DNA of 64,000 nt from Lentzea alba (GTDB lineage: Bacteria; Actinomycetota; Actinomycetes; Mycobacteriales; Pseudonocardiaceae), in assembly GCF_011067745.1 (NCBI RefSeq), contig NZ_JAAMPJ010000004.1:496001-560000 (forward strand). The letters run 5' to 3'. The position numbers were made by a program, and so were the translations under genes. Of this stretch, positions 1-64,000 are shown piece by piece; position 1 is the stretch's first letter, and each line of letters opens with the position of its first letter. Under the pieces are notes generated by a model. That model searched no databases and was not told the DNA's origin. It saw only the letters and a program-made list of their open reading frames with translations.

Positions 1-1331
1 GCGTCAAGACCGAGATCAGGGAGAACCTCCTCGCGGCCCTGCGCGAAGGACGCAACCCGTGGCCCGGCATCGTCGGCTTCGACCGCACGGTGCTTCCTCA
101 GCTCGAACGCGCGCTGCTGGCCGGCCACGACGTGGTCCTGCTCGGCGAGCGCGGTCAGGGCAAGACGCGGCTTTTGCGCACGTTGGTGACGTTGCTGGAC
201 GAGTGGACGCCCGTGATCGAGGGCTCCGAGCTGGGCGAACACCCGCTCGACCCGATCACCCCGGAGTCCCGCCGGCGCGCGGCCGAGCTCGGCGACGACC
301 TGCCGGTCGTGTGGCGGCACCGCGACGAGCGCTACGCGGAGAAGCTCGCGACGCCCGACACGTCCGTCGGCGACCTGGTCGGCGACGTCGACCCGGTGAA
401 GGTCGCCGAGGGGCGTTCGCTCGGTGACCCGGAGACGATCCACTACGGCATGCTGCCGCGGGCGCATCGCGGCATCATCGCCATCAACGAACTGCCCGAC
501 CTGGCCGAACGCATCCAGGTCGCGCTGCTGAACGTCATGGAGGAGCGCGACATCCAGGTCCGCGGCTACACGCTGCGGCTGCCGCTGGACGTGCTGCTCG
601 TGGCGACCGCGAACCCGGAGGACTACACGAACCGCGGCCGCATCATCACGCCGCTCAAGGACCGCTTCGGCGCGGAGGTGCGCACGCACTACCCGTTGGA
701 GATCGACGCCGAGGTCGACCTGGTCCGCCAGGAAGCCGACCTCGTCGCCGAGGTGGGCGACCACCTGCTGGAGATCATCGCCCGGTTCGTCCGCCACCTG
801 CGGGAGTCCTCCTCGATCGACCAGCGTTCCGGAGTCTCCGCGCGGTTCGCCGTCGCGGCGGCGGAAACCGTTGCGGCGTCGGCACTGCGCCGGTCCGCGC
901 TGATCGGTGAGACCCCGGCGATCGCCCGTCCGATCGACCTGGAGTCAGTGCCGGACGTGCTGCGCGGCAAGCTCGAGTTCGAGGCGGGGGAGGAGGGGCG
1001 CGAGGACGAGGTGCTCGTGCACCTGCTGCGCCGCTCGATCGCCGACACCGCCCGTGCCCGCCTGGCGGGGTTGAACCTGAGGGCGCTGGCCGAGGTCGTC
1101 TCGGACGGTCACCCGGTCGCGACCGGTGACCGCGTGCACGCCGGTGACCTGCTGGCGGCCCTGCCGGAGCTGCCGATCCTGCACGAGGTGGCGGCACGGA
1201 TGGGCGCGGGCCCGAAGGACCCCGTCGGCCGCATCGCCTCCGCCGTGGAACTGGCCCTGGAGTCGCTCTACCTGACTCGCCACCTGTCGAAGGACACCTC
1301 CTCCGACGACGACCGATCGGTGTACGGATGA
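1..1331 (+). CDS. MoxR/ChlI-type AAA+ ATPase, 5' partial
   Basis: The frame is open to the first base of the window (codons from base 3), so the start lies upstream; a GTG at 90 is internal and would delete the conserved lead-in. Visible motifs are Walker A GERGQGKT (about 144-167), a Walker B-like stretch INELPDLAERIQVALLNVM, and a sensor segment ATANPEDYTNRGRIITPLKDR. This is the magnesium-chelatase subunit I / MoxR class. Such ATPases act as chaperones with a vWA partner, inserting metals or remodelling complexes. The stop overlaps the next start (ATGA at 1328-1331), and the next gene is the expected vWA partner, so the two are translationally coupled. Substrate unknown. No porphyrin genes are visible, so chelatase activity is not implied. 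Confidence 0.85.
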   Translation, partial: VKTEIRENLLAALREGRNPWPGIVGFDRTVLPQLERALLAGHDVVLLGERGQGKTRLLRTLVTLLDEWTPVIEGSELGEHPLDPITPESRRRAAELGDDLPVVWRHRDERYAEKLATPDTSVGDLVGDVDPVKVAEGRSLGDPETIHYGMLPRAHRGIIAINELPDLAERIQVALLNVMEERDIQVRGYTLRLPLDVLLVATANPEDYTNRGRIITPLKDRFGAEVRTHYPLEIDAEVDLVRQEADLVAEVGDHLLEIIARFVRHLRESSSIDQRSGVSARFAVAAAETVAASALRRSALIGETPAIARPIDLESVPDVLRGKLEFEAGEEGREDEVLVHLLRRSIADTARARLAGLNLRALAEVVSDGHPVATGDRVHAGDLLAALPELPILHEVAARMGAGPKDPVGRIASAVELALESLYLTRHLSKDTSSDDDRSVYG

Positions 1332-3256
1332 GGTATCGCTACGGACGCTGGGGAGGCGGCGCCGACCCGCTGGCGCCGCCGGTCGACCTCCGCGCGGCCG
1401 TCGACGAGCTCGGCCGCGAGATCATGGAAGGCGCGTCCCCGTCGTCCGCGTTGCGCGAGCTCCTGCGGCGCGGTGTGGACGGCACGCGGGGTCTGGACGA
1501 CCTGACCTCGCGGCTGTGGCAGCGCCGTGCGTCGATCCAGCGCCGGCACCGTCTGGACGGCACGCTGTCCGAGGTCCGCCAGCTGCTCGACAAGGCGGTC
1601 GAGGCCGAGCGCCGCGCGTTGTTCCCGGACCCGTCCGACGACGCGCGCTTCCGCGAGGCCCAGCTCGACGCCCTGCCGCCCGGTACCGCCGCGGCCGTGT
1701 CCGAGCTGTCCTCGTACGACTGGCGCTCCTCGGAGGCCCGCGAGGCGTTCGAACAGATCCGCGACCTGCTCGGCCGTGAACTGCTGGACCAGCGCTTCCA
1801 GGGCATGAAGGAAGCACTGTCCAACGTGGACTCCGAGGACGTGAAGCGCATCCAGCGCATGCTCCGCGACCTCAACTCGTTGCTGGAGGCGCACGCTTCG
1901 GGCTCCCCGGACACGCCGCGCCTGTTCGACGAGTTCATGCGCAAGCACGGCGAGTTCTTCCCGGAGAAGCCCCGCAACGTCGACGAGCTCATCGACGCCC
2001 TGGCCGCCCGTTCGGCCGCCGCGCAGCGCATGATGAACTCGATGACCGACGCCCAGCGCGCCGAGCTTTCGGCGCTGTCGCAACAGGCCTTCGGCGGAAT
2101 CGGCTCCCAGCTGTCCACTCTGGACTCGTTGCTGCAACAGCTGCGGCCGGGTGAGGACTGGACGTCCTCGGCTCGCTTCCGCGGCCAGGACCCGCTGGGG
2201 CTGGGCGAGGGCGCGCAGGCGATGGCGGACCTGGCCGAGTTGGACGGCCTGGCCGAGCAGCTGTCCCAGTCGTATCCGGGTGCGCGCCTGGAGGACATCG
2301 ACCTGGAGGCGCTGGAACGTCAGCTGGGCTCGTCGGCCTCCGTCGACGCCCGCCGGTTGGCGGAGCTGGAGAAGGCGCTGCGGCAGCAGAACATCCTGGA
2401 ACGCGCGCCGGACGGGTCGTTGCGGCTGACCCCGAAAGCGTTGCGGCGCATGGGAGAGACCGCTTTGCGCGGCGTCGTGGACCAGCTGCGGTCGTCGCAG
2501 GGCTCGCGCGACACCGTGTCCGCCGGCGCCGCGGGCGAGCTGATGGGGTCGACCCGGCCCTGGCAGTTCGGCGACACCGAACCCTGGGACGTGCCGCGCA
2601 CCCTGCGCAACTCCGTGCTGCGCTCCGGCTCGATGTCCCTGGACGTCGTTGATCTGGAGGTGTCGGAGACCGAACACCGAACGCGTGCGGCTGTCGCGTT
2701 GTGCGTGGACACTTCCTGGTCGATGGTGCAGGACGGCCGTTGGGTGCCGATGAAGCGCACGGCCTTGGCGCTGCATCACCTCGTGCGCACCCGTTTCCGC
2801 ACTGATGCGCTGCAGTTGGTGACGTTCGGGCGTTATGCCGAGGCCGTGGACATCGGCCAGCTGACGGCTCTTGAGGGTGTGTGGGAGCAGGGCACGAACC
2901 TGCACCACGCGTTGTTGCTGGCGGGGCGCCACGTCCGCCGCCATCCCGATGCTCAGCCCGTGGTGCTGGTGGTCACCGATGGTGAACCGACCGCGCACCT
3001 GGAACCTGACGGCGACGCGGAGTTCAACTACCCGCCGCTGCCGCGAACGCTGACCAAGACGCTGAACGAGGTCGACGCGCTGGCCCGGCTCGGTGCGACG
3101 ATCTCGGTGTTCAAGCTGGGGGACGATCCCCGGCTGGCGCAGTTCGTCGACATCGTGGCCCGGCGTGGTGGTGGGCGCGTGGTGTCGCCGGACGAGGAAG
3201 GGCTTGGTGCGGCCGTGGTCAGCGACTACCTGAAGTCACGGCGCAAGCGTCGGTGA
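1328..3256 (+). CDS. vWA domain protein, partner of the upstream ATPase
   Basis: 642 aa. The C-terminal third is a von Willebrand factor A domain with an intact MIDAS DTSWS (D461, S463, S465) and the later VVLVVTDGEP strand. The N-terminal 440 residues are largely helical, acidic and rich in Leu/Arg, with no motif I recognise. It resembles the uncharacterised actinobacterial vWA proteins (COG4867-like) encoded beside ChlI-like ATPases. MIDAS domains bind a metal ion and a protein ligand. By analogy with ChlI-ChlD and MoxR-vWA pairs, this protein would couple ATPase motion to a target. It overlaps the ATPase by 4 bp and is overlapped by the next GTG start, giving a three-gene operon. Confidence 0.85.
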   Translation: MRYRYGRWGGGADPLAPPVDLRAAVDELGREIMEGASPSSALRELLRRGVDGTRGLDDLTSRLWQRRASIQRRHRLDGTLSEVRQLLDKAVEAERRALFPDPSDDARFREAQLDALPPGTAAAVSELSSYDWRSSEAREAFEQIRDLLGRELLDQRFQGMKEALSNVDSEDVKRIQRMLRDLNSLLEAHASGSPDTPRLFDEFMRKHGEFFPEKPRNVDELIDALAARSAAAQRMMNSMTDAQRAELSALSQQAFGGIGSQLSTLDSLLQQLRPGEDWTSSARFRGQDPLGLGEGAQAMADLAELDGLAEQLSQSYPGARLEDIDLEALERQLGSSASVDARRLAELEKALRQQNILERAPDGSLRLTPKALRRMGETALRGVVDQLRSSQGSRDTVSAGAAGELMGSTRPWQFGDTEPWDVPRTLRNSVLRSGSMSLDVVDLEVSETEHRTRAAVALCVDTSWSMVQDGRWVPMKRTALALHHLVRTRFRTDALQLVTFGRYAEAVDIGQLTALEGVWEQGTNLHHALLLAGRHVRRHPDAQPVVLVVTDGEPTAHLEPDGDAEFNYPPLPRTLTKTLNEVDALARLGATISVFKLGDDPRLAQFVDIVARRGGGRVVSPDEEGLGAAVVSDYLKSRRKRR

Positions 3257-3624
3257 TACGCCGCTTCGTGCTCGCCGTCGTGCTGAGCGGCGTGCCGTCG
3301 ACCGCGCACGCACTGGCGGTCGGCGACTCGCCGTTGCGCGCTACACGGGCCGCCGGGTCGTTGGTCGGTGGTGGTGTTCGTGCCGGCGTTGTCGTGCACC
3401 TGGGGGTGTCGGCGTTCTGGATGTTCGTGCTGACACGGCTGCGAGTGCGTGGTGTGGTCGGTGGGGCGGTGGCCGGGTTGCTGATCGCCGCCCTCGACCT
3501 GGAGGTGATCGGGCGCCACAACGTCCAGATCCGTTCGTTGCCAAGGGTTCCGCAGTGGCTGGACCACGTGGCGTTCGGCGTGCTCGCTTGTTCAGTCCAG
3601 GTGGATCGCCGACAGGCGGGGTAA
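3253..3624 (+). CDS. Small integral membrane protein
   Basis: 123 aa with a GTG start overlapping the vWA stop (GTGA at 3253-3256). Hydrophobic segments lie near residues 3-22, 36-62 and 66-85, so two to four membrane helices are plausible; the first could be a signal anchor. I do not recognise the family. Its 3' end overlaps the convergent DUF4240 gene by 33 nt (3592-3624). Coupling to the ATPase-vWA pair suggests a membrane anchor or accessory, which is inference from position only. Confidence 0.6.
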   Translation: MIRRFVLAVVLSGVPSTAHALAVGDSPLRATRAAGSLVGGGVRAGVVVHLGVSAFWMFVLTRLRVRGVVGGAVAGLLIAALDLEVIGRHNVQIRSLPRVPQWLDHVAFGVLACSVQVDRRQAG

Positions 3625-4110
3625 GCGGCGGCGCATCTCGGCCGCGTCCTCGAAGTCGAAGTCCCAGGACGGGTCGAGAGGCAGGCGTTCGCGGCGTTCC
3701 CAGGCCTCGTCGGGGAGGTCCGCGCCGGTGACCGCCCGGTGCGCGTCCCAGGCGACGGAGAGCATGTCCTCGCAGACGCCGGTGCCGCCGTACTCGTCGG
3801 GCAGCAGGGGCAGGTCGGCCAGCGAGTCAGGGTCGGCCACGGCCGACTCGAAGACGTGCCGGCCCTGGGTCAGCAGGTAGGCACGGAAGTAGTCGAAGCT
3901 GTCGTCGGAGCAGCCGCCCCGGATCACGTGGGCGGCGGCCCACAGCGGGTGCAGGTAGGACGCGTCCATCAGGCGCCACAGGGCTTGATGGGTCGCCACG
4001 ATCTCGGCCGCGGGCCGGGACGTGAGCTGGGCGGTGGCGTTCGCGACCACGTCGCAGCAGGTGTTGGCGTCGGCGCGGGCCTGTTCGATCAGGGCCCAGA
4101 AGGTGTCCAC
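3592..4110 (-). CDS. DUF4240 family protein, copy 2
   Basis: 172 aa read from a GTG at 4110 (VDTFWALIEQAR). The reading frame stays open upstream but loses protein-like composition, and 4110 lies 5 nt past the stop of the upstream paralogue. The hallmark is the central GGCSDDSFDYFRAYLLTQG, seen in DUF4240 proteins of Streptomyces and relatives, with FW near the start and an acidic WDFDF near the end. Function unknown. Paralogues often occur in tandem and have been linked to polymorphic-toxin immunity, but nothing here proves that. It probably shares a transcript with the gene ending at 4116. Confidence 0.75.
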   Translation of the reverse strand: MDTFWALIEQARADANTCCDVVANATAQLTSRPAAEIVATHQALWRLMDASYLHPLWAAAHVIRGGCSDDSFDYFRAYLLTQGRHVFESAVADPDSLADLPLLPDEYGGTGVCEDMLSVAWDAHRAVTGADLPDEAWERRERLPLDPSWDFDFEDAAEMRRRLPRLSAIHLD

Positions 4111-4115
4111 GGCGG

Positions 4116-4652
4116 TCAGACCTCGTAGAGCGCGGCCAGCTTCGGCAGGCGCGCGGCCAGTTCCTCGCCGTCGTCGAAGTCGAACTCCCACTCCGGGTCG
4201 AGCTCGGGATAGCGGATCCGGAACGCGTCCTGCGGCAGCTGCATGCCGGTGGCCTTGAGGTGGGCGTTCCAGGCGATCGACAGGGCCTCCTCGCACTCGA
4301 GCTCCACTTCGGACTCGGCGGCGGCGATCACGACCGGAAGCGAGGCCAAGGAGTCCGGCGATGCCAGGACCGAGTCGTGGACCTCCTGGCCCTGGGTCAG
4401 CAGCCAGCCGCGGAAGTAGTCGAAGCCGTCGTCCGAGCAGCCGCCGTTGATCAGGTAGGCCGCCGCCCACAACGGGTTCTGGTACGACTCGGCCAGGAGG
4501 TCCCACAGGACCTGTTGGGCCGCAACGATCTCGGCAGGTGGGTGTGCGGCGAGCAGGGTCGAGGCGGCGGTGGCCACCGCTTCGCTGTCGGTGGGGTCGG
4601 GGACGCTCGCGCGGGCGTCGGCGATGAGGGTCCAGAACGTTGTCGAGTCCAC
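4116..4652 (-). CDS. DUF4240 family protein, copy 1
   Basis: 178 aa from a GTG at 4652 (VDSTTFWTLIADAR). A longer ATG-initiated version from 4733 adds 27 residues with no match to the paralogue, so the shorter start is preferred. The signature NGGCSDDGFDYFRGWLLTQG and the C-terminal EWEFDFDDGEELAARLPKL align closely with the downstream copy, showing a tandem duplication. Soluble, with no signal peptide or membrane segment. Function unknown. Confidence 0.78.
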   Translation of the reverse strand: MDSTTFWTLIADARASVPDPTDSEAVATAASTLLAAHPPAEIVAAQQVLWDLLAESYQNPLWAAAYLINGGCSDDGFDYFRGWLLTQGQEVHDSVLASPDSLASLPVVIAAAESEVELECEEALSIAWNAHLKATGMQLPQDAFRIRYPELDPEWEFDFDDGEELAARLPKLAALYEV

Positions 4653-4813
4653 GCCGTTGAGCTTGGCAGGCGGGTCTGACAATTTTTGGCCTGTCGACGG
4701 CCGGGCAGGCAAGTTGCGCGTGCACCTGTTCAACTGGCTGTGACTGACTGACTGCGGTCCGTCGCACGCTGCAAGGCGCCGACTTTCCTGGACGTCCCCG
4801 GCCCGGCTCGTAC

Positions 4814-4825
4814 TAGGTTGGGAAC
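4814..4825 (+). promoter_or_regulatory. Putative leaderless -10 box
   Basis: TAGGTT at 4814-4819 lies 6 nt before the ATG at 4826, and there is no purine-rich ribosome binding site. This spacing puts the transcription start at or next to the A of the start codon. Confidence 0.45.
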
Positions 4826-5638
4826 ATGATCAGGACTCTGTTTCGTTCGCTCGAGGCCGTGCACGGAATGATCTACTTCGCCCCGGAGGCGGAGTCGCGG
4901 TACACGAGTGCCGGGCTCGACCGGTTCGGCGGGTACTTCGCGTCACGGGCGGCCGCGCTCGGGGAAGCGAGCGCCGAGGTCGTGATCGCGACGTTCTACA
5001 ACTTCAACCCCGCGATCGTGCGGGCGCGCATTCCGCAGGCATGGGAGAAGGTCACGCCGCAGCGCATGCTGGAGCTGCGGTGGGAGGCAGCGGACGAGGC
5101 GCTCAAGAAGGTGCTGCCGGACGACCTCAAGGAGATCACCGAGCTCGCCAGGCGCGCTGCTGAGCGGGCGAAGGAGACGTTGAGCGGCCGGCCGTTGTTC
5201 GCCGCCCACGCGCGTTTGCCGTGGCCGGACGAGACCCGGCTGCAGCTGTTCCACGCTCAGACCCTGCTGCGCGAGTTCCGCGGCGACGGCCATCTCGCGG
5301 CGTTGCTCAGGCACAACATCACCGGTATCGAGGCGCTCGTCCTGCACGTCGGGACGGGTGACCTCCCGGCTCAGGTGCTGCGCACAACGCGTGCGTGGTC
5401 CGAGGAGCAGTGGGCCGCGACGGTGGCGGATCTGCAGCAGCGCGGGCTCATCGGTGAGGACGAGCTCCTCACCGAGAAGGGGCGCGAGTTGCGGCAGGGC
5501 ATCGAGGACGACACGGACCGCATGGCCGCGCCGGCCTACGACGTGTTGTCGGACCAGGAGAAGCAGCGGTTCGTCGAACTGGCCACGCCGTTGAGCAAGG
5601 CCGTCGTCGACGCGGGGATGATTCCCGGCCGGCGCTGA
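4826..5638 (+). CDS. SCO6745/SalK-like family protein
   Basis: 270 aa. The N-terminal pattern LHG-like EAVHGMIYFAPEAESRY, then GYFASRAAALGEASAEVVIATFYNFNPAIV, is characteristic of the actinobacterial SCO6745 family (related to SalK and EvbL of biosynthetic clusters). The C-terminal half has a winged-helix look (LRTTRAWSEEQWAATVADLQQRGLI, LTEKGRELRQGIEDDTDRMA), resembling a MarR-type DNA-binding or dimerisation fold. Biochemical role unsettled. A TAGGTT box 6 nt upstream suggests a leaderless monocistronic transcript. Its stop at 5636-5638 abuts the convergent ctaD stop at 5639. Confidence 0.8.
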   Translation: MIRTLFRSLEAVHGMIYFAPEAESRYTSAGLDRFGGYFASRAAALGEASAEVVIATFYNFNPAIVRARIPQAWEKVTPQRMLELRWEAADEALKKVLPDDLKEITELARRAAERAKETLSGRPLFAAHARLPWPDETRLQLFHAQTLLREFRGDGHLAALLRHNITGIEALVLHVGTGDLPAQVLRTTRAWSEEQWAATVADLQQRGLIGEDELLTEKGRELRQGIEDDTDRMAAPAYDVLSDQEKQRFVELATPLSKAVVDAGMIPGRR

Positions 5639-7402
5639 CTACTCGGTCGGCCCGTCCCGTTCTGTCGAGGCGAGCGCCTTCTCGGTGACTTCATCCTTGC
5701 CGGCCCTGTGCTTTCCGGGATGCACCAACGAGAAGTGCGCCTCGTCCCGCATTCGCTCGACCATGTGCGGGTAGTGCAGCTCGAACGCCGGGCGCTCGGA
5801 ACGGATCCGCGGCAGCTCCTTGAAGTTGTGCCGCGGCGGGGGCGAGGTCGTGGCCCACTCCAGCGAGTTGCCGTAACCCCACGGGTCGTCCTGCGGTGCC
5901 GGGTCGCCGTAGCGGTAGGAGCGGAACACGTTGAACACGAACGGAAGTACGGACGCGCCGAGCAGGAACGAGCTGATCGTCGAGATCATGTTCAGCGTCG
6001 TGAAGCCGTCGGAGGCGAGATAGTCGGCGTACCGGCGCGGCATGCCCTCGTTGCCCAGCCAGTGCTGCACCAGGAACGTGCCGTGGAAGCCGAGGAACGT
6101 CGTCCAGAAGTGCAGCTTGCCCAGCGGCTCGTTGAGCATCCGCCCGGTCATCTTCGGGAACCAGAAGTAGATGCCGGCGTAGGTGGCGAACACGATCGTG
6201 CCGAACAGCACGTAGTGGAAGTGCGCCACCACGAAGTACGTGTCGGACACGTGGAAGTCGACGGCGGGCGAGGCCAGCAGGATGCCGGTCAGGCCGCCGA
6301 ACAGGAACGTGACCAGGAAGCCGATCGAGAACAGCATCGGCGTCTCGAACGTCAGCTGTCCCTTCCACATCGTGCCGATCCAGTTGAAGAACTTGATGCC
6401 CGTCGGCACCGCGATGAGGAACGTCATCAGCGCGAAGAACGGCAGCAGCACCGCACCCGTGGCGTACATGTGGTGCGCCCACACGGCCACGGACAGCATC
6501 GCGATCGCCAGGGTCGCGAACACCAGGCCCTTGTAGCCGAACAGCGGTTTGCGGCTGAACACCGGGAAGATCTCGGTCACGATCCCGAAGAACGGCAACG
6601 CGACGATGTAGACCTCGGGATGGCCGAAGAACCAGAACAGGTGCTGCCACAGGATCACGCCGCCGTTGGCCGGGTCGAACACGTGCGCCCCGAGGTGCCG
6701 ATCCGCCGCCAGGCCCATCAACGCCGCGGTCAGGATCGGGAAGGCCAGCAGGATCAGCACGGACGTCACCAGGATGTTCCAGGTGAAGATCGGCATCCGG
6801 AACATCGTCATGCCCGGCGCCCGCAGCGTCACGACCGTCGTGATCATGTTGACCGCGCCGAGGATCGTGCCGAGGCCGGACACCGCCAGACCCATGATCC
6901 ACAGGTCCGCGCCGACGCCCGGCGAGTGCACGGCGGACGAGAGCGGCGTGTAGGCGAACCAGCCGAAGTCCGCCGCGCCACCGGGCGTCACGAACCCGGC
7001 GACGACGGTGGTGCCGCCGAACAGGAACAGCCAGTACGAGAACGCGTTCAGGCGCGGGAACGCGACGTCCGGCGAGCCGATCTGCAGCGGCAGGATGAAG
7101 TTCGCGAACCCGAACAGGATCGGCGTCGCGTACAGCAGCAGCATGATCGTGCCGTGCATGGTGAACAGCTGGTTGTACTGCTCGTTCGACAGGTACTGCA
7201 GACCTGGCCGCGCCAGCTCGCCGCGGATCAGCAGCGCCATCACGCCGCCGATCATGAAGAACGCGAACGACGTGGTCAGGTACATGATCCCGATCTGCTT
7301 GGGATCTGTGGTCTTGAACAGCGAGAGGAAGTACGAGCCCTTCGGCCGCGCACGCGCCGCCCCCGGATGGGGCACTACTGGCGTTGGCTTGATCGTGGTC
7401 AT
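5639..7402 (-). CDS. ctaD: Cytochrome c oxidase subunit I
   Basis: 587 aa, the expected length for actinobacterial CtaD. It is the heme a and heme a3/CuB subunit of aa3 oxidase and reduces O2 to water in the plasma membrane. Visible ligand motifs are [13 protein letters not shown] (heme a), [14 protein letters not shown] (His-Tyr CuB cross-link region), WAHHMYATG (CuB) and [10 protein letters not shown] (heme a3 and a), within 12 hydrophobic helices. The start is supported by GGAGGAGG 5-6 nt before the ATG. The other oxidase subunits are not adjacent, which is usual in actinobacteria. The gene lies 37 nt after the LCAT-like gene on the same strand but is housekeeping. Confidence 0.97.
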
Positions 7403-7439
7403 CGCGCCTCCTCCGTGCAGACGACAATCGTCCTCCCGG

Positions 7440-8765
7440 TCAGACCACGGGGCAATCCATGACGAGCACCGCGGAGGTCACCGGGACCACCGGAGCGCCG
7501 ACTGAAATGCCGCTGACCTGCACGTAGTACGCGCCGGGGGGCAATCCGCCGAATGTGATGTCCATGGTCTCGGAGATCGCCGGGCTGCGCGATTCGACCT
7601 GTTTGCCCTGCTCGTTCAGCAAGGCCACCTTCAACGCCCGCGGGGTGGTGTTCTTCAGCTCGACGGTGACCTCCAGATCCTCGCTGACCAACGCCAGGTC
7701 GGGCACGCTGACCTGCGGTTCCGTGGCCGTGACGTTCCGGGGGATGATCTCTTTGGCGGTCAGGAACGACTCGACGGCGTCCAGTACTGCCGCGTTGTCC
7801 TGCAACGACGTGTGCTGCTCCGTCACGCGGTGCAGCGTGTTCGACGACAACGCCAGACCCCGTCGAGCCGCACCCACAGCCGGAACCGTCGCATCGCCGT
7901 ACAGGTCGTTGCCCTCGTACGTCCGATAGCAGCTGACTTTGCCGTCGGCGATGCGTGCCGTGGTGGCCGTTGGCTGCTTACCGCCGAGGATCGCGTACGT
8001 GCGGTCGGCGAACGAGTCGGTCAACGCGCCGTGGAACGCCGCCGCGTCCTCCACCATCTTGGTGTTCAGCTCGGGCAACGTGGTCTCGGTCGTCTTGACC
8101 AGCCCGGACGGCGACTCGATGCACGCGTACTCGGGCAGCAGCTGGTGCAGCGACGGCATGGACCGGGCGAACTCGGTCAGGTCGACCGCCAACGGTCCGA
8201 GCCCCTTGCGCACGCCGTTGACCAGCTGTTCCAGTGCCGACGCCGCACCGCGGTACGGCGTGCCCATCGTGATCAGCTTGTCTGTCCGCTCGGCCATCCC
8301 GCACTGCTCGATGCACCACCGTGCGACCAGCCCGCCCATCGAGTGGCACACGAAGCTGACCTTGGCGTTCGGCCCGATCCGGTCCAACGCCTCGTCCACG
8401 CGTCGAGCCAGCAACGCGCCGTTGTAGCGGTTCGACAGCCGCCAGTCGTAGGCGAAGAGGATCAGGTTGCCCTTCTCGACGGTGTAGCCGAGCGAGTTCA
8501 TCCGCTTGGTCACCCGGTCGTAGCCCTTCAACGGTGACCAGATGCCGGGAATCACGTGCAGATCCGACATCAGCGCGACCGGCTCGATGCCGTCCTGAGG
8601 GTGTTCGTCACCGATGCCCGCCGGCAGCTTGAGCCGTTGCAGGCTGCGGCCCAGCGACAGGACAGCGCGCAGAGCGGCCTTGCCGGACACCTCCCAGACC
8701 ACGCCGTCCTTGTCGCGCAAGGTGCTGCCGAGAATGCCCGGCAGGACGACGACGAGATCACTCAT
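7440..8765 (-). CDS. LCAT-like alpha/beta-hydrolase (lipase/esterase)
   Basis: 441 aa. An oxyanion-hole region [11 protein letters not shown] opens the protein. The nucleophile elbow is CHSMGG with S142, followed by an acid in [11 protein letters not shown] (D291) and a His in RVTEQHTSL (H318), so the triad order of lecithin:cholesterol acyltransferase-type enzymes is complete. The last about 95 residues look like a beta-sandwich ([19 protein letters not shown], then [11 protein letters not shown]), perhaps a binding module. No signal peptide, so a cytosolic or inner-membrane-face lipid or acyl hydrolase is likely. It follows the caspase-ATPase-TPR gene on the same strand after a terminator-like hairpin. 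LCAT-like hydrolases are recurrent effector-type partners in such clusters. Membrane damage on activation is inference. Confidence 0.82.
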
Positions 8766-8997
8766 CAGGACTCCTTCGTCGATAGCCCTGCGGAGCAGGG
8801 CAAGAGGCGGGTGTTCGCACCGAGAGCGAGAAGCCGTCGGGTGTGCTCGGTTGGTCGGTTCGGGCGATGACCAAGCTGTGGATCGGTCTACCGCCGGGCT
8901 GGCGGGACGTGAAGTCTGTGGAGCTTGTGCAAGACCGATGGTCGGTACTCCGACCCTCGCCGTGAAAGCGGGTCGGCAACGAGTGGTGAAGCAGAAA

Positions 8998-9019
8998 ATT
9001 CACCCCATGAGGGGTGAAT
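8998..9019 (-). terminator. Hairpin after the caspase gene
   Basis: A perfect 9-bp inverted repeat (ATTCACCCC / GGGGTGAAT) with loop ATGA. Read on the minus strand it is followed by TTTTC, giving a short intrinsic terminator 25 nt past the caspase-ATPase stop. It may limit expression of the LCAT-like gene downstream. The remainder of the 279-nt gap shows no convincing gene. Confidence 0.6.
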
Positions 9020-9044
9020 CTCCTTGCAGCAGCTGGGAGAGAGG

Positions 9045-12000
9045 TCAACAGGACTCCTCAGCGAGTTTGCGGATGAGAGTGAGCAGCTTGAGGTTCGCGG
9101 GCACCAGATAGGTCAGCTCACGGATCCACGCCAGACGCTGGTTCGCGGCGGGCAACGCCAGACGTCCGTCACCGGCCCGAGCGCGCGCGACCACCTTGTA
9201 CAGCCCCGCCAGCGCGTGCGGCTCCAACGCCGTCACGGCCTGGGTGAGTGCCTGGGGTGACGCGCTCGCCGCCAGTGCGCGCAGGATCTCGGTGACCCGT
9301 GCGGGGTCTTCCAGCGCGTCCAGCACGAGGTCGACCACGTCGCTGTCCTCGTCGGCCAGCATGAGCAGCGCGTGCACGGGCTTGTTGTCGTGGATGTTGC
9401 GCAGGACTTCCTTGTCCAGCAGCTCTTCCCGGCGCGTCGCCAGCAGCTCGCGGCGGCGGGCGGGCGTGGCGTCGACGAACTCGTCCGCGAGGCTCGCGAG
9501 CAGCCACGGCCGGTACGCGAGCGGCACGCCCTGTTGCTGCGCGGTCGTCCGCCGCGACTGGAGGACCTGCGCCTCGATCAGGCTTGTGCCGTACAACGCC
9601 TCGGTGACCGCGACGTCCGCGTCCGTCGAGAGCAGCTCGGGGTGTTCGAGCAGGATTGCGCGTTCGTCGGCGTACGACCGTGCGAACACCCACCGCCGTG
9701 CGGTCTGCAAGAGCGTGCGGTCGACCGTCAGCCAGTCCGGTGAGGTGTCCCAAGGCCACGGACCCGAGTCGTAGTGACGGCGGGCGATGTCGTGCACGTC
9801 GTGGATCGCCTGGCGGGACTGCCCGACGTGGGTCAGCGCCTGGCACAACCACTTCGCGGCCGCCGGATCACCGGCCCTGGTGGCCGCCGCGCGCAGCATC
9901 AGCAGCGTCGCGAGGTGCGGGCCGGTGAACCGGGCGGTCACCCGTTCCCAGGTCTCGTCGACGATCTCGGGCTGCTTCAACCCCGCGCAGATGGTGTCGA
10001 GCGTGAACAACGCCGCCGCGAGCGTGGACAGCCGGTCGCTGTTCTCCAGGCAGACTTCGACGGTCCGCAGTCCGGTCGCCAACGCCTCGCGGGGCTTGTC
10101 CGCGTCGCGCTGGCGGCGCATGAGGTTGTGCAGCGCCTGGCTGTGCATCCGCAGCCCGTCCGCGAGGTCCGCCGCCTGGCGCGCGGTGTCGAGCGCCTCC
10201 GCCCGCAGGTTGATCGTGCTGTAGGCGACGCTCAGGCTCAGCGCGGCGTCGGCCAGCTGCGGGCGGAAGGCGGCGTGCCGGCCGAGCGTGCCGCTGATGT
10301 CGGCGGCCTGCTGGGTGATGCGGCCGGCCTCGGACAGCCTGCCCAGCGCGACGTAGTCGCGGCTCAGCTCGACCAACGCGCTGACCAGGTCCGCGAGGAA
10401 CACGGGGTTCGTCTGGGCCAACGAGTAGAAGAGCTCGACGGCCTGCTTGGAGCGTTGCATGGCCTCGTAACGCCGGCCGGTTTCGCTGCACCGGTTGGCA
10501 AGGCACGTCATCGCGCGCGCGAGCGGAGCATCTGTGTCAACGGCCGCTACGGCGTCACGAGCCGTGGACAACGCCTCATGCCGTCGTCCCAACATCGCGT
10601 AGACATCACTCAGATCCACCAGTGCACCACTGAGGTGTGCCGCGTACGTCGGGTTGTCACCGCCGTGCGTCGTCGTCTTCGCGATGCGTTGCGCAAGGCG
10701 TTTGTGCGTGAGGCTTTCTGCGGTCGTCGGGGTCGAGGCGACCAGCTCGCGATACCGCACCACGGCCTCTTCGGCGGGCGCGACGGCCTGCTGGAGCCGT
10801 CCGGCCTCGCGGAACCGCCGCCCGAGCAGGTTCTGCACGAAAGCCAGGTCCGCCAGGTACATCCGGGTCGTCGGCACGAGCGCGCGGAAGTGTTCGGCGG
10901 CCTCTTCCAACGGCGCGATGGCCTCGTCGCCGCGGCCCCAGTGCATCAGTTCGTTGGCCGCCGTCGTCGCCGCGAGTGCGATGTCCGGCAACAACATCCG
11001 GTTCATCCCCGCGAGCGCGCGCAACCCGTCCAACGCCCGCGTGCCCGCGTGCCCGCAGTGCCGCCACGCGTACTTCCACAGGTAGCCGGGCACGTTCGGG
11101 GGGACGCCCGCCTCCATCCGCTGCCGGTACAGCTCGATCAGCGCGCACGCCACCTTCTCGGCGTCCGGCGCGAACACCGCGTCCCGGCTCGGCGCGAACT
11201 GCGGACGCAGGTGGTCGGCGAACGTCTGGTGCGTCAGCTTGAAGACCGCCGTGCCTTCCTCACCGTCCTGCACGACGTGACGGCCCAGTTCGGTGAGCAC
11301 GGCCGTGATGTCGTCACGGCCGAACTCCTCGCCGGACAACGCCTCCGCCACCGCGATCCACTCGGCTTCCGGGAAGCCCGCGCCGTAGCTCCACGTCAGC
11401 GCGGTCAGCAGCGCACGCGCAGACGGTACCTTCGCGAGTTCACGGTCGAACGCCGCGTCCAGTGAGAGCTTCAGGTCCGCGCTGAAACTGTTCCCGGCGT
11501 CGGCCAGCACCTGATCGGTGATCATCCACGCGGTCAGGAACGGCAGCTTCGCCAGTTCGTCCACAGTGGACTGCGGAGCCTGGGGGCCCAGCCGTGCCAC
11601 CACGTAGTCGCGGACGTCCGCCTCGTTGTCGGCCTCGTCGAGGTTCAGCACCTCGACCGGCGACAGCTCGGTGAGCAGGGGAGCGCCACCCGCGACCCGG
11701 TGCGCCTGCCGGGTCGAGACGATCACGACGGCGTGGTTCGCGAGCTTGGTCAGCAGCGAGGTGGCGATCGAGAACGACTCGCCGCGGGCCTCGTCCAGGC
11801 CGTCGATCACGAGCACCGGCGGCGAGGTGAGCGTGCTGACGACACCGACGAGTTCGGCGGCGCCCCGACGGGGCCCGTCGGGTTCGGGGACGAGCCCGGC
11901 GCCCACGAGCTGGCGGCTGAGCAGGTCGGCCACCCGGTCGGCGTCCATCGCGCGGGCGTGCACGGCCGCGTCGACCGAGTCGGGGCCGGGGTCGGCGTGC

Positions 12001-12950
12001 CGGAACGACGGACCCGCGGTGAGCAGCAGGTCGCGTTCCGCCGGGTTGGACAGGCTCACCACCCGGCCGACGACCGCGGACTTGCCGGTGCCGGGCGAGC
12101 CCGTGACCACCCGCAGACCCGGCACGCCGGACTTGATCCAGCCGACCACGCGGTCCACCTGGGCGGTGCGGCCGGTGAACCACGAACGGTTGTCCGCCGA
12201 GTCACCACCGCGCGCGGCGAGCAAAAGATGCTTCACGACCGTGTTCGCCGCATAGAGCGGGTTGGGCAGCATCGGCTGTGCAGACCCGTACTGCATAAAG
12301 CGCGGCCGCTGCACATCGCTGTCCCACGTGTTCAGCAACGCCGTGCCGACCGCGCCACCGTCCACCAACGCCGTGCGGTCGCTCCACCGCCGTGCGTCCT
12401 CATCGGCCGTAGGCCCCGCACGCAGCAGCTTGCGGAGTTTCCCGCCGAACAGGCCGTCACGGGCCGTTTCGACGCTCGAACACGACACCAGCACGCCCGC
12501 CCAGTGCACCTGGCCGGCCAGCAGTTCCTCCTGCACGGCCGCGACCGTGCGGACGGCCTCGTCGAGCTGGGCGCCGGAGTAGCAGGCGTCGATGATGATG
12601 AGCACCTGATGGGCGCCCGACGCGGCACACCACAGCGCGAACTCGTGCAGCATGATGCCGTCGACCACGCCGTCGTTGTCCTTGGCCAGCAGCCTGAGGT
12701 TGTTCGCGACCGGGATCGCGTGCCCGCTCCACAACGCCACCAGAGCGCCGCCGTCCTGCGGCTGCGTGCGCAGCCCTTTCATGTGCGCGCGGACGTCGGC
12801 CTCGGTCGGGTCGGTCAGCGGGTCGCCCTCGTAGCCCTTGAGCAGGGCGCGCAGCTCCCGCACGTCGCTCACGGCGTGCTGCAGCGGCTGCACCAGCTCA
12901 TAGGAGCCGACGCCGATGCCGACGAACCTGCCTCTGACCCTTTCCTGCAT
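9045..12950 (-). CDS. Caspase-like peptidase / AAA-NACHT-type ATPase / TPR protein
   Basis: 1301 aa. N-terminal caspase-like (C14) domain, about 8-180, with the His in VALWSGHAIP (H77) and the Cys in IIIDACYSG (C123), so the dyad is intact. A STAND-type ATPase follows: Walker A GSPGTGKS (284-291) and Walker B VLVIDGLDEA (D383, E387), then a winged-helix-like stretch to about 600. TPR-like helices run about 650-1010 and a helical C-terminus follows. The organisation is peptidase effector, regulated NTPase switch and superstructure-forming sensor, as in the NTP-dependent bacterial conflict systems described by Aravind and colleagues. It lies between a slipin gene (58 nt upstream) and an LCAT-like esterase gene. 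The likely role is a threat-triggered protease. The trigger and substrates are unknown. The ATG at 12950 is followed directly by the caspase fold. Confidence 0.88.
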   Translation of the reverse strand: MQERVRGRFVGIGVGSYELVQPLQHAVSDVRELRALLKGYEGDPLTDPTEADVRAHMKGLRTQPQDGGALVALWSGHAIPVANNLRLLAKDNDGVVDGIMLHEFALWCAASGAHQVLIIIDACYSGAQLDEAVRTVAAVQEELLAGQVHWAGVLVSCSSVETARDGLFGGKLRKLLRAGPTADEDARRWSDRTALVDGGAVGTALLNTWDSDVQRPRFMQYGSAQPMLPNPLYAANTVVKHLLLAARGGDSADNRSWFTGRTAQVDRVVGWIKSGVPGLRVVTGSPGTGKSAVVGRVVSLSNPAERDLLLTAGPSFRHADPGPDSVDAAVHARAMDADRVADLLSRQLVGAGLVPEPDGPRRGAAELVGVVSTLTSPPVLVIDGLDEARGESFSIATSLLTKLANHAVVIVSTRQAHRVAGGAPLLTELSPVEVLNLDEADNEADVRDYVVARLGPQAPQSTVDELAKLPFLTAWMITDQVLADAGNSFSADLKLSLDAAFDRELAKVPSARALLTALTWSYGAGFPEAEWIAVAEALSGEEFGRDDITAVLTELGRHVVQDGEEGTAVFKLTHQTFADHLRPQFAPSRDAVFAPDAEKVACALIELYRQRMEAGVPPNVPGYLWKYAWRHCGHAGTRALDGLRALAGMNRMLLPDIALAATTAANELMHWGRGDEAIAPLEEAAEHFRALVPTTRMYLADLAFVQNLLGRRFREAGRLQQAVAPAEEAVVRYRELVASTPTTAESLTHKRLAQRIAKTTTHGGDNPTYAAHLSGALVDLSDVYAMLGRRHEALSTARDAVAAVDTDAPLARAMTCLANRCSETGRRYEAMQRSKQAVELFYSLAQTNPVFLADLVSALVELSRDYVALGRLSEAGRITQQAADISGTLGRHAAFRPQLADAALSLSVAYSTINLRAEALDTARQAADLADGLRMHSQALHNLMRRQRDADKPREALATGLRTVEVCLENSDRLSTLAAALFTLDTICAGLKQPEIVDETWERVTARFTGPHLATLLMLRAAATRAGDPAAAKWLCQALTHVGQSRQAIHDVHDIARRHYDSGPWPWDTSPDWLTVDRTLLQTARRWVFARSYADERAILLEHPELLSTDADVAVTEALYGTSLIEAQVLQSRRTTAQQQGVPLAYRPWLLASLADEFVDATPARRRELLATRREELLDKEVLRNIHDNKPVHALLMLADEDSDVVDLVLDALEDPARVTEILRALAASASPQALTQAVTALEPHALAGLYKVVARARAGDGRLALPAANQRLAWIRELTYLVPANLKLLTLIRKLAEESC

Positions 12951-12993
12951 GCGTCACTACCCCCTGCACACACGTCGTCCGGCGCAGATGGGC

Positions 12994-13008
12994 GTTACCT
13001 GGGGTAAC
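12994..13008. promoter_or_regulatory. Inverted repeat GTTACC-N3-GGTAAC
   Basis: A perfect 6-bp palindrome with 3-nt spacer, directly after the slipin stop and 44 nt before the caspase start. It could be an operator or a weak stem. CTGGGGTAACTC, which includes its right arm, recurs inside the slipin gene at 13111-13122. Confidence 0.3.
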
Positions 13009-13875
13009 TCACATGGGTGAATCCGGCGAATCACGCCGCGGTAATTCAGTCTGGGCCGAATCACCCTTGGCCGAATCACCCTGGGACGAATCACCCTTGG
13101 CTGAATCACTCTGGGGTAACTCGATGTTGGTGTTCTTCTCCAGGAACCTCAGCAGCTCCACCGGGAACGGCAGCACCAGCGTCGAGTTCTTCTCCGCCGC
13201 CACCTCCACGATCGTCTGCAGCAGCCGCAGCTGGAGCGCGCCGGGCGTGGCCTCCATCGTCCCGGCGGCCTCGGAGAGCTTCTTGGACGCCTGCAGCTCG
13301 CCGTCCGCGGTGATGATCCGGGCCCGGCGTTCGCGTTCGGCCTCCGCCTGCCGCGACATCGAGCGCTTCATGCTCTCCGGCAGCGCCACGTCCTTGATCT
13401 CGACCCGGTCGATGTCGATGCCCCACGCCAGCGCGGGGGTGTCGATCATCAGCTCCAGGCCCTGGTTGAGGTGCTCCCGGTTGGACAGCAGGTCGTCGAG
13501 CTCGCTCTTGCCGATGATCGACCGCAACGACGTCTGCGCCACCTGCAGCATCGCGAACCGGTAGTCCTCGACGTTGATGACGGCCTTCGCCGGGTCCTGC
13601 ACCTTGAAGTACACGACGGCGTCCACGCGCACGGTGACGTTGTCGCGCGTGATGCCGTCCTGCGCCGGCACGGGCAGGGTGACGATCTGCAGGTTGACCT
13701 TCCGGAGCTGGTCGACCCCGGGGATCAGCATCGTCAGCCCCGGCCCGCGCACGCCCTGCTGGAGCTTGCCGAACCGGAACACCAGTCCCTGTTCGAACTG
13801 TTTGATCACTCTGGCGCTCATGGCGAGGCTCAGGCCTCCGAGCGCGACCAGTCCGCCGAGGATTTCTACGATCAT
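13009..13875 (-). CDS. Slipin / SPFH (band 7) membrane protein
   Basis: 288 aa. One N-terminal membrane segment (MIVEILGGLVALGGLSLAMS) is followed by the stomatin/slipin signature FEQGLVFRFGKLQQGVRGPG and the PAQDGITRDNVTVRVDAVVYFKV core. A helical tail with AEAERERRARIITADGELQA is typical of oligomerising SPFH proteins. These scaffold lipid microdomains. The C-terminus beyond about residue 250 is a low-complexity run of GDSAK/GDSSQ-type pentapeptides encoded by 15-nt repeats, unlike ordinary slipins. Same strand as the caspase gene and 58 nt upstream of it, so co-transcription is likely. It could anchor the caspase-esterase module at the membrane (inference). Confidence 0.9.
   Translation of the reverse strand: MIVEILGGLVALGGLSLAMSARVIKQFEQGLVFRFGKLQQGVRGPGLTMLIPGVDQLRKVNLQIVTLPVPAQDGITRDNVTVRVDAVVYFKVQDPAKAVINVEDYRFAMLQVAQTSLRSIIGKSELDDLLSNREHLNQGLELMIDTPALAWGIDIDRVEIKDVALPESMKRSMSRQAEAERERRARIITADGELQASKKLSEAAGTMEATPGALQLRLLQTIVEVAAEKNSTLVLPFPVELLRFLEKNTNIELPQSDSAKGDSSQGDSAKGDSAQTELPRRDSPDSPM
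13028..13117. repeat. Six 15-nt tandem units in the slipin 3' end
   Basis: Units begin at 13028, 13043, 13058, 13073, 13088 and 13103, with a consensus like GAATCACCCTTGGCC. The four central ones are nearly identical. Read on the minus strand they encode a repeating five-residue GDSAK/GDSSQ motif. Copy number is likely to vary between strains. Confidence 0.85.
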
Positions 13876-13947
13876 GAGACCCGCCCTTCGACCGGCGAAT
13901 GCCCTTGATCCCCAACGGTACGCCTGGGGTCCGACAATTTGCTCCAG

Positions 13948-16900
13948 CTATCCGCAGCTCAGCACCGCACCTGCCCAGTCGGCGTGATCGTGCGCGTTGC
14001 CGTCACCTCCATCGGTCACCCGGAACGTCAGCACCGTTGCTCCACTCGTGTCCACACTGATCGGCACGGCTGCGCTCTGTCCGGTCAGCACAGGGCTTTG
14101 GTAGACCGACCGGTTGTCTTTCAGGATTTCGAACCGGACGCTGCCGCTACCGCCCGTCTCGTCGTCGACACCGATCGTGGCGGCCAGGGTCGAGCACTTC
14201 CCACCCGTGTAGACCTGGAACTCGGAGTCGGCGTGCGCGCCGACGCCCCGGTCGAACCTCGCGCCCCGGATGCTGATCGGGTTGCCGTCATCGCCGGCCT
14301 GCTCGCCGTTGCTGCGGTCCCGTTCGACCGGGCCCCAGCCGTTGCTCTCGTTGAGGAACTCCAGCCCCGACACCACCGCGTTTCCGGTCGGCGCGGGAGG
14401 CGTGGCGGTGAAGTCCTTGGTGAGGGTCGTGGTCCCTTTGCCCGTGGAGACCTCGACGAACACCGGCCGGATGCCCGTCGCGCCGCCCTCGCGCTTGACC
14501 GTCACCTTCGCGGAACCGCTGGTCAGGTCGACGGTCGTGGGGAAGACCGACCAGTTCTCCGGCGCGCTCAGCCGGGCCGTCATCGTTCCGGGGCACGGCT
14601 GGGTGACCACGAGCTCGGCCTCGACCTGCTCACCCGGTTCGAGAGCGGTGTCGGTGGCGTTGAGCTGTGCCGTGGGGCCGCAGTCGACGTGACGGCCTAG
14701 TTTGCCCGTTGCGGCCTCCACGGGCGTGAGCGGGCGCAGCAGCACGGAGTACGCGTACTCGTTGCCCGCCTCCACCTGGTACTGCGGCAACGGCTCGTGG
14801 AACGTCTCGCTGACACCTGAGACGCGATGGGACGTGTGCAGGGTGTTCCAGCCGTCGTTCTTCTTGAGCGCGAACGGGTATGGCGCCCGGTCTAAGTCGT
14901 CGTACTGCGACACACGGACGTCCAAGTCGCCCGCGACGAGCAGGCCCGCACGGCCGTTGGACAGCGTTGCCCAGCGCGTGTCCGCGTGGTTGCCGTAGTC
15001 CTGCGGCTTGTAGTAGTCGTTGAACTCCCGGTCCGCAGTGGACTGGTAGACGCCGACCGGGTTACCCGCTTTGCGGTCGTCGTAGTTCTCGCCGGGACCA
15101 CGGCCGTACCAGGTGAACTTCCGGTAGTCCTGCGGCACCTTCAGCGTGAAGCCGATGTTCGGCAGATAGCTCAGGTCGCGCATCTTGTCCCGTGCCGCGA
15201 CCCGATGGCCGACGTTGATCTCGCCGTCACCGGTGATCCGGTAGGTGAAGGTCTGGCCGAACGACGCGTTCTGCACGGCCTGCGCGGTGGACTTGGCGGT
15301 GATGACCGTGTCCGTGGCGTTCTGGGTGACGGTGACGCTCGACGGCGTGGTCGTGAGGCGGTCGAGTCCGTTGCGATACCAGGAGTTGTCCTCGCTCATG
15401 AACTCGTTGGACAGCGGGGCCCGCCACGCGTCCAGCTCCGGTCCGGTCTTGAGCAACTCGGCACCGCGCACGCGCATCGACGTGAGCGTGCCGGACCTCT
15501 TGCTCACCACGTACCGGAAGTCCTTGCCGGACACCACGATCTCGTGGTCGTTCTGGGTGGTCGTCAGCCTGCCGGGGAAGCCCTCGGTGTGCAGGCCGGC
15601 GATCTGCGTGCCGCCCAGCGGGAACTGGCCGACGCCGACGTCGTTGCCCTGCCGGTCGGTGGCGCGGACGGTCAACCAGCGCTCGGTCGCCGCCGTGTAG
15701 TCGGGGAACGGGAGCGTGCCGGGTTGGAGCTTGCCGCGGTGCTGGGCGATCGTGCGGCCGTTGTCCTGGACCTGCCAGCGCAGTTCGAGGTCGTCGGTGC
15801 CGGTGAACTGGCGTTCGCTCACGATCGTCAGCTTGTTGTCCGCGAAGGAGAACCGGATGGGGGAGTGGACCGCCATCAGCTCGGTGGCCTCCGGCTGCGG
15901 CCGGCGATCCGCCCACACCACGCCGTCCACGCCACCGGTCCCCGCGCCGTAGGACTGGTGGCGGCCCTTGTCCTCCAGCTTCTCGAAGTCGAGCGCCAGC
16001 ACGGCGGTCTTCTTGGGGTCCTGCGCCAGTTCGGCGTCGGACAGGGCGCGGTGGTAGACGCGGACCTGGTCGATCACGCCGTGCGCCATGCGGGTCTGGA
16101 CGTTCTCCTGCATGGTCTCGGCGTTGCGGCCGATGTTGACCGGCCAGTGCGACCAGTCGATCGTGCCCGTGTAGTTGGTGGTGGCGACTTCCTCGCCGTC
16201 GATCAGCAACCGGAGCTTGGTGCCGTCGAACGTGCCGGTGACGCGGTGCCAGTTGTCGTAGAAGTCGGCGGGGACCTGGGCCTCGACCGTGCGCCAGGTG
16301 CCGCTGTGGATGAAGAACTGCAGCGTGGTCCGGTTGGCCATCTTGAGCGCGTACTGGTGGTCGCCCTTGGAGATGACCGTGAAGTCGCCGGTCCACGCGG
16401 CGGGCTTGACCTGGGCGTCGAGCGTCAGACCGGAGCTGACCTCGTCGAGCTTGCGGTCGCGGTAGACCTCCACGAAGTCGTCGAGTCCGCTGAGCTGCAG
16501 CGCTTTGCCGTGTGGTCCGTCCACCTGGGACGGTTTGCCGGACAACCAGCTCATGATGCCGTTGGCGTCGTCCGGGGTGGTGTAGAGCGGAAGCGCGATG
16601 TTCTGTTCGGCCCAGTCCCAGATGAAGCCGCCCTGCACCTGCGGATAGGCGCGCACGACGTCCCAGAACTCCTTGAAGTTGCCGAGGCTGTTGCCCATCG
16701 CGTGCGCGTACTCGCCCATGATGATCGGCTTGGTGGTCGTCTTCGCCTTGGCTTCGAGACTGGCGGGCGACGGGTAGCGCGGCCCCCAGACGTCCGCGAA
16801 CGGCGCGTCGCCGTCCGGCGAGTTCGGCTGGTGGTACAGCGGGCGGGTGTCGTTCTTCCTGGCGTACTCGGCCATCGTGTGGTGCGCCTTGCCGAGGCCT

Positions 16901-18210
16901 GCCTCGTTGCCGGTGTCCCACATGATCACGCTGGGGTGGTTCTTGTCGCGCTGCATCATGGCGACGAACCGGTCCTGGAACGCGTCCTGCCACTCCGGGC
17001 GTTCCGCGAGGCAGTTGTCCGGGCAGCCGTCGTGGTGGTGGGTCTCGACTTCGACCTCGTCGGCGATCATCAGGCCGTTGCGGTCGGCCAGCTCGTAGAA
17101 GTACGGGTCGCTCGGATAGTGCGAGGTGCGCACCGCGTTGATGTTGAACCGCTTCATCAGCTGAACGTCTTTTTCCTGGTCAGCGCGGGTGACGTAGCGG
17201 CTGCCGTGCACGCTCGTCTCGGCCCGGTTGGTGCCGCGGAACAGGACGCGCTTGCCGTTGATCTTCAGCTGCCGGTCGATGATCTCGATCTTGCGGAACC
17301 CGACGGGCTGCTTGCCGGTCTGGATCACGCGACCGTCTTTGCGCAGCTCGATCCGGAGCTCGTAGACGTTCGGGGTCTCGTCGGTCCACTTCAGGGGGTT
17401 CGCGACCTTGCCGTCGACGACCGGGACCTCACGGCCCTGCGGGTCGAAAAGCCTGGTCCGGACGGTGTGGCCCTCCTGAGGACCACCGATCTCGACGTCC
17501 GTGCTGATGGTGGCGTCGCGGTACTGGGCGTCCAGGTCGGTCCTGATCGTGACGTCGCTCAGGTAGGTCCGGGGCGTCGAGTAGAGCCAGACCTCGCGGA
17601 AGATGCCGGAGAACCGCCACTGGTCGTAGTCCTCCAGGTGGGAGCCGGAGCCCCAGCGGTGGACCTGGACCTTCAGCGTGTTGCGGCCGGCCTTGAGCTT
17701 GCTGGTGATGTCGAACTCGGCGGGCGTGTAACCGCCCTGGTCGTAGCCGACGTACTTGCCGTTGACCCAGACGAAGTATCCGCTGGTCACGCCCTCGAAC
17801 CTGACCAACGTGCGGTCCCGGTTCTGCGGCAGGTCGAACGTCTTTTCGTAGACGCCGGTGGGGTTGACGTCGCGCGGGATGGCCGGCGGGGCGTCCGGGT
17901 ACATCTCGGTGGGGATGTTGCGGAACATCGGGTGGTCGAGGAAGTCGGTCTGCCACGTGTGCGGCACCTTGACGGTCCGCCAGCCGTCGGGGGTCTCCCG
18001 GACGTCCTCGGGTTTGTCGAACATCCGCAGGCGCCACTCGCCGTTCAGGCTCAGGCGGCGTTCGGGCTTCAGGTCCGGGTGCGGCGGCTCCTGGTTCTCC
18101 CCGGTCATTCTGGGATTCTCCAGGTACGCCAAGGCATCCAGGGGTGCGGCCTGCGCGGTCGCAGGGGAGATCGAGAGTGCTACCACCGTGGCCACGACGA
18201 CACGAAGCAT
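13948..18210 (-). CDS. Secreted GH2 beta-galactosidase with LamG insert and C-terminal NPCBM-like domain
   Basis: 1420 aa from the ATG at 18210, chosen because it opens a signal peptide (MLRVVVATVVALSISPATAQA); the frame continues upstream to 18327 without protein-like composition. Domains: GH2 jelly-roll (about 40-210), Ig-like (about 215-310), TIM barrel with acid/base Glu in DTGNEAGLG (about E434) and nucleophile Glu in IMGEYAHAMGNS (about E500), a LamG/concanavalin-like insert (about 555-735), an Ig-like domain and small-chain beta-galactosidase domains (to about 1175), and a terminal NPCBM/NEW2-like module. It probably removes terminal beta-galactose from polysaccharides outside the cell. 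No sugar transporter is adjacent, and it is divergent from mshC. Confidence 0.9.
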   Translation of the reverse strand: MLRVVVATVVALSISPATAQAAPLDALAYLENPRMTGENQEPPHPDLKPERRLSLNGEWRLRMFDKPEDVRETPDGWRTVKVPHTWQTDFLDHPMFRNIPTEMYPDAPPAIPRDVNPTGVYEKTFDLPQNRDRTLVRFEGVTSGYFVWVNGKYVGYDQGGYTPAEFDITSKLKAGRNTLKVQVHRWGSGSHLEDYDQWRFSGIFREVWLYSTPRTYLSDVTIRTDLDAQYRDATISTDVEIGGPQEGHTVRTRLFDPQGREVPVVDGKVANPLKWTDETPNVYELRIELRKDGRVIQTGKQPVGFRKIEIIDRQLKINGKRVLFRGTNRAETSVHGSRYVTRADQEKDVQLMKRFNINAVRTSHYPSDPYFYELADRNGLMIADEVEVETHHHDGCPDNCLAERPEWQDAFQDRFVAMMQRDKNHPSVIMWDTGNEAGLGKAHHTMAEYARKNDTRPLYHQPNSPDGDAPFADVWGPRYPSPASLEAKAKTTTKPIIMGEYAHAMGNSLGNFKEFWDVVRAYPQVQGGFIWDWAEQNIALPLYTTPDDANGIMSWLSGKPSQVDGPHGKALQLSGLDDFVEVYRDRKLDEVSSGLTLDAQVKPAAWTGDFTVISKGDHQYALKMANRTTLQFFIHSGTWRTVEAQVPADFYDNWHRVTGTFDGTKLRLLIDGEEVATTNYTGTIDWSHWPVNIGRNAETMQENVQTRMAHGVIDQVRVYHRALSDAELAQDPKKTAVLALDFEKLEDKGRHQSYGAGTGGVDGVVWADRRPQPEATELMAVHSPIRFSFADNKLTIVSERQFTGTDDLELRWQVQDNGRTIAQHRGKLQPGTLPFPDYTAATERWLTVRATDRQGNDVGVGQFPLGGTQIAGLHTEGFPGRLTTTQNDHEIVVSGKDFRYVVSKRSGTLTSMRVRGAELLKTGPELDAWRAPLSNEFMSEDNSWYRNGLDRLTTTPSSVTVTQNATDTVITAKSTAQAVQNASFGQTFTYRITGDGEINVGHRVAARDKMRDLSYLPNIGFTLKVPQDYRKFTWYGRGPGENYDDRKAGNPVGVYQSTADREFNDYYKPQDYGNHADTRWATLSNGRAGLLVAGDLDVRVSQYDDLDRAPYPFALKKNDGWNTLHTSHRVSGVSETFHEPLPQYQVEAGNEYAYSVLLRPLTPVEAATGKLGRHVDCGPTAQLNATDTALEPGEQVEAELVVTQPCPGTMTARLSAPENWSVFPTTVDLTSGSAKVTVKREGGATGIRPVFVEVSTGKGTTTLTKDFTATPPAPTGNAVVSGLEFLNESNGWGPVERDRSNGEQAGDDGNPISIRGARFDRGVGAHADSEFQVYTGGKCSTLAATIGVDDETGGSGSVRFEILKDNRSVYQSPVLTGQSAAVPISVDTSGATVLTFRVTDGGDGNAHDHADWAGAVLSCG

Positions 18211-18331
18211 GCCTTCGGAAGCTAGGGGCGCGCTGACAACGTCGTCAACGAATGTCCGATCTTTCTGTCCTGGTCCGATCGGGGTGGTCGTCCCAACAGC
18301 CGGAAACCGCACTCCACTCGGCGGCACGCGT

Positions 18332-18344
18332 TAGTGTCGAACAC
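18332..18344 (+). promoter_or_regulatory. Putative leaderless mshC promoter
   Basis: TAGTGT at 18332-18337 lies 7 nt before the mshC ATG. No Shine-Dalgarno sequence is present. It lies in the 134-nt divergent gap shared with the beta-galactosidase gene. Confidence 0.45.
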
Positions 18345-19583
18345 ATGCAGACCTGGTCATCGATTCCTGTGCCGCGGGTTCCGGGGGACCCCCGCCCGCT
18401 GCGGCTGTTCGACACGGCTACGGGCGAAGTGCGTCCCACGGCTCCAGGAGACACCGCCAGGTTGTACGTCTGCGGGATCACGCCGTACGACGCGACTCAC
18501 CTCGGCCACGCCGCTACCTACCTGGCGTTCGACCTCGTGCACCGCGTGTGGCTCGACAACGGCCACAACGTGCACTACGTCCAGAACGTCACCGACGTCG
18601 ACGACCCGCTGCTCGAGCGGGCCCTGCGCGACCAGGACGACTGGGTCGTGCTGGCCATGCGCGAGACGGCCCTGTTCCGCGAGGACATGGAGGCCCTGCG
18701 CGTCCTGCCGCCGCAGGACTACGTGGGCATCGTCGAGGCGATCCCGGAGATCGTCGAGGTCGTCGCGAAGCTGGTGGCCGACGGCCACGCCTACCGCGTC
18801 GAGGACGCCGAGTACCCGGACATCTACTTCGAGTACAACGCCACCGGCCGGTTCGGCTACGAGTCGAACTACTCGGAGGAGACGATGCGGGCGCTGTTCG
18901 CCGAGCGTGGTGGCGACCCGGACCGCCCGGGCAAGCGCCACCCGCTCGACGCACTGCTGTGGCGCATGAAGCGTCCCGGCGAGCCGTCCTGGGCCTCGGA
19001 GCTGGGCGAGGGCCGCCCCGGCTGGCACGTCGAGTGCAGCGCCATCGCCCACAACCGCCTCGGCATGGGCTTCGACGTCCAGGGAGGCGGCTCCGACCTG
19101 ATCTACCCGCACCACGAGTACTCGGCCGCGCACGCCGAGGCCCAGACCGGCGAGCACCCGTTCGCCCGCCACTACGTGCACGCCGGCATGATCGGCCTCG
19201 ACGGCGAGAAGATGTCGAAGTCGCGCGGCAACCTGGTCTTCGTCTCGAAGCTGCGCGCCGAGAAGGTCGACCCGAACGCCATCCGGCTCGCCCTGCTGGC
19301 GGGCCACTACCGCGCCGACCGCCCCTGGACCCAGTCCCTGCTGGACGAGGCCCTGGTGCGGCTCGACAAGTGGCGCCGCGCCGCGGACCTGTCGACCGGT
19401 CCGTCCGCTGTGGACACCGTCACGCGCCTGCGCGACCACCTGGGCAACGACCTGGACACCCCGAAGGCGCTCGCCGCGATCGACGCGTGGGCCGACGAGG
19501 CGTTGGCGCACGGCGGTCAGGACAAGCACGGGCCTTCGCAGATCCGCACGGCCGTGGACGCGCTTCTGGGCGTGGAGCTCTAA
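18345..19583 (+). CDS. mshC: Cysteine:1-D-myo-inosityl 2-amino-2-deoxy-alpha-D-glucopyranoside ligase
   Basis: 412 aa, matching family length (about 414). It ATP-dependently joins cysteine to GlcN-inositol, the third committed step of mycothiol synthesis, in the cytosol. A class I cysteinyl-tRNA-synthetase fold is visible: HIGH-equivalent THLGHAATY after [10 protein letters not shown], zinc-site residues in [10 protein letters not shown] and YPHHEYSAA, and KMSKS in [12 protein letters not shown]. The ATG at 18345 (MQTWSS) is the conserved start; the upstream open frame to 18252 is not conserved-looking. A 14-bp terminator follows. The last 63 nt recur at 22039-22101 with three differences. 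The adjacent PAC2-metH-his-arc order matches mycobacterial synteny as I recall it. Confidence 0.96.
19521..19583. repeat. mshC 3'-end repeat, left copy
   Basis: 63 nt encoding the last 20 codons and stop of mshC ([20 protein letters not shown]). They match 22039-22101 at 60 of 63 positions. Weaker similarity continues about 25 nt further upstream in both copies. Confidence 0.9.
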
Positions 19584-19587
19584 ATAC

Positions 19588-19620
19588 CTTGGGTGGGCGC
19601 CCAGCCGGCGCCCACCCAAG
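19588..19620. terminator. Strong bidirectional terminator after mshC
   Basis: A perfect 14-bp stem (CTTGGGTGGGCGCC / GGCGCCCACCCAAG) with loop CAGCC lies between the convergent mshC stop (19583) and the regulator stop (19622). T-runs are short, as usual in high-GC genomes. Confidence 0.85.
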
Positions 19621-19621
19621 A

Positions 19622-21175
19622 TCAGCATTCCCAGCGGATGCCGTATCCGTAACCCGTCTGCAGATCTGTGAACGAGACCAGGACTTCACCGAAACTGTTT
19701 ACCGCCAGGCGGTCATGGCCGCTATCGATCTCGTCGGCGTTGCGGTGGAACACGTGGTCCACACGCCAAACGTCGGACGGCATGGTCTGCTCGCCGAATC
19801 TCGCGACCAGTTGGAACCGCTCGCACGGACGCTCCGGCCACAACACGAACTGAGGACTCATCGGTTGGCCGTGTGGGAGGCTGACCTGCAGCACAAAGTC
19901 ATGCAGCTCGCCTGCCCGCAGTCTCCTCGGCAATCCCAGGTGAATCAGGGTGCGACGCGGAGATCGTTGTTCTTTTGACAGCAGCTGAGCTCCGTGCAGC
20001 ACGGTCACGTCCAGGTTCGCGGGCGTGCCGTCGTCGCGGCGCGGCAGCGTTAAGCCCCACGTGATCCGGTCCAGGCCATCGCGGCGCGCGATGATCGTCC
20101 GGCTTTCGGTGCAGCGTGGCGTGTCACCGTCGAGGTTGAGAATTGTCTCGACCTCCCGCAGGTGCCAGGTGTGGTCACGAGAAACCAGCATGGTGTTCTG
20201 CCTCTCCAAGGGTGTGAACGCTGCCTCGACCAGCCTCGTCATCGCCTCATCGATCCGTCGTCGGCACGTGCCGGGGCTGCGATCTTGTTCGGTCGCCAGC
20301 CAGTCAATCCGTTCCTGCAGGAAGCGGAACTGCGCTTCCGGGTTGAGCCCCAGCGGTGTCGTGACAGCGAGGCGAAGGTGATGCGGCAGCTGCTGCGTCG
20401 TGGTCTGCACCCAGTCGCTGATCTTCTGGCGAATCGTCTCGGGGCCGTCGAGAGCGGTGAGGTCGCAGAGTTGGAGCAGTACGGGGCCGACTTGTGTGTC
20501 GACGTTCGACGCATGCACGCCACGTCCTCGGCTCAGCCGGCGGAGGTCACTGAACAGCGCTTCGGGTCCTGATGTGGCCACGGGCAAACCCACGGACTGC
20601 TGTTGCGGCGACCGCCTCGATCCTGAGGCGCGGTCGAACGCCCTTACCCACGGCTCTCGCGACCGCATGGATACCCGGCAGGCGTTGAGGATCGTGTGCA
20701 AGCTGTCGGAACGCAGGGGCCGGGGATCGGTCAACCAGCGGTGTGCGGACGTCGGCTTGATCGGATGGCCTGCCGCGTTGGCGGCGTCGCAGAGCGCCTT
20801 CGGCGTGAAGAGCCCGGACTGGTGTACCAGCAGGACGAGTTCACGATGAAGGTCGTCCCATGTCTCCACCAGGTCGGGATGCGGAGGCCTGGTGGAGCCC
20901 CTGCTGCGGGCGGTCTCCCGTCTCCACACGTGTTCGGCCTCCACCAGCGCATCCTCGCGCCCGCACTCGCGGACAAATGCTGTGATCAGCTCGAGCGTTG
21001 GCACCGTTCGCCCACTCAACGCCTCTGACAGCGACGCCTGGGAGTAGCGCGTTCGGGCGGCGAGCTGAACCAGGGAGAGTTCGGTGGCATCGGCGTAGAT
21101 CGCACGCAGGTAGATCGCCACGACCGCGGCGGGGCTATCGACATCCGCCATCGGTTTTAGCCGTTTCTTCCCCAT
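19622..21175 (-). CDS. XRE-like helix-turn-helix regulator with large C-terminal region
   Basis: 517 aa. The N-terminus carries a lambda-repressor-type helix-turn-helix (LSLVQLAARTRYSQASLSEALSG, about 34-56, quoted in part), and a second similar region near 115-140 (LFTPKALCDAANAAGHPIKPTS, also partial). The C-terminal 300 residues are mixed alpha/beta without a motif I recognise. Such long XRE proteins are common accessory genes in Streptomyces and Pseudonocardiales. It lies in the segment bounded by the two mshC-tail copies. Codon use is less GC-biased than the neighbours, consistent with transfer. ATG 21175 follows GGGTGAG; a second in-frame ATG sits 8 codons later. A small membrane-protein gene ends 6 nt upstream. 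Confidence 0.72.
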   Translation of the reverse strand: MGKKRLKPMADVDSPAAVVAIYLRAIYADATELSLVQLAARTRYSQASLSEALSGRTVPTLELITAFVRECGREDALVEAEHVWRRETARSRGSTRPPHPDLVETWDDLHRELVLLVHQSGLFTPKALCDAANAAGHPIKPTSAHRWLTDPRPLRSDSLHTILNACRVSMRSREPWVRAFDRASGSRRSPQQQSVGLPVATSGPEALFSDLRRLSRGRGVHASNVDTQVGPVLLQLCDLTALDGPETIRQKISDWVQTTTQQLPHHLRLAVTTPLGLNPEAQFRFLQERIDWLATEQDRSPGTCRRRIDEAMTRLVEAAFTPLERQNTMLVSRDHTWHLREVETILNLDGDTPRCTESRTIIARRDGLDRITWGLTLPRRDDGTPANLDVTVLHGAQLLSKEQRSPRRTLIHLGLPRRLRAGELHDFVLQVSLPHGQPMSPQFVLWPERPCERFQLVARFGEQTMPSDVWRVDHVFHRNADEIDSGHDRLAVNSFGEVLVSFTDLQTGYGYGIRWEC

Positions 21176-21181
21176 GATTGC

Positions 21182-21406
21182 TCAACTCACCCTGTCCCTC
21201 CGCTGCTGGAGTACTCCTGTCGGTACGAGAACGGTCGCTGCCACCACAACCGCACCAAGCAGCACAAAGGTCAACAGGACTCGAAGTTCTGCCTCACGCG
21301 CCTCGAAGGGCATGATCGACTCGCCCGGCTGGGACGTGGTCAGCGTTTGGACGCGTGACAGCACGGATTGCAAAGGCGCTGGCGCCGCGAGGATGATGTG
21401 ATTCAC
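21182..21406 (-). CDS. Small single-pass membrane protein (tentative)
   Basis: 74 aa from a GTG at 21406. A single hydrophobic helix (LRVLLTFVLLGAVVVAATVL) lies near the C-terminus, followed by a basic tail QQRRDRVS. It ends 6 nt before the XRE-like regulator start on the same strand, suggesting a two-gene operon. The open frame extends upstream to 21652 without coding character. Family unknown. Membrane protein plus large regulator could form a signalling pair, but this is only positional. Confidence 0.45.
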   Translation of the reverse strand: MNHIILAAPAPLQSVLSRVQTLTTSQPGESIMPFEAREAELRVLLTFVLLGAVVVAATVLVPTGVLQQRRDRVS

Positions 21407-21848
21407 CGTCTCAGCTCTCTGTCGTGGTCCTGACGAATTGGCAGAACGAGCGTCGGGAGCTGCCGTGTCCCATGAACGACGTGTTCTGCTGTGCGGTTGA
21501 TAGCCGCCGTCGGGAGCACGGGTCAAGACATTCGGGCTCCGCGCCGAAGAACGTGACAGAGATGGTTCGATGTTCAGGTCAGATCCCACAAAAGTGGCGC
21601 AATCTTCGGCTGTATGCCCACGGGATGCTGATGTGCGTCGGATGCTCGGCAACTGCCCAGGTCAGCAGTAGTTGGGCGGTGACCTTGATCTGTCGAGCGA
21701 TTGGCCAGGTTACCTGCTTAAATTCGGTCACCGCCACCAGGCAATATGGTGCTTGCCCTCTCGGGGAGGGCGCCGAGTCTCGCTAAGGTCCAGACGAGTC
21801 CGGTGGGGTAGACCCCTTGCTGCCGCTTGTGGGAGCTGCCGACGTGTT

Positions 21849-21883
21849 CGGTGGGGTGACCGACAATGTCGGTCACCCCACCG
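21849..21883. repeat. 16-bp perfect inverted repeat
   Basis: CGGTGGGGTGACCGAC / GTCGGTCACCCCACCG with a 3-nt AAT loop. It is far from any gene end. It could be an orphan terminator or a terminal remnant of a mobile element. Confidence 0.75.
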
Positions 21884-22038
21884 CGTGCCCCTGGATTCCG
21901 TGTTCGCGAGAATAGATTGTGCTGAGCGAATCAATTCCACTCGATCTATAATGTGGATCACTCAGTCGCCAGGTTCGTCGTGGTCTTCAGTCTTCTCAGC
22001 GGCGAACTCTGGAAACGAGGCCTTGGTGCGACGGCCAC

Positions 22039-22101
22039 GACAAGCACGGGCCGTCGCAGATCTGTACGGCCGTGGACGCGCTTCTGGGCGTGGAGCTCTA
22101 A
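22039..22101. pseudogene. mshC 3'-end fragment, right copy
   Basis: It reproduces the last 20 codons and TAA of mshC with three substitutions and only one residue change (Arg to Cys). A 2-nt indel just upstream (about 22031-22038) breaks the longer frame. It lies 3 nt from the convergent ipt stop at 22105. It has no start and is not expressed as MshC. Confidence 0.85.
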
Positions 22102-22104
22102 CGG

Positions 22105-22773
22105 TCAGGGGTGGTTCCAGCCGAACAGCCGGGTGAACACCTCGTGCTGTTCCAGGCTGTGCTCGTGATGCACCACCGCGATCCGCTCGACCAGCTCGGC
22201 GGTCGCGGTGGTGTCGATCCCCGGCAGGTCCTCGGGATCGGTGCCGGTCTCGATGCACCACCGCAGCACGGCTTCCGGTCCGTTGACCGAAGCGACGAAC
22301 GGGCGCTGCTCGCGGTGCTGCCACGCTTTCGCGATCTCGTCGAGCATGCCCTCGGCGATCATTCGCTCGGCCCGCGTGCGCAGCCGGTCGAGATGCGTCC
22401 GTTCGTCGGCGAGCGGCAGCACCGTCGTGACGAGGTCGAACGGAAAACGGCCCCGGCAGGCGGCGAACCTGCTCAGCAGTGAGATGGACCCGCCTTCCAC
22501 CACCACGTGCTCGTGCTCGCTGCTCAGCGCCTCGACCTTCAGCAGAAGCGCGTGCGCGGCCTCGTGGGTGGGGTAGTCACCGTCCGGCACGGTCCGGTCG
22601 GCGAGGTGGTGGCGGCGCTCGCCCTCCTGCCGGGCGCTGGTGACGGGCAGGTCGAGGTAGCACTGGATCCGATCGGCGACCACGACCGGTGCGTCGTGTT
22701 CGGCGGCGACGTTCATCGCGACATCGGATTTGCCCGCGCAGGTGGGGCCGGCGATGAGATGCACGGAATTCAT
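22105..22773 (-). CDS. ipt: Adenylate isopentenyltransferase (cytokinin synthase, Ipt/Fas4 type)
   Basis: 222 aa. The P-loop GPTCAGKS (9-16) in VHLIAGPTCAGKS, ADRIQCYLDLPVTSAR and VVVEGGSISLLSRFA match the Agrobacterium Tmr/Ipt and Rhodococcus Fas4 type closely, rather than the longer tRNA enzyme MiaA (about 300 aa with a tRNA-binding insert). The expected reaction is transfer of a dimethylallyl or HMBDP group to N6 of AMP. The start at 22773 is set by GAGGAG about 9 nt upstream. It is divergent, 178 nt apart, from a LOG-type hydrolase that would release the free base, so the two form a minimal cytokinin pathway. Its 3' end abuts the mshC-tail copy. Confidence 0.88.
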   Translation of the reverse strand: MNSVHLIAGPTCAGKSDVAMNVAAEHDAPVVVADRIQCYLDLPVTSARQEGERRHHLADRTVPDGDYPTHEAAHALLLKVEALSSEHEHVVVEGGSISLLSRFAACRGRFPFDLVTTVLPLADERTHLDRLRTRAERMIAEGMLDEIAKAWQHREQRPFVASVNGPEAVLRWCIETGTDPEDLPGIDTTATAELVERIAVVHHEHSLEQHEVFTRLFGWNHP

Positions 22774-22951
22774 GGGGTCACTCCTCGATGAGATCGATGT
22801 TCTCACTACTACCGCGCGAACACGGGTCTCGGGAGAGCCGGTAGATCATTCTTCGGACTTTCTCAGGTAAAAGCCGAAGTTAAATCGGAGGTAAATGTTT
22901 CGATTTGTTCGTCCCAAACACGAGAATGGTGACGCGCTATAAGGTGACGGC
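22774..22951. promoter_or_regulatory. Divergent ipt/LOG promoter region
   Basis: 178 nt, markedly AT-richer than the flanks (22855-22915 is dominated by TTAAAT, GTAAATG and GATTTG stretches). On the plus strand TATAAG (22938-22943) overlaps the AAGGTGA ribosome binding site of the LOG gene, so only one of these roles can hold. Confidence 0.5.
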
Positions 22952-23539
22952 ATGAGAGTTGCTGTCTTCTGTGGTTCCTCGGCGGGACGGGTGCGGCACG
23001 TGGAGGTCGCTGCCGAGGTCGGCCGGACCCTCGCCGTGCGCGGGGCCGGGATCGTCTACGGCGGCGGCCGCATCGGCACGATGGGTGCCGTGGCCGACGG
23101 TGCGCTGAGCGTGCGGGGTTCGGTGATCGGGGTGATTCCCGAGCACATGGTCGAGTGGGAGATCGCGCACGACGGACTCACTGAGCTGCACGTGGTGGGC
23201 TCGATGCACGAGCGGAAGGCGCTGATGGCGGACCTGGCGGACGCGTTCGTCGCGTTGCCGGGCGGCGCGGGCACCATGGAGGAGCTGTGTGAGATCTGGA
23301 CGTGGGCGCAGCTCGAACTGCACACGAAGCCGATCGGTCTGCTCAACGTCGACGGGTTCTACGACCATCTGCTCGCGCTGGTCGACCACATGGTGTCTGA
23401 AGGATTCCTGAAAGTTCCTCATCGCGAGATGCTGCTCGTCGACGACGACATCGACCGGTTGCTGGACCGTCTATTGCGGTACCGGCCGCCCGCGTACACC
23501 TGGGTGGAGGAGGGACCGCTCGAAAACGTCGTGTGTTAA
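22952..23539 (+). CDS. LOG-family cytokinin riboside 5'-monophosphate phosphoribohydrolase
   Basis: 195 aa, usual LOG length. Rossmann-like opening VAVFCGSSAG, then GIVYGGGRIGTMGAVAD, SMHERKALM (catalytic Arg88) and the family signature PGGAGTMEEL (103-112, Glu110/111). LOG enzymes hydrolyse cytokinin nucleotide monophosphates to free base plus ribose 5-phosphate. The LOG fold is sometimes labelled lysine decarboxylase, which is wrong for this motif. AAGGTGA lies 4-5 nt before the ATG. Pairing with a divergent Ipt supports true cytokinin output rather than general nucleotide housekeeping. Confidence 0.92.
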   Translation: MRVAVFCGSSAGRVRHVEVAAEVGRTLAVRGAGIVYGGGRIGTMGAVADGALSVRGSVIGVIPEHMVEWEIAHDGLTELHVVGSMHERKALMADLADAFVALPGGAGTMEELCEIWTWAQLELHTKPIGLLNVDGFYDHLLALVDHMVSEGFLKVPHREMLLVDDDIDRLLDRLLRYRPPAYTWVEEGPLENVVC

Positions 23540-23684
23540 CGCGGCGAAACAAATGCAGTATTTGTTTGTCGGATCTTCGTCAAGGCGGGGTAAAGGCAAT
23601 TCGAGTGCAGTCACTGCCAGCCGGTGTTCGCCTGCGGATCCACCGCGTCGAAGTAGTCGTACGCCTCGGCGCTCGCCAGCTCAC

Positions 23685-24194
23685 CTAGGACGTCGCTTCC
23701 TCGGCGGACGCCGGCTGACTGCGCGGGTCGGGGAACGTGTCCGGGGCGACGGCCATCACGAGAAGGTGCTGGAAAGCGCTCGCCCACGGGATCGCTTTCC
23801 GGCCGAACGCCAGCAGTTCGAGGAACAGCCGGAGCTGCCCCAGCACCGCGATCCACTCGTCGACCTCGGCGTGCGTCAGCACGATGGGCCTGGGGCCCGT
23901 CCAGCGGGCTCGCACTCGATTGACGAGCTCGCGGTCCGCCAAGGCGTCCCGGTGCCGTCGCCGGAACTCCTCCGACTGCCGCGGTGACTCCGCCACGTCC
24001 GGATAGAGGTGGCGAAGCAGGGAAGGTTGTGTCAGCACCCAGCGGGGATCGCGCAGCGCGTAGAACGGGTTGCCACGCACGTAGCTGCTCGACAGCAGGC
24101 GGAGAGCCCGCCCCCAGCCCCAGACGAGTCCCTTGGACATGTCCACCTGCACGCCGCCGTCGACCGGCTGGGCGCTGAAGGACTGGTGCTTCAT
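23685..24194 (-). CDS. DUF2017 family protein
   Basis: 169 aa. Its ATG overlaps the clpS stop (24191-24194). The region RHLYPDVAESPRQSEEFRRR and the C-terminal DEWIAVLGQLRLFLELLAF are typical of DUF2017, an actinobacterial helical family almost always encoded just after clpS. Function unknown; the conserved pairing suggests a ClpS/Clp-linked role. Immediately after the stop, another frame shows a natural-looking peptide (ELASAEAYDYFDAVDPQ, to 23611) that may be the remnant of a former C-terminus or neighbouring gene. Confidence 0.8.
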   Translation of the reverse strand: MKHQSFSAQPVDGGVQVDMSKGLVWGWGRALRLLSSSYVRGNPFYALRDPRWVLTQPSLLRHLYPDVAESPRQSEEFRRRHRDALADRELVNRVRARWTGPRPIVLTHAEVDEWIAVLGQLRLFLELLAFGRKAIPWASAFQHLLVMAVAPDTFPDPRSQPASAEEATS

Positions 24195-24457
24195 CCGGCT
24201 CTCCTGAAGCTCGCCGACAGCCCGTGCCGCAGCAGTTCGACCGTGACCGCCTCCGCGGTTTCGCGGTCGTGGAGGCCGACGACGGCGCCACCTTTCTCGT
24301 GGACCGCCATGGTCAGGTCGCGCGCGGTCTCCCAGTTGTGATCGCAGATCTTGCGCAGCAGGTAGTGCACCACCGGAATCAGGTTGTGGTCGTCGTCGTG
24401 CAGGACGACCTGCCATCTCTCCCCAGGATTCACCGGCAGAGTATGCGACACGGCCAC
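24191..24457 (-). CDS. clpS: ATP-dependent Clp protease adaptor ClpS
   Basis: About 88 aa. The core WQVVLHDDDHNLIPVVHYLL has the ClpS signature in which the D/N residues bind N-terminal degrons, followed by AVHEKGGAVVGLHDRETAE. ClpS delivers N-degron substrates to ClpC1P. Three GTG starts are possible (24457, 24451, 24433) and none has a clear ribosome binding site. The longest leaves only 9 nt to the divergent gene at 24467. Translationally coupled to DUF2017. Confidence 0.85.
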   Translation of the reverse strand: MAVSHTLPVNPGERWQVVLHDDDHNLIPVVHYLLRKICDHNWETARDLTMAVHEKGGAVVGLHDRETAEAVTVELLRHGLSASFRRAG

Positions 24458-24466
24458 AATGGACTG

Positions 24467-24919
24467 ATGACGGCCTGGCAAGGGTTGCAGTACGAACGCG
24501 CAACGAACGGCGAGGACGCGAACGAGGCGGCGCGCGGCGAGGTGCTGCGCGACGACCGCACGCGGGAAGACCTGCCGCTGCTGCGGTTCCTGGTCGAGCA
24601 GGAGGCGTTGTGCTGTGCGAACGGGCCGTCGCACGGCCTGGGGGAGCAGGCCGCGCTGGCGGGGTTCCTGCTGGCCGAGCACAGGCAGGTCGAGGACGTC
24701 TGGCGGCACTTCGCGATCAAGCGCGCCAACTTCGACGCCGGCTGTGCTTACGACGTCGAGCACCTGTTCGCGGCGGGCGTTCAGGTCACCGTCGAGCACG
24801 TGCGCGCGAGCGACCACCCGGATCGCGACGAGGTCCTGGAACTCCTGCTGGGCCGGAGCGTCGACGAGGACGACCTGGAGGAGTGGTTCGAGCACCGGCG
24901 CGAGTGGTTCGAGGCCTGA
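24467..24919 (+). CDS. Conserved hypothetical protein
   Basis: 150 aa, acidic, mostly helical. A central EQEALCCANGPSHGLGEQAA segment contains a CC pair, followed by FAIKRANFDAGCAYDVEHLF, and the C-terminus ends DDLEEWFEHRREWFEA. No signal or membrane segment. I do not recognise the family. CACAAT lies 6 nt before the ATG, in keeping with the leaderless pattern seen elsewhere in the window. The divergent gap to clpS is only 9 nt, so the promoters must overlap the neighbouring genes. A hairpin terminator follows. Confidence 0.7.
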   Translation: MTAWQGLQYERATNGEDANEAARGEVLRDDRTREDLPLLRFLVEQEALCCANGPSHGLGEQAALAGFLLAEHRQVEDVWRHFAIKRANFDAGCAYDVEHLFAAGVQVTVEHVRASDHPDRDEVLELLLGRSVDEDDLEEWFEHRREWFEA

Positions 24920-24924
24920 ACGTG

Positions 24925-24960
24925 GAACTGCCCCCGGGGCGGAAGCGCCGGGGGCAGTTC
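24925..24960 (+). terminator. Hairpin terminator
   Basis: A 13-bp stem GAACTGCCCCCGG / CCGGGGGCAGTTC with a 10-nt loop, 5 nt after the stop at 24919. It also faces the convergent protease gene ending at 24991. Confidence 0.8.
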
Positions 24961-24990
24961 GTTCAGCGGTGATGCTCAGACCGGATCAGC

Positions 24991-26790
24991 TCAGACGTCG
25001 AGCGTCCAGTTGTTCAACGTGCCGGTGTCCAGGAACGCCGCGTCACGCACGCGCAGCGTCCAGGTGCCGTTGGCAGCCTCACCAGAGAGGTTCTTGGTGT
25101 AGGTCTCGTTGATGTTGTCGGCCGAGCCGCCGGAACGGTTGTGCAGGTTGACGACCGTGCCGTCGGGCGCGACCAGGTCGACCACGAGGTCGCCCTTGTA
25201 GGTGTGGGTGATCGAGACCTTGATCGACGCCGTGGCCGACGCGTTGCCCGCGCAGCCCGAGATGACGATCGTGCTGGTCACGGTGGACAGGTCGCCGATC
25301 GCGACCGGCGTGGAGTTGGTCTTGGCGTCACAGCCGCCACCAACGGCGTTCACGACCCAGGAGAAGGTCGCGGAACCGGTCTTGCCGGCCGAGTCGGTCA
25401 CCGTCGCCGTCACCGTGGAGGTGCCGGCCGTGGTCGGCGTGCCGGAGATCGCGCCGGAGGCGGACGCCGACAGACCGGCCGGGAGACCGGAGACGGACCA
25501 CGTGTACGGCGGGGTGCCGCCGGTGGCCGCGAGCTGCAGCGACGCTGCCTGGCCGACCGTGGAGTTCTGCGTACCGGGGTTCGTCACCGACGGGTTGCCC
25601 GGCTGCGGGTCACCACCGAAGAGCGAGTACAGCAGCTTGTTCGGGGTGTTCGCACCGACGTTGGTGATCTTGTTCGGGGTCGAGGCGGCGTTCAGGCCCG
25701 CCCAGACCGCGGCCGGGGTGTCGTTGGGGTGGGTGGCGAGCCACAGGGCCGCCGCGCCCGCGACGTGCGGGGTGGCCATCGACGTACCGGAGATGTTGTT
25801 TGTCGCGGTGTCGTTGGTGCTCCACGACGACACGATGTTCTGACCCGGTGCGTAGATGTCCGTGCAGGAGCCGTAGTTCGAGAACGAGGCGCGCGCGTCG
25901 GTGTTCGTCGACGCGTTGACGGTGATCGCCTCGGTGACGCGTGCAGGCGAGGTGCTGCAGGCGTCGGTGTTCGAGTTGCCGGACGCGATCGCGTAGGTCA
26001 CGCCCGAGGTGATGGAACGGCGCACGGCCGCGTCCAGGGTGGCGTCCGCGCCGCCGCCGAGCGACATGTTGGCGACAGCGGGCTTGACCGCGTTCGCCGT
26101 CACCCAGTCGATACCGCCGACGACACCGGCGGTGGTGCCGGAGCCCTGGCAGTTCAGCACCTTGACGGCGACGACCTTGGCGGCCTTCGCGAGGCCGTAC
26201 TGCGAGCCCGCGACGGTGCCGGCGACGTGCGTGCCGTGGCCGTTGCAGTCGCTGTTGTTGCCGTCACCGGAGGTGTTGGTGCCCCACGTGGCGCGGCCAC
26301 CGAACGTGGCGTGCGTCGTCCGCACGCCGGTGTCGATGATGTACGCGGTCACGTTGGACGCCGTGGTGTCGTACTGGTAGCTGTTGCTCAGCGGCAGGTC
26401 CCGCTGGTCAACGCGGTCCAGACCCCACGACGGCGGGTTCTGCTGGACGTCGAGCAGGTGCACCTGGGCGTCCTGCTGGACGTACGCGACCTTCGGGTCC
26501 GCGGCGAGACGAGCGGCCTGCTTGGCCGTCATCTTCACCGAGAAGCCGTTGAGCGCGTGCTGCCAGACCTGGTCGACCTGGCCGCCGTACTTGCTCGCCA
26601 AGCCCGGCGCGGCGGCCCTCGACGCCGTGTCGGCCTTCAGCGAGACGATGTAGCTGTCCTTCACGACGTCGGCGCGGTCGGCGCCGAGAATCGTCCCCAC
26701 GTTTTCTTGAGCTGAAGCAGCGGGCACCACAGCAGCGGCCAGACAGACGGCAGCGGCGGCGGCGAGTCCCGTACCCAAGACTCTTCGCAT
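24991..26790 (-). CDS. Secreted subtilisin-like (S8) protease with P-domain
   Basis: 599 aa. Signal peptide about 1-27 ending ASA, then an I9 propeptide to about 115. The catalytic domain has D153 (AYIIDTGV), H185 (GHGTHVAG) and S337 (SGTSMATPHVAG). A linker follows, then a putative-Ig/He_PIG repeat about 402-482 (LPAGLSASASGAISGTP) and a C-terminal proprotein-convertase P-domain about 495-599 (HTYKGDLVVDLVAPDG). It is a broad endopeptidase secreted by Sec and self-processed. It is divergent from a second secreted protease across a 409-nt regulatory gap, so co-regulation is plausible. Confidence 0.95.
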   Translation of the reverse strand: MRRVLGTGLAAAAAVCLAAAVVPAASAQENVGTILGADRADVVKDSYIVSLKADTASRAAAPGLASKYGGQVDQVWQHALNGFSVKMTAKQAARLAADPKVAYVQQDAQVHLLDVQQNPPSWGLDRVDQRDLPLSNSYQYDTTASNVTAYIIDTGVRTTHATFGGRATWGTNTSGDGNNSDCNGHGTHVAGTVAGSQYGLAKAAKVVAVKVLNCQGSGTTAGVVGGIDWVTANAVKPAVANMSLGGGADATLDAAVRRSITSGVTYAIASGNSNTDACSTSPARVTEAITVNASTNTDARASFSNYGSCTDIYAPGQNIVSSWSTNDTATNNISGTSMATPHVAGAAALWLATHPNDTPAAVWAGLNAASTPNKITNVGANTPNKLLYSLFGGDPQPGNPSVTNPGTQNSTVGQAASLQLAATGGTPPYTWSVSGLPAGLSASASGAISGTPTTAGTSTVTATVTDSAGKTGSATFSWVVNAVGGGCDAKTNSTPVAIGDLSTVTSTIVISGCAGNASATASIKVSITHTYKGDLVVDLVAPDGTVVNLHNRSGGSADNINETYTKNLSGEAANGTWTLRVRDAAFLDTGTLNNWTLDV

Positions 26791-26888
26791 AGCAGGGTTC
26801 TCCCTCGTGCAGGGAACAGGGTGTCCTGCACGCTAGCCCTAAACCGCAGGTCAGAGGGATACGCCGTCGAGTGCGAACTGTTGACAGA

Positions 26889-26907
26889 TTTGACATTTCG
26901 TGTCAAA
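26889..26907. promoter_or_regulatory. Inverted repeat TTTGACA-N5-TGTCAAA
   Basis: Perfect 7-bp arms, each containing a -35-like TTGACA on opposite strands. Another TTGACA lies just upstream (26881-26886). Candidate operator, or overlapping divergent -35 elements. Confidence 0.45.
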
Positions 26908-27003
26908 GCGAATGGTTGCTCTGCGTCACGGAAATAGACCGAGAGAACGCATTTGATTTCCCTATACCAACCTGAACGCCGAGAGGTCCACCCCTCGATC
27001 GGC

Positions 27004-27019
27004 CCTACCGTCCGGTAGG
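27004..27019. promoter_or_regulatory. TetR-type palindromic operator candidate
   Basis: CCTACCG-TC-CGGTAGG, a perfect 7-bp palindrome with a 2-nt centre. Its form is typical of TetR/AcrR sites, yet no TetR gene is in the window. It lies 180 nt before the S1 protease start. Confidence 0.45.
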
Positions 27020-27199
27020 CAGCACGACATAGCGTCACCCAGACGGAGGAACGAACTGATCGGGCAGTTCGACCGCCTGGGGACGCCATTCATCCGGTGT
27101 CGTGCGGACTGTGTTGCAGCACAGTCGATCTCCTCATCGCGGTTGCCCGGTCCGGCGTTACACCGGCCCTGCAAAATCGAAAACTGAGGAGAAGTGCCT

Positions 27200-28300
27200 A
27201 TGAAGCGCATGGCTGTCGCGGCTGTCGCCGTGCTGGCGGGTGCCCTCGCGACCACGGCATCCCCTGCCGCCGTCGCCGCGCCGGAACCGTCCGCCGACCT
27301 GCTCGCCGCGATGCAGCGCGACCTCGGACTGAACGCCCAGCAGGCGACGGAACGGCTTCGCCAGGAGAGCGCGGCCGCGGTCCTGCAGCGCGTCGTGGAG
27401 GGTTTCGCCGGCGACGACTTCGGTGGCGCGTGGTTCGACGCGGCCACCGGCAAGCTCGTCGTGGGCGTGACCGACTCGGCCAAGACCGACCGGCTGCGCA
27501 GGCTCGGCGCCGAGCCCCGCACGGTCGCCCACAAGGCCAGTGACCTCGACTCGGCCAAGGCCAAACTGGACGCCTCCCCGGCGCCCGCCGAGGTCACCGG
27601 CTGGTTCGTGGACACCAAGGCGAACGCGGTGACGATCACCGTCAAGCGCGGTCAGGCCGAGGCGGCGAAGCCGTTGGTGGAGAAGGCGGGCGCGGTCGCG
27701 AAGGTCGTCGAGACCGACGAGGCGCCGCGGTTGTTCAAGGACATCCGCGGTGGTGACGCCTACTACATCAACAACGCCGGACGGTGCTCGGTCGGCTTCG
27801 CGGTGCAGGGCGGGTTCGTGACCGCCGGGCACTGCGGGTCCGAGGGCGACACGGTGGCGGGCGTCGACCGTTCGGCTCTCGGCGCGTTCGAGGGCTCGTC
27901 CTTCCCCGGCAACGACTACGGGTGGGTCAAGGCCAACTCGGCCTGGACGCCCACGGCCAAGGTGAACCACTACGGAGGCGCCGACGTCGTCGTCTCCGGT
28001 CACACCGAGTCCGCGGTCGGAGCCTCGATCTGCCGTTCCGGCTCGACCACGGGCTGGCACTGCGGCGAGGTCCAGGCCAAGAGCCAGACGGTGAACTACC
28101 AGGAGGGCTCGGTCAGCGGTCTGACGCGCACGAACGTGTGCGCGGAGCCCGGTGACTCGGGCGGCTCGTGGGTCAGCGGCACGCAGGCGCAGGGCGTCAC
28201 CTCGGGTGGCTCCGGCAACTGCTCCAGCGGCGGCACGACCTACTACCAGCCGGTCAACGAGATCCTCTCGGCGTACAACCTGACCCTGATCACGGGCTGA
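27200..28300 (+). CDS. Secreted chymotrypsin-like (S1/streptogrisin) protease
   Basis: 366 aa from the ATG at 27200, 8 nt after GAGGAG; a GTG two codons earlier is less well spaced. Signal peptide about 1-28, alpha-lytic-type propeptide to about 180, then the mature domain with H211 (TAGHCG), D239 (GNDYGWV) and S320 (EPGDSGGSW). Four cysteines around the active site fit the family disulphides. It cuts proteins outside the cell after pro-region removal. The last 17 nt, including the stop, are tandemly duplicated just downstream. Confidence 0.95.
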   Translation: MKRMAVAAVAVLAGALATTASPAAVAAPEPSADLLAAMQRDLGLNAQQATERLRQESAAAVLQRVVEGFAGDDFGGAWFDAATGKLVVGVTDSAKTDRLRRLGAEPRTVAHKASDLDSAKAKLDASPAPAEVTGWFVDTKANAVTITVKRGQAEAAKPLVEKAGAVAKVVETDEAPRLFKDIRGGDAYYINNAGRCSVGFAVQGGFVTAGHCGSEGDTVAGVDRSALGAFEGSSFPGNDYGWVKANSAWTPTAKVNHYGGADVVVSGHTESAVGASICRSGSTTGWHCGEVQAKSQTVNYQEGSVSGLTRTNVCAEPGDSGGSWVSGTQAQGVTSGGSGNCSSGGTTYYQPVNEILSAYNLTLITG

Positions 28301-28317
28301 CCCTGATCACGGGCTGA
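28284..28317. repeat. 17-nt tandem duplication across the S1 protease stop
   Basis: CCCTGATCACGGGCTGA occurs twice head to tail (28284-28300 and 28301-28317). The second copy gives another TGA in a different phase (offset 17) and does not alter the protein. Confidence 0.9.
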
Positions 28318-28324
28318 CACAAAC

Positions 28325-28373
28325 CATGGGGGGCACATTCATGGACCTCACGTCCATGAATGTGCCCCCCATG
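28325..28373. terminator. 22-bp perfect hairpin between convergent genes
   Basis: Arms 28325-28346 and 28352-28373 pair perfectly around the loop CTCAC. It ends 6 nt before the convergent regulator stop at 28379. It shares its design (CAT...AC loop GT...ATG) with the hairpin at 54125-54175. Confidence 0.85.
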
Positions 28374-28378
28374 GCAGT

Positions 28379-28876
28379 TCAGGATTCGCGCTTGTTGAGC
28401 CACTTTTCACGGTGGGTTCGCCAGCGGTCGAGCATGGTGCCCAGCTCGGCGTGGCAGAACCGGAAGAACTCGCGCGTCTCGTCCAGCCGCGTCCCCGCCT
28501 CGGTGTCCGAGCCGAGCGCCTCGACGCCCTCGCTGAGCACCTCGTCGATCATCACCAGCATCTGGTCCTTGCGGAACGTCGCCTCGTACCAGACGTTGTC
28601 GCGCATCCGGTAGACGTCGCGGCGTGATCCGGGCTCCCGCTCGCGGCTGACGATCTGGACCGTGGTCAGGTAGCGCACCGCGCCCGACACCGCCGCCGGA
28701 CTGATCTGCAGCAGTTCGGCGATCTCGGCTGCGGTGAGCCGTCCCGAGTCCGTTGTCAGCAGCGCCGCGAGGATGCGAGCCGGCATGCGGGGCACGCCGG
28801 TGTCCGCCAGAATCCCGCCGAACCGTTCGACGAACTGGCTCACCGCCTGCGTGTCACGCTGTGTAGCTCTCGTCAC
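28379..28876 (-). CDS. GbsR/MarR-family transcriptional regulator
   Basis: 165 aa from a GTG at 28876, with AAAGGGA about 10 nt upstream. The winged helix includes LTAAEIAELLQISPAAVSGA and the wing REPGSRRDVYRMRDN. The N-terminal FVERFGGILADTGVPRMPAR is the GbsR-like opening. It probably represses the divergent ABC exporter 82 nt away in response to a small molecule. An inverted repeat TTCAC-N6-GTGAA lies between them. Confidence 0.88.
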   Translation of the reverse strand: MTRATQRDTQAVSQFVERFGGILADTGVPRMPARILAALLTTDSGRLTAAEIAELLQISPAAVSGAVRYLTTVQIVSREREPGSRRDVYRMRDNVWYEATFRKDQMLVMIDEVLSEGVEALGSDTEAGTRLDETREFFRFCHAELGTMLDRWRTHREKWLNKRES

Positions 28877-28922
28877 GGCCGCATCATCCCTTTCGTCAGC
28901 CGATCGAGCAAAATTTACGTCC

Positions 28923-28938
28923 TTCACGAAGTTGTGAA
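28923..28938. promoter_or_regulatory. Candidate operator of the GbsR/MarR regulator
   Basis: TTCAC-GAAGTT-GTGAA in the 82-nt divergent gap, 21 nt before the ABC ATP-binding gene. Its position suits repression of both directions. Confidence 0.45.
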
Positions 28939-28958
28939 AGAAGTGTAGCTTACCGGGC

Positions 28959-29846
28959 ATGACATCTGCGATATCCGTGTCGGGCCTGGTCAAGACCTTC
29001 GGCCCGACGCGTGCACTGGACGACCTGTTCCTGGACGTCCAGACCGGTGAGGTGCACGGCTTCCTCGGCCCGAACGGGGCAGGCAAGTCGACGACGATCC
29101 GGATCCTCCTCGGCCTGCTGCGTGCCGACTCCGGCACCGCGCGGCTGCTCGGCGGCGACCCGTGGAAGGACACCGCAGCCCTTCACCGCCGCCTCGCCTA
29201 CGTCCCCGGCGACGTCAACCTCTGGCCCAACCTGACCGGTGGCGAGGTCATCGACCTGCTCGGACGGCTCCGCGGCGGCTTGAACAAGCCGCGTCGCGAG
29301 GAGCTCCTGGAGCGCTTCGAACTGGACCCGCGCAAGAAGGGCCGCACCTACTCCAAGGGCAACCGGCAGAAGGTGGCGCTGGTCGCCGCGCTGTCTTCGG
29401 ACGTCGAGCTGCTGATCCTCGACGAGCCCACGTCCGGCCTCGACCCGTTGATGGAGGCCGTCTTCCAGGACTGCATCAACGACGAACGCGAGCGCGGTCG
29501 CACCGTGCTGCTGTCGAGCCACATCCTCGCCGAGGTCGAAGCCCTGTGCGATCGGGTCTCGATCATCCGCAACGGCCACATCGTCGAGACCGGCACGCTG
29601 TCGGAACTGCGCCACCTGACCCGCACGTCGATCTCCGCCGAGCTCGCGGGCCCGCCCAACGGGCTCACGTCGATGGCCGGCGTGCACGACCTGGTGGCCG
29701 AGGGCAACCGCGTCAGGTTCGAGGTCGACTCGGACAAGCTCGACCCGGTGCTCAAGCAGCTGGTGTCCTCGGGCGTGCGCACGCTGACCTCGCAGCCGCC
29801 GACCCTGGAAGAGCTGTTCCTGCGCCACTACGAGGACGCGAAATGA
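28959..29846 (+). CDS. ABC exporter ATP-binding protein
   Basis: 295 aa. Walker [10 protein letters not shown], a signature region with [11 protein letters not shown] replacing the usual LSGG, Walker [14 protein letters not shown] and H-loop LLSSHIL. The C-terminal about 75 residues are the extra DUF4162-like tail of drug and antibiotic exporters. It powers the permease encoded by the overlapping gene (ATGA at 29843). Divergent from a GbsR/MarR regulator. Confidence 0.93.
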
Positions 29847-31426
29847 TCGGCACCCGCCATCTGGTCCGGCTGGCGCTGCGCCGTGACCGGATCCTGCTGC
29901 CCGTCTGGGTCCTGTTCCTGGTCGGCGTCACCTACTCGACGACGACCGCGCTCGAAGAGCTGTACGGGACGACCGAGTCGCGGGCGCTGCTCGGGGTCAC
30001 CGCGAACGCGAACTCCGCGTTCCTCGCGATGCTCGGCCCGCTGCACGACTGGTCGTCGCTCGGTGGCCTGGTCGTGTGGCGTTGGGGTGTCTTCTCCGGC
30101 CTGTTCATCGCGATCATGGCCATGTTGGTGGTCACCCGGCACACGCGCGCTGAAGAAGAAGCCGGCCGTACCGAACTCATCAGTGCGACGGTCGTTGGTC
30201 GACACGCGCCGTTGGCCGCCGCTGTGATCGTGGCGGGCGGCACCAGTCTGCTGATCGGCGTGCTGCAGGCGTTGGTGCTGATGGGCAAGGACTTGGACGC
30301 GTCCGGTGCGTTCGCGTTCGGCCTGTCCACGGCTTCGGTCGGGCTGGTGTTCACCGGCGTCAGCGCGTTCACCGCGCAGCTCTCGGAGAACTCACGCGTG
30401 TCCAACGCGATCGCGGGCGGGTTCCTCGGGGTGACCTACCTGCTGCGCGCGGCCGGCGACGCGGCGGGGGAGTCGGGCCCGCAGTGGCTGACCTGGTTCT
30501 CGCCGATCGGCTGGACCGAGCACGTGCGGTCGTTCGCCGACAACAGGTTCTGGGTGCTGCTGCTGCCGTTGGCGGCGTTCGTCCTGTCGGTGGGCGTCTC
30601 CGCGTACATCGTGACGCGCCGCGACGTGGGCCTCGGTCTGCTGGCTGCCCGGCTAGGCCCGCCGCACGGCACGATCGGCAGCCTGTTCGGGCTCGCGTGG
30701 CGACTGCAGAAGGGCTCGCTGATCGGCTGGTCCATCGCGCTGTTCGCGGTGGGCGTGATCTACGGCAGCGTCGCGCAGGCGGTCGGGCAGATGGTGCAGG
30801 ACAACCCGACTCTCGGGCAGATCGTCAGCAAGATCGGTGGCGCCGAGGCGATGGTGGACGCGTTCTTCGCCACCGTCACCCAGCTGCTGGGCCTGATCAC
30901 GTCGATCTACCTGGTCCAGGCGGTGCTGCGGCTGAGGTCGGAGGAGACCTCGTTCCGCGCCGAACCGCTGCTCGCGACCCCGGTCTCGCGGTGGGGCTGG
31001 GTGGCGTCGCACGCGGTGTTCGCGCTGGCAGGCGGCGCGGTCGTGCTGGCCGCGTCCGGCCTGGGGCTGGGCCTGGTCTACGGGCTGCAGACCGACGACC
31101 TGGGCACGGTCGGGCCGCAGATGCTCGGCGCGGCACTGGCCCAGCTCCCGGCCGCGTGGGTGATCGCGGGCGTGGCGCTGCTGCTGTTCGGACTGTTCCC
31201 GCAGCTCACGGGCGTGAGTTGGGCGGTGGTGTCGGTGTCGCTGGTGATCACGCTGCTCGGCCCGGCCCTGCAGCTCGATCAGTGGATGCTCGACGTCTCG
31301 CCGTTCACGCACGTCCCGAAGTACCCGGACATCACCTTCGGGCCGCTGGCGTGGCTCACCGTGGTGGCGGTGGTGCTTCTGGCTGCGGGGTTCGCCGGGT
31401 TCCGGCGCCGCGACCTGACCACGTAA
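29843..31426 (+). CDS. ABC-2 exporter permease (polyketide-antibiotic exporter type)
   Basis: 527 aa with about 12 membrane helices in two similar halves, each starting with a charged helix ([34 protein letters not shown]). It resembles the COG3559 family of putative polyketide antibiotic exporters and works with the preceding ATPase. The 3' end overlaps the convergent MFS gene by 71 nt. Substrate unknown; no biosynthetic cluster lies beside it, so a self-defence exporter is more likely than a producer exporter. Confidence 0.9.
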
Positions 31427-32522
31427 CGATCGCCGGGACGGTGACCAGCAGCGCGGCGGGCACGAGGAACCCCGCCAGCGGATGGGCTTGGTAGAGCGGG
31501 ACGAACGCCAACGGGGCCACGGCGGCACCCATGAAACGCAGTGACTGCACAACACTGACGCTGCCGCCCCTGTTGGCGTTGTCGCTCTGCAACACCAACG
31601 CGTTGATGCTCACCAACACGCCCTGCGCCGCCGCCCCGGTCAACGCCCACGCGACGACCACCATCGCGGCGAACGGGCTCGTGCCCACCGCGGCGATGAG
31701 GCCTCCGCCCAGCGTTGCGCCCACGACCACGACGGCCGTGGCGCCGAACCGGTCGATGGCCTTGCCGACCTGCCGCGCGGTCAGGAACCCGACGATGCCG
31801 AACCCGGTGAGCAGCAGCCCGCGTTCACCCGCGCCGAGCCCGAACACGTCGTCGAGCCGGAACGCCACGAGGAACGACAACCCGCCCAGGCACGCCCAGC
31901 CGATGAACGCGATCACGGCCGGCCTGATGGTGCTCGGCACGAAAGCGCTGCGCAGACTGGCGTTGCGCTCCGGTTCGGCATCGGTCTCCGGCACCCCCAG
32001 GACCGCGAGCCCGACGGCCACCACCGAGATCACCACGAACGCCAGCCGCCAGTCGATCTCGGCCGACAGCCCGCCGACGAGCGGGGCGGACGTCTGCCCG
32101 GCCGCCTGCATCGCCCCGAACAACCCCAGCGCGCGCCCGAGCTTCTCCTTCGGCGTCGACGCGGCGATCACGGCCAGCAGCACCGGCGTGGTGAACGAGT
32201 TCGCCGCGCCCTGCAACGCCCGCGACGCCAGCAACACCTCGAACGTCCACGCGCTCGCCGCCAGCGCCGAGGTGACGGCGTAGGCGATGTACGCGATCCG
32301 GACGGTCCGTTGTGGACCCCAGCGCTGGGCGAGGGTGCCGGACGCGAGCATGAGCACCGCGAACGGCACCAGGTAGAACGTCAGCGTCGAGGCCGCTTCG
32401 CCCGCTGACCGGCCGAAACTGCTGCCGATCTCGGGCAGGATCGACGTGGTGATGGCGCCGCCGAACGGCCCGATCAATGCGCCGGCGTACAACCCGGCGC
32501 GTGCCAAACGGCCCACAGACAC
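31356..32522 (-). CDS. Major facilitator superfamily transporter
   Basis: 388 aa with 12 hydrophobic helices. The loop 2-3 motif ASGTLAQRWGPQRTVR and the mid-protein LGLFGAMQAAGQTSAPLVGG suit drug:H+ antiporters. GTG start at 32522. Probably a multidrug exporter, but the substrate is unknown. The end overlaps the ABC permease tail to tail by 71 nt, and the C-terminal Pro/Arg-rich tail lies in the overlap. Confidence 0.88.
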   Translation of the reverse strand: MSVGRLARAGLYAGALIGPFGGAITTSILPEIGSSFGRSAGEAASTLTFYLVPFAVLMLASGTLAQRWGPQRTVRIAYIAYAVTSALAASAWTFEVLLASRALQGAANSFTTPVLLAVIAASTPKEKLGRALGLFGAMQAAGQTSAPLVGGLSAEIDWRLAFVVISVVAVGLAVLGVPETDAEPERNASLRSAFVPSTIRPAVIAFIGWACLGGLSFLVAFRLDDVFGLGAGERGLLLTGFGIVGFLTARQVGKAIDRFGATAVVVVGATLGGGLIAAVGTSPFAAMVVVAWALTGAAAQGVLVSINALVLQSDNANRGGSVSVVQSLRFMGAAVAPLAFVPLYQAHPLAGFLVPAALLVTVPAIVTWSGRGAGTRRTPQPEAPPPPR

Positions 32523-32590
32523 CTCCGCCGTCCAACCCTAGTGCGGTGGACGGCGGAAGTGCGCTGTGATTGTTGTCGTAGCTAAGTGCT

Positions 32591-33481
32591 TCAGCGGGGA
32601 CCGGTCGACGGCCAGCCCGGACCGCGGCCGCGGCGGCGCAGGTAGCGTTCGAACTCCGCCGCGATGTCGTCACCCGAGGCCTCGGTGATCTGGATGGCCG
32701 CGTCGCCGCGCTCCTCCAGCGCGCGCACGTAGTTGCGCACGTCCTCGTCCTCGTCGGCCATCTCGGAGACCGTGCGCTCCCACTCCTCGGCCTGCTCCGG
32801 CAGCGCGCCGAGCGGGACCTCTATGTCGAGGACCTCCTCCACCCGGTGCAGCAGCGCGAGCGTGGCCTTGGGGGACGGGGGCTGCGAGACGTAGTGCGGC
32901 ACGGCGGCCCAGAACGAGATCGCGGGGATGCCCGCCTGCACGCAGGCGTCCTGGAAGACGCCGACGATGCCGGTCGGGCCTTCGTACTTCGAGTGCTCCA
33001 GGCCGAACTTCTCGGCGGCGTCCGGGTCGTAGGCGGTACCGGTGACCGGCACCGGCCGGGTGTGGGGGGTGTCCATGAGCAGGGCGCCGAGCGTCACCAC
33101 GGTCGTCACCCCGAGCGCCTCGATGTGGCCGAGGAGCTCGCCCACGAACTTGCGCCACCTCATGTTCGGCTCGATGCCGTGCACGAGGACCACGTCCACG
33201 GCGGAACCGGGCGGGCGGCACACCGAGAGCCGCGTGGTCGGCCAGTCGACCCTTCGGGTGACCCCGTCCACCATTCGGACTGTGGGCCTGGTCACCTGGA
33301 AGTCGTAGTAGTCGTCCGGGTCGATCTCGGCGAGCGGCGTGGCGTCCCAGGTGAGTTGCAGGTGCTCGATCGCGGTGCTGGCGGCATCCCCCGCGTCGTT
33401 CCAACCCTCGAACCCGCAGATCATGATCGGGTCGGTGAGTGGCTTGCGCGCGTGTGATGGGGTCTGGGACGGATCGTTCAC
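32591..33481 (-). CDS. PAC2 family protein (proteasome-assembly-chaperone-like)
   Basis: 296 aa. MICGFEGWNDAGDAASTAIEHL, quoted in part here as CGFEGWNDAGDAAS, is the hallmark opening. HGIEPNMRWRKF and TLGALLMDTPHTRPVPVTG are the core motifs, followed by an acidic helical C-terminus with EFERYLRRR. The mycobacterial counterpart, which I recall as Rv2125, lies beside metH in the same arrangement. Role in bacteria unclear; the fold is shared with eukaryotic proteasome assembly chaperones. TAGTCT 6 nt before the GTG suggests leaderless transcription. Confidence 0.92.
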   Translation of the reverse strand: MNDPSQTPSHARKPLTDPIMICGFEGWNDAGDAASTAIEHLQLTWDATPLAEIDPDDYYDFQVTRPTVRMVDGVTRRVDWPTTRLSVCRPPGSAVDVVLVHGIEPNMRWRKFVGELLGHIEALGVTTVVTLGALLMDTPHTRPVPVTGTAYDPDAAEKFGLEHSKYEGPTGIVGVFQDACVQAGIPAISFWAAVPHYVSQPPSPKATLALLHRVEEVLDIEVPLGALPEQAEEWERTVSEMADEDEDVRNYVRALEERGDAAIQITEASGDDIAAEFERYLRRRGRGPGWPSTGPR

Positions 33482-33529
33482 GGCGCCAGACTACGGCCTC
33501 TCCCTGCTAACTCATCGTAGGCTTGGCCC
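33482..33529. promoter_or_regulatory. Back-to-back leaderless promoters of PAC2 and metH
   Basis: Only 48 nt separate two divergent genes. TAGGCT (33518-33523, plus) ends 6 nt before the metH ATG, and TAGTCT (33493-33488, minus) ends 6 nt before the PAC2 GTG. No ribosome binding sites, and no room for a riboswitch. Confidence 0.5.
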
Positions 33530-37058
<3,529 letters not shown>

Positions 37059-37066
<8 letters not shown>

Positions 37067-37730
37067 CCCCGCTGTCTCGAATCCTCTTGGTGTTCTTTGG
37101 GACATGGACGGCACGCTGCTCGACTCCGAGAAGCTCTGGGACATCCCGCTCTACGAGTACGCCGAGAAGCTCGGCGGGGTGCTGTCGCTGGAAACCCGTG
37201 AACGCATGGTCGGCACCAACGTGCCCACCACCATGCGCCTGCTGTTCGCCGACGTGGGCATCGAGCCCAGCGCCGAGGACCTGGTCGACGGCGCCGCGTG
37301 GATCTCACGCCGCACCGAGGAAGTGTTCCGCGCCGGGCTGCCGTGGCGTCCCGGGGCTCAGGAGGCCTTGCGGGCGGTGCGCTCGTCGGGCGTTCCGATG
37401 GCCCTCGTGACGTCGACCGAGCGTTCGCTGACCGAGGTCGCGCTGGACACGATCGGCCGCGACCTGTTCGACGTCACGGTGTGCGGGGACGAGGTGAACG
37501 GGCTGAACAAGCCGTTGCCCGAGCCCTACCTGAAGGCCGCGCGGTTGCTCGGGGTCGACGCGGCCCGGTGCGTGGCGATCGAGGACTCGCCGACGGGCGT
37601 AGCGGCGGCGGTGGCGGCCGGGTGCACGGTCTTGGTCGTGCCCTGCGATGTCGAGGTCGAGGCGGGGGAGCGGCGGATCTTCCGCGACTCGCTCGTCGGC
37701 GTGGATCTGGACGTCCTGAAAGCCCTTTAG
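37059..37730 (+). CDS. HAD-superfamily phosphatase
   Basis: 223 aa. Motif I DMDGTLLDSE, motif II VTSTERS, the Lys in NKPLPEPYL, and motif IV in AIEDSPTG: a subfamily IA phosphoglycolate/beta-phosphoglucomutase-like enzyme. It starts inside the metH 3' end (8-nt overlap) and is probably co-translated. Substrate not deducible. Confidence 0.92.
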
Positions 37731-37771
37731 TTTCCATTCGTCCAAGGCGGAACGGCTCGGTCGTTGCGACC

Positions 37772-38128
37772 ATGACACTCATGGCGACATGGGACGACGT
37801 GGTGGCACTGGCTTCGCGGCTGCCGGAGGTCGAGGAGGCGACCTGGCACCGGACGCCCTCGTTGAAGGTGGTCGGCAAGGGGTTCGCGCGGCTGCGGACC
37901 GAAGCCGAGGGCGGGCTCGTGCTGATGTGTGCCCTGGACGAGAAGGCGGCGCTGCTCGCGTCCGGAGACCCGGCTTTTTACACGACACCGCACTACGACG
38001 GGTACGGAGCGATCCTGGTCGATCTGGCGAAGGTCGATCCCGGCCAGCTGGCCGAACTGGTCGAGGAGGCGTGGCGGATCAAGGCCCCGGCGCGGTTGCG
38101 CAAGGCTCCCAGCACTCCGCCGGGATGA
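37772..38128 (+). CDS. MmcQ/YjbR family protein
   Basis: 118 aa (ATG 37772, or 37781). The pattern VVALASRLPEVEEATWHRTPSLKV...FARL and DEKAALLASGDPAFYTTPHYDGY is the MmcQ/YjbR fold, a small DNA-binding-like alpha/beta domain of unknown function. The last 50 nt overlap the convergent ESX-operon gene (38079-39161). Confidence 0.85.
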   Translation: MTLMATWDDVVALASRLPEVEEATWHRTPSLKVVGKGFARLRTEAEGGLVLMCALDEKAALLASGDPAFYTTPHYDGYGAILVDLAKVDPGQLAELVEEAWRIKAPARLRKAPSTPPG

Positions 38129-39161
38129 GCGTCGGCATCGTCGGCGCCCACTCCGGGACAGCCGGCAACGCTCGTCCCGCCGGCGTGTCCACCGGCCGCG
38201 TCGACGACAGGTTCCGCCACGTGCGCCGTTCCGCCCCGAGGTCGCTCGACAACGGGTACCGCATCCCCACGCCCTGCCGCAGTCGCACCGCCTCCGCCAG
38301 TTCCACGGCCCGAGGCGTGCACACGAGCCACTCCTGCACCGGCCCCCACAGCCACAAAGCCGGCCCCTCCACGAGCTCCAGGCGCACCTCGGTCCGCTCG
38401 TCCACGGCACACCACCGAACCGGCTGGTGCGTGCCGCGCACGGTTCCGGCCCGCACCACGTGCCACCCGGCCAGCGGCTCGCTCAACGACGACGTGGGCG
38501 CCGCGTCGGTGACGACTCCGGGCGCGACCGGTTCGAAGCCCAGGAACGTCCGCCGCACCGACACCGAGAACCGCACACCGTTCGCCAACGTCTCCGACAC
38601 CACCGGCAACGACTCGGGACATGGCACCGCGGCCGGCACGACCGGCTCACCGGCAGGCCAGCCCGGTGACAACGGGCCCACCGGAACAGGTCCGGAGGCG
38701 TGCCACTTCCCGATGTCCGGTGCCAGCGGGGCGCCCGGCAGGACACCGGGCACGTACCCGTCCGGCCCGGCCGCACGCAGTCGCGGGTTCTTCTCCCACA
38801 CCAACGACGCCGCCACCCCGCCGTACCGCGCGACGCGGTGCCGGCGCCGTTCGATCTCGGCGGCCAGCCCACGCGGATCGGCGGTCGGGATGATGACGTC
38901 GAACGCGGCGCGCAACCACACCGCGGGACCGGCGGGCAGCTCGAACTTCAGCGGGTGGCTCGACGTGTGCTCGGGCGTGCGGTACTTCAGCGGCTTGAGC
39001 AGCACGCCGGGCTCGACCTTCAGCACGGCCGCCAGCGGCACGCCGATCACGTCGGTGGCGATGCGCGCCCCGCCGACGAGCCGCGTGAACAGCACCCGGT
39101 CCTGCTCCACCACCACGGCTGCCTCGTCGGACAGCCCTACGACGATCGGCGCGTCGTTCAT
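38079..39161 (-). CDS. Uncharacterised protein, last gene of the ESX-like operon
   Basis: 360 aa, soluble, Pro- and Arg-rich, beta-rich by eye, with no signal peptide. The ATG overlaps the preceding stop (ATGA at 39158-39161). The opening MNDAPIVVGLSDEAAVVVEQ resembles short ESX-associated regulatory or immunity-like proteins, but I cannot name a family. Position after a WXG100-like protein suggests a secretion accessory or immunity factor. It overlaps the convergent YjbR-like gene by 50 nt. Confidence 0.65.
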   Translation of the reverse strand: MNDAPIVVGLSDEAAVVVEQDRVLFTRLVGGARIATDVIGVPLAAVLKVEPGVLLKPLKYRTPEHTSSHPLKFELPAGPAVWLRAAFDVIIPTADPRGLAAEIERRRHRVARYGGVAASLVWEKNPRLRAAGPDGYVPGVLPGAPLAPDIGKWHASGPVPVGPLSPGWPAGEPVVPAAVPCPESLPVVSETLANGVRFSVSVRRTFLGFEPVAPGVVTDAAPTSSLSEPLAGWHVVRAGTVRGTHQPVRWCAVDERTEVRLELVEGPALWLWGPVQEWLVCTPRAVELAEAVRLRQGVGMRYPLSSDLGAERRTWRNLSSTRPVDTPAGRALPAVPEWAPTMPTLIPAECWEPCATAPGP

Positions 39162-39634
39162 CGGCGCAACTCCCGTGGCAGCAAAGGAATCAGCGCGTTC
39201 AGGTAGTTCGCGGCCGCGACGTCGTGGCCCACCCCCTCACGACGGACGGCGATCACCCCGCCGCCCAGTTCGAGGCCGCCGGTCGACTCGCACGGCTCGG
39301 CGGTCAGCGCCGGGGTCAGGTAGCGCACGAACGCGAGGTCGTCGCAGAACACCAGGAACCTGTCGTCGAACCACGGCACGCCCAACGCCACCGCGCCCGC
39401 GTTCTCGTCGTGCGTGATGCGGCGCCAGTCCTCCGTCGCACGGTCAGAGACCCGCAACGGCGGGCACGGGCCCAACAACGTGCTCACCGTCACGAAGGCT
39501 TCCTCGCGTGCTTTCTGGTCACCACCAACGGATTCGAGGCCGACCACCCGGACCTCGGTGCGCGTCGTGAACGTGCGCCCGCCCACGGACGTGACCACCT
39601 CGGTGGGCCTGAAGCGCTTGGGCCGCCACCACAT
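39158..39634 (-). CDS. Uncharacterised ESX-operon protein
   Basis: 158 aa from an ATG overlapping the WXG100-like stop (39634-39636 against 39632-39634). Begins MWWRPKRFRPTEVVTSVGG. No membrane segment. Family not recognised. Coupling to its neighbours implies joint function with the ESX-like substrate. Confidence 0.65.
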   Translation of the reverse strand: MWWRPKRFRPTEVVTSVGGRTFTTRTEVRVVGLESVGGDQKAREEAFVTVSTLLGPCPPLRVSDRATEDWRRITHDENAGAVALGVPWFDDRFLVFCDDLAFVRYLTPALTAEPCESTGGLELGGGVIAVRREGVGHDVAAANYLNALIPLLPRELRR

Positions 39635-41070
39635 CAGATGTCGAGCTCCTGATCGGTTTTGGCCGCTTCCTGGTCCGCGCCGCGCTGGTCGTACGAGATG
39701 GTCTTGTAGACGCCGTCGGCGTACCCGGCGACCTTGTTCGCGATCTTGACCGGGTCGGTGTACTTCATGCCGTCCGGACCGCTCTTGTCCAAGCCGAGCG
39801 CCTTCTCCGCGTTCTTCTCGACGGCTTCGGAGAACGCCTTGCCGAGCGTGTCGGGCTTCTTCGAGGTGCCTTCGACGAACGCCTTGCCGATCTTGGAGCG
39901 ACCGATGACCTCGCGGATCCGCTTCAGCACGTTCATGATCTTCTGGATGATCGAGCGGACCTTGCCGACCTCGCCGGTGGCCTTGGCGGTCGCGATGCCC
40001 GACTCGACACCGGTCGCCCCGGCGGCCGCGACCTCCGAGGCGCCACAGGTCGGGACGGCCGCGAGCTGAGCCGCGATCCAGGTGACGACCAGCCACTCGA
40101 TCAGGTCGCTCAGGATGCCCTTGACGATGTCCTCGGCCACCTGCATGAACATCGAACTGGCCTGCAGCACCGACGCGACGTGGCCCGCGGTGGACGCGGT
40201 GCCCTCGATGCCGTGGTGGAAACCGCCGAGCTTCGCCGCGGCCTTGTCGCCGGCCTCGGACTTCCAGCTCTGCAGACCGGTCTTCAGCTGCTCGTCGAAC
40301 GTGCGGGCCAGTTCCTCGGTCTGCTTCGCGATGTCGTTGAACGTGCCCGCGGCCTTGCCGGTGGCCGCCGGGTCGCCGGTGACCAGGTCCACGGCCTGCT
40401 TGAGCGGCGCCACGACGTCGAGCAGCCAGCCGAGTCCTTTGCTGATCAGGAAGTTCAGCGGGTCGGCGATGGCACCGGCGAGCTTCATGCCCTCCTGCAT
40501 GAAGTTGTTCATGTCGGAGATGACGCTGACGGTGTCCTTCGCGATCGCCGCGCCGTCACCGGACTTGATCGAGTCGCCGAGCTTCGTGGCGTCCTTCATG
40601 AGCGAGTAGCTGCTGCCGCCGAACGGGACGGACTTCGCCGCCTGCTTGCCGACGTTGCCGCCGGAGAACTGGCCGCCGTAGCCGCTGCCGAGCGCGCCCA
40701 GGCCCGAGGTCGCGTTGCCACCGGAGACCATCGGCGGCGCCGAGGCGTTGTCGAGTCCTGTCCGGAGGGTCTTGCCGAACGCGTCGGCGGTCGTCTTCTC
40801 GTTGTCGGCGTAGGTCTGCGCGGTGGCGGTGAGAGCGGCGTCGATCTTGCCGAAGCCCTCGGTCATCTTGCCGAAGTGGCCGTGCAGGTCGCCGAGCAGA
40901 GCGTCGTACTGCTCGTACAGGCCGAGCAGGTGCCCGAGCGCGCCCCAGCTGAGCGCGGGCACGGACGCGGTGGTGGCCGCGTCGTTGAGCCTGGTGGAGG
41001 TGCCGGAGAGGCCACCGACGGACTTGGCGCACCGGGCCAGCTCGTCCGGGTGCACGACGTAGCCGGTCAC
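39634..41070 (-). CDS. WXG100-like type VII secretion substrate with hydrophobic C-terminal region
   Basis: 478 aa from a GTG at 41070. The N-terminal 100 residues form a helical hairpin with a WG turn (LSWGALGH) and a later YADNEK, which fits the YxxxD/E export signal. A Gly-rich linker follows, then a helical, amphipathic and partly hydrophobic region (about 180-370, including LIEWLVVTWIAAQLAAVP), and a Lys-rich tail. This layout suits an LXG/WXG-type exported protein or toxin. No catalytic motif identified. Overlaps both neighbours by 1-4 nt. Confidence 0.72.
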   Translation of the reverse strand: MTGYVVHPDELARCAKSVGGLSGTSTRLNDAATTASVPALSWGALGHLLGLYEQYDALLGDLHGHFGKMTEGFGKIDAALTATAQTYADNEKTTADAFGKTLRTGLDNASAPPMVSGGNATSGLGALGSGYGGQFSGGNVGKQAAKSVPFGGSSYSLMKDATKLGDSIKSGDGAAIAKDTVSVISDMNNFMQEGMKLAGAIADPLNFLISKGLGWLLDVVAPLKQAVDLVTGDPAATGKAAGTFNDIAKQTEELARTFDEQLKTGLQSWKSEAGDKAAAKLGGFHHGIEGTASTAGHVASVLQASSMFMQVAEDIVKGILSDLIEWLVVTWIAAQLAAVPTCGASEVAAAGATGVESGIATAKATGEVGKVRSIIQKIMNVLKRIREVIGRSKIGKAFVEGTSKKPDTLGKAFSEAVEKNAEKALGLDKSGPDGMKYTDPVKIANKVAGYADGVYKTISYDQRGADQEAAKTDQELDI

Positions 41071-41531
41071 CAGCGGTCGTCCCGGCGGAAGATGCTGCCG
41101 GAGTCCGCGTCGTCGTCCACGCGCGGACGGGCGGGAGGTTCGGCGGACTGCGCCCCGAAGATCTCCTGCTGGGTCTTCATCACCCGCTCGGCGATCGGGA
41201 TGTCCGTGCCGACGTGACCCTGCACGATCTCGGCCTGCTGGCGCGCGGCGGCCGCGACGGCCTGCTGCAGCGTCGACATCACGGCCTGGGAGAGCTGCGT
41301 GGTGCTGAGCCGCTTCGCGTCCTCGGTGAACCGGATTTCCTTGATGGAACCGGACAAACCCGCGACGACCGTGACGGACCGGTCGGGGGACTGGGCGCTG
41401 GCCTCGACCGTTCTGAGCTCGGTGCCCATCGCGTCGTACCCGGCGGCACGGGCTTGCGCCGCACGGTTGGCCCGCTCGAAGAACTCGAGCTTCTGACGCA
41501 TCTCTTCCAGCAACTCAGCGCTGTCGGGCAT
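41067..41531 (-). CDS. YbaB/EbfC-family protein, first gene of the ESX-like operon
   Basis: 154 aa from the ATG at 41531 (MPDSAELLEEMRQKLEFFE). An upstream GTG/ATG extension to 41582 lacks coding character. A coiled N-terminus, a DRSVTVVAGLSGSIKEIRFT core and a helical end match the YbaB fold, which in actinobacteria is often encoded ahead of WXG100 genes. It may bind DNA or act as an ESX-partner chaperone. GTG overlap with the next gene (41067-41070). Confidence 0.8.
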   Translation of the reverse strand: MPDSAELLEEMRQKLEFFERANRAAQARAAGYDAMGTELRTVEASAQSPDRSVTVVAGLSGSIKEIRFTEDAKRLSTTQLSQAVMSTLQQAVAAAARQQAEIVQGHVGTDIPIAERVMKTQQEIFGAQSAEPPARPRVDDDADSGSIFRRDDRW

Positions 41532-41591
41532 GCGCCGAACGTACCAACGCCGCCTGGGCGAGGTGGCCGCACCCGCGGCCACCCCACACCA

Positions 41592-42359
41592 TCAGGCGAC
41601 AGCGGCCTTGCCGACGGCCTTGGCCTTGCGCGTGGCCGGGTCGATCAGCAGGCCGAACACCACGCCGAGACCGACGTAGAGCGTGGCGAGCTGGGCGAGC
41701 GAGCTGAGGCGGAACTGCCACAGCACGGTCACCGGCATGTCCGCCGGGATCGTGTCCGAGGGCGCGGGGAACGCGGCGAGCACCACCGCGACGGCCGCGA
41801 CCACCGCGAGCAGCACGGCCGTGACCCGCACCGGCTGCGACTGCGCGCGCAGCCGTTCGGCGAGCCAGCTGGCACCCCACACGATCGCCAGACCGGCCAC
41901 CACCACACCGAGGTAGAGCGCGGTCCGGTAGTTCACCGTCTCCGGGTCGCCCACGGCGGGCGGGTTCGACGGGTACTTCAGCCACGGCAGCAGCGCCACC
42001 GCGCCGAACACGGCGGCACCGAACGCGAAACTGCGGCTGAACGGCGTGCGGCCGGTGAACCAGCGCTTCGACAACGCGTAGGCGGTGGCGAACACGAGCC
42101 CGACCGCGATGCCGACGATGACCACGCCGAGCATGCCGCCCACGATCTGGGCACCGCGGCTGACCAGCTCTTCCTCGCCGCCGTGCGAGTGGCCGGCGGA
42201 CTCACCGGCGGGTTCCCTGGCCTCCTCGACCGCGAGCGCGGCGCGAATGGGGATCTCGGTCACCAGCAGCTGCACGAGCGCGGAGGCGACACCGGCGATG
42301 CCGCCGGCCGCGATTCCGCGCAGCGCAAGGGACTTGTACGTAACTGGATGCTCAGTCAT
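41592..42359 (-). CDS. cbtA: Cobalt transporter subunit CbtA
   Basis: 255 aa, membrane protein with five to six hydrophobic helices. The first loop contains the metal-binding-type HSHGGEEE. Pairs with CbtB 21 nt upstream. Together with the cobalamin riboswitch this indicates cobalt uptake for B12. Stop at 41592. Confidence 0.92.
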   Translation of the reverse strand: MTEHPVTYKSLALRGIAAGGIAGVASALVQLLVTEIPIRAALAVEEAREPAGESAGHSHGGEEELVSRGAQIVGGMLGVVIVGIAVGLVFATAYALSKRWFTGRTPFSRSFAFGAAVFGAVALLPWLKYPSNPPAVGDPETVNYRTALYLGVVVAGLAIVWGASWLAERLRAQSQPVRVTAVLLAVVAAVAVVLAAFPAPSDTIPADMPVTVLWQFRLSSLAQLATLYVGLGVVFGLLIDPATRKAKAVGKAAVA

Positions 42360-42379
42360 GTGCTTGATCTGGGATCAGA

Positions 42380-42568
42380 TCAGTGGCACGGGACGCCGAG
42401 CGCGTGCCGGCCGTCGTGGAAGAACTCGTGCAGCAGCTCCGAGCTCGCACCGAGCGCGAGACCGTTCTCCTGCAGGACCAGGTAGGTGACGATGAGGCCG
42501 AGCAGTGAGACGGCGAGGGCCCATTTGGGCACGCGGACGGCGGACAGATGTGCTGCGGGGCTCGTCAT
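42380..42568 (-). CDS. cbtB: Cobalt transporter subunit CbtB
   Basis: 62 aa. One membrane helix (KWALAVSLLGLIVTYLVL) and a His-rich end FFHDGRHALGVPCH that fits cobalt binding. The ATG at 42568 is preferred because GGAGGAG lies 7 nt upstream. An ATG at 42583 contains that ribosome binding site within its own codons. Preceded by a cobalamin riboswitch. Confidence 0.92.
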   Translation of the reverse strand: MTSPAAHLSAVRVPKWALAVSLLGLIVTYLVLQENGLALGASSELLHEFFHDGRHALGVPCH

Positions 42569-42614
42569 GACGGGCTCCTCCATACCTCGTGGAAGGTCAA
42601 CTCTCCTTGCGGCG

Positions 42615-42775
42615 CCGCAGCCGGTCTCCTGACTCCCGGATCAACGCTGCCCCCGCGTCTTCCCAGCCCCTCGCGGGACCAGTGACGTGCTCGGCGGGGA
42701 TCGCTTCCCGGTCACAGTGGCGAGGACCGCGCCGGATTTTCACCGGCTTCCCGTCACTGCGGCGCGTGCACCGTA
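42615..42775 (-). promoter_or_regulatory. Cobalamin riboswitch
   Basis: On the minus strand: GGGAAGCCGGTGAAAATCCG (forward 42752-42733), then GCCACTGTGACCGGGAAGC, and the B12 box AGTCAGGAGACCGGC (forward 42634-42620). Layout is typical of adenosylcobalamin riboswitches. It precedes cbtBA and should shut off cobalt uptake when B12 is plentiful. Confidence 0.95.
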
Positions 42776-42824
42776 AGTTGATCGGCCCGTTAAGCACAAC
42801 CGGCCATAAGAGTTGTTGCGTTCC

Positions 42825-43475
42825 TCACTTCACGAGCGGACAGTCGCCACACTTCCCACCTGCGGCAACGCGGTAGTAAAGGCAGCACGACCGACGCCGG
42901 AACGTGACCTCGCCCGGAAACGAGATGAATTCCCCGGCCAGTTCGAACGGCGGTGCGCTCATCAGCCGCACACCGCGAAGTTCCGCTTCCTCGGCCGTGA
43001 GCATGCGTGCGCGGACAACCATTTTGAGCGCGCCAGCGATGTTCGACATCGCGTTGCCCCACAACAATCCGCGCGCCACCGGCACTTCCGCGTGGATCGC
43101 CTCCACCACGGGGGCGAGCGCCTCGGCGGCTGTTGGGCCCAGCCGTGGCTGGTCGATGCGGACGCTCAGGCCGTTGGTGGGGTCGTAGTGCCACCACAGG
43201 TTCTCCGGCCGCACGTCGATCGGGAGGTTCGCCGCCGTGAGCGGGCTGAGCAGCCGCGCGGTGTAGCTGAGGAAGAACAGGCTCGCCGCGACGCGTGGTT
43301 CGTCCGCGTTGTACCGGGTCGCGATGGCGTCGATCGTGGTCTTGAGCGCTGGGCCTTCCAGCAGTGCCGTTCCCGGCAGCCACGACTCGTCCGGGCGGCC
43401 CACGTCCAGCGCGAAGAACGGGTTGATGCCGCGCACCCGGCGCAACGCTTCGAGCACTTCCGCGAACTCCGACAC
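42825..43475 (-). CDS. FhuF-like ferric-siderophore reductase
   Basis: 216 aa from a GTG at 43475. The C-terminal [20 protein letters not shown] has the CC-x10-C-x2-C pattern that binds the 2Fe-2S cluster in FhuF-like reductases. It would release iron from siderophores in the cytoplasm. It lies upstream of the riboswitch on the same strand but probably has its own terminator. Confidence 0.88.
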
Positions 43476-43583
43476 GAGAATTCACCGTACCGGGTGTCCA
43501 TGCAGGACAGATCACGTCCACGGCCTGGGACAGATGTGACCGCGGTGTGGACGGGGGGCGTGGGGATGGGAGGATGTCAACCC

Positions 43584-43847
43584 GTGAAGACCTTCGACTC
43601 CCTGTTCGCCGAACTGACCGAACGAGCCGCCACCAAGCCGGCTGGTTCCGGCACCGTCGCAGCGCTCGAGGCCGGCGTCCATGCGCAGGGCAAGAAGGTG
43701 CTGGAGGAGGCGGGCGAGGTCTGGATCGCCGCCGAGTACGAGTCCGACGAGAAGCTCTCCGAAGAGATCTCGCAGTTGCTGTACCGCCTCCAGGTGCTCA
43801 TGCTGGGCCGCGGCCTGACCCTCGAAGACGTTTACAAGTACCTCTGA
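43584..43847 (+). CDS. hisE: Phosphoribosyl-ATP pyrophosphatase
   Basis: 87 aa from a GTG at 43584, with GGGAGG 10 nt upstream. The motif [15 protein letters not shown] and the [16 protein letters not shown] helix are HisE hallmarks. Second step of histidine synthesis. It lies 13 nt before hisG. Confidence 0.95.
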
Positions 43848-43860
43848 CGGAGACTTTCAC

Positions 43861-44721
43861 ATGCTGCGCGTTGCAGTCCCGAACAAGGGCGCGCTCGCCG
43901 AACGCGCCTCCGCCATGCTGACCGAGGCCGGCTACCGGCAGCGGCACGAGCCGCGCGACCTCACCGTGCTCGACCCCAACAACGACGTCGAGTTCTTCTT
44001 CCTGCGTCCCAAGGACATCGCGATCTACGTGGCGTCCGGCGACCTCGACCTCGGCATCACCGGCCGCGACCTGGCGGCGGATTCCGGCGCCGACGACAAC
44101 GGCTCGTCGGTCGAGGAGCTCCTCGCGCTGGGCTTCGGCGGGTCGACCTTCCGCTACGCGGGGCCCAAGGGCACCGACTGGAAGGTGTCCGACCTCGAAG
44201 GCAAGCGCCTCGCCACGGCGTACCCGAAGCTGGTCGGCCGCGACCTCAAAGCTCGCGGCATCAGCGCTCAGGTGATCCGTCTCGACGGTGCCGTGGAGAT
44301 CTCGATCCAGCTCGGTGTCGCCGACCTGATCGCCGACGTGGTCGGCTCCGGGCGGACTCTCCGGCAGCACGACCTGGTGCCGTTCGGTGAGCCGATCTGC
44401 GAGTCCGAGGCGGTCCTGATCCACCGCAACCACTCGGAGCTGACGGCCGCCAAGAAGCAGCTCACGGCCCGTCTGCAGGGTGTCGTGTTCGCGCAGCAGT
44501 ACCTGATGCTCGACTACGACTGCCCGCGCTCGATCCTCGACGACGCCATCGCGCTGACCCCGGGCCTCGAGTCGCCGACGGTCGCGCCCCTGGCCAACCC
44601 GGACTGGGCGGCCGTGCGGGCGATGGTGTCGCGCAAGGATGCGAACAAGGTGATGGACGAGCTGGCCGCGATCGGTGCCAAGGCCGTGCTGGCCTCGGAC
44701 ATCAGGTTCTGCCGGCTGTGA
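43861..44721 (+). CDS. hisG: ATP phosphoribosyltransferase, long form
   Basis: 286 aa. First step of histidine synthesis. Opening [19 protein letters not shown]-site region [17 protein letters not shown], and a C-terminal regulatory ACT-like domain, so it is the homohexameric HisG_L form feedback-inhibited by histidine. Operon with hisE; overlaps the next gene by 4 nt. Confidence 0.97.
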
Positions 44722-45029
44722 TCCTCGAACAGGCGGTGCTGGACGTGCTGCCGGGTTCCGAGGTGGAGTTCGAGTGGGCGTTCGGCGAGGCGCGGTCGTT
44801 GATCAGCGCCTCGCCGGGCTTCCGCGGCCTGGAACTGTTGAGGTGTCTGGAGACGCCGTCGCGCTACCTGCTGCTGGTGCGCTGGGAGACGCTGGAGGAC
44901 CACACCGTGGGCTTCCGGCAGGGCCCGGCGTACGCGCGGTGGTCCGCGCTGCTGCACAAGTTCTACTCGCCGTTCCCCGTCGTGGAGCACTACGAGAGCG
45001 CGCTGAGCACCTCGTCGTCCGTGGTCTGA
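44718..45029 (+). CDS. Antibiotic-biosynthesis-monooxygenase-like (ABM) protein
   Basis: 103 aa from a GTG overlapping the hisG stop. An alpha/beta-barrel dimer pattern, [20 protein letters not shown], then [21 protein letters not shown]. Such proteins are quinol or heme-related oxygenases, or of unknown role. It overlaps the convergent phosphoribosyltransferase gene by 40 nt. Confidence 0.85.
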
Positions 45030-45604
45030 TCGAACCGCTCGTACCACCGGCTGACCGCGCCGAAGTGGCGCGGGACGAGGATCGCGGTGACGGGGACCGT
45101 GAAGGTGGTGAGCGACTCCTTCGCCGCTACCGGGACGGCGAGCGTGACGCTCTTCGGCTCGCGCTGGGTGATCCAGTGCAGCGCGGCCTGGGCGGTCACG
45201 CCGGTGGCCAGCCCGTCGTCAACGAGGATCACGTCGCGGTCCTTGATGGTGAGCGGTTTGTCGCCGCGGTAGAGGGTGGTGCGCCGCTGGGCCTCCGCGC
45301 GTTCTTCGTCGCAGGTGCGGCCCAGTTGTTCCTCGGTGAGGTTGAGGGCTCTGAGCACTCTTCGGTCGTAGATGGGCTCGCTGTCCGCGGTGACGGCGCC
45401 CACGCCGTACTCGGGGTGGCCTGGGGCGCCGATCTTGCGCGCTACGACCACGTCGAGTTCGGCGTCGAGCTTTTCGGCTACTTCCTTTGCCACGGGGACG
45501 CCGCCTCGGGGGAGGCCCAGGACGAGCGGGTCGTGCCACGGCTGGGTGGCGAGTCGCGCGGCGAGGGCGCGGCCCGCCTCTTGCCGGTTCGCGAACCTCT
45601 TCAC
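44990..45604 (-). CDS. Phosphoribosyltransferase family protein
   Basis: 204 aa. The PRPP loop is DVILVDDGLATGVTAQAAL. The opening VLGLPRGGVPVAKEVAEKL is the type I PRTase form often found fused to or beside hydrolases. GTG start. Substrate unknown. Confidence 0.9.
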   Translation of the reverse strand: MKRFANRQEAGRALAARLATQPWHDPLVLGLPRGGVPVAKEVAEKLDAELDVVVARKIGAPGHPEYGVGAVTADSEPIYDRRVLRALNLTEEQLGRTCDEERAEAQRRTTLYRGDKPLTIKDRDVILVDDGLATGVTAQAALHWITQREPKSVTLAVPVAAKESLTTFTVPVTAILVPRHFGAVSRWYERFDQTTDDEVLSALS

Positions 45605-45664
45605 AGTCCTGGTGACGCTACGCCTTCTTTGGTCAGCCGGCGCCAGACAGAAGTAGTCGTGGGC

Positions 45665-45997
45665 TCAGACGATCCGGACCGCGCCATCGTGCGCGACTGC
45701 GTAGATCGATGTCCGCAGGAGCGTCCGCACTCTGGCCGGGGCGCGAAGAGCCGCGCGCAACGACCTCGGCTCGTCTCGGATCACCAAGCAGTAGCGGGCA
45801 GTCTGCTCGTCCACCTCGCCTTGTCGGCAGATGATCTGTCCGTATGCGGTGTGAATGTCGAGACCAGGTTCGCTCGTCTCGCCCTTCGCCTCGCAGTACA
45901 ACGTCTCACCGTTCTTGGAAGCGATGACGTCCCAGTGATCGCGCAAAGCGTCGATCGTCCACCCTTCGGACTTGAGCCACGTGACGAACATTCTCAC
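45665..45997 (-). CDS. Small PD-(D/E)XK-like protein
   Basis: About 110 aa from a GTG at 45997 (46000 or ATG 45991 also possible). The segment HWDVIASKNGETLYCEAKGE has the D-x(n)-E-x-K core of restriction-like nucleases, followed by a helical LDIHTAYGQIICR. An N-terminal FVTWLKSEGWT motif suits DNA or protein contact. Function unknown. It is 50 nt upstream of no partner gene on its strand; the next same-strand gene upstream is the thioesterase-like one at 46048. Confidence 0.6.
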   Translation of the reverse strand: MRMFVTWLKSEGWTIDALRDHWDVIASKNGETLYCEAKGETSEPGLDIHTAYGQIICRQGEVDEQTARYCLVIRDEPRSLRAALRAPARVRTLLRTSIYAVAHDGAVRIV

Positions 45998-46047
45998 CAC
46001 GATCGCCTCGTCACCGCGCACGGTTGTCGCTCGCTTTCTGACCTGAA

Positions 46048-46812
46048 TCAGCGTTCGCGCACGAACAGCGCTTGCGCGGTGGTGCCCACCGGGCCCTCGA
46101 CGTCGTGCACCACGCTGGTCGCGAGCCCCACCCCGTCCGGCCCGATGGTCGTGCGCGCGTCCATCCCGACCCACTCGCCGACCGGCTGGCGGTGCAGGTG
46201 GACGGTCAGGTCGGTGTTGATCGCGTACCACTTGCGGATGTCCACACGGGACGAAACGCCGCTGGCCGAGTCGACCACCGAGAACAGGCGTTCCAGCGGC
46301 GTGGGTTCGAAGCCGTCGACCACGGCTACGCGCGGACGGGCCCACACCTGGGCGTCGCCGGGCGTGAAGATGCCGCCTGACACCGAAAGCCACTCGACGG
46401 CGGCCAGATAGCCGCCGGACCAGTAGTCCGGGACCTCCATCGGTGTGGCGGTGGAAGGGGGTGCCATCGGGGAAGGATCGCCGCCGGCCACGGCTGTGGT
46501 GTCCGAGCCGACGATGTGCCACGCACGCGCGGTCAGCACGACGCGGCCGGCTGCGGAGAGGGTGGCCGACAGCAGTTCCACGGAGCGGCCGGGGCGTTCG
46601 ACCGAAGTGGACACCGTGAGGTCGGCCACCGGGACCGGGCCGAGGACCTCGAAGGTCACGCGGGACAGCGAGGAGCGGCCCGTGGCCAGCAGTGAGCGCA
46701 CCAGCAGGGCGGAGGGCGGACCCAGGTGCTGGCTGTCCGGGCCCCACGGGCCGACCGTGTGCGTGGTCGAGCGGAACGTGTCGTCGCCCAGCGGCAGGTA
46801 GAAGGCGCTCAT
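46048..46812 (-). CDS. Thioesterase-family (TesB-like) protein
   Basis: 254 aa, double hot-dog layout: N-terminal GPDSQHLGPPSALLVRSL and C-terminal NTDLTVHLHRQPVGEWVGMD, a pattern of acyl-CoA thioesterases. The ATG at 46812 overlaps the RecB-like stop, so the two are co-translated. Substrate unknown. Confidence 0.85.
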   Translation of the reverse strand: MSAFYLPLGDDTFRSTTHTVGPWGPDSQHLGPPSALLVRSLLATGRSSLSRVTFEVLGPVPVADLTVSTSVERPGRSVELLSATLSAAGRVVLTARAWHIVGSDTTAVAGGDPSPMAPPSTATPMEVPDYWSGGYLAAVEWLSVSGGIFTPGDAQVWARPRVAVVDGFEPTPLERLFSVVDSASGVSSRVDIRKWYAINTDLTVHLHRQPVGEWVGMDARTTIGPDGVGLATSVVHDVEGPVGTTAQALFVRER

Positions 46813-47657
46813 CAGTCGCGGTCCTGGAGGGGTTCGGTGTCGTCGGGCTCCGGCCAGCCGGGGTAGGGCGGTGGCGTGCCGTCGAAGGCCGGGCAGAAGG
46901 CCTTGTGGTCGCAGTAGTCGCACAGGCGGCTGGGGTTCGGGCGGAAGTCGCCGGTCGGGGCCGCGCGCATGATGGCCTGCCAGATGGCGTCCAGGGTGCG
47001 TTCGAAGCGGGAGAGCTCTGCCTCGTCCGGCGTGTAGGCGAGGGCCTGGCGGTCGGCCAGGTACATCAGGCGCAGCTGGCGGGGGACCACGCCGCGCAGC
47101 TTCCACAGCACCAGGGCGTAGAACTTCATTTGGAACAGTGCCTTGGCCTCGCCGATCTCGCGGGGCGCGGCGCCGGTTTTGTAGTCCACCACCCGGATTT
47201 CACCCGTCGGGGCCACGTCCACGCGATCGATGTAGCCGCGCAGCAGGACGCCGGAGGGGAGTTCGGACTCGACCAGGAGCTCGCGGGACTCGGGCTCCAG
47301 GCGCCTCGGGTCCTCGAGGCCGAAGTAGCCGTCCAGCAGCTTGGTGGCGGAGGCCAGCCATTCCGCCTCCTCGGCGCCGCCCGGCTCCTCGAACAGGGTG
47401 GCGAACTCCGGGCGTTCGGCCTTCACGCGTTCCCACGCGGGCTCGATCATCGTGCGGGCTCGGTCGGGCACCCGGTCGGCGGCGGGCAGGGCGAAGAGGT
47501 CTTCCAGCACCGCGTGCACCACCGTGCCGCGCACCTGCGCCTTGGTCGGCCTTTCCGGCAGCCGGTCGACCGCGCGGAAGCGGTAGAGCAGCGGGCACTG
47601 CTTGAAGTCCCCCGCCCTGGACGGCGACAGCGCGGGCCTGCGCAACGTGGTGCTCAT
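46812..47657 (-). CDS. RecB/Cas4-like exonuclease
   Basis: 281 aa from the ATG at 47657. PD-(D/E)XK nuclease: YIDRVDVAPTGEIRVVDYKTG contains the D and K pair (quoted in part), then Q-motif ALFQMKFYALVLW. C-terminal CDYCDHKAFCPAF, with an early C in DFKQCPLLYRFR, can bind an Fe-S cluster. Mycobacterial counterpart, which I recall as Rv2119, has the same position between hisG and trmI. Confidence 0.92.
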   Translation of the reverse strand: MSTTLRRPALSPSRAGDFKQCPLLYRFRAVDRLPERPTKAQVRGTVVHAVLEDLFALPAADRVPDRARTMIEPAWERVKAERPEFATLFEEPGGAEEAEWLASATKLLDGYFGLEDPRRLEPESRELLVESELPSGVLLRGYIDRVDVAPTGEIRVVDYKTGAAPREIGEAKALFQMKFYALVLWKLRGVVPRQLRLMYLADRQALAYTPDEAELSRFERTLDAIWQAIMRAAPTGDFRPNPSRLCDYCDHKAFCPAFDGTPPPYPGWPEPDDTEPLQDRD

Positions 47658-47712
47658 GGGTTCGACCCTAGGACAGGGGTCTGACAATTCCGTGTCCGCC
47701 CGCCGAGTACGG

Positions 47713-47787
47713 CCCCCGCGAGGTTGATGAGGGGAGCTTTCATCAACCTCAGGTTTGGGAAAGCTCCCCTCATCAACCTCGCGGGGG
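47713..47787. repeat. 28-bp perfect hairpin in a divergent promoter gap
   Basis: Arms 47713-47740 and 47760-47787 (CCCCCGCGAGGTTGATGAGG...) pair perfectly around a 19-nt loop that repeats ATCAACCTC. It lies between genes transcribed away from each other, so it is not a terminator for either. It resembles a REP-like element. Confidence 0.8.
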
Positions 47788-47818
47788 GCACCGAACCGCG
47801 AGATCACACCCACCGCTC

Positions 47819-47830
47819 TACAGTTCACCC
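47819..47830 (+). promoter_or_regulatory. Putative leaderless -10 box
   Basis: TACAGT (47819-47824) 6 nt before the GTG at 47831. No ribosome binding site. Supports this GTG as the start. Confidence 0.4.
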
Positions 47831-48949
47831 GTGGCCGCGCGGATCAGTGAGCGAGAGGGCGGCCTGCTGCTGTTCCGGGTGGCGGGCATCCCCGTGCTGC
47901 TCGCGCCGTCGTGGTGGATCGGTTCGGCGATCGTGGTGGCCTTCTACGCGCCGCTCGTCGACGACCTCGCCCCCGGCACGCCGCCCGCCATCGGGCTGCT
48001 CCTGGCGGCGCTCTTCGCGGTCTTCCTCGGGCTCAGCGTGCTGGCCCACGAGCTCGGTCACTGCGTCGCGGCGCTCCGGCTCGGCCTGCCGGTCCGCAGA
48101 CTGCGGCTGTTCCTGCTGGGCGGGCTGTCCGAGATCATGCGCACGCCCGGCAAGCCTTCTCACGAGGGCGTGGTCGCGGGCGCGGGTCCGGCGGTGTCCG
48201 TGCTGCTGGCCGTCGTCTTCGGCATCGGGGCGCTCGTGATGGAACCGGGCGACGTCGTGTGGGTGCTGGTCTTCCAGATCGCCGCCGCGAACGTCGCCGT
48301 CGCCGTCTTCAACCTGCTGCCGGGACTTCCGCTGGACGGCGGGCGCATCGTCAGAGCGGGCGTGTGGGCCGCGACCGGGCAACGCGCGACGGGTACGCGT
48401 GTGGCCGTGGTCGGCGGTTTCGCCGTTGCCATCGCACTGGTGGCGTGGTCGCTCTACGGCGTCGCGCAAGGCGCGGAAGACCGTTGGCTGCGGTTCGGCG
48501 TGTGCGTGCTGACGGCGTGGGTCGTCGTCGCCGGGGCGAGGAGTGAGCTCGCCAGCGAACGGCGCCGCACGTGGCCCGCGGGCGTCACCCTCAACGACCT
48601 CATCCGCCCGGTGCTCCAGCTGCCGGCGGAAAGTCCCGTGGCGGACGCGCTGAGCACGTCGGCGGGCCGGGGCGTGGTGCTGGTCAGGGCGGACGGCGTG
48701 GCGGCCGGGCTGCTCGACACCGAACTGGCCCGCGAACTCGCCGCGGCGAGCCCGTTCGCCCCCGCGGAGCAGGCCGCCGAGCCGATCCTGCCGGAGACCG
48801 TGCTGCTCGCCGACGAGCCTGGCGAGGAGATCGTGGAACGCGTCCAGGGCACCGCCGCGTGGCAGTTCCTGGTCGTCGACCTGGAGGGCCGGCCGGCCGG
48901 TGTGCTGCGCAGGGAGGACCTGCGTGCGGCCATTGAGAAGGGCGTTTGA
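47831..48949 (+). CDS. Site-2 protease family (M50) membrane metalloprotease
   Basis: 372 aa. Zinc motif H73-E74-x2-H77 (LAHELGHCVAA) in a hydrophobic helix, with LLPGLPLDGGRI near residue 165 supplying the third ligand. About six membrane helices followed by two CBS-like domains (about 250-372). It probably cuts a membrane-bound regulator. It ends 12 nt before trmI. Confidence 0.92.
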   Translation: MAARISEREGGLLLFRVAGIPVLLAPSWWIGSAIVVAFYAPLVDDLAPGTPPAIGLLLAALFAVFLGLSVLAHELGHCVAALRLGLPVRRLRLFLLGGLSEIMRTPGKPSHEGVVAGAGPAVSVLLAVVFGIGALVMEPGDVVWVLVFQIAAANVAVAVFNLLPGLPLDGGRIVRAGVWAATGQRATGTRVAVVGGFAVAIALVAWSLYGVAQGAEDRWLRFGVCVLTAWVVVAGARSELASERRRTWPAGVTLNDLIRPVLQLPAESPVADALSTSAGRGVVLVRADGVAAGLLDTELARELAAASPFAPAEQAAEPILPETVLLADEPGEEIVERVQGTAAWQFLVVDLEGRPAGVLRREDLRAAIEKGV

Positions 48950-49789
<840 letters not shown>

Positions 49790-49792
49790 ACC

Positions 49793-49823
49793 GGTGAGGG
49801 CCCCGTCCGGCGGGGCCCTCACC
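49793..49823. terminator. Bidirectional terminator
   Basis: A 13-bp stem GGTGAGGGCCCCG / CGGGGCCCTCACC with loop TCCGG between convergent stops at 49789 and 49826. Confidence 0.88.
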
Positions 49824-49825
49824 GC

Positions 49826-50629
49826 TCACTTGGTCGGTGTGCCGATGCTGTCGATGCCGCAGACCTTCCAGTCGCCGCCTTCCTTCGACAGCTTGTAGAC
49901 GATCTCGCCCGACTGGGCCTTGCCGGGGTTGTTCGGGTCGACGAGCCCGGTGAGCCGCTGCGTGAACGTGCCGCTGCTGCCCGAGGTCTTCACGTCGGCC
50001 ACGGTGGCCGTCGCGCCCGCCTGCGGGGCACTGGTCTTGGCCCTGAGCTTCGGGAACTCCGCGGCGCAGACGAACTCCTTGACGTCGTTCGGGTCGCTGC
50101 TGCCCGCCTTCATGCCCTTGAGGACCACGTCGCTGAACTTCTTCGCGACCTCCTCGGCGCCGCGGTCACCGCTGCCGCTCTTGGTGCTGCCCGGTGCGGT
50201 CGTCTTGGTGCTCTGCGGCTGTGAGGCGTCGCCGGGTGGCTCGGTGGTGTTCGACGACGCCGTGTTGGTGCTGTTCGAGTCGTTGCCGGAGAACACCAGG
50301 ACAGCCGTCACACCGCCGCCCACGAGCACCAGCACGCCGAGGACGACGCCGATGATCAGGCCGGTGTTGCTCTTCTTCGGCGGCGGGGGACCGCCGAACC
50401 CGCCGGGCTGGCCGTACTGCGGCTGCTGGCCGTAAGGACCGGGCTGGCCGGGCTGGCCGTAGCCCTGCTGCGGGAAGCCACCGCTCTGCGGTCCCGGCTG
50501 GCCGTACGGGCCCGGCTGGGGCTGGCCGTAAGGGCCGCCGGGCGGCGGCTGCTGGCCGTATCCCGGCTGTGGCTGGCCGTACCCCGGCTGCTGGCCGTAC
50601 GGGCCGGGCTGCTGCGGTGGATAGGTCAT
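49826..50629 (-). CDS. PGQ-rich single-pass membrane protein, copy B
   Basis: 267 aa from the ATG at 50629 (MTYPPQQPGPYGQ), 4 nt after GGGGGAA. N-terminal about 85 residues are Pro/Gly/Gln/Tyr repeats, then KKSNTGLIIGVVLGVLVLVGG (one helix, in part), a Ser/Thr linker and a DUF4878-like extracellular alpha/beta domain. Paralogue of the adjacent gene. Function unknown. Confidence 0.85.
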   Translation of the reverse strand: MTYPPQQPGPYGQQPGYGQPQPGYGQQPPPGGPYGQPQPGPYGQPGPQSGGFPQQGYGQPGQPGPYGQQPQYGQPGGFGGPPPPKKSNTGLIIGVVLGVLVLVGGGVTAVLVFSGNDSNSTNTASSNTTEPPGDASQPQSTKTTAPGSTKSGSGDRGAEEVAKKFSDVVLKGMKAGSSDPNDVKEFVCAAEFPKLRAKTSAPQAGATATVADVKTSGSSGTFTQRLTGLVDPNNPGKAQSGEIVYKLSKEGGDWKVCGIDSIGTPTK

Positions 50630-50731
50630 CGAAATTCCCCCGATGCTGCTGAAACTGATCTTCTCGCTGGGCAATTGTGGTGGATCACAAAGGGCCCCGC
50701 CGAATCGGCAGGGCCCTCCGCGCGGGTCAGC

Positions 50732-51601
50732 TCACCTGGTCGGTTGAAAGTCCGGCAGCTTCAGGTCCTTGGCCAGCGTGCAGAACTTCCAGTCGCCCGA
50801 TTCCTTCTTGAACTTCACGGTCGTGTCGAAGTTCTTGGTCTCGGTGCCCAGCGTCACGCTGGTCGAGACGGAGACGTCCGCGGTGTCGCCGGTGACCTTC
50901 ACGTCCTTGACGTTGATCTTGGGCGGGGGCATCTTCTTGAGCTCCTCGGCCAGCTTGCGCTGCTCCGGCGTGAGCTTCTTCTCCGCCTCCTCGGCCTCCT
51001 TGAGGGCCGCCGAGCAGGCCATCGACTTGGCCTTGCTCTCGTTCTTGGCGGCGCTCGCGGCGTAGTACTCCTCGGCGACCTTCTTCACGTCGGCCGCCTC
51101 GTCACCACCGCCGGCGTTGCTGTTGCCGCTGTTCGAGTCGGGCGACGAGCTGTTCGAGCTGTTCGAGTCGTTGCCGGAGAACACGACCGCGGCCGTGATG
51201 CCACCACCGACGAGCACCAGCACGCCGATGACGACGCCGATGATCAGGCCGGTGTTGCCCTTCTTGGGCGGCGGCGGACCGCCGAACCCACCGGGCTGGC
51301 CGTACTGCGGCTGCTGGCCGTAAGGACCGGGCTGACCGGGCTGGCCGTAGCCCTGCTGCGGGAAGCCACCGCTCTGCGGGCCCTGCTGGCCGAACGGGTC
51401 CTGCTGCGGCTGGCCGTACGGACCCGGCTGCTGGCCGTAACCGGGTGGCGGCTGCTGGCCGTATCCGGGCTGCGGCTGCTGGCCGTGACCCGGCTGCGGC
51501 TGCTGGCCGTAACCCGGCTGCTGCGGCGGCTGCTGCCCGTACGGCCCACCGGGCTGCGGCTGCTGCCCGTAGGGACCGGGCTGCTGCGGCGGGTAGGTCA
51601 T
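50732..51601 (-). CDS. PGQ-rich single-pass membrane protein, copy A
   Basis: 289 aa. Same plan as the neighbour: low-complexity PQPGYGQQ repeats (1-110), membrane helix NTGLIIGVVIGVLVLVGGG, then an extracellular domain with a Lys/Glu-rich helix and NFDTTVKFKKESGDWKFC. Both genes share the start MTYPPQQPGPYGQ and the upstream CGGGGGAATTTCG or CGGGGGAGTTTCG box, indicating duplication that included the translation signal. Confidence 0.85.
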   Translation of the reverse strand: MTYPPQQPGPYGQQPQPGGPYGQQPPQQPGYGQQPQPGHGQQPQPGYGQQPPPGYGQQPGPYGQPQQDPFGQQGPQSGGFPQQGYGQPGQPGPYGQQPQYGQPGGFGGPPPPKKGNTGLIIGVVIGVLVLVGGGITAAVVFSGNDSNSSNSSSPDSNSGNSNAGGGDEAADVKKVAEEYYAASAAKNESKAKSMACSAALKEAEEAEKKLTPEQRKLAEELKKMPPPKINVKDVKVTGDTADVSVSTSVTLGTETKNFDTTVKFKKESGDWKFCTLAKDLKLPDFQPTR

Positions 51602-52315
51602 CGAAACTCCCCCGATGCGGATGAGGTGATCTTTTCGGTGGACATTGTGGTACTTCGCGGACTAACGCGCGGCCGAATGAAACCTATCGACCCGCATGAG
51701 TGGTCATGCACACGCGTGCGGTGCCCGTCTGGCCGCGAGAAGGCCGTGTCTGATAACGATTGTGGCAACTCCACCGGGAATCGAGCGCGATGCACTGCGC
51801 TGTCGGGGTGGTGCGCCGGTCGCGCAGGCGAAACCACCCGGTTGGCCGCACGTTCTCCGGTCCTGCTGGAGTCGTGGCTGAGCGGGTCCTCCGACGAGAG
51901 CGAACGGGGTGGGTAGCGGTGCGTGACCACCGATCGGACCAGCCAGTGGTCCACCTGGTGGGACGACGGCGGGTTCGTGCCCGTCGCCGGGCCGTGAGCC
52001 GCACCGGGCGTGTTCAAGGTCGTCCGAGGGTGGTCGCGGAGCGTGGGGACGGGGCGCCGTGCCAGGTGCTCCCATGACCCTCTCCTCGGACTTCTCGCAG
52101 GTCGGCTGGCGTGTCGCAGGGCGAAACGCCAGTAGAGGTTTCTGGGACGCACCGTAGCGGTCGGGCGGTCGAACCGGACACCGGGATGGAGCAGTTGACC
52201 TCTGTTGGAGGCCGGACCGTTGCGTCACACGAGCGAAGATGATGTTGTGAGTACACGATTTTGTCGGTGATCGCCGGTACCGTAATCGGTACGAACACGG
52301 GAGGAGGGTGCCGAC
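51602..52315. other. 714-nt gap before arc
   Basis: No convincing gene. Open frames in it have Arg/Pro-rich shadow composition. It should carry the promoter of the PGQ-protein pair at its left end and of arc at its right end (palindrome at 52277-52292). I see no clear -10/-35 pair. Confidence 0.55.
52277..52292. promoter_or_regulatory. Palindrome GTACCG-TAAT-CGGTAC
   Basis: Perfect 6-bp arms 24 nt before the arc ATG. Either an operator or a leader structure; it overlaps the only AT-containing -10-like TAAT. Confidence 0.35.
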
Positions 52316-54112
52316 ATGCAGCACGGTCATCCCGGCAGCCAACCCGATGAGGGTGGCGAGCTGAACCAGGGCAACAATTCTGCTGAGCTGACAGCGCAGA
52401 TCAGGTTCCTCGAGGACGAGATCGCGTCGCTGCGTCGCAAGCTGACCGAGTCGCCGCGGCACACGCGGTTGCTCGAGCAGCGCTTGGCTGAGGCGACAGA
52501 GCGCGTCAGCCAGCTGACCGAGCGAAACACGAAGCTCATAGACACCCTCCGCGAAGCACGAAGCCAGCTGCTCGCGCTGCGTGAGGAGGTCGACCGGCTG
52601 GCCCAGCCACCCAGCGGGTACGGCGTCTTCATGGCGCGGTTCGACGACGGGACGGTCGACGTCTTCACGTCCGGCCGCCGGATGCGGGTCGCCGTGTCTC
52701 CGGCGGTCGAGCCGGAGAAGATCGCCTACGGCCAGTCCGTCCGCCTCAACGAGGCGCTGACGGTCGTCGAAGCCGGTGGTTTCGAGCGGTCGGGTGAGGT
52801 CTGCGCACTGCGGGAGGTGCTCACCGAGGACGGTGAGGACACCATCGCCCGCGCGCTGGTCGTCGGCCACGCGGACGAGGAGAGGGTGGTCTGGCTCGCC
52901 CAGCCGCTGCTCGACTCGCCGCTCAAGCCCGGCGACTCGCTGCTGGTCGACTCGAAGGCGGGTTTCGCCTACGAACGGGTCCCCAAGGCCGAGGTCGAGG
53001 ACCTCGTGCTCGAGGAGGTCCCGGACATCGACTACAGCGACATCGGCGGCCTGTCCCGGCAGATCGAGCAGATCCGCGACGCCGTGGAACTGCCCTTCCT
53101 GCACGCGGACCTCTTCCGCGAGTACGAGCTGCGCCCGCCCAAGGGCGTGCTGCTCTACGGCCCTCCCGGCTGCGGCAAGACGCTCATCGCCAAGGCGGTG
53201 GCGAACTCGCTGGCCAAGAAGGTGCGGGAGATCCGCGGCGAGACCGACAAGCAGGCCAAGTCCTACTTCCTCAACATCAAGGGCCCCGAGCTCCTCAACA
53301 AGTTCGTCGGTGAGACCGAGCGGCACATCCGCCTGATCTTCCAGCGAGCGCGTGAGAAGGCGTCCGAGGGCACCCCGGTGATCGTGTTCTTCGACGAGAT
53401 GGACTCGATCTTCCGCACCCGCGGTTCCGGTGTGTCGTCCGACGTCGAGACGACGATCGTGCCCCAGCTGCTCTCGGAGATCGACGGCGTCGAGGGCCTG
53501 GAGAACGTCATCGTCATCGGCGCCTCCAACCGCGAGGACATGATCGACCCGGCGATCCTCCGCCCCGGCCGACTCGACGTGAAGATCAAGATCGAGCGAC
53601 CGGACGCCGAGGGCGCGAAGGACATCTTCAACAAGTACCTGACGCCCAACCTCCCGCTGCACGCCGACGACCTCGCCGAGTTCGGCGGGGACCCGAAGGC
53701 CTGCATCGAGGGCATGGTGCAGCACACCGTGGAGCGCATGTACGAGGAGTCCGAGGAGAACCGCTTCCTGGAGGTCACCTACGCCAACGGTGACAAGGAG
53801 GTCCTGTACTTCCGGGACTTCAACTCCGGCGCGATGATCCAGAACATCGTCGACAGGGCCAAGAAGGCGGCGATCAAGTCGCTGCTCGACACCAAGCAGC
53901 CCGGCCTCTCGGTCCGGCACCTGCAGGCCGCCATCGTCGACGAGTTCGCCGAGAACGAGGACCTGCCGAACACGACGAACCCGGACGACTGGGCACGCAT
54001 CTCGGGCAAGAAGGGCGAGCGGATCGTCTACATCCGCACGCTCGTCACCGGGAAGAACCAGGAGACGGGCCGCGCGATCGACACGGCCACGAACACCGGC
54101 ACGTACCTGTAG
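52316..54112 (+). CDS. arc: Proteasome-associated ATPase (Arc/Mpa)
   Basis: 598 aa. N-terminal coiled coil (about 20-95), two OB folds (100-240), AAA domain with Walker A GPPGCGKT (282-289), Walker [10 protein letters not shown] (about 363) and arginine-finger region. C-terminal end TGTYL provides the near-HbYX Tyr-Leu that docks on the 20S core. It unfolds pupylated proteins. Start set by GGAGGAG 9 nt upstream. No dop, pup or prcBA follows within the window. Confidence 0.97.
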
Positions 54113-54124
54113 TCCTGCTTTTGA

Positions 54125-54175
54125 CGATGAAGGGACCCTTCATCCACCTGACGTGGATGAAGGGTCCCTTCATCG
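54125..54175. terminator. 23-bp perfect hairpin terminator after arc
   Basis: Arms 54125-54147 and 54153-54175 with loop CTGAC, followed by TTTT at 54176-54179. Between convergent stops. Same design as 28325-28373. Confidence 0.9.
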
Positions 54176-54178
54176 TTT

Positions 54179-56566
54179 TCAGGTGACTCGGAGGGCGAAC
54201 GCCGCGACCTGCTCGCGGGTCTCGGCGTCCACCGCCACCACGCGGCTGTCGTGGTCGATCAGCGTGACCAGCCCCGCGTGCCAGCGGATGTCGTGCAGCA
54301 CCGCGGTCGTCCGCGCCACGAGGCCCTTCGGGGTGTAGACCTCCAGGCACTCCTGCCCCTCCACGTACGAGGCGTCGCCGTCCACGATGCCGATGGACTG
54401 GGCACCGGAGGGCATCAGCGTCCGTCGCCCCGGGACGTCACGGCTCATCCAACGGCCGCGTCGGCGCAGCGTGAGGTCCGGCAGGTCCCATCGCCACAGA
54501 TCGAGCTGGTCGTCGCCGGGCTTCTCGAACATCACCGCGAGGCTGTGCTCGTTGCGGGCGATGCTGAACACCCGCGCGTCGCGGTCCAGCTCCCGCCACA
54601 CCACCGTCGGCCGGTCCCTGCGCACGTCCAGGAACTCCAGGCCGTCCGGTCCCACCACGACCGCGATGCCGCCGTCGAACGAGCCGACGAACGTGCGGTG
54701 GGCGAGCGTGGTCCAGTGGCGGACCTTGCGGGAGGCCAGGTCGAGGTGGTGGACCTCGCAGACGGCGCCGCGCCGGCCCACCAGCAGCGCCGACCCGCCG
54801 TGGTCGGCGATCACGATCTGGTGCGCGGGCACGTCCCACCGCGCACGGGTGCGGCCGTCCGCGGTGACCAGCCGCGTGCCCTGGTCGCCCAGCGCCACCA
54901 GGACCGCGCCGCCGCGCAACGCCACCGCGTCGCGGACCACCAGCTGGGCCGGCAACGCGGGGAAGGCGAGGTCCGGCACGTCCCGGTGGGGTTTCGGGAC
55001 CTTGGGCAGATCGGCGGCGAGCAACGGGTCGGCCACCTTCGTCAACGCCGGTGGCGCCGCGGTGCCGTCGCGCACGAACGCCCTGGTGGCCGCGCTGCCG
55101 AGCTCCCGGTCACCGCCCTTCAGCGCGAGCCAGGCGTCGACGAAGTGCTGGCGGGACCCGGCGAGCTGAGGGTCGTCGCTGTCGAGCAGGGCGAGCGCCG
55201 CGGTGTGCGTGCGGGGGGACGGCCAGCCGACGACGAGGTGGGCGAACAGCGTGCTGCTCGCCGGGCCGCCGAGGGCCATGCCGGCCTGGATGCTGACCAT
55301 CGCCAGCGGCCGGGTGGTGTCGTCGGGCCAGGCCGCCGCGACCGCGCCGAGGTGGTCGCCGGCCGCCTGCCGCTCGCGCACCCACTCCGCGCGCAGCTCA
55401 CGTCCCTCCTCGGCGGAGAGCCGGGCGATGGCGGCGGAGAACGCACCGCGCAGCCGTGCCACGTCGATCGCGCGCTCCTTGTTCCCGGCGCGCATCCAGA
55501 GCCGCACCACGAGGTCCGGGTCGAGGCGGAGGCCGTCGGCGAGCTCGGCGGCGTCGGTCCACCTGCCGAGCCGTTCGTACATCGCCACGGCCGCGGCGGG
55601 GTCGCCGAGCAGGTCGGCGTGCACGAACGCGGCCTCGTCGTGGCGCCCGAGCCGTTCCAGCTCCTCCGCGGCGGTTCGGTAGAGGCTCTGGAGGTGCTGC
55701 TGGACCTCAGGCCCGTAGTACGGCCCGGCACCCGGTCCGAGGGCGGTGTTCGGCCGCAGCGCCCCGGTGCGCCGCTGCGGCACCCGCAGGCTCAGCCGGC
55801 CCTCACCGTCCTGGCCGATGCCGATCGCGTCACGCAGCGCGTTGTGCCAGTCCCTGCGCTCGAACAGTTCCGTGAGCCTGCGCAGGTACCTGTCGTGCTT
55901 CGAGCGCACCAGTCCGCGCAACGGCGTGCGCATCACCAGCCGCACCCAGAAGTTCGGCGGTTCGGCGGCCGCGGTGGCTGCGGTGGCCGTGCCCTCGGTG
56001 CTGGCCAACGTCTTCACCAGGGCGGTGACGCCGACGACGAACGCGATCAACAGCATCGGTTTGCCGCGGTCCGGGGCCAGTGCGAAGAGCACGAGCGGCA
56101 CCACGGCGAAGACGCCGAGGGAGAGCATGACGACGGTGGCCGTGCCGAGGGCCAGCCGGACGTCACCGCCGGTGAGCTTCCCGACGTGCTTGGAGGGCGC
56201 GCCGATGCCACCGCGGAACCTCAGCCGGGGTGTCTCGGGGACGGTCGACTCGACGAGAACCGGCGCCGGCTCGTCGTCGGCGGGGGTGAGCTCGTGCCGG
56301 GTGAGGCCGCTCGTGTCCGTCCACTGTGCACAGTCGAGCGGCTGGAGGCCGTCGGGCACCTCGGTGAGGGGCAGGCCGGGTGCTCGTTCGGCGCGGACCT
56401 CCACCGGCTCGGCGAGCGCGACGAGCCACGATCCCGTTGGCGTCAGGTAGATGCGGGCGCCGGGCTGCCACAGGTCGAGGACGCGGGCGCGGGCCTCGGT
56501 CTCGCCGATGACGCCGACGTCGATGACGAACGCCTTGGCGGTGACGGTGCCGCGGAACGTGGTCAC
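54179..56566 (-). CDS. bpX6-type beta-propeller protein of a MoxR-vWA-bpX system
   Basis: 795 aa. The N-terminal region (FRGTVTAKAFVIDVGVIGET...) fits the bpX6 domain as I recall it. Two membrane helices lie about 150-195, TPR-like helices about 270-500, and a WD-like beta-propeller about 520-790. Fourth gene of the operon; 4-nt overlap with the upstream one. It likely senses or presents a signal to the MoxR ATPase. Domain names are from memory and unchecked. Confidence 0.7.
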   Translation of the reverse strand: MTTFRGTVTAKAFVIDVGVIGETEARARVLDLWQPGARIYLTPTGSWLVALAEPVEVRAERAPGLPLTEVPDGLQPLDCAQWTDTSGLTRHELTPADDEPAPVLVESTVPETPRLRFRGGIGAPSKHVGKLTGGDVRLALGTATVVMLSLGVFAVVPLVLFALAPDRGKPMLLIAFVVGVTALVKTLASTEGTATAATAAAEPPNFWVRLVMRTPLRGLVRSKHDRYLRRLTELFERRDWHNALRDAIGIGQDGEGRLSLRVPQRRTGALRPNTALGPGAGPYYGPEVQQHLQSLYRTAAEELERLGRHDEAAFVHADLLGDPAAAVAMYERLGRWTDAAELADGLRLDPDLVVRLWMRAGNKERAIDVARLRGAFSAAIARLSAEEGRELRAEWVRERQAAGDHLGAVAAAWPDDTTRPLAMVSIQAGMALGGPASSTLFAHLVVGWPSPRTHTAALALLDSDDPQLAGSRQHFVDAWLALKGGDRELGSAATRAFVRDGTAAPPALTKVADPLLAADLPKVPKPHRDVPDLAFPALPAQLVVRDAVALRGGAVLVALGDQGTRLVTADGRTRARWDVPAHQIVIADHGGSALLVGRRGAVCEVHHLDLASRKVRHWTTLAHRTFVGSFDGGIAVVVGPDGLEFLDVRRDRPTVVWRELDRDARVFSIARNEHSLAVMFEKPGDDQLDLWRWDLPDLTLRRRGRWMSRDVPGRRTLMPSGAQSIGIVDGDASYVEGQECLEVYTPKGLVARTTAVLHDIRWHAGLVTLIDHDSRVVAVDAETREQVAAFALRVT

Positions 56567-58086
56567 GCGTCACCTCTCATGGTCGCGATCCGCTGACCGG
56601 TGACGAGGTGGCCGACCTCGATGCGCCCGTCAGGGCGTGGTGCCGCGACCCAGGGCTGCATCGGGTGCACCACGGCGGGCGCCCCGGACCAGGCCGTGAG
56701 CGTCCGGGTGCGCGCCGCGGTCCGCACGCGCAGGATGAGGCCTTCCTGGAAGACGATCCCCGGTTTGTTGTCCTCGAACAGGTGCAGCCCGAGCGGCCGG
56801 GCGCCTTCCGGGAGCACGATGTCCGCGTGGCCGTCGAACCGCCACCGGTTGTCCTTCTCCGGTGTGGCGAACAACGGCGGCGGTCCGAGCAACACGGGTG
56901 TCCTGGACGTGCGCGGCTCGTCCGCGGGGTGGTTGCCGGGCGCGACCACCGCGAACGCCGTGAAGCGTGGAGGCACACCGGCTTCGAGAGCCCACCAGTT
57001 CCAGTCCTCGTTCCACCGGCACAGCACGGAGTTCCCGAACAGGTGCAGCGGCGCGAGTCCGGTGGCCGCGACCTGTTCCGGGTCGATCTGGAGCTCCTCG
57101 GCGGGCACGCGCAGCCGGTTGAAGGCCCTGATCTGGTTGCCGATGACGTGCGGGCGCACGACGCCGTCCTGCTCCACGAGCGTGACGATTCGCTTGTCCA
57201 CCTGGGCGGCGGCGAGCAGCCGTCCCGGCAGGCGGTGGATCTTCTGGCTGCCGCTGACGACCCGCAGCACCACCAGGTCCCGATCGGTGCCGCCGCGCGC
57301 CAGCAACACCTTCTCGGCACCGGGGAAGGACGGGAACCGCAGTGTGGTGGTGCGCTTGGGGTCCGGCGGCGGTGTGCGCAGGTTGCCGCGCAACAACCGG
57401 ACGCCGTGCCTCCTGCCGGGCAACGTCAGTTCGGTGGTGAGCCCGTTCAACTCGACGCGCACCGCGGTGGCTCCCCGGTCGTCCCACGCCGACTCGGTGG
57501 TGGTGAGGCAGCGTGACGAGGTCAGCCGGGGACTGCTCAGCAACCACAGGTCGTCGACCGTGTCCGCCCACTTCCGCACGTCGCCCTGGTCCGGCCGGGC
57601 GGCGCGGCGGGCGTCGAGGAGCCTCTTGAGGTCGGCGGGGTGCCAGCTGCCCGGCTCGTCGCCGAGCACGCCGAGCAGCAGGTCGGGTTCCCTGCGCTGC
57701 AACACGATGAGCGCGGCGAGCTGCACCAGCCGGGCCGCGCCGAGCTGGTCGGGTCCGGCGTCGACGAGGACCGCGGCCTGTCCTTTGCGGTGGGGCTCCA
57801 CGAACTCCGGGGTGGTGTAGAGGAGTTCGCCGGTGGCGGCTCTGCGGAGGAACTCGTGCGGGAAGTGTTCGGCCAGCGCCCACTCGGAGACCAGGATGCG
57901 CTCGGGTTCGCCGCGCAGGCCGATGCCGCCGAACCCGTCCGGTTCGCCCCGGTGCGGGTGCGTGGTCGTGGCGGCGTTGATGAACTCGTCCAGGTCCTTG
58001 AGCAGCGGGCCCAGCGCGGTGGCGAGGTCGAGGTCCATTGTGGACAGCGTGGCGGCCCACGGGCGGAGGGCGTCGGGCAGCGTCAT
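56563..58086 (-). CDS. Probable vWA-like plus bpX protein of the MoxR system
   Basis: 507 aa. Residues about 100-200 look like a degenerate vWA (AAVLVDAGPDQLGAARLVQL, with DxGxD rather than DxSxS, then LLLGVLGDEPGSW). From 210 on, repeated beta-strands suggest a propeller (LHLFGNSVLCRWNEDWNWWA). No membrane segment. It could be the vWA arm of the ternary system. Overlaps both neighbours by 4 nt. Confidence 0.6.
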   Translation of the reverse strand: MTLPDALRPWAATLSTMDLDLATALGPLLKDLDEFINAATTTHPHRGEPDGFGGIGLRGEPERILVSEWALAEHFPHEFLRRAATGELLYTTPEFVEPHRKGQAAVLVDAGPDQLGAARLVQLAALIVLQRREPDLLLGVLGDEPGSWHPADLKRLLDARRAARPDQGDVRKWADTVDDLWLLSSPRLTSSRCLTTTESAWDDRGATAVRVELNGLTTELTLPGRRHGVRLLRGNLRTPPPDPKRTTTLRFPSFPGAEKVLLARGGTDRDLVVLRVVSGSQKIHRLPGRLLAAAQVDKRIVTLVEQDGVVRPHVIGNQIRAFNRLRVPAEELQIDPEQVAATGLAPLHLFGNSVLCRWNEDWNWWALEAGVPPRFTAFAVVAPGNHPADEPRTSRTPVLLGPPPLFATPEKDNRWRFDGHADIVLPEGARPLGLHLFEDNKPGIVFQEGLILRVRTAARTRTLTAWSGAPAVVHPMQPWVAAPRPDGRIEVGHLVTGQRIATMRGDA

Positions 58087-58585
58087 GCTGATACCCCCGG
58101 TGCCCAGCCGCGCCGCTCCGGGTGCGCCGCACGGGTCGGCGCCGATGCCAGCAACTCCGGGTCAGCCGTGCGCTTCGGTGCCGGTCCGGTCAGCACGGCA
58201 CCCGGCAGCACGGCTAGCACGTCGTCGGGCAGCGCGTGCCGCAACAGCCCCGCCGGTGCCGACGGCGCGAGCGTGGTCGGCAGCAGCAGCCCGTCGTCCC
58301 AGCCGAGGTAGGTGGCGCCGTCCACCCACGGCAGGTCGTCGCCCACCACCAGCGTCCACGCAGGCCCGAACGCCACTCGCAGCTCGGCACCTTCGCGCAG
58401 GCGCCGTACGGTGACAGCCCGCAGTTCCGGGCCACCCGCCACGGCCGCGGGGTGCAGCGGTGGTTCGCGGCGGGTCCAGCTCAGGGGTGCCGCGGCCGCC
58501 GGAAGGGGTGACGGCTCGCGGTGAGGCGAGGTGGCAGGGGACGTGGACGAGCCAGGTGGCTCGCGGCGGGTCCAGGTCAGGGGTC

Positions 58586-58589
<4 letters not shown>
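58083..58589 (-). CDS. Small bpX-type protein (bpX5-like) of the MoxR system
   Basis: 168 aa from a GTG overlapping the MoxR stop. WTRREPPLHPAAVA and LPWVDGATYLGWDDGLLLPT match a bpX5-like module as I remember it. The N-terminus contains an extra copy of PLTWTRREPP 32 codons earlier, from a 30-nt DNA duplication, so the true start may be downstream. Confidence 0.62.
58459..58584. repeat. 30-nt direct repeat in the bpX5-like gene
   Basis: 58459-58488 and 58555-58584 match at 28 of 30 positions (GGTGGYTCGCGGCGGGTCCA...), 96 nt apart, in frame. It duplicates the WTRREPP motif. Confidence 0.85.
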
Positions 58590-59680
<1,091 letters not shown>

Positions 59681-59689
59681 GCGGTGAGG

Positions 59690-60319
59690 CTAACCGACGA
59701 GACCCGCCTCGTAGGCCGCAATAACCAGCTGTGCCCGGTCGCGTGCGTGCAGTTTCGCGAGCAGGTTCCCGATGTGCGTCTTCACCGTGCCGGTGCTGAC
59801 GTGCAGTGCCGCCATGATCTCCGCATTGGACAGTCCGCGCGCGATCAGCAGCAGCACCTCCTTCTCCCGCTCGGTCAGCCGTTCCAGTCCCGAGACGGAC
59901 GGCGCCGCGGGCTGCCGGACGAACTCCCGGATCAGCCGGCGGGTGACGGACGGCGAGAGCAACGACTCGCCCGTGGCCACCACTCGGATCGCCGCCAGCA
60001 GCTCGGCGGGCGGGGTGTCCTTCACGAGGAACCCCGAGGCACCGGCCCGCAACGCGCCGAAGACGTACTCGTCCAGGTCGAACGTCGTCAGCACCAGCAC
60101 ACGCGGGCCGTCCAGCAGCTTGGTGGCCTCGATGCCGTCCATCTCGGGCATGCGGATGTCCATCAGCACGACGTCCGGCTCGAGCTCCGCGGCCAGTGCG
60201 ACGGCCTCCGCGCCCGTGCCCGCCTCGCCCACCGCGGTCAGATCGGGTTCGTTGTCGACCAACAGGCGGAAGCTGGCGCGCAGCAACGCCTGGTCGTCGA
60301 CGATCAGCACTTTGATCAT
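59690..60319 (-). CDS. NarL/LuxR-type response regulator
   Basis: 209 aa. Phospho-acceptor D54 in VVLMDIRMPEMDG, acid pair D8/D9, and a LuxR-type helix-turn-helix LTEREKEVLLLIARGLSNAE. Co-translated with the kinase (ATGA at 60316-60319). It probably controls the divergent ABC exporter. Confidence 0.95.
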   Translation of the reverse strand: MIKVLIVDDQALLRASFRLLVDNEPDLTAVGEAGTGAEAVALAAELEPDVVLMDIRMPEMDGIEATKLLDGPRVLVLTTFDLDEYVFGALRAGASGFLVKDTPPAELLAAIRVVATGESLLSPSVTRRLIREFVRQPAAPSVSGLERLTEREKEVLLLIARGLSNAEIMAALHVSTGTVKTHIGNLLAKLHARDRAQLVIAAYEAGLVG

Positions 60320-61383
60320 GAGTACGGCAGCTCCGCCGTGACCCGGAAACCGCCGTTCTCGCCCGGTCCCGCGCTGAACGTGCCCCCGTACACGGCCACG
60401 CGTTCGCGCATGCCGATCAACCCGTGCCCCACTCCGAGCTCCTTCACCCCAGGCCCGTCATCGGTCACCTCGATGCGCACCGACGACGACGTCACCTCTA
60501 CCACCACCGTGCACGACGCCGGCGCCGCGTGCTTCACGACGTTCGTCAAAGCCTCCTGCACGATCCGGTATGCCGACAGCCCGACACCTTCCGGTACACC
60601 GGAGCCTCGCACGTCCAACGAGACCCGCACGCCCGCCAGCGAGGCTCGGTCGGCGAGGTCGGCCAGCCCGTCGAGGCCGGGGGAGGGCGCGAGATCGGCG
60701 TCGGAGCGCAGCACCCCGAGCAGGCTGCGCATCTCGGTCAGCGCCGCCCGGCTGGTCTCCGAGATGACCTGCAGGGCCTCGTAGGCGTGCTCGGGTGAGC
60801 GCACGTGTGCGGCGTTGCCCGCCTGCACCGCGATCAGGGAGAGGTTGTGCGCCACGACGTCGTGCAGTTCGCGGGCGATGCGCAGGCGTTCGTCGGCCAA
60901 CGCCTGTTCGGCCTGCTGCGACGCTTCGCGCGTGATCATCGAGCGCCTCAGCTGGGTGGTGTAGCCGATGACCCACACCGCGCCCAACGCGGCGAAGGCG
61001 ACCAGCACGCTCTCGGCCTCGCCACCGGAGATCCCGGCGGTCGCCACGATCGTGATCACGAGCGCGACCAGAGACCAGGTGCGCTCGCGTTCGACCGCCA
61101 CCGTGTAGAGCCCGAAGCAGACCGCTCCCACCGGGGCGCCGAGCGCCTGCACGGGCAGCACCTGGCTCATCACTGACACCACCATCGCGGCGGTGGTCAC
61201 GCCCAGCGCGATCTCCGGCCACCACCGGCGGACGGCGACGGGCACGGCGACCAGTCCGGCCACCGGCACCGCGATCCACGGTGACACGTGGACGTGGGGT
61301 TCGAGGATCGCGTAGGTGACGAGGATCCAGATCACCAGCGCGGCGGCCACGTCGACCAGGTAGAGGTGCAGTTTCGCGATCAC
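60316..61383 (-). CDS. Sensor histidine kinase (HisKA_3)
   Basis: 355 aa from a GTG at 61383, which opens directly at the first membrane helix. About five helices in the N-terminal 145 residues, then H174 in RIARELHDVVAHNLSLIA, N-box ALTNVVKHA and G-box DDGPGVKELGVGHG. Membrane stress or antibiotic sensing is typical when divergent from an ABC-2 exporter. Confidence 0.93.
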   Translation of the reverse strand: MIAKLHLYLVDVAAALVIWILVTYAILEPHVHVSPWIAVPVAGLVAVPVAVRRWWPEIALGVTTAAMVVSVMSQVLPVQALGAPVGAVCFGLYTVAVERERTWSLVALVITIVATAGISGGEAESVLVAFAALGAVWVIGYTTQLRRSMITREASQQAEQALADERLRIARELHDVVAHNLSLIAVQAGNAAHVRSPEHAYEALQVISETSRAALTEMRSLLGVLRSDADLAPSPGLDGLADLADRASLAGVRVSLDVRGSGVPEGVGLSAYRIVQEALTNVVKHAAPASCTVVVEVTSSSVRIEVTDDGPGVKELGVGHGLIGMRERVAVYGGTFSAGPGENGGFRVTAELPYS

Positions 61384-61419
61384 GGGGTCGACGTTAACGA
61401 GCGGCGGGGCGGTGCGCCT

Positions 61420-61433
61420 CGGACCACGGTCCG
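61420..61433. promoter_or_regulatory. Palindrome CGGACC-AC-GGTCCG in the kinase/ABC gap
   Basis: Perfect 6-bp arms, in the 111-nt divergent region. Candidate site for the adjacent response regulator. Confidence 0.35.
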
Positions 61434-61494
61434 ATTCCCGGGATCGGAGCACGGGCCGATCCGCTGGGAGGCTCCGGGAAGGAACCTCCTCGGC

Positions 61495-62196
61495 ATGATC
61501 GAGGTGCGGAACCTGACGAAGAGATACGGGGACACGACGGCCGTCGACGGGCTGTCGTTCACCGTCCACCCCGGACTGGTGACGGGCTTCCTCGGCCCGA
61601 ACGGCGCCGGCAAGTCCACGACGATGCGCATGATCCTGGGGCTGGACCGGCCCACCGAGGGCGAGGCGCTCGTCAACGGCAAGCGGTACCAGGACCTGGA
61701 CCACCCGTTGCGACACGTCGGCGTGCTGCTGGACCCGTCCGCGGTGCACCACGGCCGCAAGGCGCTCGACCACCTGCGCTGGCTCGCGGCGAGCAACGGG
61801 ATCAGCGGGAAGCGCGCCGTCGAGCTGTTGGAGCAGGTCGGCCTGGGAGGCGTGCGGCACAAGCGGATCAAGACGCTGTCGCTCGGCATGAAGCAACGGC
61901 TCGGCGTCGCGGCCGCACTGCTGGGCGACCCGCACGTGCTGATGTTCGACGAGCCGGTCAACGGCCTGGACCCGGAAGGCGTGCGGTGGATCCGCGACCT
62001 CATGCGTGGGCTCGCGAAGGAGGGCCGCACGGTCTTCGTCTCCAGCCACCTGATGAGCGAGATGGCGCTGACCGCCGACCACGTCGTGATCGTCGCAAGA
62101 GGACAGCTGGTCCAGGAGACGCCGATGGAGGCGTTGACGCGCAACGGTTCCCTGGAGGACGCCTACCTCGACCTCACCTCGGGGAGGGGACTGTGA
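61495..62196 (+). CDS. ABC transporter ATP-binding protein
   Basis: 233 aa. Walker [10 protein letters not shown], signature LSLGMKQRLG, Walker B VLMFDEPVNGLDP and H-loop VSSHLMSE. Short form without extra tail. GGGAAGGA lies upstream. Drives the overlapping permease. Confidence 0.94.
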   Translation: MIEVRNLTKRYGDTTAVDGLSFTVHPGLVTGFLGPNGAGKSTTMRMILGLDRPTEGEALVNGKRYQDLDHPLRHVGVLLDPSAVHHGRKALDHLRWLAASNGISGKRAVELLEQVGLGGVRHKRIKTLSLGMKQRLGVAAALLGDPHVLMFDEPVNGLDPEGVRWIRDLMRGLAKEGRTVFVSSHLMSEMALTADHVVIVARGQLVQETPMEALTRNGSLEDAYLDLTSGRGL

Positions 62197-62948
62197 AGAA
62201 CGCGCTCGCCGCGGAGTGGCTGAAGCTCCGGACCGTCCGCGCGCCGTGGGGTCTCGTCGCGACCATCGGCCTGATGGTGGCCGCGGGAGCGCTGTTGTCG
62301 TGGCTGATCGTCCAGGACTACGACACATCGCCTGCCGCCGAACAGGCGAAGTTCGCCTCCGCCGACAGCAGCGTGGTGATCACGCCGGTCGTCCAGTTCC
62401 TGGTCGCCGCGCTCGGCGCCCTGGTCGCGACCTCCGACCCGAGGCTGACCGCGCTGGCCGCCGTGCCGGACCGGAAACGCTTGCTGGCCGCCAAAACCGC
62501 GCTCGTCGCCACCACGGCCGTGGTGCTCGGCGCCGCCGCGCTGGCGTTCAGCATCGGCACGAGCGTGCTGATCATGGGCGACCGGCCGCCGCCGATCGCT
62601 CCCTGGGACGGGCTGGGCGACGTGCTCCCGTGGGCGGGTGCGGCGGTGCTGTCGATCCTGGTGACCGGGTTGGTCGGGCTCGGGATCGGTCTCGCGGTGC
62701 GGTCGACGGCCGTGACGATCGTGGTGGTGGGCGTCCTGTTGTGGGGCTTGCCGGCGATCACGCCGATGCTGCCGGACCCCTGGAACATGGACGCTTCCGC
62801 GGTGATGGTGCCGTACCTGGTCTGGGAGGTGGCCGGAATCGTGGACGACGCACCGCTGGGTCCGCCGGCCGCCGCCGGAACTTTGATCGTGTACGTATTG
62901 GTGACTCTGGGTACCGGAACTGTGACTCTTCTGCGACGAGACGCTTGA
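62193..62948 (+). CDS. ABC-2 transporter permease
   Basis: 251 aa from a GTG overlapping the ATPase stop (GTGA). Opens with AAEWLKLRTVRAPWG, the usual coupling helix, and has about six membrane helices. Probably exports or detoxifies a membrane-active compound. Substrate unknown. Confidence 0.9.
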   Translation: MKNALAAEWLKLRTVRAPWGLVATIGLMVAAGALLSWLIVQDYDTSPAAEQAKFASADSSVVITPVVQFLVAALGALVATSDPRLTALAAVPDRKRLLAAKTALVATTAVVLGAAALAFSIGTSVLIMGDRPPPIAPWDGLGDVLPWAGAAVLSILVTGLVGLGIGLAVRSTAVTIVVVGVLLWGLPAITPMLPDPWNMDASAVMVPYLVWEVAGIVDDAPLGPPAAAGTLIVYVLVTLGTGTVTLLRRDA

Positions 62949-62990
62949 CGCACTCTTGGGGCGGCCTTAGGGTCATCTATACCTTTAATC

Positions 62991-63006
62991 GGTAAGGAAA
63001 CTTACC
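62991..63006. promoter_or_regulatory. Palindromic operator candidate GGTAAG-GAAA-CTTACC
   Basis: Perfect 6-bp arms with GAAA centre, 39 nt before the GH5 ATG, in an AT-rich patch (ATACCTTTAATCGG). Similar TTAGGAAAGTTTCCTAA-type boxes precede secreted hydrolase genes in Pseudonocardiales, as I recall. Confidence 0.45.
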
Positions 63007-63045
63007 TATCTAATCCGCCGCCTGCAGTCCGAGAGGAGACGCTGA

Positions 63046-64000
63046 ATGGCTTGGCAGAAGTCTGTGGTGGCACTCGCCGCGGCGGTCGTGCTCCCGTTGA
63101 CCGGTGTGATGGCGGGCAGTTCCGTCGCCGCCGCACCCGCGCTGCCAGTGGGCTCATCCGCGGCGGTCAACGGCCAGTTGAAGGTCTGCGGTGTGAAGCT
63201 GTGCAACCAGGCGGGCCAGCAGGTCCAGCTGCGGGGCATGAGCACGCACGGCATCCAGTGGTACTCCCAGTGCGTCAAGACCGCGTCCCTGGACGCGCTC
63301 GCGACCGACTGGAAGGCCGACGTGCTCCGCATCTCGATGTACATCCAGGAAGGTGGCTACGAGAGCAACCCTCGCAAGTTCACCGACATGGTGCACGGCT
63401 ACATCGAGGAGGCCACCAAGCGCGGCATGTACGCGCTGGTCGACTGGCACCAGCTCTCGCCGGGCGACCCGAACCACAACACCGCGCGCGCCAAGACCTT
63501 CTTCAAGGAGATCGCGCAGCGGCACAAGAACAAGACGAACATCATCTACGACATCGCCAACGAGCCGAACGGCGTGTCGTGGGCGAGGGTGAAGTCCTAC
63601 GCGGAGGCCGTCATCCCGACGATCCGCGCGGAGGACCCGGACAGCCTGGTGCTCGTGGGCACGCACGGCTGGTCGACGTTCGGCCTGTCCGACGGCAAGA
63701 ACATCAACGAGGTCAGCCAGAACAAGGTCAACGCCTCGAACCTGATGTACACGTTCCACTTCTACGCCAAGGACCACCGCGACAGCTACCTAAAGGCGCT
63801 GGACACGGTGTCGAACCAGGTGCCGGTGTTCGTCACCGAGTTCGGTTCGCAGGAGGCGTCGGGTGACGGCCCCAACGACTTCACCATGGCGAACAAGTTC
63901 ATCAGCCTGATGAACTCGAAGAAGATCTCCTGGACCAACTGGAACTTCTCCGACGACCACCGCACGGGCGCGGTGTTCAAGAGCGGTACCTGCTCCGGCA
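63046..64000 (+). CDS. Secreted GH5 cellulase, 3' partial
   Basis: 318 codons to the window end with no stop. Signal peptide about 1-30 (LAAAVVLPLTGVMAGSSVAAA in part). GH5 catalytic signature IIYDIANEPNG with acid/base E173, HFY near 238-240, and nucleophile E265 in VFVTEFGSQ. It hydrolyses beta-1,4-glucans outside the cell. The GAGAGGAG site sits 6-8 nt before the ATG. A carbohydrate-binding module probably lies beyond the window. Confidence 0.93.
   Translation, partial: MAWQKSVVALAAAVVLPLTGVMAGSSVAAAPALPVGSSAAVNGQLKVCGVKLCNQAGQQVQLRGMSTHGIQWYSQCVKTASLDALATDWKADVLRISMYIQEGGYESNPRKFTDMVHGYIEEATKRGMYALVDWHQLSPGDPNHNTARAKTFFKEIAQRHKNKTNIIYDIANEPNGVSWARVKSYAEAVIPTIRAEDPDSLVLVGTHGWSTFGLSDGKNINEVSQNKVNASNLMYTFHFYAKDHRDSYLKALDTVSNQVPVFVTEFGSQEASGDGPNDFTMANKFISLMNSKKISWTNWNFSDDHRTGAVFKSGTCSG

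Follow-up and report, generated by a model that had tools for sequence, protein, structure and literature searches.

A caspase-fold protease and an LCAT-like hydrolase inherited together in Lentzea: a candidate two-gene switch

In the soil bacterium Lentzea alba, a gene for a caspase-fold protease with a STAND-type NTPase and TPR-like repeats (CASP) is followed by a gene for a lipase-like alpha/beta hydrolase (LCAT). As judged from the genomes compared, the two genes are inherited together, and we propose that they form a two-gene, cytosolic caspase-lipase switch, a reading to which we assign a probability of about 0.6. The pair lies in a 64,000-nucleotide stretch (hereafter, the window; contig NZ_JAAMPJ010000004.1, positions 496,001 to 560,000) of a 10.2-Mb genome. 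The order of transcription on the minus strand is beta-galactosidase (18327-13948), slipin (13875-13009), CASP (12950-9045), LCAT (8765-7440), and ctaD (7402-5639). A preliminary description of this DNA had recognized the slipin, CASP, and LCAT as three consecutive same-strand genes, which was confirmed, and the motifs that it named in CASP and LCAT (i.e., dyad, P-loop, and triad) were all correct when the sequence was rechecked. The features of the locus are as follows.

7440..8765, minus strand: LCAT-like alpha/beta hydrolase of 441 aa, with triad S142-D291-H318 and no apparent signal peptide
7443..7730, minus strand: LCAT C-terminal beta domain (residues ~346-441), faster-evolving
7737..7739, minus strand: R343 codon; the residue lies in the LCAT linker that joins the catalytic and C-terminal beta domains and is a candidate caspase site
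8766..9058, minus strand: insertion between CASP and LCAT, particular to the window strain and flanked by a 10-bp direct repeat (8766-8775 and 9049-9058)
9045..12950, minus strand: CASP (1301 aa), a caspase-fold protease that also has a STAND-type NTPase and TPR-like repeats
9981..11060, minus strand: TPR-like repeat region of CASP (residues ~631-990, approximate limits), with four stretches matching TPR_12 below the Pfam cut-off
11571..12230, minus strand: NTPase domain of CASP (residues ~241-460), with P-loop 284-291
12231..12950, minus strand: caspase domain of CASP (residues ~1-240), with dyad H77/C123
12991..13012, minus strand: inverted repeat GTGAGTTACCCCAGGTAACGCC, conserved ahead of CASP; candidate operator
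13009..13875, minus strand: slipin (Band_7), judged to be a neighbor rather than a component

CASP begins with a caspase domain (residues ~1-240) and a STAND-like NTPase (~241-460), after which come a linker, the TPR-like repeats, and a C-terminal region. Its identification as a caspase rests on PADLOC (whose match covers the caspase domain only), on a subthreshold match to NCBIfam NF047832 (EACC1-associated caspase; 5.4e-7, far below the family cut-off), and on fold comparison, and Pfam gives no such label. Its caspase fold with a His-Cys dyad places CASP among the caspases (clan CD, C14-like), and the active-site residues are invariant in all 25 aligned sequences, in which the P-loop is also conserved. 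For the NTPase and the repeats, the Pfam profiles AAA_16 (1.6e-7) and TPR_12 fell just under and below their cut-offs, respectively, and NPHP3_N (3.7e-6) was above; TPR_12 exceeded its cut-off in the copy of CASP at locus L017. A PDB sequence search with CASP returned nothing at E<=0.1, and the structure model of the caspase domain was weak (pLDDT 57). On these assignments, CASP is a caspase-fold protease whose dyad is intact, combined with a probable STAND-type NTPase and TPR-like repeats.

LCAT matches PF02450 at 3e-14, above the cut-off, and shows profile similarity to group XV phospholipase A2 (2.7e-7) and, more weakly, to LCAT proper. The Ser-Asp-His triad is kept in 33/33 aligned LCAT sequences (an alignment that excluded G107, G131, G042, and the first G027 match), and profile and triad together assign the protein to the LCAT/phospholipase alpha/beta hydrolases. 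The N-terminus opens directly on the first strand, so that no signal peptide is apparent, and the maximum 19-residue hydropathy values (1.6 for CASP and 1.8 for LCAT) indicate no clear membrane segment in either protein. By these features, LCAT is a cytosolic lipase-like hydrolase with an intact triad. Its structure model was too poor for a structure search (pLDDT 42).

The link between the two genes was assessed in 19 named loci from other genomes (L002-L016 and L018-L021); 18 carry the label Lentzea, and the other, labeled Nocardia sp. NRRL S-836, was grouped with Lentzea by the search tool. In all 19, the LCAT start meets the CASP stop, abutting in 10 loci and overlapping by 1 nt in 8 and by 4 nt in 1. 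The window is the exception, with a 279-nt gap arising from an insertion flanked by the 10-bp direct repeat. This insertion of ~280 nt (8766-9058) contains a palindrome and is absent from 19/19 named loci; the idea that it is a multicopy element was rejected, as its own genome holds no second copy. Both genes are present at this locus in 22/24 Lentzea genomes (the raw tally for CASP was 23/24, including a match in G164 [2e-5, TPR region] that was discounted as another gene), with CASP split by a frameshift near residue 353 in G155 and spread over two contigs in G156. In G051, CASP and LCAT up to residue ~348 are deleted and a beta-domain stub remains beside the slipin; in G164, both genes are lost and the last few LCAT codons remain before ctaD. 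Because the scars differ and the ctaD tree places the two genomes on separate branches, we read the losses as two independent co-deletions. The remnant in G051 (locus L114, 2233-2553) holds the C-terminal beta domain only, as an open 106-aa frame that overlaps the end of the slipin gene. Since CASP and LCAT are kept and lost together, they are probably partners in a self-destruct circuit, a type of system that had been predicted for filamentous bacteria before.

A second full-length CASP, 77 to 82% identical, occurs in L. kentuckyensis (L017, genome G158), L. waywayandensis (L022, genome G166), and genome G155 (L181), where it forms the C-terminal part of an open frame of 1828 to 1834 residues, behind a vWA region. 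Over its first 460 residues, each of the two proteins tested (L017 and L181) matches NF041121 at 1.1e-96, and all three carry a DxSxS motif, which we take to be the vWA MIDAS. Upstream, the order in all three loci is LCAT-like, VMAP, MoxR, and vWA-CASP; the L017 VMAP matches Pfam VMAP-M2 at 2.8e-14 and has a weakly transglutaminase-like N-terminus (E 0.009). The VMAP-MoxR-vWA order set out by Kaur et al. 2020 (PMC7159879) is thus found in these relatives, and none of these three genes was matched next to CASP-LCAT in the window. The window does have the other trait of VMAP systems, namely, a caspase domain with a neighboring alpha/beta-hydrolase gene, which according to the same paper always accompanies the caspase domain in VMAP proteins. 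The caspase-esterase pairing is largely anticipated in print, and, as far as gene content and order can tell, the window pair is a free-standing, near genus-wide relative of the caspase and alpha/beta-hydrolase components found in VMAP-MoxR-vWA systems. The LCAT of the VMAP operons is only ~31% identical to that of the window, versus 77 to 82% for CASP, which indicates that CASP does not depend on a single LCAT partner. A related LCAT-VMAP-MoxR-vWA set occurs at L187 (G161). A chelatase-like AAA and vWA gene pair also lies in the window (90-3256), beyond ctaD and on the strand opposite to CASP-LCAT; it was considered as the missing MoxR/vWA genes and rejected, its best NCBIfam matches being chelatase families, all below cut-off. 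In another genus (G029), the same pair adjoins a slipin orthologue.

Outside Lentzea, CASP and LCAT lie side by side in G089 and G098, which belong to two further genera, and a FastTree phylogeny placed the fused CASP copies, on long branches, between these and the free-standing Lentzea clade. In the larger family sample, 2/143 genomes from outside Lentzea had CASP at E<1e-100, by a search that scored four candidates per genome and so may miss weaker relatives. LCAT-like matches outside the genus (E<=1e-17) lie beside a caspase (10) or CHAT protease (3; G147, G093, and G080) gene in 13 of 15 cases, where a caspase domain was called by HMM at E<0.1 and three of the 10 calls are weak (0.018, 0.075, and 0.085). 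Neither gene was found in the other two regions (G016 and G042); G016 has instead a STAND-like protein whose N-terminus resembles that of the L017 VMAP (35%, 1.5e-11). Several of the caspase-STAND proteins near these LCATs end in WD40 propellers at the position of the CASP TPRs. Within Lentzea, a caspase domain lies near 6/7 further LCAT genes, the exception being G156:C444. The nearest equivalent of a control for this co-location is the set of slipin loci outside the genus, where CASP or LCAT is nearby in 0/27.

In the mechanism that we propose, the TPR part of CASP would sense a ligand or damage signal, and nucleotide-dependent assembly of the STAND domain would activate the caspase. The caspase would then unleash the latent LCAT-like hydrolase, perhaps by cleaving it at the linker residue R343, and the released enzyme would attack the cell's own membrane lipids, leading to death or arrest. 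R343 is Arg in the window and in 19/19 named LCAT orthologues and is basic in G089 and G098, and it is not conserved in VMAP-type LCATs or in several other LCATs outside the closest relatives. Arginine or lysine is often preferred by prokaryotic relatives of caspases. Alpha/beta-hydrolases are named as hydrolyzing membrane lipids by Kaur et al. 2021 (PMC8195603), and lipid damage and death as the predicted outcome of CASP-LCAT has, in our estimate, about an even chance of being right. The predicted cleavage of LCAT by CASP is unlikely, if well short of negligible. Less likely again is the full execution pathway, in which a STAND-TPR caspase would cut latent LCAT at R343, the lipase would be freed from its beta domain, and the membrane would be destroyed; CASP-LCAT would then be a lipid-directed counterpart of canu, detached from or captured by a VMAP-type system and present as a near genus-wide Lentzea trait.

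Two alternatives to the switch, or to its use in defense, carry real weight. In the first, which we regard as a serious minority view, the two enzymes work alongside each other, with the caspase cutting another protein and LCAT regulated by CASP binding or coexpression rather than by proteolysis. The association of CASP with a 31%-identical LCAT in the VMAP operons and the clade restriction of the linker arginine favor this idea, as does the proposal of Kaur et al., as recounted in PMC10907252, in which the target of the VMAP peptidase is the vWA protein and not a hydrolase. However, the start/stop coupling and the co-deletions suggest a tight joint function, and protease-proenzyme pairs have a tested precedent, the closest being canu, in which a linked pro-nuclease was shown experimentally to be activated by the caspase (PMC12799240).

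The second alternative, which we hold to be of similar standing, is that CASP-LCAT serves a domesticated endogenous program (developmental hyphal lysis, stress death, or nonlethal lipid remodeling) and not phage defense. The pair occupies a fixed locus between housekeeping-type genes in 22/24 Lentzea genomes, near genus-wide, and no defense island is visible there. Mean pairwise dN/dS, calculated from 17 sequences (12 for beta-galactosidase) with L006, L008, L012, and paralogous loci excluded, was 0.20 for CASP, 0.20 for LCAT, 0.14 for the slipin, 0.13 for ctaD, and 0.23 for beta-galactosidase. Within CASP, the value was 0.185 for the TPR part versus 0.246 for the caspase part, and within LCAT, it was 0.35 for the C-terminal domain versus 0.16 for the catalytic part. 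By this measure, the CASP and LCAT active sites are under purifying selection and the CASP TPR region evolves no faster than the rest, unlike an arms-race sensor; a sensor region under purifying selection agrees with an endogenous role. So does the conserved upstream element, an inverted repeat (TGAGTTA, 5-6 nt, TAAC) that begins 60 to 62 nt before the CASP start codon in 20/21 Lentzea loci, including the slipin-less locus (L006 is without it), and suggests that CASP-LCAT has its own control element. The repeat as the mark of a regulon was rejected (1 genome match at <=2 mismatches versus 2 for a reversed-pattern control). Against an endogenous program stand the outright loss of the pair in 2/24 Lentzea genomes, the patchiness of homologues outside the genus (the 2/143 genomes noted above, with four candidates scored in each), the location of relatives in predicted conflict systems, and one apparent allelic replacement. 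The last is seen against L. kentuckyensis (L013), the nearest relative of the window strain. The flanking genes of the two strains are 95.5% identical; across CASP residues ~1-1040 (window ~9830-12830), DNA identity is 82 to 86%, versus 94.6% for the remainder, and CASP of this pair of strains is the strongest outlier among 190 pairs (-4.8 SD). We interpret this single case as an apparent allelic replacement.

The slipin that adjoins the caspase-lipase pair is an ordinary Band_7 member (stomatin match, 1.9e-62) with a hydrophobic stretch at its N-terminus. A 15-bp tandem repeat in the DNA (window 13051-13115) gives rise to its C-terminal tail, and slipin length varies between species. The preliminary description had made the slipin part of a three-gene module and named the slipin link as its new element. 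The gene lies directly upstream of CASP on the same strand in 18/19 named loci and occurs at high similarity in 23/24 Lentzea genomes; however, it is separable from the pair in three of these, in both directions, being absent from G105 (L. fradiae, locus L012), where CASP and LCAT are kept, and retained in G051 and G164, where the pair is gone. A slipin orthologue (E<=1e-90) occurs in 43 genomes of a 60-genome family sample, including 40/57 non-Lentzea genomes; CASP, LCAT, or ctaD lies within 1.5 kb of it in 0/27 non-Lentzea slipin loci, and none was present in 12/12 wider regions from the 40 genomes (~9-kb flanks). Conversely, a slipin was found in 0/25 regions that hold a VMAP-fused CASP, a pair from another genus, or another LCAT-like gene (two loci were fetched twice and account for four of these regions). 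Relatives with the pair and no slipin, and slipin orthologues without CASP or LCAT, thus both exist, and the slipin link does not hold. Although a Band_7 protein is plausible as a membrane scaffold, these separations make it very improbable that the slipin anchors the switch to membrane microdomains as part of a three-gene module. We consider it highly probable that the slipin is a neighbor and not a component and, jointly, that CASP and LCAT belong to the families given above. The caspase-esterase half of the earlier module stands on the coupling in 19/19 loci, the two co-deletions, and the cross-genus co-location; comparison across Lentzea and the wider genome sample upheld the co-occurrence of caspase-TPR and LCAT genes and not that of the slipin with them. 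A literature search, which reached few subscription papers, found no slipin-caspase module, free-standing caspase/LCAT pair, or description of this Lentzea locus.

Pairs of a caspase and an alpha/beta-hydrolase have previously been predicted by comparative genomics to work together, inside larger multigene systems. A two-gene, translationally coupled, and near genus-wide pair offers a minimal test case for the idea that a bacterial caspase switches on a membrane lipase. Strains in which both genes were naturally deleted, and the near-identical caspase of the VMAP operons, are ready comparisons.

Among known systems, the window pair resembles the VMAP systems (as set out in PMC7159879) in having a caspase and an adjoining alpha/beta-hydrolase gene, together with probable STAND NTPase and TPR effector parts. 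Unlike them, it has no VMAP, VMAP-type MoxR, or vWA fusion and consists of two coupled genes at a fixed locus; the L017 relative differs from the caspase-bearing VMAP proteins described there in that its caspase is on the vWA protein. With canu (PMC12799240), CASP-LCAT shares a caspase and a hydrolytic effector, possibly a proenzyme, and TPRs occur in canu loci; the canu effector, in contrast, is a metallo-beta-lactamase-type nuclease whose activation was demonstrated in experiments, and activation of LCAT is a prediction. Weak caspase-domain similarity links CASP to the two-gene systems of EACC1-associated caspases (NF047832; outlined in Kaur et al. 2020), from which it differs in that its 5' neighbor is a Band_7 slipin and no EACC1 gene was recognized beside it. 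The slipin is an ordinary member of the slipin/stomatin family, not linked to CASP-LCAT by inheritance. LCAT is like the lysosomal phospholipase A2 (group XV)/LCAT family in its PF02450 match, profile similarity, and intact Ser-Asp-His triad, and unlike it in the apparent lack of a signal peptide, an added C-terminal beta domain, and a caspase partner.
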